Shown here: positions 1 through 39,289 of the stretch, in pieces | Position numbering within the stretch: position 1 is the stretch's first letter | How the letters are laid out: every line of letters begins with the position of its first letter | Source: Pseudomonadota bacterium | GTDB taxonomy: Bacteria; Myxococcota_A; UBA796; GCA-2862545 | Direction of reading: 5' to 3' | Length of the DNA: 39,289 nucleotides | Assembly (NCBI GenBank): GCA_023954855.1 | Contig: JAGSGY010000053.1 | Location: 1-39,289, forward strand | Program-made: the position numbers and the translations under genes | The notes under the pieces: generated by a model | Seen by the model: only the letters and a program-made list of their open reading frames with translations | The model's database searches: none | What the model was told of the DNA's origin: nothing

Positions 1-1803
1 CCGGAACTCCCCGACGTGCACCGACGTCGACTGCGAGAGCTCCAGCTCTGGCACGCGAGGCAGCTGCTTGCCGGTCAGCTCCGGCCGGTCCGTCCGGTTT
101 CGTGAGCGCGTCCAGGTCAGGTTCGATTGGCTGTCGAGCCAGGGCGTGGACAGCGTAAGGGCGGCTTCGAGCCCGAGCGTCGACGTGCGGCCGAAGTTGG
201 TCGGGATGCTGGTGCCCTGGCCGTTCTGAACGAAGATGATCTGGTCTTTGACGTGCGACTGGAAGTGCGTGAGCTCGACCACGGCATCGACCGGACCCGC
301 AGCAGCCTGGCCTCGAACACCCACATCAGCCTGCCAGCCGACTTCGGGCAGAAGGTCCGTGTTTCCGACGATGCCCCCGCGGTCTCCGAACAGCTCAGCA
401 AAGTCCGGCGGACGGAAGAAGCGGCCCCCGTTGGCCTTGAGCGCGAGCCCTGAGACCGGACGAAACAGCACACCGAGGCGCGGCGAACCCACCACCTGAA
501 CGTCGCGCCCATCCGGCGCGATGGCCGTCTCAGCAAAGGGCACCTTTCCGAGCAGGCGATTGTCGAGCACGTCGACCTGCCCGACCGGGGTCAGGCGCAG
601 ACGCTCATCGAGCAGCCAGACGTCCGCCGATGCCGAAGCGCTCGCGACATAGCGAACGCGGGGGTCTGCGACCCGGTCGAGCATTCGGTCGGTCTGCACG
701 TATCCATCACGTCGGGCCGAGACGGTCACTGACGGAACGACCAGCGCATTGCCGGCCCATGCGGCATGGGCAAGCGCCCCCACACTCGAGGTCGCGTAGC
801 GGTCCCACTGACGGCCCACACCGACTTCGCCCTCGCGGTCGTTGAAGCTCTCGTGACGATGGTGCAGCCAGACGCGCTCCGAGAGGCTCCAAACCCCTGG
901 TCGCTGCTGCAGACGTAGCGTCGACAGGTTGCGCCAAGTGCCGAGCCGGACCGACTCGGTGGGGCTGTTGAGGTGGCCGGGAACGCCCTCTTGGCGGGAC
1001 AGCCACGCATTGCTGAGGGTCGCGGTGTGGCGCTCCCCGACGCGCGCTCGGAGGTGGGCGGAGAGTTGGCTCTTGTCGTTGTTCGCGCGCAGGCGGCGCT
1101 CGTCGTCGAACACCTCGTAGATGGTGCCGTTGTTCGAGAAGAAGCGGTAGTTGCCCTGAGTACCGAACAGCTCGGCGAAGGCCATGACGTCACCCGGCAT
1201 GGCACCGACAGTGAACGGCTGGCTCGTCTGCCCCGTCATGCGTGCCGTCTGGTGCGCACCTGACGCGACACTGCCACCTGTGGGCAGTCCCTCGGCGCTG
1301 CTCACTAGGTTGACGACCCCGCCGACCGGTGCGGCACCGAACTCGACAGGTGCATTGCCCCGATAGACCTCAACCCTCTCGAAGGCGGCGAGCGGCAGCT
1401 CCGCAAGGTTCACGGCGGCGCCGCCGTGGGGGTTGAGCGGCACCCCGTCGAGAAACACCTGAACCTGGCGAAAACTGGAGCCGCGTACGCTCACGGCTGA
1501 GTAGTCGCCGAGCCCACCCAGACGGCGCACCACCACCCCTGACGCACTGTCGACCACCGAAGCCAGGTCCGCGCTGGCGGGCAGTCGCTCATCCACTTCG
1601 ATGACGGTCACCGCGGCCGACGTCTGCCCTGGGTCCAGCTTCGGAGCCTCGGCTTCCACCACGATCTCGTGAGGCGCACGGGTAGTGTCGACCGGCTCTT
1701 GAGCGTGCAAGAGCGGCGTGAACAGAAATAGAATTGGCGTGACCGGCAGCAGGGAAGACCCTCCGCCGGGGAGGATCGAGCGTGTCCCTGCAAAGGGAAC
1801 CAC
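1..1803 (-). CDS. btuB: TonB-dependent outer-membrane receptor, probable vitamin B12 receptor (C-terminus cut by window edge)
   Basis: This is an outer-membrane beta-barrel receptor for TonB-driven uptake. About 601 residues are visible and the reading frame runs off the window start. Seen: a signal-peptide-like hydrophobic stretch (residues about 18-34, ending HAQE), a TonB box (HEIVVEA, about 45-51), a plug domain (about 60-190, with PHGGAAVNLAELPL and APVEFGAAPVGGVVNLV), then alternating barrel strands. The assignment to cobalamin comes from the B12 riboswitch directly upstream, which in other bacteria often controls btuB. The barrel alone does not fix the substrate. No ATG lies in frame before the signal sequence. 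I choose GTG at 1801-1803, preceded by a purine-rich ribosome site inside a hairpin. A CTG at 1750 behind GGAGGG is the alternative. No cobalamin synthesis or BtuFCD genes are visible nearby. Confidence 0.82.
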   Translation of the reverse strand, partial: MVPFAGTRSILPGGGSSLLPVTPILFLFTPLLHAQEPVDTTRAPHEIVVEAEAPKLDPGQTSAAVTVIEVDERLPASADLASVVDSASGVVVRRLGGLGDYSAVSVRGSSFRQVQVFLDGVPLNPHGGAAVNLAELPLAAFERVEVYRGNAPVEFGAAPVGGVVNLVSSAEGLPTGGSVASGAHQTARMTGQTSQPFTVGAMPGDVMAFAELFGTQGNYRFFSNNGTIYEVFDDERRLRANNDKSQLSAHLRARVGERHTATLSNAWLSRQEGVPGHLNSPTESVRLGTWRNLSTLRLQQRPGVWSLSERVWLHHRHESFNDREGEVGVGRQWDRYATSSVGALAHAAWAGNALVVPSVTVSARRDGYVQTDRMLDRVADPRVRYVASASASADVWLLDERLRLTPVGQVDVLDNRLLGKVPFAETAIAPDGRDVQVVGSPRLGVLFRPVSGLALKANGGRFFRPPDFAELFGDRGGIVGNTDLLPEVGWQADVGVRGQAAAGPVDAVVELTHFQSHVKDQIIFVQNGQGTSIPTNFGRTSTLGLEAALTLSTPWLDSQSNLTWTRSRNRTDRPELTGKQLPRVPELELSQSTSVHVGEFR

Positions 1804-1805
1804 CC

Positions 1806-1825
1806 GTTCTTCTTCCCCGAAGAAC
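1806..1825 (-). promoter_or_regulatory. Hairpin covering the receptor ribosome-binding site (candidate riboswitch expression platform)
   Basis: The sequence GTTCTTC-TTCCCC-GAAGAAC (plus strand) folds on the transcript into a 7-bp stem with a GGGGAA loop. It lies between the cobalamin aptamer and the GTG start at 1803, and its loop and 3' arm form the purine-rich ribosome site. No U-tract follows, so translational rather than terminator-type control is inferred. A loop kissing with the aptamer is the usual mechanism in this riboswitch class, but I did not establish pairing here. Confidence 0.5.
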
Positions 1826-1841
1826 GATGCGCGCGCATTCT

Positions 1842-2004
1842 GAAGGCCGGTCTCCTGGCTTCCGGATCACCTGGCCGCAGCACCTTCCCAGAGCGTGAGC
1901 TCCAGTGGTTTCATTGCGGTGGCCATCCCCGGTTACAGTGGCGGGGGCCGCGCCGGACTTGCAGCGAACTGCGTACCGGCTTCCCGTTTCATCCCGCATT
2001 CTTG
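1842..2004 (-). ncRNA. Cobalamin riboswitch aptamer
   Basis: Read on the minus strand, the region holds the conserved elements of the adenosylcobalamin riboswitch in order. These are GGGATGAAACGGGAAGCCGGT at the 5' side, then TGCAAGTCCGGC, then CCCGCCACTGTAACCGGGGA. They are followed by AATGAAACCACTGG, CTGGGAAGG and finally the B12 box AGCCAGGAGACCGGCCT at 1844-1860. Order and spacing match the family. It sits in the 5' leader of the TonB receptor gene, so it should repress receptor synthesis when cobalamin is plentiful. The exact 5' edge is approximate. Confidence 0.95.
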
Positions 2005-2046
2005 CTGCGGGACACCTTCTTGCGCTGACTGACAAAGAGCTTGACC

Positions 2047-2075
2047 CAGATAGGCTGCCCTTGAGTCGCCGTCAA
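2047..2075 (-). promoter_or_regulatory. Candidate sigma-70 promoter for the riboswitch-receptor transcript
   Basis: On the minus strand TTGACG (2070-2075) and TATCTG (2047-2052) are separated by exactly 17 bp. The -35 matches consensus at 5 of 6 positions and the -10 at 3 of 6. Transcription would start near 2040, about 35-40 nt before the aptamer, which is a sensible leader geometry. Confidence 0.45.
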
Positions 2076-2104
2076 AAAACGACATCCATTTACAGTGTAA
2101 GTAG

Positions 2105-3250
2105 CTACTCTGAAATGCGGACCACCGAGACCGTATACGCGTCGGTGAGCACGGCCAAGGTCTGTGCGTCGAGAAACTCTGCACGCCCGTACTTGGCCAT
2201 TCCGAGAGGCATGAGGTGTTGACGCCAATGCGCGTGGCGAAGCCTCATCGGGTCCTCACTCTCCCGATAGCTATCGTACACCGAAACCCATCCGCCGGAG
2301 GCCTCGACAAAGCGCGATCCATCGGCGGAGATGGTCGCCCGGATGTCATCAGAGACGCGGTGTTGCCCATCTCGAAGCACATAAAGGCCATGGGATGGGT
2401 AGCAGAACCCACTGACGAACACAGTCCCGTCATTCGCGATCTGAACGCCATTGACCGTCTTGAAGTCTGCCGGCAAGACCTCCTCGGCACCGCTGCTGAC
2501 GTGAATGCGGCGAACGACGCCTAGCATGGAGAGGGCCACCCACTCACCGCTTCGGCTGATCGCACCGACTGGAGATGGCGCCGCACTACCGGTCGGCTCG
2601 ATGAGCGCCTGACACGTCCAGCGCTGCACCACCGACCCGTCGCTCGAGTAGAGCGCTGCCCCATCCGCATCGGGGCCGAGAATGAGACCCGAATCGGTCG
2701 CCGAGAGGGCATCGAGGACCTCTGGCCCCTGGAACTGGACCACCCGCTCGACCCTAAGGCCTTCCTCGGCATGGACCCGAGTCAGAGTGAACAGACGGTG
2801 CAGTCCGCCCTCCACCCGCGACCACGCATGCGACTTCACCCAGGCCGTGCCCGTCTCATCGCAGACCACCTGGCAACCCGGGCTCTGGTTTCCAGACCCC
2901 ACTCGAGCCGTTCGGGTCACGCAGCTGTCCGCCTCGATGCAGTGCACGGCATCCTCTGGATCCGCGACCCAGACTCGGCCCATGCGGCGGTCGACTCCAT
3001 GACCGATTTCGCCGTAATAGTTCATCATCAGCCGCGTCATCCATCGAATGCGCCCATCTTGGGGCCCGCGCACGATGTAGCCTTCCTTGTTTAGGAGGAA
3101 GCGAAGCGCGGCGTGGTAGCCATTCTTGAAGGTCTTCTTCCGCGACTTGCCGGCGGCGTCGGTATGCAGCGCCACAAAGGCGTCGGCCACCCCCTGCTTG
3201 GGGTCGATGCTGGCGGTTCGGTTTGGGTCGTCGCGGTGTGAGAAGAGCAT
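2105..3250 (-). CDS. Unrecognised protein with propeller-like repeats
   Basis: A protein of 381 residues that I do not recognise. It shows recurring segments of the kind found in beta-propellers, such as RVWVADPEDAVHCIEADS, GLILGPDADGAALYSSDG, GVQIANDGTVFVSGFCY and ATISADGSRFVEASGGWVSV. No signal peptide or membrane segment is clear from the chosen start. I choose ATG at 3248-3250 because AGGTGG lies six bases before it. The frame stays open far upstream, with another ATG at 3389-3391 having a weaker ribosome site, so the N-terminus is uncertain. It ends just before the promoter of the riboswitch transcript and is divergent from the response regulator gene. Confidence 0.6.
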   Translation of the reverse strand: MLFSHRDDPNRTASIDPKQGVADAFVALHTDAAGKSRKKTFKNGYHAALRFLLNKEGYIVRGPQDGRIRWMTRLMMNYYGEIGHGVDRRMGRVWVADPEDAVHCIEADSCVTRTARVGSGNQSPGCQVVCDETGTAWVKSHAWSRVEGGLHRLFTLTRVHAEEGLRVERVVQFQGPEVLDALSATDSGLILGPDADGAALYSSDGSVVQRWTCQALIEPTGSAAPSPVGAISRSGEWVALSMLGVVRRIHVSSGAEEVLPADFKTVNGVQIANDGTVFVSGFCYPSHGLYVLRDGQHRVSDDIRATISADGSRFVEASGGWVSVYDSYRESEDPMRLRHAHWRQHLMPLGMAKYGRAEFLDAQTLAVLTDAYTVSVVRISE

Positions 3251-3472
3251 GCGGAGCCACCTGGGAGCGCGGAGATCGGAATCGCAGCAAAGGCATATCC
3301 GACCGCCCCCACAGCGTGCCGATTTCCTGGTCAGATACGGTGTAAGTGCACAGCCAAGCGCCACCGAGGACCCACGTCTCCACCACCCCATGAAGTACGC
3401 TCGCAGCGAGCCCACTGTAACGGCCCAGTAAATGTCCCTTGACCTGGGGCCTTCCGCCGATTCTGAGGATGC

Positions 3473-4165
3473 ATGAGCACGCGGCCTTCCATTCTCGTTG
3501 TCGAAGACGAGCCCCACATCCGCCGGGGGCTCTGCGACCTGCTGGCCTACAATGGCTATCAGCCCACCGGTGCCGCAGATGGTCTTTCCGGGCGAGAGCA
3601 GATGCTCTCCCAACCCTGGGACCTCGTGATCCTCGACGTGATGCTGCCGGGCGTCGACGGCGTCACCCTGTGCCGCACCCTCCGCGAAGCACGACCCGGG
3701 CAAGCCATCCTGATGCTGACCGCCAAGGGATCCGAGGCCGACATCCTCGCGGGCTTCGAAGCCGGATGCGATGACTACGTGGCCAAGCCCTTCTCGATGC
3801 CGCAGCTCGTGGCGCGAGTGGGTGCTCTAGTGCGGCGGGCCTCGACGACTCCAACGCGCTGGACACTCGGCCCCGTCGAGGTAGACGCCCACCAGCTCGT
3901 CGCGAGCAACGGCCAGACCGAGGTGGAGCTCTCTCCGCGCGACGTGGCCGTCATCGGCCATCTGCTCCAACACAAGGACCGGGTGGTTCCACGAACCGAG
4001 CTGCTGACCGAGGTCTGGGGCTACCAGCGCGTCGACCACGTCGAGACACGCGCGGTGGACATGCACATGGTGAAGTTACGCCGTAAGCTTGCTGCCGTGG
4101 CGGGCGAACTCGCCCTGATCGAGACGGTGAGAGGCGCGGGCTACCGGCTGAGCCGGGCCTTGTGA
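3473..4165 (+). CDS. OmpR/PhoB-family response regulator
   Basis: A DNA-binding response regulator of 230 residues, the usual family length. The receiver domain (about 5-118) has the acidic pair E11/D12, phosphoacceptor D55 (LVILDVMLPG), T83 and K105 (YVAKPF). The C-terminal winged-helix domain (about 130-228) ends with the typical ETVRGAGYRL. GAGGA precedes the ATG closely. The stop overlaps the GTG start of the histidine kinase by four bases (GTGA), so the two are translationally coupled and form a cognate pair. The target genes and stimulus are unknown. No phosphate or metal transport genes flank it. Confidence 0.95.
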   Translation: MSTRPSILVVEDEPHIRRGLCDLLAYNGYQPTGAADGLSGREQMLSQPWDLVILDVMLPGVDGVTLCRTLREARPGQAILMLTAKGSEADILAGFEAGCDDYVAKPFSMPQLVARVGALVRRASTTPTRWTLGPVEVDAHQLVASNGQTEVELSPRDVAVIGHLLQHKDRVVPRTELLTEVWGYQRVDHVETRAVDMHMVKLRRKLAAVAGELALIETVRGAGYRLSRAL

Positions 4166-6159
4166 AGACGCCGCCGTCCAGAGGCCGGGTGGCGGCCGTG
4201 CTCGTGCTCATCGCTGTGGCACTCACTGCCGCGCTTGCGATGCTCGCGAACCGGGCACTCGCCGTGGCCGACCGAGAAGCGGCTCTACAGCGCGAGGTCA
4301 TCGCAGAGCGCCTCTTCGACGACATGGAGCAGACGCTCACTGCCTTCATCGCCCAAGAAGATGCTCGCCCCTTCGACCACTGGCGTCCAACCGTGCTCGC
4401 CCAGGGAAGCGCCACTCTCGTGCCCTCTCCGCTTGCGGAAGGTCCGCCGGAGTCGTTCGTCGTCGCCTACTTTCAGATTGACCCTGATGCGACCGTCAGC
4501 AACCCGCACGAGCTCCCGGCCGAGCACCCCGCCACACGCGAGGACCTCGGTCAGCGCTTCGAGGGCTGGGGAGGAGACGCCGTCGAGACCCGAACCATCG
4601 ACGTCGTGGTTCCGCCCTCCCCCAAGAACAACGTGCAGATGGCGGCTTCGAAGCCAGCTCCGAAGCCCGCACCGGCGGCCCCAAGCAAGTCGACCCACAA
4701 CGTGGGCGCTACCGAGCAACGCGCCCTCCTCGATGTGAGCCAGACCATCAGTCGAGGCGCATCCAAGCGGTCGCAGCGCCGCGAGATGCAGCAGACGGTC
4801 ATGCAGACGCAGGTCAGCAACTTCGTCGACCCTGGCCAGATTGAAGACTTCCAGGCCGAGCTCGAACCCCAGGCCGCTGCGCCGCTCGACGAGCCCGTTC
4901 AGAACATCCAGCAAGCCCTCCAGCAGGCGGCCACACCGGTCGAGGAACCCGTTCAGGAAATCGAGCAAGCCATCCAACAGGCGGCCACACCGGTCGAGGA
5001 ACCCGTTCAGGACATCGAGCAAGCCATCCAACAGGCCGCACCGGCGCCAGCCATCCCGGCCCCCCGAGTCATTCAAGTGCAGGTCCCGGACGCGCGATCA
5101 AGCGCCGTGGATGTGGCCGTCTCGCCGCTAAGCTCGACGGTGGACGCACAGGGCCGCTGGCTCACTCGCACAGTGCGAGTCGACGGACGTACTTGGGTTC
5201 AGGGCATGCTCATCGACGACGACGCCCTGCGCGCCGACCTCGCCAAGAGCCTGCGGCCCCTCGAAGAGGTGGCGACCTTGAGTTGGTCGGATGGCGAGTT
5301 CGAGCACCGCTTCGCCGCGCCCTTCGAGGGGGTGACTGCCTCGCTCACGGTGCACCCTCTCGACGCCTCAGACTCCCCCTGGAACTACATCCTCGGCCTG
5401 ACCGCGCTCGTTGCGGCCATCGCAGCCGTCGGTCTCGGCGCCGCCTGGCGGACCACCACCGCCAGCCTCGCGCTTGCCGAGGAACGAAGCGACTTTGTCT
5501 CGGCGGTGACCCATGAGCTGCGCTCACCGCTCACGAGCATCCGCATGTACGCCGAGATGCTCGAGTCCGGCATGGCCGCCGATCCGGGGACGGCCGCCGA
5601 GTACCACACGGTCATCCGCGAAGAAGCCGAGCGCTTGAGCCGGCTGGTCGAAGACGTCCTGACCATGGCCGGGCTCGAGCGCGGAGGTCTGGTGCTCGCC
5701 GCACCCGAGCCGCTCGGCGACGTCATCACCAGGGTCGCGGCGACGGTTCAGCCGGTCGTCGGCGCCCAGAACCAGACGATTCACATCGAGGTAAGCGAGC
5801 CCGCTCGCAGCATTCCCGTGCCCGCCGATGCGCTGACCCAGGTCCTCAGCAACCTCATCGACAACGCCAGCAAGTTCAGTGTGGATGCGACCGACCGCCG
5901 CATCCACATCGAGGCCACCGCCACATCCACCGCCCTGAAACTGGTCATTCGCGACCACGGTCCTGGCGTGACCGAGGCGGTGCGCACCCAGATGTTCACC
6001 CCGTTTTTCCGCGGAGAACGAGAGCTCACCCGCAAGACGCGTGGCACTGGCATTGGCCTGTCGCTCGTGGCCGGCATCGTCGGTGAGCTCGGCGGAACCG
6101 TCTTGGCCCGGAATCACGCCGACGGCGGACTCGAAGTCGTCGTGCAGCTTCCACGATGA
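4162..6159 (+). CDS. Membrane sensor histidine kinase with repeat-containing periplasmic region
   Basis: Partner kinase of the preceding regulator, 665 residues. TM1 is at about 10-30 and TM2 at about 409-430. Between them lies an unusually long extracytoplasmic segment rich in Pro, Ala, Gln and Glu, including an 18-residue repeat (residues about 244-292). The cytoplasmic part has a HisKA dimerisation helix with phospho-accepting H451 (VTHELRSPLTS) and an HATPase domain with N-box NLIDNASKFS (from N564), DHGPGV and GTGIGLSLV. It starts with GTG overlapping the regulator stop. The periplasmic region matches no sensor family I recognise, so the ligand is unknown. Start and kinase assignment are secure. 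Confidence 0.93.
   Translation: MKTPPSRGRVAAVLVLIAVALTAALAMLANRALAVADREAALQREVIAERLFDDMEQTLTAFIAQEDARPFDHWRPTVLAQGSATLVPSPLAEGPPESFVVAYFQIDPDATVSNPHELPAEHPATREDLGQRFEGWGGDAVETRTIDVVVPPSPKNNVQMAASKPAPKPAPAAPSKSTHNVGATEQRALLDVSQTISRGASKRSQRREMQQTVMQTQVSNFVDPGQIEDFQAELEPQAAAPLDEPVQNIQQALQQAATPVEEPVQEIEQAIQQAATPVEEPVQDIEQAIQQAAPAPAIPAPRVIQVQVPDARSSAVDVAVSPLSSTVDAQGRWLTRTVRVDGRTWVQGMLIDDDALRADLAKSLRPLEEVATLSWSDGEFEHRFAAPFEGVTASLTVHPLDASDSPWNYILGLTALVAAIAAVGLGAAWRTTTASLALAEERSDFVSAVTHELRSPLTSIRMYAEMLESGMAADPGTAAEYHTVIREEAERLSRLVEDVLTMAGLERGGLVLAAPEPLGDVITRVAATVQPVVGAQNQTIHIEVSEPARSIPVPADALTQVLSNLIDNASKFSVDATDRRIHIEATATSTALKLVIRDHGPGVTEAVRTQMFTPFFRGERELTRKTRGTGIGLSLVAGIVGELGGTVLARNHADGGLEVVVQLPR
4888..5039 (+). 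repeat. 54-bp in-frame tandem repeat in the kinase sensor region
   Basis: About 2.8 copies of a 54-bp unit encode an 18-residue repeat, approximately QQAATPVEEPVQ(E/D)IEQAI. The last two copies are nearly identical at DNA level (4927-4980 and 4981-5034 differ at one base), whereas the first is diverged. The encoded Gln/Glu-rich heptad-like segments could form a short coiled or extended stalk. Confidence 0.9.
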
Positions 6160-6172
6160 ACCCGCCCAAGCC

Positions 6173-6666
6173 ATGACCGGGCACTCGACCTACGACGGGC
6201 ACTGGGGTGCGGGCTCGTCATGGCCGCACTCACGGCCCTATCTGGGCTGTTCGTCACCACGCCCTATGGCCGATTCAGTGCTGCCAAGCTCGGGCCGACC
6301 GTGCCCACACGCGTCGGTTGGGTGCTGATGGAGCTGCCGGCCCTGTCCTTCTATGCCTTCTACTTCCAGTCTCCCGACGCGTTCGAGCTCGTCCCTCTCG
6401 TCTTCGCAGCGGTCTGGACCCTGCACTATGCCACTCGGCTCGTGGCCTTCCCGATGTCGTGGCTGGGGTCAGCTCCCCGCACTACCTCGGCGAGATCTTC
6501 GCCTGGACCGGACTCATGGTCGCGAGCGCCTGCCCGGGTGGGTGGTTCATTCTGCTGGTCTCTTTGGCGAACCTGGTCCCGCGCACTCGCCACACACCGC
6601 TGGTATCAGCGCACCTTTCCGAGCTATCCAGAGACCCGCCGCGCGCTGATTCCCTTCGTGCTCTGA
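6173..6666 (+). pseudogene. Decayed steroid 5-alpha-reductase-like (DUF1295-type) membrane enzyme
   Basis: Fragments of a 3-oxo-5-alpha-steroid 4-dehydrogenase-like integral membrane protein are spread over more than one frame. The N-terminal part reads LFVTTPYGRF, GWVLMELPALSFYAFYF and TRLVAFP in the frame open from about 6220. The next homologous block, SSPHYLGEIFAWTGLMVASA, continues in another frame from about 6465. The C-terminus ATHRWYQRTFPSYPETRRAL returns to the first frame after about 6585. The roughly 90-100 residues normally found between the first two blocks are missing. The extreme N-terminus (MTGHSTYD at 6173) seems shifted as well. A two-base loss in a CGCG run near 6580 would explain the last shift. 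Clean long frames around it argue against general sequencing error. Confidence 0.72.
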
Positions 6667-6687
6667 CGACTTCGGAGTCTCTGGTCC

Positions 6688-7263
6688 ATGTCTGCCCTCC
6701 TCGCCGTCCTGATGACCCTACTGATGACCCTGGGCATTGCGGCGGCGGTCCTCGGCGTGCTCTTCGTCATCGTGCGGACCTTCCGCTCCCATGTGCTCGG
6801 CGAAGCACTGATGACCACCGAAGGCGAGGTCGTCCTCGATGAGTCGATGGCGGTGAGCCTGGGCGTCGAGTCTTGGGGACGCACTCAGCTTCGGGGCAAT
6901 GTCGCGCTGGTCGCCTCGCGAGAGGAGTTGGTCGCCGTCCAGTGGGTGCCGCGCCGCACCCTGCGCATCCGTCGCTCGGACATCGTGCGCATCGAGACCC
7001 CGATGAGCCATCTCGGAGCCTCGCGAGCCACACCGCTTCTGAAGGTCGTGTTTCGCACCGCCGAGGGTGAGGACAGCGTCGCCTTTCAGCTTCGGGACCT
7101 CGAGACCTGGGTACGCGAGCTCGAGACGGTGCAGGAGCAGGCCGAGACCCCGCTCCTCAGAAGCGCCCCTCGAGAGGCCGCGCCGGAGGCCGCGCCGGAG
7201 GCCTCGCTGGAGGCCGCGTCCGATCGCAGCAGCCCAAGGCGCGAAGACGTGAAGCAAGGCTAG
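6688..7263 (+). CDS. Membrane-anchored conserved hypothetical protein
   Basis: A protein of 191 residues. One N-terminal transmembrane helix (about 3-30) is followed by a compact beta-rich segment (about 40-155) with strands such as GEVVLDESMAVSLGV, ELVAVQWVPRRTLRIRRSDIVRIETP and PLLKVVFRTAEGEDSVAFQL. This pattern resembles a bacterial PH-like or GRAM-like fold, which is inference only. The tail (about 158-178) is a short Ala/Pro/Glu repeat (EAAPEAAPEASLEAA). It begins 22 bp after the pseudogene and ends 18 bp before the decarboxylase, suggesting cotranscription with the latter. Function is unknown. Confidence 0.75.
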   Translation: MSALLAVLMTLLMTLGIAAAVLGVLFVIVRTFRSHVLGEALMTTEGEVVLDESMAVSLGVESWGRTQLRGNVALVASREELVAVQWVPRRTLRIRRSDIVRIETPMSHLGASRATPLLKVVFRTAEGEDSVAFQLRDLETWVRELETVQEQAETPLLRSAPREAAPEAAPEASLEAASDRSSPRREDVKQG

Positions 7264-7281
7264 AGAGAGCGCGGAGTTCAC

Positions 7282-8499
7282 ATGCACTGGAACGCCCTTC
7301 CGCCCGCAGAGATTCAACGCCGCGTGCACCGCGCACTCGACCGCAACCTCTCGTACCGCACCCGCACCGTGCTCGGCCTGCCCGGCACCTTGCTGGACGG
7401 CGAGGTCTTTCCCGCCCTCCCCGACTTCGCCAAGCGCGCATGGCTCCGCACCGCGACCGAGAATCCGAATCACATCGGCTGCCACACCCTCGGTTCCTCA
7501 GAGCCCGCATTCGCCGGAACCCACGGCCTAGAGCGCGAGGTCATCGCCATCTGCGCCGAGCAGATCATGGGCGCCGAACCCGACACCGTGGACGGCTACG
7601 TCGCCAGCGGCGGCACTGAGTCGAACATCCAGGCCATCTGGGCGTTTCGCAATCGCTGGGCCCGCGAGGACGGGGTCTCGGCCGGCTCGATTGGACTGCT
7701 GTGCTCGGAGGATACGCACTACTCGGTACACAAGGCCACCGACCTCCTCGGGCTGCACATCGAGACGGTCGCCGTCGACACATGGAGTCGTGCGCTCGAG
7801 GCCAGGTCGGTCGATGCATCGATTGAGCGACTGCAGGCTCGAGGCGTCACACACATCATCGCCATGCTGAACCTCGGCACGACGATGTTCGGGAGCGTGG
7901 ACGAGGCCAACGCCCTGCTCGGACCCCTCGAACGCCGCGGCATCCCCTTCCGCGCCCATGTCGATGCGGCCTTCGGCGGGTTCATCTACCCGTTCACCCA
8001 CGACACCACCCCGCTCAGCTTCGTGGACCCGCGCATCGACTCGGTCACCCTCGATGCGCACAAGATGCTGCAAGCCCCGTACGGCACCGGCATCCATCTG
8101 ATCCGAAAGGGTTTTCTGCAGCACACCACCACCGAGACGGCCAGCTACGTGCCCGGCCTCGACTGCACCCTGGCGGGCAGCCGCTCGGGAGCCAACGCGG
8201 TCGCGGTGTGGATGATCTTGATGACCTACGGTTCCGAGGGCGGTACGGCGTTCTGCGACGCCCTGGTCACCCGAACGGATCGGCTCTGCGCGGGGCTCGA
8301 TTCCCTCGGCATTCGCTACGTGCGCACGCCGGGAATGAACGTGGTTGCCATGCGTAATGAGGACGTTCCCGCCGAGCTCAGCGAGCGCTACCTGCTGGTC
8401 GCCGACAGCCATGATGACGCGAAGTGGCGCAAGATCGTGGTGATGGAGCACGTCACCGACGCCCAGATCGACGCCTTTCTCGCAGACATGAGTCGCTAG
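7282..8499 (+). CDS. Group II pyridoxal-phosphate-dependent amino acid decarboxylase
   Basis: A PLP enzyme of the group II decarboxylase family (405 residues), the short form related to histidine, tyrosine and aspartate decarboxylases. Seen: H146 in the SEDTHYSVHKA segment that stacks on the cofactor, D228 in HVDAAFGGF that contacts the pyridine nitrogen, and the Schiff-base lysine K261 in TLDAHKM. GGTESN (110-115) binds the cofactor phosphate. GGAG precedes the ATG. The product would be an amine from an amino acid. The substrate cannot be read from the sequence, and the neighbours give no pathway clue. A hairpin follows the stop. Confidence 0.88.
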   Translation: MHWNALPPAEIQRRVHRALDRNLSYRTRTVLGLPGTLLDGEVFPALPDFAKRAWLRTATENPNHIGCHTLGSSEPAFAGTHGLEREVIAICAEQIMGAEPDTVDGYVASGGTESNIQAIWAFRNRWAREDGVSAGSIGLLCSEDTHYSVHKATDLLGLHIETVAVDTWSRALEARSVDASIERLQARGVTHIIAMLNLGTTMFGSVDEANALLGPLERRGIPFRAHVDAAFGGFIYPFTHDTTPLSFVDPRIDSVTLDAHKMLQAPYGTGIHLIRKGFLQHTTTETASYVPGLDCTLAGSRSGANAVAVWMILMTYGSEGGTAFCDALVTRTDRLCAGLDSLGIRYVRTPGMNVVAMRNEDVPAELSERYLLVADSHDDAKWRKIVVMEHVTDAQIDAFLADMSR

Positions 8500-8506
8500 C
8501 CCGCCT

Positions 8507-8528
8507 GCGTCGAAGCTCGTTTCGACGT
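8507..8528 (+). terminator. Hairpin after the decarboxylase gene
   Basis: CGTCGAA-GCTCGT-TTCGACG is a perfect 7-bp stem with a six-base loop eight bases past the stop codon, extendable by one G-U pair. No T-run follows, so it may be a transcript-end stabiliser rather than an intrinsic terminator. Confidence 0.4.
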
Positions 8529-8620
8529 CCACGATCCGTGACCGATGACGTCAACCCGCGACGGTCGGCATGCCGCATGGTGCCTGGCCGGCCGCTCCGG
8601 CGTTGGCACGGTCCCTGCTT

Positions 8621-8649
8621 TGTCCTGGCCAGTGGCCGTGTCCTGGCCA
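8621..8649 (+). repeat. Direct repeat of TGTCCTGGCCA upstream of the surface-protein gene
   Basis: The 11-mer TGTCCTGGCCA occurs at 8621-8631 and again at 8639-8649, an 18-bp offset. Each copy contains the palindrome TGGCCA. It lies just before the ribosome site (GGGAGG) of the 8662 gene. It could be a pair of regulator half-sites or a chance duplication. Confidence 0.35.
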
Positions 8650-8661
8650 AGGGAGGGTTCG

Positions 8662-10014
8662 ATGTTTCGCAAGCTCTGGTTGTTGGGTCTCGTGGGCGGC
8701 TCGGGTTGTTGGGCGCCAGACTGCGCAGAGCCGCAGTGGGAAGCGGTCGGTATCGAGCCCGAGCTCGCCGAGTTCGTCGAGGTTCGCGTACACGCCCGAG
8801 GCCACGACACCCGCCTCGTCCTCTACGAGACGGTGGAGCCCTGCCCAAGCAAGACCGCCTGCGAGGAATACGAGAAGGTGGAGATTGCCGTCATGGAGGA
8901 GGAAGAACGAGGGTGGTTGAAGTTGTCCTTTGAGCCAAGGCCGATGCATGCCTATGCGCTCGTCTACGAGCGACGCTGCCAACACCGGGGAAACCCGGTA
9001 GACGAGCGACGCACCCTGTTCGAGGGGTACCGGGGCTATGGTCTCGGCCCCGTGGAGCCGTCCGATCAACTCATCGGGCGCGTGTTCGCAAGCCCGGGCG
9101 ACTCGCAGAACAGCATGGTGGACATGGCTTGGCTGCCCTTCCTGGCCGTCACGGGCGTTGACGAAGAGGCCGGCCAGATTCACCTCGAGCTGATTCCTCC
9201 AGACCCGAGCGAAGAGACCCCGACCCAGCAGACGTGCGCGTCCACCACTTCGCTCGTCGCCGACTTCGAGAATCCTTTCGTTCGCCTGGGCCCTCTGGAC
9301 CTCGAAGTCATCGGTGGAGAGGGCGTCGTCACTGTGCTCGACTTCACCCTCGACGCGACCTTCGACCCCCAAGGGCAGTGGCTCACCCATGCGACCTTCT
9401 CTGGGGTCTTCGACCTACGTGACTTCATGGTCGGGGACCTCGATTGGGCCTGCGAACTCATCGGCAGTGTCGGCACGGACTGCCACGCTTGCCCAGACGA
9501 GAGACCCTGGTGCTTTACCTACGAGGCGGAAGACCAGACGGCGACCTGGACCGAGATGGGTTGGCAGCCCGCCGCGAATGTCTGCGGCCTCGACGGCAGC
9601 CAACGCGTGTGGGTCGACGAGCTCGAGACGATCTTCGCGTACTGGCCCGGTGAGGCCAGCCTCTCAGCCGTGAGCTACTCCGGAGACCCCTTGTGGACGA
9701 CCTCCACTGAGCGCCCGATCGTCGGCCTCAGTCACGTCGAGGCGGCGGACGGTGAGCGCCTGGACCTCCTTGCCCTGCACGGGGGGGACCCGACGTCGGA
9801 TCCCACCGAGATGTGGGTGACTCAGATCGACCGAAGCACAGGGGAAATCCTCGAGTTCCGGTCGTTCGACGACAGCGACGAGTTCGTCCCCAGGTTCGGT
9901 ATGGACCCATCGTCCCCTGACTGGGTCGGCGGCTTCGGGTGCGCGGTGTTTCCGCTCGGCGTCTCGGGATGGGTGCTCGGGCTCGTCGCCATCGGGGTCA
10001 GGCGGCAGCGCTGA
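8662..10014 (+). CDS. Secreted surface protein with MYXO-CTERM-like sorting tail
   Basis: A protein of 450 residues with no recognised catalytic domain. The N-terminus (MFRKLWLLGLVGGSGC) is a signal peptide, possibly with a degenerate lipobox at C16. The body is acidic and Cys- and Trp-rich. The last 28 residues read GGFGC, then a hydrophobic helix, then a basic end (GVRRQR). That is the three-part pattern of MYXO-CTERM sorting signals in myxobacteria, where the Cys is processed after export. Start choice: GGGAGG lies six bases before this ATG. The frame stays open upstream to 8545, but that stretch lacks a ribosome site and signal features. It converges on the ABC-F gene, whose stop codon starts at the next base. 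Function is unknown. Confidence 0.78.
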   Translation: MFRKLWLLGLVGGSGCWAPDCAEPQWEAVGIEPELAEFVEVRVHARGHDTRLVLYETVEPCPSKTACEEYEKVEIAVMEEEERGWLKLSFEPRPMHAYALVYERRCQHRGNPVDERRTLFEGYRGYGLGPVEPSDQLIGRVFASPGDSQNSMVDMAWLPFLAVTGVDEEAGQIHLELIPPDPSEETPTQQTCASTTSLVADFENPFVRLGPLDLEVIGGEGVVTVLDFTLDATFDPQGQWLTHATFSGVFDLRDFMVGDLDWACELIGSVGTDCHACPDERPWCFTYEAEDQTATWTEMGWQPAANVCGLDGSQRVWVDELETIFAYWPGEASLSAVSYSGDPLWTTSTERPIVGLSHVEAADGERLDLLALHGGDPTSDPTEMWVTQIDRSTGEILEFRSFDDSDEFVPRFGMDPSSPDWVGGFGCAVFPLGVSGWVLGLVAIGVRRQR

Positions 10015-11676
10015 CTAGCGCTTCTTCTTGTTCTTCTTCTTTCGCTTGGCCGCACGAGCGGACTCGACGACCGCCTCTCGATCGAGGTGGTCGGCCTCGC
10101 CTACCGCCATGAACTCGTCGTAGGTGCCGGCGAAGCTCTGCATGCCATCTGGGCGGATCTCGAGGATGCGGGTGGCAACCTGCTGCACGAACCAGCGGTC
10201 GTGGCTGACGAAGATCACCGTCGCCTCGGTCTCTTGCAGGCCCTTGGCCAACGACTCGATGCCCTCGAGGTCGAGGTGGTTCGTGGGTTCGTCGAGCAGA
10301 ATGACGTTCGGCTCCTTCGCCCCGATGCCGCACAATCCAAGCCGGGCCGCTTCGCCACCCGAGAGATTTCCGAGCCGCTTGTCTGCCTCATCGCGCGAGA
10401 AGAGCACGGCGGCGAGTCGCCCGTAGATGGCGCCGATGTCATCCATCGGGACCTGTCCCCAGAGCCAGTTCGAGACGGTGTCGTTTCCGTCCTTCAGCAT
10501 CTCGTGGTGGTCCTGGGCGAAGTAGCCGAGGTGCGTCTCGTGTCCCCACTCGACCAGTCCGTCATCCGCCTCGACCTCGCCGATCAGGCTCTTGAGGAGC
10601 GTGGACTTTCCGATGCCGTTCGGCCCGATGATCGCCAGTCGCTCGCCGCGCTGGATGGTCACGTCGACGCCGTCCAAGACCACCTTATCGCCGTAGGCCT
10701 TCGAGATGCCGATCGCCTCGACCACCTTTCGGCCACTCGGGCGGCACTGCTTGAACCTGAACCGGGGATGCCGTCGCGAGCTCGGCGACAAGCTCTCGAT
10801 GACGATCTTCTCCATGCGCTTCTGGCGACTGTTCGCCTGCCTTGCCTTGGTCGCCTTGGCCTTGAAGCGGCTGATGAACGCCTTGTGGTCCGCGATTTCC
10901 TTCTCGCGCTTGGCGTTGGCGCGCTCCCGCAGGTCGCGGTCGGCGTGCTTGAGGGTCTGGAAGGCCTCGTAGTTGCCGGTGTAGACGTTCACCTGCTGGT
11001 AGTCGACGTCCACGATGTGGGTGCAGACATTGTTGAGGAAGCGGTGGTCATGCGAGACGATCATCGCGCAGCCCGAGAAGCCGACGAGAAACTTCTCGAG
11101 CCACTGAAGCGAGACGATGTCCAAGTGGTTGTTCGGTTCGTCGAGCAGAAGCAGGTCCGGCTTGCTCGCGAGCGTTCGGGCCAGCAACACCCGCAGCTTG
11201 AAGCCACCCGAGAGGGTCGAGAGCGGCTCGTAGTGCACCGCCGTCGGGATCTGCATGCCTTCGAGGATCTCGGAGGCTTTCGCTTCGAGCGAGTAGCCAT
11301 CCAAGCGCAAGATGGCGTCCTCGAGGTCTCCGAAGCGATGCTCGTCGAAGTCCTCTTCGGGACCCGAGAGCATGACTTCCTTCTCGGCCATCGCGGCCCA
11401 GACCTCGGCATGCCCCATCATCACGACGTGCAGGATCGGAACGTCGTCGTAGGCAAAGTGGTCCTGCTCGAGCACACCGACGGTCGCTCGTTTCGGAATG
11501 GTCACATCACCCGTCGAGGCGCTCTCTTCGCCCGTCAGAATGCGTAGGAAGGTGGACTTGCCCGAGCCATTGGCCCCGACGATGCCGTAGCGATTTCCCG
11601 CGTGAAACTGCAGATTGGCGTCGGTGAACAGGACCTGTCCGCCGTACTGCTTGGAGAGGTCGGTGACCGTCAGCAT
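10015..11676 (-). CDS. ABC-F family ATPase (YbiT/EttA-like)
   Basis: A soluble twin-ATPase protein of 553 residues of the ABC-F family, which act on ribosomes rather than in membrane transport. Domain 1 has Walker A GANGSGKST, signature LSGGFKLRV and Walker B LLLLDEPNNHLD. The inter-domain linker (about 240-320) is rich in Lys and Arg. Domain 2 has GPNGIGKST, LSGGEAARL and VILLDEPTNHLD. The C-terminus is a Lys-rich tail (AAKRKKKNKKKR). Domain order and the linker most resemble the YbiT branch. Start: ATG at 11674-11676 behind GGGAG. An in-frame upstream ATG at 11730 has no such site. It is divergent from the patatin gene and might have housekeeping translation-factor or antibiotic-protection roles. 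Confidence 0.92.
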   Translation of the reverse strand: MLTVTDLSKQYGGQVLFTDANLQFHAGNRYGIVGANGSGKSTFLRILTGEESASTGDVTIPKRATVGVLEQDHFAYDDVPILHVVMMGHAEVWAAMAEKEVMLSGPEEDFDEHRFGDLEDAILRLDGYSLEAKASEILEGMQIPTAVHYEPLSTLSGGFKLRVLLARTLASKPDLLLLDEPNNHLDIVSLQWLEKFLVGFSGCAMIVSHDHRFLNNVCTHIVDVDYQQVNVYTGNYEAFQTLKHADRDLRERANAKREKEIADHKAFISRFKAKATKARQANSRQKRMEKIVIESLSPSSRRHPRFRFKQCRPSGRKVVEAIGISKAYGDKVVLDGVDVTIQRGERLAIIGPNGIGKSTLLKSLIGEVEADDGLVEWGHETHLGYFAQDHHEMLKDGNDTVSNWLWGQVPMDDIGAIYGRLAAVLFSRDEADKRLGNLSGGEAARLGLCGIGAKEPNVILLDEPTNHLDLEGIESLAKGLQETEATVIFVSHDRWFVQQVATRILEIRPDGMQSFAGTYDEFMAVGEADHLDREAVVESARAAKRKKKNKKKR

Positions 11677-11776
11677 AAAGACTCCCGCGGGCCGGTAGCA
11701 CGGCGACGCCGACCTCGCCGCGCACCCCATCCGCAGCTGTGACGTAACGAAGACAAGCGGTGGTTATTTCGCAGCC

Positions 11777-13207
11777 ATGTCTCGACGCCGCCTCACCGAA
11801 CTCTACGCCGCCCTGGACCACGCCACGACCTACGAGGAGTGGCACGAAGCCGCGCTGGCTCATGACGTCCACACAGGCGCCAACGAGTGGCGCGCCGACG
11901 ACCACAGCTCCCACGTCGATGCCGCCGAGCTCCGCGAACACATCGCCCAGATGCGCGCCCTGCGAAGTGGTGGGGACGCACTCGAGCTCGCCTCGCTTCT
12001 CAACGACAGCTTGTACCGCCACGCCTCGGACCTGGCCGACATCGAGCTGTACGGAGTGGCCCTCGCCGGTCCCAAGCACTTCGTCAGCGACTACCTCGAC
12101 GAAGCCGTCGCCGCGCTCGAGTGGCTCGCCAAGACCGAGGTACCCGGCGTGCCCACCGAAGAGCGTAAGCAGCGCTTCCGCACGGCCTTCAAGGTGTACG
12201 GCAACAGTGCGCTGATGCTCTCGGGCGGCGCGACGCTCGGCTTTCACCACCTGGGCGTCGTCAAGGGCCTGTTCAAGCTGGGCCTGCTCCCTTCCATTCT
12301 GTCTGGAGCCTCGACGGGGGCGATGATCGCCGCCGGAGTCTGTGCCCGAAACGACGAAGAGCTGCAGGCGATGTACGACGACCCGGACAGTATTCGCCGC
12401 GACGGCTTGCTGCCCGTGGGCGTGCGCTCTGCGATGCGCGAGGGTGCCTGGCTCGACCCCAACCAGCTCGATGATGTGCTCTCCCACAACATCGGGCCCG
12501 CGACCTTCGCAGAGGCCTATGCGCACAGCGGGCGCACCTTGAACATCTCGGTGTCGCCAACCCGCACCCGCCAGAAGCCCCGGCTGCTCACCCACCTGAC
12601 CGCTCCGGACGTCTTGGTGTCGAGCGCCGCGCTGGCCTCGAGTGCGCTTCCCGGGTTGTTCCCGCCCGTGCAGCTCAAGGCCCGCCATCACGGCGGCGAG
12701 GTCATTCCCCACGTTCCCGGCGAGCGCTGGGTCGACGGCTCGATTCACGGGGACCTGCCGAAGCTCCGGCTCGCACGCCTTCACAACGTGAACCACTTCA
12801 TCGTGAGCCAGACCAACCCGCATGTGCTGCCCTTCGTGCGCCACCACGGTCAGCAAGGCCTGCGGCCAGCCGTCGCGGGCATGACCAGCGCCGCCATCCG
12901 AAGCTACGGAGCTTACAGCGCCGACATTGCGCGGCGGGCGACCAAGCGAGCCCCAGGTGCGCTGCGCCAGATCGCCGACCAGGCCTACGCGCTCGTGAAC
13001 CAGGACTACCGCGGCGACATCGACATCCACCCTCAGTTCCACTGGAGCCTGTACAAGAAGGTGATGTCGAACCCCACGCGCGACGACCTCGATGCCTTCA
13101 TCCGCGAGGGCGAGCGCAGCGTGTGGCCCAAGGTCGCCCTGATTCGTGACCAGACACGCATCGGACGCGCCTTCGAAGCGGCCCTTCACGAACTGGATGC
13201 ACGCTAA
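11777..13207 (+). CDS. Patatin-like lipase with DUF3336 N-terminal domain
   Basis: A putative lipase of 476 residues resembling the TGL3/4/5 triacylglycerol-lipase group. The N-terminal part (about 1-135) matches the DUF3336 pattern (YEEWHEAALAHD, then LYRHASDLADIELYG). The patatin core starts at about 144 with the oxyanion loop SGGATLGFHHLG. The nucleophile is S179 in SGASTGA and the catalytic Asp is D320 in WVDGSIHGDLP. No signal peptide is seen, so it is probably cytoplasmic or membrane-associated. It is likely to hydrolyse neutral lipid or phospholipid acyl esters, but the substrate is inferred from family. No strong ribosome site precedes the ATG. The following lipoprotein gene begins 19 bp after its stop. 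Confidence 0.9.
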   Translation: MSRRRLTELYAALDHATTYEEWHEAALAHDVHTGANEWRADDHSSHVDAAELREHIAQMRALRSGGDALELASLLNDSLYRHASDLADIELYGVALAGPKHFVSDYLDEAVAALEWLAKTEVPGVPTEERKQRFRTAFKVYGNSALMLSGGATLGFHHLGVVKGLFKLGLLPSILSGASTGAMIAAGVCARNDEELQAMYDDPDSIRRDGLLPVGVRSAMREGAWLDPNQLDDVLSHNIGPATFAEAYAHSGRTLNISVSPTRTRQKPRLLTHLTAPDVLVSSAALASSALPGLFPPVQLKARHHGGEVIPHVPGERWVDGSIHGDLPKLRLARLHNVNHFIVSQTNPHVLPFVRHHGQQGLRPAVAGMTSAAIRSYGAYSADIARRATKRAPGALRQIADQAYALVNQDYRGDIDIHPQFHWSLYKKVMSNPTRDDLDAFIREGERSVWPKVALIRDQTRIGRAFEAALHELDAR

Positions 13208-13226
13208 GGTACGAGTGGAGGCCTGC

Positions 13227-13739
13227 ATGCTGGCTCCCCTTCTGGTTCTGCTCGCCTGTGGTGAGCCCCCTGTCCCGCCGACCCCAGCCGAGCCGCCCAC
13301 GCCTGTGGCTGAGGCACCGGAGGGCTGTGTGCTGCCTGACTCCCTTCCCGCCAACGCGGTCTTCGGCGTGTCCCGAACGACGATTCCCAAGGGCGCAGAC
13401 GTGGAGCGCAGGGCTGTCGAGTTGGTCTCGGACCGTGTGAACTGCGGGGAGAGGGTTCCGTGCTTCTCGATCGAGCCCGAGGACGCACAGGCACTCTGGA
13501 CGGCGTTCGTCGACCACGACTTTGGCTCGATGCGCTCCGAGCCCAGCCGCCGAAGCCCCCACTTCGGCTCGCGATTCCTCTGGGTGCGTTGGACCGATGC
13601 CGAGTGCCAGGTGGGCGAGAGCTCCCGACAAGCCGTAGACGCCTCCCAGCTCGACGCCTTCAGAGAGCTGGAGGGTGTCATGTGGGAAGCCGCCCGGGAG
13701 CGCAGAGCTGCCGAGACGGAGGGTGCCCCAGACCCCTGA
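13227..13739 (+). CDS. Small lipoprotein of unknown function
   Basis: A protein of 170 residues with a clear type II signal peptide: MLAPLLVLLAC, lipidation at C11. A Pro-rich linker (about 13-30) follows, then a small domain with four cysteines (GCVLPD, NCGERVPCFS, ECQVGE). The segment SIEPEDAQALWTAFVDHDF and the end of the domain are helical. I recognise no family. ATG 13227 is chosen because it follows GGAGG by five bases and puts the lipobox at normal distance. An upstream in-frame ATG would bury the signal. It lies in the same direction and close behind the patatin gene. Confidence 0.7.
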   Translation: MLAPLLVLLACGEPPVPPTPAEPPTPVAEAPEGCVLPDSLPANAVFGVSRTTIPKGADVERRAVELVSDRVNCGERVPCFSIEPEDAQALWTAFVDHDFGSMRSEPSRRSPHFGSRFLWVRWTDAECQVGESSRQAVDASQLDAFRELEGVMWEAARERRAAETEGAPDP

Positions 13740-13786
13740 GTTGCCTCAGCCCCCTCAACGACGCATGAGGCCCGCCCGGAGGCCCC

Positions 13787-14365
13787 ATGGCAAACGACCT
13801 ACTCACCGCGCTGCACGCGCCCCTCTCTGACCGCGCTGGCTCCATCTGCGAGCTGTGCGGCGACACGACGGAACTCGCTCCCGTCGAGGTGGGCCCGTCG
13901 GATCTGCCGCAGGTCGATCGCGCCGTGCTCGCCTGTGCGAGCTGCCAGGCTGGGATCGAGGCCGAGACCCTCGAGGGTCCCCACTGGTTCTGCCTGCAAG
14001 AGTCGGCGTGGAGTGAAGTGCCCGCCGTCCAGGTGCTGAGCTACCGCCTGCTCCATCGCAGCAGCGAGGGCTGGGCATCCGAGTTGATCGAGCAGATCTA
14101 CATGGAAGAAGACGTGCTCGACTGGGCACGCCAAGAGATCGCCGACCCCAACCAGGCCAAGACGGTCGATAGCAACGGCACCCAGCTCTCGAACGGAGAC
14201 TCGGTGACGCTGATCAAGGACCTGGACGTAAAGGGCGCCAACTTCACGGCAAAGCGCGGCACACTGGTGCGCGGCATTCGCCTCAATGAAGACCCAGGAC
14301 TGGTCGAAGGCCGGGTGAAGGGCACCGCCATCTTCCTCAAGACCGAGTTCTTGAAGAAGGCGTAA
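13787..14365 (+). CDS. PhnA/YjdM-family protein
   Basis: A protein of 192 residues. An N-terminal zinc-ribbon-like segment (CELCGD at about 21-26 and CASC at about 50-53) is followed by a middle region (about 65-120). The conserved C-terminal PhnA domain (about 123-191) follows: TVDSNGTQLSNGDSVTLIKD, VKGANFTAKRGT, VEGRVKGTAIFLKTEFLKK. The E. coli protein YjdM is shorter; longer forms with this middle region occur in other bacteria. Despite the historical name, a role in phosphonate use is not established and no phn genes are nearby. GGAGG lies a few bases before the ATG. Confidence 0.88.
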   Translation: MANDLLTALHAPLSDRAGSICELCGDTTELAPVEVGPSDLPQVDRAVLACASCQAGIEAETLEGPHWFCLQESAWSEVPAVQVLSYRLLHRSSEGWASELIEQIYMEEDVLDWARQEIADPNQAKTVDSNGTQLSNGDSVTLIKDLDVKGANFTAKRGTLVRGIRLNEDPGLVEGRVKGTAIFLKTEFLKKA

Positions 14366-14537
14366 ACGCACCCAAACCGGTCAAACTCAACCCCACCTGC
14401 ATAGCCCCACACCGCGACGCGCTTCACAAAAGAGCACCAACCACCGCCACCCCGCCTTCCAGACGCGCAACACGCAAGGCATCTTCGGCTACTTCTTTTC
14501 TTGCGAACGCATGTCCAGCGGTTAAACACCCAGCACC
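14366..14537 (+). other. Intergenic region without gene
   Basis: Lower-GC spacer between the PhnA-family gene and the Fur-type palindrome; with that palindrome and the leader to 14630 it forms a gene-free stretch of about 265 bp. I see no tRNA or strong terminator. TTGCGA (14501-14506) and TTAAAC (14522-14527), 15 bp apart, are a weak possible promoter for the gene at 14631. A long minus-strand frame across it looks non-coding. Confidence 0.5.
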
Positions 14538-14556
14538 TTGAATGATCATCATTCAA
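14538..14556. promoter_or_regulatory. Perfect 19-bp Fur-type operator palindrome
   Basis: TTGAATGATCATCATTCAA is a perfect 9-1-9 inverted repeat. Its central AATGAT-N-ATCATT is identical to the core of the classical Fur box. The position, 75 bp before the ATG of the secreted Cys-rich protein, suits an operator. It suggests control by Fur or a relative such as Zur, Mur or PerR. Confidence 0.7.
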
Positions 14557-14630
14557 TGTTGAAACAAATGAGCACTCGCCAACTTGGCCGGGGTGCGACA
14601 CGGCATGAAGATCATGCTCTGGGGTGTTTG

Positions 14631-15077
14631 ATGCGTTTGACCACTGGAATTGTTGCGTCTGTCTTCCTGGGCATCGCCCTCTCCTCCACCGCAGTGGCTC
14701 GGGAGCCCGTCAGCACCAAGGTGGTGGTCATCCTCGGCGAGTCGGCCACGGATGCTGAGGCTGAGCAGCTGTTCGGGAAGAAGCGCTGGAAAGCTCTCCG
14801 CGACCGCGTCTGCTTCGAAAAGAAGGCGGAAGCCCAAGCCTCGTGGTGCAGCTACTTCTACCCGCCGGAATGCGAAGAGTTCACCGAGATTATTGTCGAA
14901 GTACCCAATCCCGATCCTGGTGGCGAGCCCCTGATCGGCACCGGCACGATTGCAAACGATTGCCCCGACTCCGACCAGGCCCATGACCAGATGTTTGCCG
15001 ACTTGGTGGACGCGCAGGTCAACTGCAACGACATGGGATGGGAGCCGTCAGGGCAAGAGTGTGAAAATACCTGGTAG
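14631..15077 (+). CDS. Small secreted Cys-rich protein, possibly Fur-family regulated
   Basis: A protein of 148 residues. The signal peptide is MRLTTGIVASVFLGIALSST through AVA, with likely cleavage before REP. The mature part is acidic and contains six cysteines (VCFE, SWCSY, PECEE, NDCPD, NCND, QECEN), which suggests three disulfides. No family is recognised and there is no lipobox. The ATG at 14631 is chosen because it gives a proper signal peptide. The frame extends upstream to a TTG inside the palindrome, which would make a long unnatural leader. The upstream Fur-type palindrome suggests metal- or peroxide-responsive expression. Confidence 0.6.
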   Translation: MRLTTGIVASVFLGIALSSTAVAREPVSTKVVVILGESATDAEAEQLFGKKRWKALRDRVCFEKKAEAQASWCSYFYPPECEEFTEIIVEVPNPDPGGEPLIGTGTIANDCPDSDQAHDQMFADLVDAQVNCNDMGWEPSGQECENTW

Positions 15078-15125
15078 GCCGCCAGCACGCAGCCCGAGCC
15101 TGCCGGTCAACGGTCCCACGCCGCT

Positions 15126-15434
15126 CTACGCCATGGACCGAGCCAAGCTCATCAGCGAGCCGTACAAGAAGCTGTCGAGGAACCCAATCGCGAGGAACAC
15201 CGCGATCGGGCTCAGATCGAACATGCCTGCCCGCAAGAAGGGCATCATCTTGCGGGCGCCGTCGAGCACCGGGTCGGTGATGTCGTAGATGGCTTCGATC
15301 ACCGTCCGCACGATTCCCGGCGGCGGGCTTGGGTTCACCCACGACAGCACGATGCGAACAAGAAAGATGCCGTAGGCGAGTCGGAGCAGCGAGTGCACGA
15401 CCCCGGCTGTGGCGAAGAGAAGACTAGCGACCAT
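15126..15434 (-). CDS. YggT-family membrane protein
   Basis: An integral membrane protein of 102 residues matching the YggT family. It has two hydrophobic hairpins, LLRLAYGIFLVRIVLSWVNP with the typical Arg and Trp-Val-Asn-Pro, and DLSPIAVFLAIGFLDSFLYG. The central ITDPVLDGARKMMP resembles the conserved DP-hL-x-hR segment. AGGAGG precedes the ATG. In many bacteria YggT proteins are linked to cell-division or osmotic functions, but the biochemical role is unclear. It stands alone on the minus strand, 77 bp from the OsmC gene. Confidence 0.88.
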   Translation of the reverse strand: MVASLLFATAGVVHSLLRLAYGIFLVRIVLSWVNPSPPPGIVRTVIEAIYDITDPVLDGARKMMPFLRAGMFDLSPIAVFLAIGFLDSFLYGSLMSLARSMA

Positions 15435-15511
15435 TCGGCCTCCTGCGGCGAATCTGCGCGCCGACCTAGAGTCGACAATGCCCGGCGACGTCTGCAGACA
15501 CGCCGTGACGA

Positions 15512-15940
15512 CTAGGTGGGCTCAGGAAGCTCGACGCCATTAAGAAGCACCTTGTAGTGGATCGGCGCATGCGAGCGCAGCATGGCGGCGACTCCGCAGT
15601 ACTGATCCCGCGACAAGGCAACCGATCGCCAGAGCCGCTTGGGATTGACGTCGCCCTCGACTTCGACGACCACCGTCATCTCGCCGAAGACCTTGGGGTG
15701 CTCCTCGGTGAGCTCGGCCTCGGCGTGAACGGCGAGCTTGGTGAGTGGCTGACGCATCTTGCGCAGGATGCTGACGACGTCCATCGATGCGCAGCCAGCA
15801 AGGCTGGACAACAGAAGCGCCTTGGGACTTGGCCCCGAGTCCTCGCCACCGTGCTCGGCCTTTGCATCGATGGTGAAGTGATGGCCGTCTTGATCGACAT
15901 CAAAGGCCATGTTCTCGACGAGCGTAACTGTGGACTTCAT
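15512..15940 (-). CDS. OsmC-family peroxide-detoxifying protein
   Basis: A protein of 142 residues of the OsmC/Ohr superfamily, thiol-dependent hydroperoxide reductases. The two reactive cysteines are present: C50 in SSLAGCASMD and C115 in SRDQYCGVAAM. The PSPKALLLSSLAGC helix start is typical of the YhfA/OsmC branch rather than Ohr. GGAGG precedes the ATG. It would use dithiol donors such as lipoyl proteins to reduce organic peroxides, by family analogy. The VOC gene on the same strand ends 66 bp upstream of its start. Confidence 0.92.
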   Translation of the reverse strand: MKSTVTLVENMAFDVDQDGHHFTIDAKAEHGGEDSGPSPKALLLSSLAGCASMDVVSILRKMRQPLTKLAVHAEAELTEEHPKVFGEMTVVVEVEGDVNPKRLWRSVALSRDQYCGVAAMLRSHAPIHYKVLLNGVELPEPT

Positions 15941-16006
15941 GGAAGACCTCCGAGGGGAAGGTGACCACAGACCTTCTGTTCGTCCATGCAGCCGAGCGAC
16001 GCAGCC

Positions 16007-16747
16007 CTAGGCGAAGCCATGCAGCGCAAACGGGGCGCCCTGCGGATCGACGCACTGGGCGACCCGGTCACCGCTAGGCACCTTCATCGGCCCCATGAGC
16101 ACCTGTCCGCCACGGCTCTGAACCTCAGCGACCGCGGCGTCGAGATCGTCCACGTGGAGGTAGTACAGCCACGCGGAGGTGTCGCTCTGGTGCATGCCCC
16201 CGAGGGCCGGCTTGCTGCGGGATGGGCCGAACATCATGTACTTGCCGCGAGGACTCATCATCGTGTCGACGTCGGTCCATCCGGTGAGTCTGAACCAGAA
16301 ACGCACGGCCTTCTCGGGGTCGCTGGTCTGTAGATCACACCAGGTGACTTCACCGGCAGTCGGCGTCGCATCGGATGCCTCGCCACCGTCATCGAGAGGG
16401 CAGATCAGTCCCTGGGACGCGCCAGAAGGGTCGAGGATCGTGGCCATGCGCCCCACGCCCTCGATCTCGGTCGGCCCAGACACCACCTGGCCACCGAAGA
16501 GGCGCACCTGACCGCAAGCCGTGTCGATGTCGTCGACGCCGATGTAGGCGGTCCAGGTAGAGGGTCCGTCCGCCTGCTCGACGACACCCCCCATCGGTTC
16601 GCCGTTGCCGGCTGTGAACATGGCGTAGTCCTCGGGCCCGTCCCAGTCCGTCATGGTGAACCCGACGACGGCCTTGTAGAACTCGACGGCGGCCGCCACA
16701 TCCGAAGTCATCAGGTCGTACCATAAGAATCTGCCGTTCACGCTCAT
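16007..16747 (-). CDS. Two-domain VOC (glyoxalase/dioxygenase superfamily) protein
   Basis: A protein of 246 residues with two vicinal-oxygen-chelate domains in tandem. Each follows the pattern of an N-terminal strand with WxDL or WCDL, a helix with FY or FWFRLTG, and a C-terminal strand with the phrase D(P)xGA: residues about 5-118 (FLWYDLMTSDVAAAVEFYKA to ILDPSGASQGL) and about 133-245 (VTWCDLQTSDPEKAVRFW to CVDPQGAPFAL). This resembles the CFP-30/hydroxylase-like VOC subgroup. The reaction is unknown. The start behind GGAGG at 16747 is preferred over ATGs further upstream. Confidence 0.9.
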   Translation of the reverse strand: MSVNGRFLWYDLMTSDVAAAVEFYKAVVGFTMTDWDGPEDYAMFTAGNGEPMGGVVEQADGPSTWTAYIGVDDIDTACGQVRLFGGQVVSGPTEIEGVGRMATILDPSGASQGLICPLDDGGEASDATPTAGEVTWCDLQTSDPEKAVRFWFRLTGWTDVDTMMSPRGKYMMFGPSRSKPALGGMHQSDTSAWLYYLHVDDLDAAVAEVQSRGGQVLMGPMKVPSGDRVAQCVDPQGAPFALHGFA

Positions 16748-16820
16748 CGAAGCCTCCGAGACGCGCAAGGTAGCAGACGAGGCCGGGAATGCGTCGGGGT
16801 AGGCTCGGGTCGAGGTCTTC

Positions 16821-18776
16821 ATGCTCTCCCTGCTGTTCACCATCGCCTCAGCTTCGACCATCGCGGTCCTGCCCCTCGAGCGAGGCAGTGCGCCAGAGGC
16901 CTACGACGGCCTCGGACACGCACTCGCCGCAATGATCACCACCGATCTGACCAAGGTGGACGGCCTCACCGTCGTTGAGCGCGCGCGGCTCGACGACATC
17001 CTCGGTGAGCTTGAGCTGTCCACAACGGACTTTGTCGACAAGCGCACCGCCCAGCAGCTCGGTCGAGGACTTGCGGCAGATCACGTCGTCACCGGGACCT
17101 GGAGTGTGGTGGGCGAGAGCCTGGTCATCGACGCTCGCATCGTCAGAGTCGAGACCGGCAAGATCGCCAAGGCGGACCGTGCCAAAGGCACCATCGATGA
17201 CTTCGTGACCGTCGAGAAGGCCGTTGTCGAGGCCCTGATCGAAGACCTGGAGGTCACGCTGAGTGGCGCTGAGCGCCGCAAGATCATCGGGTCTGCACCC
17301 ACCGAGAGCCTCGACGCCTTCTCTCAGTACGGCGCCGGCCTGGTCCATACCTTAGAGGGGGACGACGACGAGGCTCGCGCCGCCTTTACCGCTGCCCTCG
17401 TTGCCGACCCGGACTTCGCGGAGGCCAAGGCCGCTGTGGAACGCCTGGGTGCGGCGGTCGAAGCCGTCACCGAGCGCCGTGAGGCCGCGCGGCTTGATGC
17501 CGCCGCAGACCGCTACGAGCGCGCAATCACTGAGAGCGTCGACGAGCGCACCCGGAAGAAGGGCTTTCGCCACGACGCCGGGAGTCTAGCCGAATGGGTG
17601 CTGCGCCTCGACGCGCTGGAGCGCATTGGAGAGCACTGCGTTCGCTACGAAGAGATGCGGGCCTATCTCGAGCGGGAGGGCCTACCGACGTCGAGGCCCG
17701 AGCACCTGACCCAAGAGACGCTCCGCCGCGCGATAGCGCTGGGCAAGTTCGAGGACAGGCCCGGATGGGAAGATGCCTTCGTCGATCCGCCGAATGGCAA
17801 CCCCTACGCGTTGCTTCCCTCCGAGTGGAGCCTTCCACTTTCAGGGCTGATGGCCCCGGTGCGCTCGCCCGACCACTTTCTCTGGGAGTTCTACTCCCTG
17901 GCTGGCTCACCCTCGCAAGTTGAGGACAAAGCGGGGATGGTCTCTTCCCTCCATGCCTGCTTCGACGGCGATGAAGAGGTCGCGGAGCTCCGCCGGATCC
18001 ACTCCTCCCTCCAAGGAGACCCCGGCCTCGCTCACGACTTCGACAGTGACCACGGCTTTACCGTCAGCGACGCTCTCGACGCCCACCTCGCCTCGACGCG
18101 TGTGCTCCACCAGGGCCTCGATGCCGAGGCCGAGGCACTGTCGGCCGCATGGCTCGCGCGGGTCGAGCCGGGGAGCCTGGACGAGTTCTACGCCAACAAC
18201 ATGTCGGCGAGGATTGTGAGCAGCGGTGAGGCCTGGATTCGCCACCAAGAGGCATTGAAGCGGGAGGCCCGAGAGGCCGAGCTACGGTCGGTAAAGCGCA
18301 TGGGCATGAGCGAAGAGGAACTCCTCGGCGTAGCCCGTGCGTACGCCGAGACGAACACCGAGTTGATCGAGGTCGAGGGCCCCTTCTGCTCCAGTCTCGC
18401 CGAGACCCGGAAGTCTGCGGCAGAGCACAAGCTTGAGTTCATCGCGAAGCGCCAAGCCGAGGGTCACGACACGACGCACAACATCGACGACCTGTGGTGG
18501 GTCGTCGCGTCGGCGCGGGCGGTCGGCTGCCTCAAAGGCGTGCCGGCAGAACTCGACTCCATCGAGGCGATCTACGCGGTCACCGACGCCGTCCAGATCC
18601 CCGACAAGCCCAATGAGGCTTGCCGTTCTCAACTCAAGACCTACGTGTCGAGCTACCAGAACAGCGGAGCTCGCATGGACCCCGAGGCCTTCCCCGGCCC
18701 TGCCGCGATGTACGCCCTGGTCACACTCGACGAGTGGTTTCGCCTGAAGACGATGGGCTGTCTGCCCAAGGACTAG
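16821..18776 (+). CDS. Exported CsgG/LpoB-like protein with long C-terminal extension
   Basis: A protein of 651 residues. The signal peptide MLSLLFTIASAS is followed directly by TIAVLPLERG. The CsgG/FlgO/LpoB-type domain (about 13-155) has ALAAMITTDLTKVDGLTVVE, a strand RARLDDILGELEL and the TGTWSVVGESLVIDARIV segment. A TPR-like helical part (about 160-235, FTAALVADPDFAEAKAAVER) follows. The remaining 400 residues are helical, acidic and carry scattered Cys; I do not recognise them. Proteins of this type help build envelope structures or activate peptidoglycan synthases, but here the partner is unknown. It converges with yqeY, overlapping by four bases. Confidence 0.75.
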   Translation: MLSLLFTIASASTIAVLPLERGSAPEAYDGLGHALAAMITTDLTKVDGLTVVERARLDDILGELELSTTDFVDKRTAQQLGRGLAADHVVTGTWSVVGESLVIDARIVRVETGKIAKADRAKGTIDDFVTVEKAVVEALIEDLEVTLSGAERRKIIGSAPTESLDAFSQYGAGLVHTLEGDDDEARAAFTAALVADPDFAEAKAAVERLGAAVEAVTERREAARLDAAADRYERAITESVDERTRKKGFRHDAGSLAEWVLRLDALERIGEHCVRYEEMRAYLEREGLPTSRPEHLTQETLRRAIALGKFEDRPGWEDAFVDPPNGNPYALLPSEWSLPLSGLMAPVRSPDHFLWEFYSLAGSPSQVEDKAGMVSSLHACFDGDEEVAELRRIHSSLQGDPGLAHDFDSDHGFTVSDALDAHLASTRVLHQGLDAEAEALSAAWLARVEPGSLDEFYANNMSARIVSSGEAWIRHQEALKREAREAELRSVKRMGMSEEELLGVARAYAETNTELIEVEGPFCSSLAETRKSAAEHKLEFIAKRQAEGHDTTHNIDDLWWVVASARAVGCLKGVPAELDSIEAIYAVTDAVQIPDKPNEACRSQLKTYVSSYQNSGARMDPEAFPGPAAMYALVTLDEWFRLKTMGCLPKD

Positions 18777-19222
18777 CTCAGCAGCTCGCGGACGATCACG
18801 TTGGTGAGCTTTCCATCGAGCTCGGCCTTGTGCGCCCCCATGAGCATGCCCATGACCTTGCCCATGTCTCGCATCGCGCTGGCGCCCGTCTTGGCGATGG
18901 CCTCTTCGACCCAAGCGCGCGTCTGTGCTTCATCGGCGAGCTGCGGGAGAAACTCTTGGATCACGGCGAGTTCCGCGCGCTCCGCGGCGGCAAGCTCGTC
19001 ACGACCGCCCTGATCGTAGGCCTCGATGCTCTCCCCCCGCTGCTTGGCAAGACGGCGGAGGATCGTCATTGCGGCCTCGTCGGTGAGGGCCTCCCCGGCG
19101 CCGTCGGCCTTCTCGGCGGTGAGGAATGCCGCGCGAATCCCCCGAAGCGCCGCTGTGCGCGCCGCATCGCGGGCACGCATGGCAGTCTTGAGTTGGGCGC
19201 TGATCTCGTTCACGATAGGCAT
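18773..19222 (-). CDS. yqeY: GatB/YqeY domain protein
   Basis: A protein of 149 residues, normal for the YqeY family. It has the N-terminal helical half (ISAQLKTAMRARDAARTAALR) and the C-terminal half like the tRNA-binding tail of GatB (EFLPQLADEAQTRAWVEEAI, SAMRDMGKVMGMLMGAHKAELDG). The family is widespread and thought to affect tRNA or translation, but the exact role is unsettled. GGGGAGGAG precedes the ATG. It is divergent from the Cache-kinase gene and overlaps the CsgG-like gene end by four bases. Confidence 0.93.
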   Translation of the reverse strand: MPIVNEISAQLKTAMRARDAARTAALRGIRAAFLTAEKADGAGEALTDEAAMTILRRLAKQRGESIEAYDQGGRDELAAAERAELAVIQEFLPQLADEAQTRAWVEEAIAKTGASAMRDMGKVMGMLMGAHKAELDGKLTNVIVRELLS

Positions 19223-19323
19223 AGGTGACTCCTCCCCGTGCGCTATCCGGGCAGGTGCCTGACTGGCAACACCCTTCGGTGGTAAGGTCTCCGCCTCTGC
19301 GCCGGTAGAACCCCACGAGGCCC

Positions 19324-22059
19324 ATGAACGGACAAGACCTTGCTGCCCTAAGAGCCGCCGTCAGTCCTTCCCTGAAAGACGGGAACTTCGACGAGCTCTG
19401 GGCTCAGTTCACAGCCGAGTTCCCCTCCACGGAACCGGACGACTTCCTCACCTGGCTGCATTCGCAGAACATGCTGAGCACGGGTGTGCTGCGCAAGCTG
19501 CTGACGACGGGCACGCTAGCGCCCACCAGCGCAACACCGCCGCCGCCGCCTCCACCAGGCGTTCCGCGCAGTCTCAACCCCACGCTGGTCACCAGTCCCA
19601 GCGAGCTGAAGGGCGAGGATCCGCTCGACGAGAACACCGACGTCCGCGCAGCCCGTCGCTCCCTGCGGCGCAGCGGTGACGCACCACGCGCCGAGGCTGC
19701 CTCCTCTTCGGAAGGCGAAGAGGCCCCCAAGGCCGAGCGACGCGACGCCCGGCGGCGCACCGGAGAGCAACGCGATCCCCGACGCCGCACCGGCGAACAG
19801 CGCGACCCCCGACGCCGCACTGGCGAACAGCGCAATCCACGACGTCGCACCGGCGAGCAGCCGAATCCACGCCGCCGCACCGGCGAGCAGCCGAACCCAC
19901 GTCGTCGCACCGGCGAACAGCCGAAGCCTGGCGGACGCCGCGGTCTGCGCAAGACCGGCCGCCTGGACGAGGGGCGCTCCAACCAGCCCGGAAAGATGAC
20001 CACCGGGCGCTACGACTTCGTCGGACACGTCGGCGAAGGCGCGATGGGCCAGGTCCTGCTTGCAGAAGACCTCGACCTGAACCGAAAGGTCGCGTTCAAG
20101 CAGATGAGCGAGGAGACGGCGAAGCAGAAAGCTCTCGCCGCCAAGTTCTACTCAGAAGCACAGATCACCGCCCAGCTTGACCACCCGAACATCGTTCCGA
20201 TCTACAGCCTCGAGCGCACCGAAGAGGGCTCGCTCGCCTACTCGATGAAGCTGATTCGCGGCAAGACCATCGAGGACGTCATCCAAGAGACGGTCGAGCT
20301 CGCAGTCAGCAAGAAGCCGATTCCCGAGGACCACTCCCTCGAGCACCATCTCGAGCAGTTCCTCAAGGTGCTCGACGCCATGTCCTACTCGCACGATCGC
20401 GGCATCGTGCACCGGGACCTCAAGCCCGAAAACATCATGATCGGCGCCTATGGCGAGGTCTACGTCATGGACTGGGGCATCGCCCGGCGTATCCATGGCT
20501 CGGCACCCGAAGACCCGGTCACCCTCCTCGACGAGCCCGAGGAAGATGACGAGACGATCATCGGTACGCCCCAGTACATGTCGCCGGAGCAGGCGCACGG
20601 CAAGGTCAACGAGCTCGACGGACAGTCCGACCAGTACAGCCTCGGCCTGATCCTCTATGAGCTGGTCTCGCTGCGCCAAGCCGTCACCGGCAAGACGCCG
20701 ATCAAGATCGTCATGCGCCAGCAGGACGGCGAGAAGGACCCGCTCAACCACGTGACGGGCGAGGCCATTGACCCGGCTCTGCGTGCCATCGTCATGAAGT
20801 GCACCGCGCGCGCCAAAGCCGATCGCTACGTCGACCTGCGCGAGCTCGCCGACGACATTCGCCGCTGGCTCCGCTCTGAAGAGACGCGTGCCTACCCCGA
20901 CAACATGCCGCGACGCATCTCGCGTTGGGCCGCCCGCAACCGCACCGCAGTGATGTTCAGCGTCATGGGCGTACTGCTGTCGATGGCCGTGCTCACCACC
21001 AGCACCCTGGCCTACTCCTACGTCTCGCTCCAGCAAGCGGCCGAACGCGAAGAGAGCCTCTCGCACATCATCACCACCGCCGGTCGCCAAGCCGGCCTGA
21101 TCGATGGCGCATTCGCTCGTTACGAAGGCATTCTCACCTCAGTGGCAGCCACGGCGATCCAGCGTATGGACCAGCCGATTCCCGACGACGCGGACCCGGT
21201 GTTCTACGGGAACTCCTTCGACCTGGCGAAACTCCCAGACGCCGGCGCACCGAACGGCCGTTGGCCCGAAGACCTGGCCTCCGCCGAGGCCTACAACGAC
21301 CTCGACCTCTCGCTCGCCGAGCCCGCGTACATCATTCCCCCGGGCGTCGAGCGCTACCGGGTCGATGGTGCCCTCTCGCGCCTCGCGCCAATGAAGCGTG
21401 ACTTCAGTCGGGCGCTGCTTCGCTCCAACAGCGAAGATGCAGTCACCTACACGCCGAAGCGCGCCGAGCGTCTGATCACCTCCACAGGTGTGCCGATTGC
21501 GTGGTCGTACATCGGCCTCGAGAGCGGACTCTTCGCCGGCTACCCGGGCCATGGCGGCTTCAACCCGAAGTTCGACGCTCGTCGAGAGCCCTGGTACGCC
21601 CTCGCCAAGGGTGCCCGCGGCCCGACTTGGGGAGCCGCTCACATCGACAACTCCGGTCTAGGCCTGCTGCTGCCCTGCTCAATGGCGCTCTACGACGCAG
21701 ACGACCGTCTGCTCGGCGTCGCGGCCGTCGAGGTCACCTTTGACTACATCATCAACGAGCTGATGGAGTCCGAGGACTACCCGGCGGGCAAGTACCAGAG
21801 CTACCTTCTCTCCGAAGATGGCAAGGTCATTATCGACTCCGCGAAGAAGGGTAAGGAATACAAGTCCTCGAGCAGCCGTACCCGCGAGCTTCGCACCCCC
21901 GAGTTCGAGCATCGCCAGGTCGTCGAGGCCGTCAAGAAGCACCTCGACGGACACATCGAGGTCGAGAAGGACGGAGTACAGTACCTGATCACGTACAACC
22001 GAATGAACTCGCTCGGTTGGTACTACGTGGTCATGGGCAAGACCGAAGACATGCTCTGA
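19324..22059 (+). CDS. Membrane Ser/Thr protein kinase with extracytoplasmic Cache-like sensor
   Basis: A protein of 911 residues. N-terminal segment (1-90), low-complexity linker with six perfect-length decapeptide repeats (residues 143-202), then a Hanks-type kinase domain (230-525). Its loop is GEGAMGQV, the ATP lysine is K259 (AFKQM), and the catalytic loop HRDLKPEN is H363-N370. DWG replaces the DFG motif, and TPQYMSPEQAHG is the activation segment end. One transmembrane helix (about 543-565) leads to a C-terminal extracytoplasmic domain (about 570-905). This resembles double-Cache ligand sensors (RREPWYALAKGARGPTWGAAHID, LLLPCSMALYDADDRLLGVAAVEVTFDYI). The topology predicts direct coupling of an external small ligand to kinase activity. 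The start follows GAGG. The DUF1444 gene follows by seven bases. Confidence 0.9.
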   Translation: MNGQDLAALRAAVSPSLKDGNFDELWAQFTAEFPSTEPDDFLTWLHSQNMLSTGVLRKLLTTGTLAPTSATPPPPPPPGVPRSLNPTLVTSPSELKGEDPLDENTDVRAARRSLRRSGDAPRAEAASSSEGEEAPKAERRDARRRTGEQRDPRRRTGEQRDPRRRTGEQRNPRRRTGEQPNPRRRTGEQPNPRRRTGEQPKPGGRRGLRKTGRLDEGRSNQPGKMTTGRYDFVGHVGEGAMGQVLLAEDLDLNRKVAFKQMSEETAKQKALAAKFYSEAQITAQLDHPNIVPIYSLERTEEGSLAYSMKLIRGKTIEDVIQETVELAVSKKPIPEDHSLEHHLEQFLKVLDAMSYSHDRGIVHRDLKPENIMIGAYGEVYVMDWGIARRIHGSAPEDPVTLLDEPEEDDETIIGTPQYMSPEQAHGKVNELDGQSDQYSLGLILYELVSLRQAVTGKTPIKIVMRQQDGEKDPLNHVTGEAIDPALRAIVMKCTARAKADRYVDLRELADDIRRWLRSEETRAYPDNMPRRISRWAARNRTAVMFSVMGVLLSMAVLTTSTLAYSYVSLQQAAEREESLSHIITTAGRQAGLIDGAFARYEGILTSVAATAIQRMDQPIPDDADPVFYGNSFDLAKLPDAGAPNGRWPEDLASAEAYNDLDLSLAEPAYIIPPGVERYRVDGALSRLAPMKRDFSRALLRSNSEDAVTYTPKRAERLITSTGVPIAWSYIGLESGLFAGYPGHGGFNPKFDARREPWYALAKGARGPTWGAAHIDNSGLGLLLPCSMALYDADDRLLGVAAVEVTFDYIINELMESEDYPAGKYQSYLLSEDGKVIIDSAKKGKEYKSSSSRTRELRTPEFEHRQVVEAVKKHLDGHIEVEKDGVQYLITYNRMNSLGWYYVVMGKTEDML
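19750..19929 (+). repeat. Six 30-bp tandem repeats encoding a decapeptide
   Basis: Exactly six 30-bp units in frame encode RRRTGEQRDP twice, RRRTGEQRNP once, RRRTGEQPNP twice and RRRTGEQPKP once. They lie just before the kinase domain. The Thr-Gly-Glu and strong positive charge (three Arg per unit) suggest a flexible basic linker that may be phosphorylated or bind anionic partners. This is inferred from composition. Confidence 0.95.
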
Positions 22060-22066
22060 GCAGTCG

Positions 22067-22993
22067 ATGAGCGGTCCCCCAGAGGAGTGGCTCGAGGCAC
22101 GCGGCGACCTGCTGCCTGTCCTCCGCGGTGTGTCTCGTCCCCCCGGAAGCCTGACGAGGCTTGCCACTGAGCCCCGTACGGCACCCATCCGCCGACCGGC
22201 CGCTCCCTTCCTGAGCGAGCTCGTGGTCTGGGATGGGCCTCACACCCGCCACTACATCACGCCGAAGCACCTCGAGATGTGGCAGGTCGACGGACATCGG
22301 GTCTTCCACCAGGCCCGGGCGAACATGCCCGCGACCCAGGGCCTCACCCGCAAGGGCCCCTTCTTTCAGCTCGATGCCGGCGATGGCTACGACGCCTCGA
22401 GACTGATCCTGCCAGGCTGGCTCGAGGCCTTCGCCGAGATGGTGGACGGGGTGCCCGTCGCGGCGGCACCCGATGCGCGCACACTACTGGTCTGCGGATC
22501 CGAAGACACCGAGGCCATCGAGGAGCTGCTGCGAATCGGGTACGCGGGCTACCGCCGAGCCGGAGATCCCGTGTCTCCGGGGCTGTACACCTCAGTCGAC
22601 GGTGAGCTCGCTCCCTACCTGGTCTCCGAGGGGCCGCTGGCTCCCTTGCTGCGGCGAAACCAGCTCGTGCTCGCGGGACAGCAGTATCGCCTGCAGAAGC
22701 ACGAAATCGACCACGACGCCCACCTGGCAGACTTCTCGGTCTTCGTCGGTCCACAGTTCGCGGTGTCGCTTGCCCAACTGCGCCAGGGCGTGACCACGCT
22801 ACTGCCGGTCGTCGACTTCATCGTGCTCGAGACTGCAGACGGCAGCACTCGAACCGTCGAGTGGGCTGTGCTCCCCGAACATGTGGAAACACGGGTTCAC
22901 GGCGATCTCGTGCCGCCGCGCCTCGAGGTGAGCAGCTTCCCGGACGACCTGGACGCGCTCCCAGAGGCGCCCATTCGCATCACGCTGAAGTAG
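22067..22993 (+). CDS. DUF1444 (YtpQ-like) family protein
   Basis: A protein of 308 residues that resembles the uncharacterised DUF1444/UPF0354 family (Bacillus YtpQ). Typical elements are LLPVLRGVS near the start, ELVVWDGPHTRHYITPKHLEMWQVD, GDGYDASRLILPGWLEAFAE and SLAQLRQGVTTLLPVVDFIVL. No signal peptide or membrane helix is seen. The gene starts seven bases after the stop of the Cache-kinase and is surely cotranscribed, so it may act with or be a target of that kinase. Function is unknown. I am fairly but not wholly sure of the family. Confidence 0.72.
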   Translation: MSGPPEEWLEARGDLLPVLRGVSRPPGSLTRLATEPRTAPIRRPAAPFLSELVVWDGPHTRHYITPKHLEMWQVDGHRVFHQARANMPATQGLTRKGPFFQLDAGDGYDASRLILPGWLEAFAEMVDGVPVAAAPDARTLLVCGSEDTEAIEELLRIGYAGYRRAGDPVSPGLYTSVDGELAPYLVSEGPLAPLLRRNQLVLAGQQYRLQKHEIDHDAHLADFSVFVGPQFAVSLAQLRQGVTTLLPVVDFIVLETADGSTRTVEWAVLPEHVETRVHGDLVPPRLEVSSFPDDLDALPEAPIRITLK

Positions 22994-23011
22994 CGCGCAC
23001 CGCTGGGTCGA

Positions 23012-23293
23012 CTAGGCCTCGCCGACCTGCGACATCATCGGCAAACCGTAGTTTGGCGCAAAGGCAGCCCGCAGCACCTCGCCGTACAGCTCGTCGGCAC
23101 GAGCCTCGTCGCCGATCTCGCGAAGCATGCGGGCGTAGGCAAGCGCCTCGAACAGGGTGAGCTCACCCTCGAAGAGCTGCACGCGAACGTGCGCGCCAAC
23201 ACCTGCGGCCCGAAGAAGCTGCACCGCGACGTCGGGTGCGGCGTGCTCGACACCGTCGCGGAGCGCGTGGAACATATGCGCCAGGTTTCCCAT
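23012..23293 (-). CDS. Small helical protein of unknown function
   Basis: A protein of 93 residues, mostly helical, with Arg/Ala-rich segments and a possible TPR-like helix pair (LTLFEALAYARMLREIGDEA, RADELYGEVLRAAFA). No family is recognised. The start at 23291-23293 is chosen because a strong GGGGGG site lies just upstream. The frame is open to 23341 but without such a site. It lies in a gap between the DUF1444 gene (convergent) and the second kinase (same strand), downstream of the latter by 116 bp. Confidence 0.55.
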   Translation of the reverse strand: MGNLAHMFHALRDGVEHAAPDVAVQLLRAAGVGAHVRVQLFEGELTLFEALAYARMLREIGDEARADELYGEVLRAAFAPNYGLPMMSQVGEA

Positions 23294-23409
23294 CTTCCCC
23301 CCTTTGACGCTTCGCTTTCCCCAAAACGACCCGCCAGTCACAATACTCTAGCGTATCTTCTGACCAGCCGTCCAGAATTGAGTGTAATTGCTTTCAAAAG
23401 CGCAATGCT
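23294..23409 (-). other. AT-richer intergenic region between kinase and small protein
   Basis: The stretch is less GC-rich than its surroundings. Just past the kinase stop the transcript can form an imperfect hairpin (ATTG/CAAT with CTTT/AAAG), too weak to call a terminator. The remainder, including CTTCTGACCAGCC on the plus strand, may hold the promoter of the small gene, but I see no convincing -35/-10 pair. Confidence 0.35.
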
Positions 23410-25254
23410 TCAGGGCCGACGCACCTCGAACGAGAGTCGTTTCCCGCCTTCCTTCAACTGCCAGAAGCCCGTCATTGCGCCACCTCCGAGGGTTCCGCGG
23501 AAAGCCATGCCCTTTCCGGACTCCTTGAGGATCACCGCACCGGCCTCGGTGACGGTACCGCTGAGATCCACAGTGCGAATGGTCGGTCCTTGCACCAATT
23601 CAGCCGTCGCTGTGATGGAGGGTCCCGCTCCCGAGATGCGAAGGGTGAGCGGGCGCCCCGAAACGACCCCCACCCAGCTCCCACCGATCTTGGGGTATCT
23701 GGGCTCCGCGGGTTGCAGCTCGACGACGGGCTCTGGCTCGACGACGGGTTCTGCGACCACAGCCACTTCGACGGGCTCGCTCACCTGGGCCGCCTCGACC
23801 ACGGCGTCCCCTTCTGCGAGCGTTTCAAGCAGCGGTTCCGCCGCAACTCTAGGCACCTCGATGGGAGTCGGCGCCGGCGATGGCCGGGTTCGGGGCGCAC
23901 TCCGGGGCCTTGGAGAGGGGTCGATCACGGCCGGCTGCACGGGCTCGGGCGCCGCGGGAATAGGTTCCGGGGCCGCTGGGGGTGGCCGGTCCGCTCCGAC
24001 GAAGCTCTGCACCTCAGGGGTCGCCTCGACAGGCTCCGCGTTGTCCACTCCCCCCGACATCAACACGACGCCAACGGCCGACACCGCCGCCAGCAAAGCC
24101 ACCAGTGCAATGACGAGTGCCCAGGGGGACGAGCGCCGGGCGACGAACACCGCCCCACCACTCGACGCATCCGAGAGCGCATCCGACACGGAGTCTGACA
24201 GCGGTGGCGTAGGCCGAGGGGGAAGCTCTCGCTCGAGGGAGAGCGGCAGCGGCGTGTAGCGAGCCGCCCCCGACGAAGCCTCACGCAACACGCCCGTGGC
24301 GGGTACCGACGCGCGCGGGGCGAGAGTCTCCATGCGTGGCAGGAAGGCCGCCGCGAACTCCTCGAGTGAGGCATCGGGAACCGACCGAGCGAGATAGCCC
24401 AGCTGATCGGCCAGCTCTGCCGCCTTGGGACGTTGGTCAGGCTCGGTGGCCAGTGCCGACTGGAGCAGCGGAGCGAGCAACGACAGCGTAGGCCCCGGCC
24501 CGACCGCTGCCTCGACCTCGGCCAGACAGGAGCGCACCCAGCCGTCATGTGCCTCATCGTCCGCCGGCGAGGTGCCAAACACACGACCGGCCAAGAGCTC
24601 GGCCACCAGCTTGGCCGCCGCATACACGTCGCCCTCCGGCCCACCCGGATCGCCGTTCAGCCGCTCGGGCGACATGTACCGCCGTGTTCCCACGACGAGC
24701 TCGCCAGACTCGGCCTCTCGCGTGGGAAGGTCTACCCATGCGAGGCCAAAGTCGAGCACCTTCACATCACCGTCCGGAGTGATGCGCACATTCGACGGCT
24801 TGATGTCGCGGTGCACGACGCCGAGCTGCCGACCTCCCCCATCCATGGCGACAAAGGCCGCGTGAAGGGCCGCACTGATCTCGGCACCAATGGCGAGGGC
24901 CGCACCGACGGCCATCCGCTCGCCGGCCTTCTCGAGGGCCTGATGGATCTGCTCCAGGTCCCCGCCGGGGACGAAGTCCATGACCACTGCCCATCGCTCT
25001 CCCAGGCGGACGAGGTCGAGGACGGTCACCACGCTGCGGTGGTGGATATGTCCGAGAATGCGCGCCTCGTCGCGGATACGCCGGTTGGTTGCTTCGTCTC
25101 GGCGGTGCGCGTGCAGTACTTTCACCGCGACCCGGCGGGTAAACCCTGCCTCTCCGGATCGCGACTCCGCGAGGTAGACCTCCCCGTACGCGCCGGCACC
25201 GATACGCTCGATCAGCTCGAAGGCGCGGCCCGATGAGGCTTGCTCGGCGGTCAC
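23410..25254 (-). CDS. Membrane Ser/Thr protein kinase with Pro-rich extracytoplasmic tail
   Basis: A protein of 614 residues. The Hanks-type kinase domain (about 10-310) has GAGAYGEV, the ATP lysine K45 (VAVKVL), HRDIKPSN with catalytic D150, DFG at 168-170 and RRYMSPERLNG. A Ser-rich juxtamembrane linker (about 320-375) leads to one transmembrane helix (about 378-399). An extracytoplasmic Pro/Glu/Val-rich stalk (about 400-525) follows, then a compact beta-rich domain (about 526-614, SWVGVVSGRPLTLRI, IRTVDLSGTVTEAGAVIL, MTGFWQL) that I do not recognise. It starts with GTG overlapping the upstream barrel gene stop (GTGA), so translation is coupled. Confidence 0.9.
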   Translation of the reverse strand: MTAEQASSGRAFELIERIGAGAYGEVYLAESRSGEAGFTRRVAVKVLHAHRRDEATNRRIRDEARILGHIHHRSVVTVLDLVRLGERWAVVMDFVPGGDLEQIHQALEKAGERMAVGAALAIGAEISAALHAAFVAMDGGGRQLGVVHRDIKPSNVRITPDGDVKVLDFGLAWVDLPTREAESGELVVGTRRYMSPERLNGDPGGPEGDVYAAAKLVAELLAGRVFGTSPADDEAHDGWVRSCLAEVEAAVGPGPTLSLLAPLLQSALATEPDQRPKAAELADQLGYLARSVPDASLEEFAAAFLPRMETLAPRASVPATGVLREASSGAARYTPLPLSLERELPPRPTPPLSDSVSDALSDASSGGAVFVARRSSPWALVIALVALLAAVSAVGVVLMSGGVDNAEPVEATPEVQSFVGADRPPPAAPEPIPAAPEPVQPAVIDPSPRPRSAPRTRPSPAPTPIEVPRVAAEPLLETLAEGDAVVEAAQVSEPVEVAVVAEPVVEPEPVVELQPAEPRYPKIGGSWVGVVSGRPLTLRISGAGPSITATAELVQGPTIRTVDLSGTVTEAGAVILKESGKGMAFRGTLGGGAMTGFWQLKEGGKRLSFEVRRP

Positions 25255-26216
25255 TTGCCCTCCCCGCTCGCGCGGAACGAGCCGATGCCGACACCGACCG
25301 TGAAGAAGTCAGCGGGGTTGTTCTCGGCGTAGAGCGTGCCGAGCACTGAGATGGACAGGGTCGTGTTCTGCACGCTGCGAACGCCGATCTTGCCACCCAG
25401 CTTCACCGAGGTGACGGAGAGCGCCGTGAACCGGTCCGGGTCGTCGAGCGGAACCTCACCAAAGTCGAGGCCGCCGATGCTGTGTAGGGCGTCAACCGCG
25501 AGCCCGGCCGAGACGTTTGGCGTGGGGTAGAGCAAGAACTCGCCGCTCGCGCTGATCTCGTCTGCGGGGACCTTCTGGCCGAGAATCTCCGTCGACGCGA
25601 GACGGTGGCGCCCGATGCCCTCGATGTAGGTGGAGTAGGACATCGACCCGAGCCCGCCAAGTCGGCCTACGGACGCAAAGAGCGCCACATCGGTCTGCCC
25701 ATCGCCGAGGGCGGTGACACGCATACGCTGCTCGCGAGTGAAGTCGCCAAACCGGACCTCGGGACCCACGGCCAACGTGAACGGCGCCCCGCGAAGCTCG
25801 TCGAGCAGCCGCACTTTGCCGCGAGCGCGAATCGGCGTCAGTGACAGCGTGGAGTCGCAGGCGGTGTCCTGTGCACAGATGTCCGCGTCGGCACGGCCGA
25901 TGCCCGACCAGCCAATGCCACCGCGGACTTCCACATCCACCGAAGTGAGCAAGCCGTACGTGACCTCGCCGCCGAGGTCGGTCCGAGTCACCGCGGAGGG
26001 CAGCTTGACAGCCTCGGCACCTTCGCCGCCGAGAAAGGTTCGCCAGCGCGTGTAGGACACACCGACGTAGGTCGAGAGGTCGTCTCCCGACAGGGTCCAC
26101 GGTCCGCCTCCGGCCTCAGCCGCTGGACTCGCCAGCAGAGCCATGACGAGCGCCAGGCCGGCGAGGTTTCGAGACGGAAGCGGGGTCGGTTTCGAGACGG
26201 TGGTCGCGTTGGGCAT
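25251..26216 (-). CDS. Outer-membrane beta-barrel protein coupled to a kinase gene
   Basis: A protein of 321 residues. The signal peptide (MPNATT onward, hydrophobic LAGLALVMALLASPAAEA, cleavage before GGGPW) is followed by many alternating strands typical of a small outer-membrane barrel (YVGVSYTRWRTF, GGEVTYGLLTSVDVEVRGGI, LGGKIGVRSVQNTTLSISVLGTLY, ADFFTVGVGIGSFRA). No TonB plug or OmpA domain is seen. It starts behind GGAGG at 26214-26216. Its stop overlaps the next gene, a Ser/Thr kinase, by four bases. It may be a sensor or porin working with that kinase, which is inferred from gene coupling only. Confidence 0.8.
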   Translation of the reverse strand: MPNATTVSKPTPLPSRNLAGLALVMALLASPAAEAGGGPWTLSGDDLSTYVGVSYTRWRTFLGGEGAEAVKLPSAVTRTDLGGEVTYGLLTSVDVEVRGGIGWSGIGRADADICAQDTACDSTLSLTPIRARGKVRLLDELRGAPFTLAVGPEVRFGDFTREQRMRVTALGDGQTDVALFASVGRLGGLGSMSYSTYIEGIGRHRLASTEILGQKVPADEISASGEFLLYPTPNVSAGLAVDALHSIGGLDFGEVPLDDPDRFTALSVTSVKLGGKIGVRSVQNTTLSISVLGTLYAENNPADFFTVGVGIGSFRASGEGK

Positions 26217-26335
26217 GGGCTCTCCCTCCAGCGTACGGAGGGGTCGAAGCAGCACTTCGTTTCGCGACAGCAATGTCTCACTTTGTCACAGGCCGAACTC
26301 TGTTCGTGCTCCAAGGCATTGCCAGAACCGCAAGA

Positions 26336-26725
26336 TCAGCCGGCCAGCGCCATGAGCCGGTCAGGCGGCAAGACCCCCAGCTGCACGAGTTCGACCTGGC
26401 CGTCCACCACCTGAATGGTCGTGGGTGTGGCCATCACGCCAAAGGCCATCGCGATGTCCATGCGCTTCGACACATCGACCACATGCAGCTTTCCAGCGGC
26501 CTGCAGCTCGTTGGCCGTAGGCTCCATCGAGCGACACGGACCACAGGTCGGGCTGTGAAACCACAGGACCGTGCTTCCGCGAACGGCTTGTCCAATGGCA
26601 CCGTCGAGCTCGGGGGCAGGTTTGCCCTCGGCAGCCTTCGACTTACGCGCCATGGCGAACTGAGCCGCGAAGCTGAGCACCACCATGCCCACGATGAAGC
26701 TGAAGATCACTGCGCCGAGATTCAC
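26336..26725 (-). CDS. Membrane-anchored thioredoxin-like protein
   Basis: A protein of 129 residues. One N-terminal helix (about 3-25) is followed by a thioredoxin fold with the redox motif CGPC (WFHSPTCGPCRSMEP) and the cis-proline region ATPTTIQVVDG. The N-out or N-in orientation cannot be set from sequence alone. The positively charged ARKSKAAEGK after the helix argues that the fold lies in the cytoplasm. It begins with GTG that overlaps the anti-sigma factor stop by four bases (GTGA), so it belongs to the sigma/anti-sigma operon. A role as redox input or target of that system is inferred. Confidence 0.85.
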   Translation of the reverse strand: MNLGAVIFSFIVGMVVLSFAAQFAMARKSKAAEGKPAPELDGAIGQAVRGSTVLWFHSPTCGPCRSMEPTANELQAAGKLHVVDVSKRMDIAMAFGVMATPTTIQVVDGQVELVQLGVLPPDRLMALAG

Positions 26726-26973
26726 GATGCCTCCTGTTCAAGTCGCCGCGTGAGCCGCTGCAGGCCCGCATCGCCGAGGGGGGCCGGGTCTTCCCCCCGA
26801 AGGGCTTGAACGGTGCGCGCGTACGCTCCGCCGAACGAAGCGCACACGTCGCAGCCACCCACGTGCTCGGTCACCGCCGAGAGCTCGGAAGGCGTCAGCT
26901 CTGCGTCGACGTAGCGGTCGAGCAGGCCCAGTACTTCGTGGCACCACAGGCCACCCCGCTGGACTTCACTCAT
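26722..26973 (-). CDS. Zinc-finger anti-sigma factor
   Basis: A protein of 83 residues of the zinc-binding anti-sigma (ZAS) type. It has the N-terminal WCHEVLGLLDRYVDAELTPSE helix and the hallmark H-x3-C-x2-C (HVGGCDVC) that binds zinc and holds the ECF sigma factor. No membrane helix is present, so it is a soluble anti-sigma factor, like RsrA. The sigma gene stop overlaps its ATG, and its own stop overlaps the thioredoxin GTG. The exact start could be the ATG four codons upstream (26985). Confidence 0.87.
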   Translation of the reverse strand: MSEVQRGGLWCHEVLGLLDRYVDAELTPSELSAVTEHVGGCDVCASFGGAYARTVQALRGEDPAPLGDAGLQRLTRRLEQEAS

Positions 26974-27523
26974 GCTGCCCCCCACGGAGTGCGGCCATCA
27001 GACGAAGCCGCGCACGGTGCAGGCGCACTCGGCTCGCGTTCGGGCTGAGCCCGTTCTCGGCGCCGAACTCCACCGCCGTCGACCCCTCGAGGTCACAGCG
27101 AGTGATGACCTCTTGGTCGGCCTCAGGAAGCGTCGAGAGCGCGGCGAGCAGCCTCTGTCGATCCTCGGCCCGACTCGCAGCGAGCTCCGGGTCGCTGCCC
27201 CAGCCTGCGGCCAGACCCAGCTCTGCGTCCAGCGGCTCGGCAAAGGTCGGCTGTCCCGCACGGCGACGCCAGGTTCGGGCGGCCTGCTTGCGCGCAATGC
27301 CCAGCAGCCAAGACCGCGCCGACGAGGTCTGCCGAAACCCAGCCAGTCCGCGCCAAGCGGCCACATAGGTCTCTTGCAACACCTCTTCTGCCGTCTCCGC
27401 ATCCGCTGTCAAGCGACGTACCAGGCGCCAGACCGAAGGCGAAGTCGTACCCACGAAGACGTCGAAGGCATCGCGTTCTCCTGCCGCTGCGCGCATCAAG
27501 AGGTCCCCCTCCGAGTCCTGCAT
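26966..27523 (-). CDS. ECF-type RNA polymerase sigma factor
   Basis: A sigma factor of 185 residues with only regions 2 and 4, as in ECF sigma factors. Region 2 has DVFVGTTSPSVWRLVRRLTA, ETAEEVLQETYVAAWRGLAGF and SWLLGIARKQAARTWRR. Region 4 is at about 125-180 (ALSTLPEADQEVITRCDLEGST to VRLHRARLRLMAAL). The first 16 residues of the longer frame (27571) lack a ribosome site. ATG 27521-27523 follows GGAGG. It is the first of three overlapping genes with a ZAS anti-sigma factor and thioredoxin. Its promoter consensus cannot be inferred from this window alone. Confidence 0.93.
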   Translation of the reverse strand: MQDSEGDLLMRAAAGERDAFDVFVGTTSPSVWRLVRRLTADAETAEEVLQETYVAAWRGLAGFRQTSSARSWLLGIARKQAARTWRRRAGQPTFAEPLDAELGLAAGWGSDPELAASRAEDRQRLLAALSTLPEADQEVITRCDLEGSTAVEFGAENGLSPNASRVRLHRARLRLMAALRGGQHE

Positions 27524-27592
27524 CTGTCCTCCGTCCGGACCTGGCAGTCCGCGCAACACGCGCCGACTCACAGACCCGGACGATAGCCGCTT

Positions 27593-27802
27593 CTACGCCT
27601 TGGGGGCGGTCGAAAAGCCAAGAGCGGTGTAGATCGGGCAGGAGCCAATGGCTCCCGTGGCAAGCGGCACGAGGCCGAACAACCCTACGAGTCCCCAGCC
27701 AGGCACTGGACCGACGGCGAGCAGCGAGAGGATGCCGAGACCCGCGACCACGCGGACGCCGCGCTCGATCGGATGCTCATTGTTGGGAAGTAGCTTGGAC
27801 AT
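27593..27802 (-). CDS. DUF2892 (YgaP-type) membrane protein
   Basis: A protein of 69 residues with two hydrophobic helices (VRVVAGLGILSLLAVG, GWGLVGLFGLVPLATGA). It has the signature N-terminal N..P.ERG.R and the IGSCPIYTALG end typical of the DUF2892 family found in or beside rhodanese-like sulfurtransferases. A strong AAGGAG site precedes the ATG. It lies 69 bp ahead of the sigma/anti-sigma/thioredoxin genes on the same strand, so it may be the first gene of that unit. The family is associated with sulfur and thiol chemistry, but the molecular role is unclear. Confidence 0.85.
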   Translation of the reverse strand: MSKLLPNNEHPIERGVRVVAGLGILSLLAVGPVPGWGLVGLFGLVPLATGAIGSCPIYTALGFSTAPKA

Positions 27803-27912
27803 GCTTTCTCCTTGAAGATCTAGAGTTCCCAGTCCACGCCAAACCATTACCGAAAATCTCGAAAAGGACCGCATTCCTCTTCTGCCAGCATCGTCGACGG
27901 CTACAGTTGGGC

Positions 27913-28746
27913 ATGCGCACTCTCTGGATTCTTGGACTTGTGGCCTGCAGCCAGCCGATGGACTGCGAAACGGGCGAGGTGCTCGAAGCGGGCACATGCA
28001 CTCCCTACAGCCCCGAGGCTCCGGTGGAAGCGACGGTGTGGACCCCCGAGGTCGGGACCACCTGGCAGTGGCAGATCACCGGCACGGTCGACACCAGCCT
28101 GGACGTCGCGATGTACGACGTCGACCTCTTTGACCTGACCGACGACGTCGCTGACGCGCTGTCAGACCGCACCCTCATTTGCTACTTCTCGGCAGGTTCC
28201 TGGGAGGAGTGGAGGCCGGATGCCGACGACTTCCCCGTCAAGGCTGTAGGACGCCAGCTCGATGGCTGGCCCGACGAGCGCTGGCTGGACATCCGAGACC
28301 CAGGCGTTCGCGAAGTCCTCGCGGCACGGCTGGACATGGCCGTCGAGAAAGAGTGCGACGGTGTGGAGCCCGACAACATCACCGCCTTCAACAACAACAC
28401 GGGCTTTGGCATCAACGCCACCGAGCAGCTGGACTTCAACCGCTGGCTGGCTGACGAAGCCCACGCACGCGACCTCTCCATCGGCCTCAAGAACGACCTC
28501 GACCAGCTCGAGGATCTTCAGCCGTGGTTCGACTGGGCGCTGAACGAAGAGTGCCTGTCCTATGACGAGTGTGAGGTCTACGACACCTGGTTGGCCTCGG
28601 GCATGGCCGTGTTTCACACCGAGTACGTCGACGACTGGGCCGATGCGGATGCGCTCGCTTCCACCGCTTGTTCGGCCGTGCCCACCGGCTTCTCGACGCT
28701 GGTGAAGACCTGGGACCTCGGCGCAGAGTTCCTCGCCTGCCCGTAG
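27913..28746 (+). CDS. GH114-like secreted glycosidase (endo-alpha-1,4-polygalactosaminidase-type) lipoprotein
   Basis: A protein of 277 residues. The signal peptide MRTLWILGLVAC has lipidation at C12. The remainder matches the GH114 barrel: TTWQWQITGTVDTSLDVAMYD at the start, TLICYFSAGSWEEWRPD, LDGWPDERWLDIRDPGVREVL, ARLDMAVEKECDGVEPDNI and LSIGLKNDLDQLEDL. The conserved acids are D in MYDVDLFD and E/D in CDGVEPDN. Known members cleave alpha-1,4-linked galactosamine polymers of fungal or biofilm matrix, so an exopolysaccharide target is inferred. It starts at ATG 27913 rather than the TTG six bases earlier. It is 12 bp before the next lipoprotein, likely cotranscribed. Confidence 0.85.
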   Translation: MRTLWILGLVACSQPMDCETGEVLEAGTCTPYSPEAPVEATVWTPEVGTTWQWQITGTVDTSLDVAMYDVDLFDLTDDVADALSDRTLICYFSAGSWEEWRPDADDFPVKAVGRQLDGWPDERWLDIRDPGVREVLAARLDMAVEKECDGVEPDNITAFNNNTGFGINATEQLDFNRWLADEAHARDLSIGLKNDLDQLEDLQPWFDWALNEECLSYDECEVYDTWLASGMAVFHTEYVDDWADADALASTACSAVPTGFSTLVKTWDLGAEFLACP

Positions 28747-28758
28747 TAGGCTGCCGCC

Positions 28759-30762
28759 ATGTTGGCTTCTCGCATCGCTGCTCTCGGTTTTCTGGCCATC
28801 GGTCTCGCCTGCACGGGATTCGGCAACCACACCGTCAAGGACGACAACTGCGGCTGTGCTCTCGAGGTGCCGTTCGGCTACGTCGACCGTGGCCCAGACG
28901 ACGACGGCATCGAGCTCTGGGTCGAGCGAATCGGCGGCGACCAGTACATCAGCGTGGAGTCCTGGGCCAAGGCCGAGCGCGGCGACGCCCTCTCACCGCT
29001 CACCGCTCTGGACCGCTTCACCGTCGGCGAGCGCTGGACGGGGCCGGGCGAAGAACAACCCAGCCCGGTCGGCACCGAGAGCATCGACGGCTGGCCTGCG
29101 CTGACGCGACGCACATGGACAACGATGGAGCACGGCACCGACATCACCCACTGGTACGCCCTCATCGACCTGCCCGACCGCCACGTCTACTTGCACGCGT
29201 GGGGCGTCGCGACGGAACCAGACCGCTTCGACAAGGCCGTCGAGCTTGCCCGGGGTCTGACCCTCACCGCACCTCCGCGCGGCCAACACTGGAGCTCGTT
29301 TTCGGGGACCACTCCCTATGTCCAGAGCACCACGCCGCCGTCGATCGCCCGTGGAGATTTGGGAGCCGATCTCAGGGACGACGTCGACACACCCTCGACG
29401 GAACCGGAGACGCCAGAAGGCCTCGAGCGCGTCGAGCTGACGGGCTCCGCCGGTCCGCTTGTGGGATGGCACACACCGCCTCCATCCGAGGGCAAGCACC
29501 CCGTTCTGCTGGTCGTCGCGTTCTCTAAACCATCGGAATACGTCGACATCGGCGAAGAGGTGAACCTCAGTGCCTACACCGACGCCGGCATCCCCGTGTT
29601 CCTCGCCACCACGCGCGGCCGGCATGGCAACGCCGGGCGACCCGACCGCTACTGGGACGAAGTCCAGGACCTGTTGGTGGCCCGAGAACACCTCGCAGCG
29701 CAGTCCTGGGTCGACCCCGATCGCATCGTGCTGCACGGCGCGTATGCCGGCGGCACCCTCGCACTTCTCGCTGCGGCCGAGTCCCCTGACTTCGAGAAGG
29801 TCATCGTGCTCTCGAGTCCGGTAGACCTCGTCGACCTGCACGAGCGCTACCCCGCCGGCTACGACCCGACCGAGTACAACCCAAGCCCTGACAATCACCG
29901 CCTTCGCTCCCCCATCGCCTTCGCAGAGCAGCTGCAGTCCCCGGTGCTCTACCTTTGGGGCGAGCGCGGCTTTCCGAAGTCGGGGCCGTTCCGGATGCAG
30001 CGCGCGGCCCAGCAAAACGGCGCGCCCTTCGAGCTGCACACCGCCTCAGAAGCCCGGGTCGAGGACCTCTCTGCCGGGGCGTCTGCGCTGCTCGCACAGC
30101 GCATGGTCGACGGCCAGCTGGCCCGTCCACTCACCGCCGAGGAGAGTCTAGAGCTCGAGTTGTCGGTCTTCGCCGCCGCCGAGGCCCGAGTTCGAAGACA
30201 GCTGGCGGACTGGCTCGACGCGCGACTGAAGCGCGGATTCGAGGACCGGGACAGCCTGGCCGCCGCCACCCGAGACCGGGCGGAAGACCTGCTCGGCGCA
30301 CGCGGCCCTATGCTCGCAGACGCCGTGTTCGACGCCCAGATCGCGAGCTGGGACGCTGAGATGGCCTCCTGGACGCAGCCCACGGACAACGCCCGACTCG
30401 GAAGCGCATTCCAGAGGCTGGCCGACGACGGCGTGCACATCGAGCAGAACTACGAGGACTGCGTAGACTGCGCCTGGGCCGCCATGAAGCACGCCCTGAT
30501 CGAGCGAAACCGACGCGGCTCCCGCTCGACCGGCTGGATCTTCTTCACCGAGCACGACACGCAGCGCGCGGCCGACCACGGCATGCTCTGGTTGAACTAT
30601 GGCGACTACTACGGCGACGACACGCCAGGCCTCGCGAAGCGAATCGTCGCGGTACTCGAGGAAGAGGGCCTGAAGACCACCTGGGACGGCGATGTCGGCT
30701 CGCGCATCGGCATCGAAATGCAGTGGCGACAAGCGCTGCCAGCGGCCTCAGGCGAGCGCTGA
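28759..30762 (+). CDS. Lipoprotein with inactive-looking alpha/beta hydrolase domain and C-terminal DUF6891-like domain
   Basis: A protein of 667 residues. The signal peptide MLASRIAALGFLAIGLAC is lipidated at C18. The N-terminal part (about 20-200) has mixed strands (CALEVPFGYVDRG) that I do not recognise. An alpha/beta hydrolase core of prolyl-oligopeptidase type (about 225-430) has PVLLVVAFSKP, DAGIPVFLATTRG and SWVDPDRIVLHGAYAGGTLALLA. The nucleophile elbow normally holds Ser (GxSxGG) but here has Tyr at 329 (GAYAGG), so the domain is probably not a serine hydrolase. The last 120 residues (about 545-667) look like DUF6891 (IFFTEHDTQRAADHGMLWLNYG). The 3' end overlaps the opposite transporter gene by 15 bp. 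Confidence 0.75.
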   Translation: MLASRIAALGFLAIGLACTGFGNHTVKDDNCGCALEVPFGYVDRGPDDDGIELWVERIGGDQYISVESWAKAERGDALSPLTALDRFTVGERWTGPGEEQPSPVGTESIDGWPALTRRTWTTMEHGTDITHWYALIDLPDRHVYLHAWGVATEPDRFDKAVELARGLTLTAPPRGQHWSSFSGTTPYVQSTTPPSIARGDLGADLRDDVDTPSTEPETPEGLERVELTGSAGPLVGWHTPPPSEGKHPVLLVVAFSKPSEYVDIGEEVNLSAYTDAGIPVFLATTRGRHGNAGRPDRYWDEVQDLLVAREHLAAQSWVDPDRIVLHGAYAGGTLALLAAAESPDFEKVIVLSSPVDLVDLHERYPAGYDPTEYNPSPDNHRLRSPIAFAEQLQSPVLYLWGERGFPKSGPFRMQRAAQQNGAPFELHTASEARVEDLSAGASALLAQRMVDGQLARPLTAEESLELELSVFAAAEARVRRQLADWLDARLKRGFEDRDSLAAATRDRAEDLLGARGPMLADAVFDAQIASWDAEMASWTQPTDNARLGSAFQRLADDGVHIEQNYEDCVDCAWAAMKHALIERNRRGSRSTGWIFFTEHDTQRAADHGMLWLNYGDYYGDDTPGLAKRIVAVLEEEGLKTTWDGDVGSRIGIEMQWRQALPAASGER

Positions 30763-32904
30763 CTCCCCGCCCGAATCAAGCAGCCACAGGCAAGGACCAT
30801 CGGCCCGGTCCCGAATCTCGTGAAGACGGGCGAGCGAGACGGTCGGCGGCATGCCGAACAGGTTCAGGTCGCCGTGGTCCGAGTCGAGCGCGTCGTTGAA
30901 GCTACCCGAGGAGACCATCAGCTCTGTCGAGGGAGGCAGGCGGGCCTGATCGATGAGCGCCCCAAGAAAGCGGCCTGCCGCCTCGGTCTGCTCGGGGTCC
31001 TGCACCACCGTGCGAAGGCGAATGCGTCCGCCCCAAGCATCGGCAAGCAGAAAGGCCACCAACACCGGAAGGTCGAGGTTCTGTAGATGCAGCTCTAGCG
31101 TCCACTCCGGCGAGCGGTCCGAGAGCCAGACATCGATGGTCTTTGCCGCCACCGCGTGCTCCCCCTTCTTCCCAGGCACCCAGAGGGCGAGGCCCACCGA
31201 CAGCTCACGGCACCGTTCCAAGTGGACGGAGAGCTCCTCATCGGTGACCCGTCGTGCATCCAGCAAGAGGAGGTTCGGCGGAAACAGCGCGCCCTGCAGC
31301 GCATCGAGCGCCATCGAGACCCCCAGAGCTTGGTCCCCAGTGCGCATCTGCGTCCAGCTCGCGAACAGCCCCGTCGCACGCTCCCGTGCCGAAGCAATCT
31401 CGAGTCGAGAGCCCAGGTCCTGATCCGTGCCGATGCCGAGCCAGCGCACCGAGCCATTGCGACGCGCCAGGTCCTCGGCCAGCACCTTGAGCGCCACCCC
31501 GTCGTAGACCGTCGCAATCGGCACCAGCAGGTCCGGCTTCCAGGCCCGCTCGCTGCGCTCCATGTGGGCGGCCCGTCGCGCAGCCCAGTCCGCCACCGTC
31601 ACCGTGATGCCCGAGCGCACCGTCTCCCAGGGCGTCTCGACCTTGCGCTGGGCAATGAGCGCGTAGACCCCGACCACGACGGCGAGCTCCAGCACGCCGC
31701 CGAACGGGCTGCCGGCGGCCAAGCCGAGAAGACAGAGGCCGACGCCCATCAGTGGCGTGGAGGTCGCAATCCGAAACGAGGGACGAAACGAGATCATCCC
31801 AAGAGTCTGCTCGACGTAGACCACGCCATTGATCGCGAGGTACGCCATGATAAAGAAGCTGGTGATGATCGGCGCGATGGCATCCAGCGAACCGGCCGCG
31901 AGGCCGAGCGCACCGAGTGCAGTGGTCACGATGACGGCATTGCGGGGCTCGCCAGACGCAGTGGTCTGCGAGAGCCAGCGACTCGCCGGAAGCACGCCCT
32001 GTTCGGCCATCGCCTGGAGCAGGCGGGGGGCCGCGACCAAGGAGGACAGCGCCGCCATCAATGTCGACACGAGCAGGCCACCGATGACGAGCGGCGGAAA
32101 CAGGGCCTTGTCGATGATCAGCGTCTTGTTCTGAATCAGCTCGTCGGGGGAGCCCATGAAGCCGTACCAGACGGCGAACACCGCGTAGATGATCGCCGTG
32201 GAACCCCAAGCGACCAGCGTCCCCTTTGGAATCGCACGGCGCGGGTCGGCCAGGCTTCCGGACATTCCGGCGCCGACCATGATGCCGGTGACTGCCGGGA
32301 AGAAGATCGCGAACGCCGCCACGGGACTGGCCTCAGAGAACCGTCCAATGAGCACCGGCGTCGAGAGGGCGTCTACGGTGAAGATGCCGAAGGCGCCTGA
32401 CAGAAGGGCGAGGACGATGACCCACATCATGTAGGCCTGGGCGGTGAACGCGAGGTTGGCCGAGACGTAAGCAAGGACCGCGAGCGCGCCGTAGGCCAGC
32501 ATCGCGACCCAGCCGGGCCCGTGGGTGGGGAACAGATACGCCCAGGCCTCGGTGAACGCGTAGACGTACATGGCCGAAGACGCCGCCTGCGCGATGTACA
32601 GCGGCACGCCGATGGCGCCGCCCGCCTCGAGCCCGAGCGCCTGGCTGATGATGGCGAAGGCTCCGCCCGGCTTCACGCGGACATTGCTCGCGAGCGACGC
32701 GAGAGACAGCGCGGTGGTACCGGTGATGCTGACCGCCAGCGCGATGATCATCAGCGAGCCGACCACACCCGCCTGCCCGACGAGCCAACCCTCGCGCAGG
32801 TAGAGCATGGCGCCGAGAATCGTCAGCGCGACGGGACGCACGACGCCCGTGAAGGTACCGAACCCCGCTCTCTCGTCCTGCATGGCGGCTTGGTCAGCGC
32901 TCAT
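30748..32904 (-). CDS. SLC12-like cation-chloride cotransporter / amino-acid-polyamine superfamily permease
   Basis: A membrane transporter of 718 residues. About 12 hydrophobic helices (residues about 25-430) start with FGTFTGVVRPVALTILGAMLY, which resembles the TM1 region of cation-chloride cotransporters, and include VKPGGAFAIISQALGLEAGG and ITGIMVGAGMSGSLADP-like segments in TM3 and TM6. A C-terminal soluble domain (about 455-718) is an alpha/beta fold (LLVPIATVYDGVALKVLAEDL, ALFPPNLLLLDARR), as in the SLC12 C-terminal domain. The ion choice (Na/K/Cl or K-only) is not readable. Bacterial members are uncommon compared with eukaryotes. The two genes flanking it on the same strand are 30 bp (gor) and convergent (hydrolase). 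Confidence 0.85.
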   Translation of the reverse strand: MSADQAAMQDERAGFGTFTGVVRPVALTILGAMLYLREGWLVGQAGVVGSLMIIALAVSITGTTALSLASLASNVRVKPGGAFAIISQALGLEAGGAIGVPLYIAQAASSAMYVYAFTEAWAYLFPTHGPGWVAMLAYGALAVLAYVSANLAFTAQAYMMWVIVLALLSGAFGIFTVDALSTPVLIGRFSEASPVAAFAIFFPAVTGIMVGAGMSGSLADPRRAIPKGTLVAWGSTAIIYAVFAVWYGFMGSPDELIQNKTLIIDKALFPPLVIGGLLVSTLMAALSSLVAAPRLLQAMAEQGVLPASRWLSQTTASGEPRNAVIVTTALGALGLAAGSLDAIAPIITSFFIMAYLAINGVVYVEQTLGMISFRPSFRIATSTPLMGVGLCLLGLAAGSPFGGVLELAVVVGVYALIAQRKVETPWETVRSGITVTVADWAARRAAHMERSERAWKPDLLVPIATVYDGVALKVLAEDLARRNGSVRWLGIGTDQDLGSRLEIASARERATGLFASWTQMRTGDQALGVSMALDALQGALFPPNLLLLDARRVTDEELSVHLERCRELSVGLALWVPGKKGEHAVAAKTIDVWLSDRSPEWTLELHLQNLDLPVLVAFLLADAWGGRIRLRTVVQDPEQTEAAGRFLGALIDQARLPPSTELMVSSGSFNDALDSDHGDLNLFGMPPTVSLARLHEIRDRADGPCLWLLDSGGESALA

Positions 32905-32935
32905 GGCGCAGGGCTAACGCGTGCTTCCGCCGCGG

Positions 32936-34339
32936 TCAGCGCTCGATGCGACGGGCGCGGGTTCGCATGGTCACGAACTCCTCGGCCGAGGTCGGGTGGA
33001 TGCCGATAGTCGCATCGAGCTGGGTCTTCGTCACACCGCAGGTCATCGCCACCGCGAAGCCTTGGATGATCTCGCCGGCATCGGGGCCGATCATGTGCAT
33101 TCCCAGCACCTTGTCGGTCTCGCCGTCGACCAGGATCTTCATCCAGGTGCGCTCCTTGCGCTCGGTCATGGTCAGCTTCATGCCGCGAAAGGAGGACTCG
33201 TAGACGTCGACGACGTAGCACTTCTCGAGGGCTTCGCGCTCGGTCAGACCGACCGTTCCGATGTTGGGCTGAGAGAACACCGCAGTGGCGACGTTGTCGT
33301 AGCGGACCGCCGCGCTTCCGGGGCCGTAGAGCTTGCGCGCCAGATACATGCCCTGCGCGAGCGCGACCGGCGTGAGGCGGGGGTAGTCGATGATGTCGCC
33401 CATCGCGTAGATGCTCGGAACGCTGGTCTCGTACTCACCGTTCACCTCGATCTGGCCTCGGCGGTCCATCTTCACGCCGATTTCGGCAAGACCCATGCCC
33501 GAGGTCGCGGGCACTCGACCCACGGCGAACATGACCACGTCGTACTCACAGACCTCGTTGCAAGCCTCGAGCACCAGGTCGTCCGACAGCATCTTCGAGC
33601 CGCTGATCTCGACGGCCAGACCGGTGTCGGTCTTCTTGATCGACACAACCTCGGTCTCGGTGCGGACTTCGATGCCCTTGCGGCGGAGCTCCACCTCGAT
33701 GTGCTCGCGGAGGGCCTGGTCGAAGCCGCGCAGCACGTGGCCACCGCGGTGCATCAGCGTCACCTCGGCCCCGTAGCCCTGGAAGATGCCGGCAAACTCG
33801 AGGCCGATGTAGCCACCGCCCACCACGAGCACCCGCTTGGGGCACGCCTTCAAGGTGAAGGCCTCGTCCGAGGTGATGGCGAGCTCGGCGCCGGGGATCG
33901 AGGGCCGACGGGGGGCACCGCCCGTACACACAGCGATGCGCTCGGCCGTCACCACCTTTCCGTTGATCTCGACGCTGTGGGGTCCCGTCACAGACGCACG
34001 CCCGCGGACCAGCTGTACGCCGGCACCGACCAACATGCGCTCGTAGATCCCGTTGAGACGGCCGATCTCCTCGTCCTTGTTGGCGAACAGCTTGCTCCAG
34101 TCGTGCTTCATGCCTTCGACGGTCCAGCCGAAGCCGGCCATGTCCTCGACCTCTTCGCGGAAGGCCGAGCCGTAGACGAGGAGCTTCTTGGGCACGCATC
34201 CGACGTTCACGCAGGTTCCGCCGAGTCTCCCGGACTCAGCGAGCATGACACTGGCGCCAAAGCCGGCAGCCATGCGCGACAAGCGCACGCCGGCACTGCC
34301 ACCGCCGATCACAAACAGGTCTACGTCGTACTTGGCCAT
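32936..34339 (-). CDS. gor: Glutathione-disulfide reductase
   Basis: A flavoenzyme of 467 residues of the pyridine nucleotide-disulfide oxidoreductase class I family. The FAD-binding motif GGGSAG (12-17) and redox-active cysteines C43 and C48 (GGTCVNVGCVPKK) are present. The NAD(P)H site GGGYIGLEFAGIF and the C-terminal dimerisation motif with catalytic H448-E453 (HPTSAE) follow. NADPH preference and glutathione use are inferred from the Gor-like pattern, and a trypanothione- or mycothione-type enzyme is less likely. The chosen ATG at 34337-34339 follows GGAGG. A longer start at 34399 is not supported. It reduces oxidised thiols, which fits OsmC and the membrane thioredoxin in the window. Confidence 0.9.
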   Translation of the reverse strand: MAKYDVDLFVIGGGSAGVRLSRMAAGFGASVMLAESGRLGGTCVNVGCVPKKLLVYGSAFREEVEDMAGFGWTVEGMKHDWSKLFANKDEEIGRLNGIYERMLVGAGVQLVRGRASVTGPHSVEINGKVVTAERIAVCTGGAPRRPSIPGAELAITSDEAFTLKACPKRVLVVGGGYIGLEFAGIFQGYGAEVTLMHRGGHVLRGFDQALREHIEVELRRKGIEVRTETEVVSIKKTDTGLAVEISGSKMLSDDLVLEACNEVCEYDVVMFAVGRVPATSGMGLAEIGVKMDRRGQIEVNGEYETSVPSIYAMGDIIDYPRLTPVALAQGMYLARKLYGPGSAAVRYDNVATAVFSQPNIGTVGLTEREALEKCYVVDVYESSFRGMKLTMTERKERTWMKILVDGETDKVLGMHMIGPDAGEIIQGFAVAMTCGVTKTQLDATIGIHPTSAEEFVTMRTRARRIER

Positions 34340-34434
34340 CTCTGCCTCCGAGCCGACAGACGCATAGCGCGCCCAAGCGTGACACCGTGGTGTCTCCATC
34401 GCGCATGCGCTACCTCAACCCACCGGAGGCGTAG

Positions 34435-35310
34435 ATGGAAGGCGTGCACTTTGAGCGCGTGGCGACAAACGGCGTGACCCTGAACGTCGCCGTGGCGGGG
34501 CCTGAAGACGGTCCGATGGTCGTCTTGCTGCACGGATTTCCCGAGTTTTGGTACTGCTGGCGGCACCAGATCCCCGCCCTGGTCGAGGCTGGCTACCGGG
34601 TCATTGCACCGAACCTGCGCGGCTACGAGCACTCGGACAAGCCCCGGGGCGTGAAGCACTACGGCATTGACGACCTCGCCGACGACGTCGCCGGACTGCT
34701 CAACCACTACGGCGCCGACAAGGCCCCGATCATCGGACACGACTGGGGTGGGGCCATCACCTGGCACTTTGGCCATCGCCATCCCGACCGGGCGAGCCGC
34801 CTCGCGGTGCTCAACTGCCCGCATCCCGACACGATTCGCGAAGCGCTCTTCAAGGACAGCGCACAGCGGAAGCGGTCTTGGTACATCTTCATGTTCCAGC
34901 TGCCGTTCATCCCCGAGCGCTACATCGCCAAGAACAACTACGCGAGCGCGTGGGCGGCGATGGCCAAGAAGGCCTCGAACCGCGGCGTGTTCACGGATGC
35001 AGACCGCGCGGTCTACACCGAGGCCTGGTCCCAGCCCTACGCCCTCACGGCGATGCTGAACTACTACCGGGCATCCATCCGCGTGCCCCCTGCCCCGCGG
35101 CGCGCCGAGACGATTCCGGCTCCCCTGCTGCTGATCTGGGGAACTGCCGACCACGCGCTCGGCGAATCGATGATCGACCCCTCGCTCGCTCATGCCGAGG
35201 ATGCCCGTGTGAAGCGGCTCGATGGCATCAGCCACTGGGTCAATGTCGACGCCGCCGAGGACGTGAACGCCGCACTGCTGAGTTGGCTGTCGGGACAAGA
35301 CCCGTCCTGA
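34435..35310 (+). CDS. Epoxide hydrolase-like alpha/beta hydrolase
   Basis: A hydrolase of 291 residues. HGFPEFWYCWR (33-43) and the oxyanion segment are typical of soluble epoxide hydrolases. The nucleophile is D103 in GHDWGG, the acid is D239 (WGTADHALG) and the base is H267 (GISHWV). Lid tyrosines near 150 and 211 could activate the epoxide. Haloalkane dehalogenases and fluoroacetate dehalogenases share Asp nucleophiles, so the substrate could be an epoxide or a halide. GGAGG lies five bases before the ATG. It lies 16 bp before the PHP lipoprotein gene, and the promoter region is shared with the divergent glutathione reductase. Confidence 0.9.
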   Translation: MEGVHFERVATNGVTLNVAVAGPEDGPMVVLLHGFPEFWYCWRHQIPALVEAGYRVIAPNLRGYEHSDKPRGVKHYGIDDLADDVAGLLNHYGADKAPIIGHDWGGAITWHFGHRHPDRASRLAVLNCPHPDTIREALFKDSAQRKRSWYIFMFQLPFIPERYIAKNNYASAWAAMAKKASNRGVFTDADRAVYTEAWSQPYALTAMLNYYRASIRVPPAPRRAETIPAPLLLIWGTADHALGESMIDPSLAHAEDARVKRLDGISHWVNVDAAEDVNAALLSWLSGQDPS

Positions 35311-35326
35311 GAGGTACGATCGGCGC

Positions 35327-38305
35327 ATGAAGCGCATTCTCGTACCGTCCGTCCTCTCTGCCCTCGCCCTCTCGGGCTGTGGCGAACCCAGCTGCCTCAG
35401 CGGCGCCGATGACTGCGTCGTCGCCACGGCCTGCGAAGACCTGGCGTTCACCTGCGATGGCGGAACCACCCAGGTCTACGTCATCGACGACGTGAGCCAG
35501 ATCCCTGGCGGCATCTCCGCTTCGGGTGCGATCGGCGACTACGTGCTCGAGAACGACCAGGTGAAGGTCGTGATCGAAGCCCTCGATCACCCGCACTACC
35601 TCGGCATCTCGGGCGGCAGCATCGTGGACATGGTGGTGCCCGGCCAAGACCACGACAGCCTGCGCCACTACTGGCAGGCCACGGGTCTGCTCCCCTTCGA
35701 CTACGTCGAGTACACCGAGCTCGAAGTCCTCGAAGACGGCGATGTGAAGTCGATTCAGCTGCACGGAACCCTGCAGGGACGCCCCGATGCGCCGGTCCAC
35801 ACCCGCTACGAGCTGCATCCCTGCGAGCCCGGCGTTCGCATTCGCACTGAGATCGTCAACCTCGAGGCCGAGCCCTCCTCGTGGGCCCTGCTCGACGGCA
35901 TGTACTTCGGCGGCCGCGAGAACCTCGGGTTCGCCCCCTTCCCCGGCGGCGGCTTCAAGTTCCGCGAGTTCGGTCTCGGCGACCTCACCGAGGTCATGAC
36001 GCCCGTGCCCTACGTGGTCTCGGGTATGCACACCGAGCCTGCCGCGACCTACGCGACCATCGCCTGCAACGACGAGACGGTCACGACCTTCCTCACCGAA
36101 GAGATCGTGCCCGTCGGCGTGTCGCCCACCCTGGTCATGCCGCGCGACTACATCGTGTTCGAGCGGTTCCTGGCCGTCGGGGACGGAAGCGCGGTCTCGG
36201 TCGGCGCTGACCTGGCCCTCGAGGTGCGCAGCCAGCTCTTCGACGAGCCCTACACCGAGCTCTCGGGCTCGGTCTCGGTGCCGCAGGACGACAACAGCGC
36301 CGTCGGTGAGGGCATCCGAGCCCTGGTCACGATCTCCGAGGGCACCCTCGCGATGGACGCCGAAGAGCGCACGCCCTGGACCGTCGCCATTCCCGATGAC
36401 GACGGCGCCTTCACGGTACGCGTCCCCGCAGACCGCTCCTATGTGGCCGAGGTCGAGGCCATGGGCCGTGTCGTCGCAGAAGCCGAGGTCGACGTCGGAA
36501 GCTCTGCCGCTGATCTCGGCGACATCGAGCTACCCGCCATCGCCGATGTCAGCCTCTCGGGCACGCTCAACGGCGCCGATGACGGCGACGAGATTTACCT
36601 CTTGGTCCATCCCTCCGACGACCTGACCCTCGAGGAGTCCGAGGGCATCATGCTCGGCCACTTCGAGTCTTGCGCACCGATGCTCGGCCATCCCTACGGC
36701 GGCAGCCCCGCCTGCAACCGCGTGCTCGTCCGCGAGGGCGATGTCGAGACCGTCTCGCTGGTTCCCGGCACCTACGACTTCTTCGCGGTCGCCGGCCCCT
36801 TCTCGACGCTGGCCCGGGTTGGCGGTGTCGTCGTCGAGCCGGGCACCGCACAGAGCGTGCACCTGGACCTCGAGACCATCGACGGTCTGCAGCCCGCGGG
36901 CACCCTCACCGGTGACTTCCACATCCACGCGCGAAGCTCGTTCGACTCGTCGCTTCCCGACGTCGACCGCATGCGCGCCGTGCTCGCGAGCAAGCTCGAG
37001 GTCATGGCCTCCACCGAGCACGACCTGGTCTACGACTTCAGCCAGGTCGCCGCAGACCTCGGCGCCAGCGATGACATCGCGATCATGACCGGCACCGAGT
37101 CCACGGGCCACGTGCTCTGGTACTGGAACCCCACCGTGACCTACCCGCAGGTGACCGGTCACTGGATCATCTGGCCCCTCACCTACGACCCCGGCGCGCC
37201 CTGGCGCGGCGCTCCCTGGGATGAGCTGGTCGAGCCCGGTGAGCTATTCACCCGCGCCGCCGACCTCTCGTGGCCCGCCGACAGCGGCGTCATTCAGCTC
37301 AACCACCCCGTCGGCGGCGTGCAGTTCGGCCGCGACTTTGGCTGGGCCTCCGCCGCGCTCATCGACGGCAACGAGGACCTGAACGACGACGACGCGACCA
37401 CCCAGGGATTGTTCTCGCGCACGCCCGAGGGCTCCGACTTCGCGAACGACGACTACCACGTGCAAGAGATCATGAACGGCACGAACAACGGCCAGTTCCT
37501 GCAGTACCGGGCGTTCTGGCACTACCTCTTGAACCAGGGCGTGCTGCGCGCTGGCACTGCCAACTCCGACAGCCACACCCTGACCGACAACGTCGTCGGC
37601 ACGCCGCGTACCCTCGTCACGACCGACACGACCGTGGCGACCTTCGACCCGGTCACCTTCAACGCTGCTGTGCGCGAAGGCCGCATGACCGGCACCAACG
37701 GTCCGGTGTTGCTCGTCTCGACCACCGACGATGCCGGCGACACCCGCGCCCCGTCGCTCGACATCTTCGAGCCCGGCGACAGCGCCGAGCTCTCGATCGA
37801 GGTGCGCGCCGCACCGTGGGTCGACGTGCAAGAGGTGCGCATCGTCGTGAACGGCGAGGTCGTCGAGACCCTCACCGACCTGGCCGCCCAGCCCGACCCG
37901 CTCTCGATTCCAGCCGCTGCGGCCGATGTCGTTCGCCTGCAGACCACCGTCTCGCTCGCGGGGCTGCTGCCCGACAGTGGCGATGCCTGGATCAGCGTCG
38001 AGGCGGGCACCCCCCTCATCGACAACGCCGACCTCGACTGTGACGGCTGGCCCGACACCGGCGACAACAACGAAGACGGCAGCATTGACTGGCGAGACGT
38101 CGAGGGCGTCGAAGAGGCGCCTGAGAGCGACTGCTTCGCCATTGGCGACGCCGGGCCGCTGAAGGACCCGCCGATTCCCGAGGACCGGTCCTCGGCTGAC
38201 TACTTCTTCCATGCGGTCACCCCGCACGGCTACCCGCTTGCCTTCACAAATCCACTGGTGCTCGACCTCGATGGCGACGGTGAGTTCACGGGGGTGACGC
38301 AATGA
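35327..38305 (+). CDS. Surface lipoprotein with CehA/McbA-type PHP metallohydrolase domain
   Basis: A protein of 992 residues. Lipobox ALSGC, lipidation at C18. The N-terminal half (about 45-510) is rich in beta strands and includes Ig-like or carbohydrate-binding-like segments (VSLSGTLNGADDGDEIYLLVHP). The PHP domain (about 528-810) has the metal ligands in order: H532 and H534 (GDFHIHARSS), H565-D566 (STEHD), E591 (TGTES), H660 (NHPVGG), D748 and H750 (ANSDSH). The full ligand set implies an active phosphoesterase or amidohydrolase-like enzyme. The C-terminus has an Asp-rich calcium-loop-like stretch (DLDCDGWPDTGDNNEDGSID). The stop overlaps the next gene's ATG (ATGA). The substrate is unknown. 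Confidence 0.82.
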   Translation: MKRILVPSVLSALALSGCGEPSCLSGADDCVVATACEDLAFTCDGGTTQVYVIDDVSQIPGGISASGAIGDYVLENDQVKVVIEALDHPHYLGISGGSIVDMVVPGQDHDSLRHYWQATGLLPFDYVEYTELEVLEDGDVKSIQLHGTLQGRPDAPVHTRYELHPCEPGVRIRTEIVNLEAEPSSWALLDGMYFGGRENLGFAPFPGGGFKFREFGLGDLTEVMTPVPYVVSGMHTEPAATYATIACNDETVTTFLTEEIVPVGVSPTLVMPRDYIVFERFLAVGDGSAVSVGADLALEVRSQLFDEPYTELSGSVSVPQDDNSAVGEGIRALVTISEGTLAMDAEERTPWTVAIPDDDGAFTVRVPADRSYVAEVEAMGRVVAEAEVDVGSSAADLGDIELPAIADVSLSGTLNGADDGDEIYLLVHPSDDLTLEESEGIMLGHFESCAPMLGHPYGGSPACNRVLVREGDVETVSLVPGTYDFFAVAGPFSTLARVGGVVVEPGTAQSVHLDLETIDGLQPAGTLTGDFHIHARSSFDSSLPDVDRMRAVLASKLEVMASTEHDLVYDFSQVAADLGASDDIAIMTGTESTGHVLWYWNPTVTYPQVTGHWIIWPLTYDPGAPWRGAPWDELVEPGELFTRAADLSWPADSGVIQLNHPVGGVQFGRDFGWASAALIDGNEDLNDDDATTQGLFSRTPEGSDFANDDYHVQEIMNGTNNGQFLQYRAFWHYLLNQGVLRAGTANSDSHTLTDNVVGTPRTLVTTDTTVATFDPVTFNAAVREGRMTGTNGPVLLVSTTDDAGDTRAPSLDIFEPGDSAELSIEVRAAPWVDVQEVRIVVNGEVVETLTDLAAQPDPLSIPAAAADVVRLQTTVSLAGLLPDSGDAWISVEAGTPLIDNADLDCDGWPDTGDNNEDGSIDWRDVEGVEEAPESDCFAIGDAGPLKDPPIPEDRSSADYFFHAVTPHGYPLAFTNPLVLDLDGDGEFTGVTQ

Positions 38306-39096
38306 TCGCGCTGCTTCTCGCCACCGCGCTTGCGGGGCCCTGCGATGACACCGACCGCGGCATGGCCGTCGGTCCTTCCACCAACAATCCACGCCCAGGC
38401 GACCTCGGCAGCGGACACCGCGTGTGCCCTCGCTCCGAGATCGGCGGAAGCGTGAGCGGCGGCCTGGTCGTCGACGGGCCGGCCTTCTACGGCAACATCG
38501 CCGGCGGACTCTCCGCGCAGGGCAGCTGGGCGGTCGATGACAAGACCGAGCTCTACGCCCAGTTCGAAATCGTGCGCTACGACTCCCTCATCTCCGCGTT
38601 CTCGGACTCGACCCTCGGGACCGGGCACACCATGGTCGGCGCCGCTCGTCGCTTGGCCGAAGGTGAGAGCTGGGGCTTTGCGGCCCACACCCGTCTGGTA
38701 CTTCCCACCGCTTCAGCGCTGTACAAGAACGCTTTCCCCTTCGCCGCCGACCTCGGCGGTACCTTCGAGCTTCGCGCGGGACCGTTCCGGCCGCATGCGA
38801 CCGTGAACACGCTGTTCTCGGCGGCCGCATCGGCAGGTCCCGCGGACCCGTGGTTCGGAGTGGGCGGCACACTCGGCACCGAGATTCGCGCCGGCCAGAC
38901 CTTTGGCGTCGTGCTCGATGCCGCCGGCACCTACGGCTACGGGGTCAGTGGCCTCGACCATCTGTCCCTCGAGCCGGCCTTCCGCTTCGGCTTCAGCAAT
39001 GTGATGTCCGCCGAGCTGGGCTTTCACATGCCGCTTGCGGGCCGCGCGCACGCACCGTTGGGTGTCGAGCTGGCGGTGATGGGTCGCTGGCCCTAG
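38302..39096 (+). CDS. Small outer-membrane barrel protein coupled to the PHP lipoprotein
   Basis: A protein of 264 residues with a short signal peptide (MIALLLATALA, before GPCDD) and many Gly- and aromatic-containing strands (GGSVSGGLVVDGPAFYGNIA, ELYAQFEIVRYDSL, SWGFAAHTRLVLPTA, TFELRAGPFRPHATVNTLF, FGVVLDAAGTYGYGVSG, FRFGFSNVMSAELGFHMPLAG). These look like a transporter-like or OmpW-like barrel, but I cannot name the family. The ATG overlaps the stop of the lipoprotein (ATGA), so the two are produced together and may act together at the outer membrane. Confidence 0.78.
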   Translation: MIALLLATALAGPCDDTDRGMAVGPSTNNPRPGDLGSGHRVCPRSEIGGSVSGGLVVDGPAFYGNIAGGLSAQGSWAVDDKTELYAQFEIVRYDSLISAFSDSTLGTGHTMVGAARRLAEGESWGFAAHTRLVLPTASALYKNAFPFAADLGGTFELRAGPFRPHATVNTLFSAAASAGPADPWFGVGGTLGTEIRAGQTFGVVLDAAGTYGYGVSGLDHLSLEPAFRFGFSNVMSAELGFHMPLAGRAHAPLGVELAVMGRWP

Positions 39097-39103
39097 CAGC
39101 TAC

Positions 39104-39123
39104 GCGCCGGTCATGACCGGCGC
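39104..39123. terminator. Candidate bidirectional terminator palindrome
   Basis: GCGCCGGTCATGACCGGCGC is a perfect 20-bp palindrome eight bases after the barrel gene stop and nine bases from the stop of the convergent gene at the right edge. It can form a GC-rich hairpin in either transcript. No T-run flanks it, so intrinsic termination is uncertain. Confidence 0.5.
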
Positions 39124-39131
39124 ATAGCCCA

Positions 39132-39289
39132 TCAGTTCGTGTTGCCCGACGCGCCGATGATCCCGTCTCCGGCGCCACTACCACCCTTCAGGCCACCAGC
39201 CCCTCCGGTCCCGGTGACATAGCTGACGCCGCTGCCGCTCGGCGTGGCCGTCGAGTTGTCCCGGTACAGGCAGTAACTGGGCCCACCCG
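39132..39289 (-). CDS. C-terminal end of a Gly-rich protein (partial)
   Basis: The last 52 codons of a frame entering from the right edge on the minus strand end with GLKGGSGAGDGIIGASGNTN. Upstream visible residues include GPSYCLYRDNSTATPSGSGV. The Gly/Ser-rich tail and isolated Cys resemble secreted surface proteins of myxobacteria. Without the rest the function cannot be told. The stop (TCA on the plus strand at 39132-39134) lies beside the palindrome. Confidence 0.55.
   Translation of the reverse strand, partial: GGPSYCLYRDNSTATPSGSGVSYVTGTGGAGGLKGGSGAGDGIIGASGNTN

Follow-up and report, generated by a model that had tools for sequence, protein, structure and literature searches.

We analysed a window of 39,289 nucleotides (contig JAGSGY010000053.1), in which a 911-aa reading frame, open throughout, occupies positions 19324-22059 of the forward strand. 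The features of this gene, together with the gene that follows it, are listed below.

19324-22059 (+): receptor Ser/Thr kinase with an N-terminal kinase, one transmembrane (TM) helix and a C-terminal dCache_1 sensor (Pfam, hydrophobicity)
19324-19518 (+): small helical N-terminal region, residues 1-65, DFLTWLHSQNMLSTGVLRKLL (by eye)
19734-19921 (+): tandem repeat, 30-bp unit, 6.3 copies, encoding six 10-aa RRRTGEQ units within the predicted cytoplasmic linker
20011-20826 (+): Hanks-type kinase domain, residues 230-501 (Pfam Pkinase)
20470-20478 (+): DWG motif, residues 383-385, invariant in 58 of 58 sampled family members
20938-21018 (+): sole predicted TM helix, residues 539-565 (hydrophobicity), running into the first sensor helix in the model
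21019-22056 (+): predicted extracytoplasmic sensor, residues 566-911; the protein stops just past the proximal Cache subdomain
21556-22032 (+): dCache_1 match, residues 745-903, profile positions 88-239 of 240 (Pfam)
21571-21732 (+): pocket motif F750, E755, W757, Y758, H773, D775, E803 (PctA PDB alignment)
22067-22993 (+): next gene, weak DUF1444 similarity, starting 7 nt past the kinase stop

The DUF1444-like gene is a possible operon partner of the kinase. In a relative of the same genus (L001), the two genes are paired just as tightly, with an 8-nt gap and GAGGAG ahead of the start. Upstream of the kinase lies a divergent YqeY gene, which is preceded by a CsgG/FlgO-like gene that matches TPR weakly; this gene order is common to the window and L001 and differs in the more distant L002. 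Downstream, at 23410-25254 on the reverse strand, a further Ser/Thr kinase of the DFG type (614 aa) was found, which occupies the same place in L001 and whose C-terminal region showed no clear Pfam match. Elsewhere in the window, a histidine kinase at 4162-6159, next to a response regulator at 3473-4165, has a sensor region that contains repeats (PVEEPVQEIEQAIQQAA) of about 20 aa. Read by eye, the product of 27907-28746 resembles a glycoside-hydrolase 114-type lipoprotein, and 35327-38305 encodes a predicted lipoprotein of 992 aa with a PHP-like region, for which no Pfam match was obtained at 0.05.

The kinase domain was identified by a PF00069 Pkinase match (E 3.1e-38, 132.1 bits against a cut-off of 31.7), and the catalytic residues checked are all intact: Lys259, Glu278, HRD at 363-365, Asn370, DWG at 383-385 and Glu422. 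Among the catalytic positions checked, Lys, Glu, HRD, Asn, DWG and the APE Glu are invariant in the 58 family members described below. These findings indicate that the protein is a Hanks-type Ser/Thr kinase that is predicted to be active. A pseudokinase, which the DWG motif might suggest, was rejected, since the DxG aspartate and the other catalytic residues are intact and invariant. The original prediction had regarded DWG in place of DFG as unusual, and this did not hold: besides the 58 family kinases, 9 of the 55 sampled kinases that were classified for this motif in the window's genome carry it (about 145 kinase matches in all). DWG is the mark of a common kinase lineage in this genome and no oddity. 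Just upstream of the kinase domain sits the RRRTGEQ array, of which two to three degenerate copies occur in the same-genus relative; because of the basic-Thr context, these repeats could be a phospho-acceptor array or a linker of variable copy number. The N-terminal helical mini-domain of about 60 aa, which had no Pfam match, recurs with low identity at the start of other family kinases.

We then assessed the C-terminal region, which had been proposed to be Cache-like. The PF02743 dCache_1 match (E 1.6e-13, 51.2 bits against a cut-off of 45) leaves the first third of the profile uncovered, and the PDB search with the window sequence alone reached PctA at 1.2e-6. With a profile of 26 family members, each of which matched dCache_1 individually, PctA was found at 4.5e-22, followed by Cache domains of other chemoreceptors, diguanylate cyclases, histidine kinases and alpha-2/delta. 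The AlphaFold model was built from an alignment of three sequences and is weak (mean pLDDT 53); for this model, the 50 VIA rows were Cache or Cache-like sensors and calcium-channel alpha-2/delta chains (best match Z 13.4 over 210 residues, rmsd 5.2), and the Foldseek rows were likewise dCache domains. The fold expected of dCache_1 is a pair of PAS-like modules preceded by a long N-terminal helix. A continuous helix from the TM segment into the sensor (pLDDT about 80-90) and the membrane-proximal subdomain were well predicted, and the distal subdomain falls in the low-confidence part. Known dCache_1 sensors bind their ligands in the distal subdomain. The profile evidence indicates that the C-terminal region is a genuine dCache_1 domain, and with Pkinase and dCache_1 both above their Pfam cut-offs, the proposed fusion of a Ser/Thr kinase to a Cache-like sensor was borne out. 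Orthologues with 72% and 42% sensor identity have the same domain architecture, and their presence in independent genomes ruled out an assembly artefact; a search of plasmids gave no match.

The protein has one hydrophobic segment, at about residues 539-565, with a charge of +4 in the 16 residues on its N-terminal side and -2 on its C-terminal side. Predicted from flank charge and hydrophobicity alone, a cytoplasmic kinase and an outside sensor are favoured, in agreement with the external position first assigned to the sensor, which lies C-terminal to a single TM helix with a positive kinase-side flank. PknB-type kinases have this same topology, with the kinase inside, the sensor outside and one helix between them. 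In the 58 family members, the TM helix directly follows the kinase, and essentially all of the proteins end directly after the sensor. About a quarter of them show a second hydrophobic stretch on a simple scale, which coincides with a core strand of the Cache fold (L072, 812-831, is an example) and not with a C-terminal helix. Canonical dCache receptors, in contrast, carry the sensor between two TM helices and the output at the C-terminus.

The fusion had also been called unusual, which is true across bacteria and untrue in this lineage. A 2016 survey by Upadhyay et al. counted 25 Ser/Thr kinases among 15,569 dCache_1 proteins (Table 1, PMC4822843). We collected 136 dCache_1 matches, the best listed ones of the window's genome and its relatives, and sorted them by regular expressions for kinase motifs, by which a few may be misassigned. 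Proteins with an N-terminal kinase, a TM helix and a C-terminal dCache domain made up 58 of these matches, and all 58 had the DWG motif. One further dCache kinase among the 136 (L008, contig C98, 1009-3117, in the window's own genome) is built the other way round, with a C-terminal DFG kinase and a weak N-terminal dCache_1 match (20 bits, below the cut-off). The other 77 include histidine kinases, chemoreceptors and GGDEF proteins.

With a family profile built on the TM-sensor part and a threshold of E 1e-15 or better, 61 of the phylum's 379 genomes gave a match, among them 17 of the other 20 genomes in the window's own taxonomic family. We checked 20 of the matched regions, 18 of them from outside the window's class, and found an N-terminal DWG kinase in 18, a DFG kinase in one and a contig-end fragment in one. 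A first sample of 94 genomes had suggested a family restricted to the class, but 17 more fusions of an N-terminal DWG kinase in the phylum's other families refuted this. In the window's own genome, two contig-end fragments (C100:66112-66738 and C94:4-612) cover positions 159-363 and 1-204 of the family profile, complementing each other, and are probably one more dCache kinase split by the assembly.

The kinase domains of the 58 sensor kinases were placed in a tree with ten other DWG and eight DFG kinases (quick search, LG+G4). Because the 58 domains fall on one side of a branch (SH-aLRT 99), the kinase-dCache fusion most likely has a single origin, from within the DWG kinases. In the whole-protein tree, the window protein pairs with the protein of the same genus (100), and this pair is nested in supported sets, first of 9 rows and then of 13, that come exclusively from the window's own taxonomic family. 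The fusion itself is already on record; what is new is its scale and history within this phylum.

To read the binding site, we mapped the PctA pocket through the PDB alignment, in which chain numbers plus 8 give the published numbering. The amino-acid motif comprised Tyr121, Arg126, Trp128, Tyr129, Tyr144, Asp146 and Asp173 (PctA numbers), as defined from papers later than the original and from the PctA alignment; D146 is presumably a position of the PctA-type motif. Published docking (PMC11237719) assigns the carboxylate contacts to the first Tyr, the Arg and the Trp, and the amino-group contacts to the second Tyr and the Asp. The window pocket reads FEWYHDE against YRWYYDD in PctA (F750 for Y121, E755 for R126, W757 for W128, Y758 for Y129, H773 for Y144, D775 for D146 and E803 for D173), so that the dCache_1AA motif fails. 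The same-genus relative has the identical changes, with an acid for the Arg and His for the second Tyr. The full seven-position motif was present in 20 of the 58 family members, with Phe allowed for Tyr121; a paralogue encoded in the window's own genome (L009) has this motif intact. In the three closest orthologues of the window protein, W757, Y758 and D775 are kept along with the flanking PGHGG and GLGL-LPC stretches.

Two other known motifs were compared. The dCache_1AM amine motif requires Asp at the position of PctD D235 (PctA D173) and fails at E803 in the window; D235A costs PctD 162-fold in affinity, and binding was not detected in amine sensors with a single motif mismatch (PMC10104139). 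The dCache_1AM criteria also include W155 and the pairing of R103 with D133, both located in an insert that lies over the pocket. In the purine motif of McpH (Y121, R129, W140, F167, D169), only W140 could be equated with a window residue, W757, through PctA. Because E755, H773 and E803 replace the Arg, the second Tyr and the Asp, the ligand of the window protein is probably something other than a free alpha-amino acid. Our guess, held loosely, would be a small molecule that is cationic or amine-like, since the site is now lined by two acids.

We propose that the window encodes a single-pass receptor Ser/Thr kinase in which a cytoplasmic kinase is joined through an inner-membrane helix to a periplasmic dCache domain that binds a small molecule in its distal part, and we give this reading a probability of about 0.7. 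The domain order, the one TM helix, the intact catalytic residues, the dCache homology and the likely single origin can be read from the sequence. Beyond these, a small molecule would bind the membrane-distal module of the periplasmic double-Cache domain and would alter how the long TM-alpha1 helix packs in the dimer. Two kinases would thereby be brought together or reoriented, leading to trans-autophosphorylation of this RD kinase. Once active, the kinase could modify targets in the cytoplasm, among which might be its own RRRTGEQ repeats and the protein encoded by the next gene. TM2, the usual output path of dCache receptors, is absent and the sensor comes last, so the signal could leave only via the N-terminal helix that enters the sensor.

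Other readings of the sensor must be weighed against this one. PASTA kinases respond to cell-wall material, and the dCache domain might similarly bind a periplasmic protein, a cell-wall fragment or a binding-protein complex in place of a free small molecule. The pocket of the window protein and its closest relatives is degraded, as if out of use, and the window and L001 both have the CsgG/FlgO-like gene, with its weak TPR match, upstream, all of which would fit such a partner. We nevertheless consider this reading unlikely, though less so than the two that follow, since the three closest orthologues preserve W757, Y758, D775 and both flanking stretches, and the whole amino-acid motif survives in 20 of the 58 members. 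The window sensor might instead still bind amino acids, with Glu803 serving for Asp and another basic residue for Arg126. The change from Asp to Glu is conservative, and L081, a member of the same orthologue group, has the full motif. However, the Arg that binds the carboxylate has become the acidic E755 in both members of the genus, Tyr144 is gone too, and no binding was detected for amine-sensor domains with one mismatch, which makes retained amino-acid binding improbable.

Some Cache domains act structurally or via partner proteins, and the sensor could accordingly be vestigial or structural, a ligand-free dimerisation domain that holds the kinase dimer. The strong variability of the pocket inside the orthologue group speaks for this. 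Against this, the domain has been kept over deep divergence as one phylum-wide family and its pocket-proximal positions are invariant, and we consider a purely structural role the least probable of these readings. Direct control of the window kinase by a small ligand is, we infer, the best reading. For the family as a whole, we suggest more tentatively, and at somewhat less than even odds, that its members are one-component receptor kinases of single origin in which the dCache domain signals only via the N-terminal helix, that those with an intact motif directly sense extracellular amino acids, and that the pocket in the orthologue group of the window protein has been re-specialised to another class of ligand.

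To our knowledge, the signal is known for few bacterial Ser/Thr kinases. This family joins a kinase to a type of sensor for which pocket residues allow ligand prediction, and about one-third of the sampled members thus carry a ready amino-acid prediction. It also offers a natural test of dCache signalling without TM2. The value of the finding rests in the family, which spans the phylum, probably arose once, is marked by DWG, has an inverted topology and allows its ligands to be predicted in part.

Several known systems resemble the window protein in part. The dCache_1 Ser/Thr kinases of Upadhyay et al. have the same pair of domains, dCache_1 and Pkinase; that survey gives the count alone (PMC4822843), and our study adds orientation, DWG, origin, spread and pocket motifs. 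The amine and purine dCache sensors as listed in two papers (PMC10104139, PMC11245519) include no Ser/Thr kinases; they comprise chemoreceptors, histidine kinases, Ser/Thr phosphatases and c-di-GMP enzymes. PASTA kinases (PknB/Stk1, NF033483) likewise have the kinase inside, one TM helix and an external C-terminal sensor, but they carry PASTA repeats where the window protein has dCache and DFG where it has DWG. The window kinase domain scored 235.5 bits against their model, below its curated cut-off of 450 bits, and Pfam gave no match to PASTA repeats in the window protein. Chlamydial PknD-type kinases (NF009651) have a related kinase domain (207 bits, far under the 839-bit cut-off), and their C-terminal region is unmatched in the window protein. 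PctA and the other dCache_1AA chemoreceptors have a homologous sensor, whose seven motif positions recur in the 20 intact-motif family members; in PctA, a chemoreceptor with two TM helices, the sensor precedes the output, whereas the window protein has one TM helix, the sensor last and an altered pocket. In the GlnH-GlnX-PknG system of Actinobacteria (named in PMC11032199), amino-acid availability outside the cell likewise governs a Ser/Thr kinase; there, the sensor, the membrane protein and the kinase are separate, whereas the family members with the amino-acid motif would join all three in one protein.
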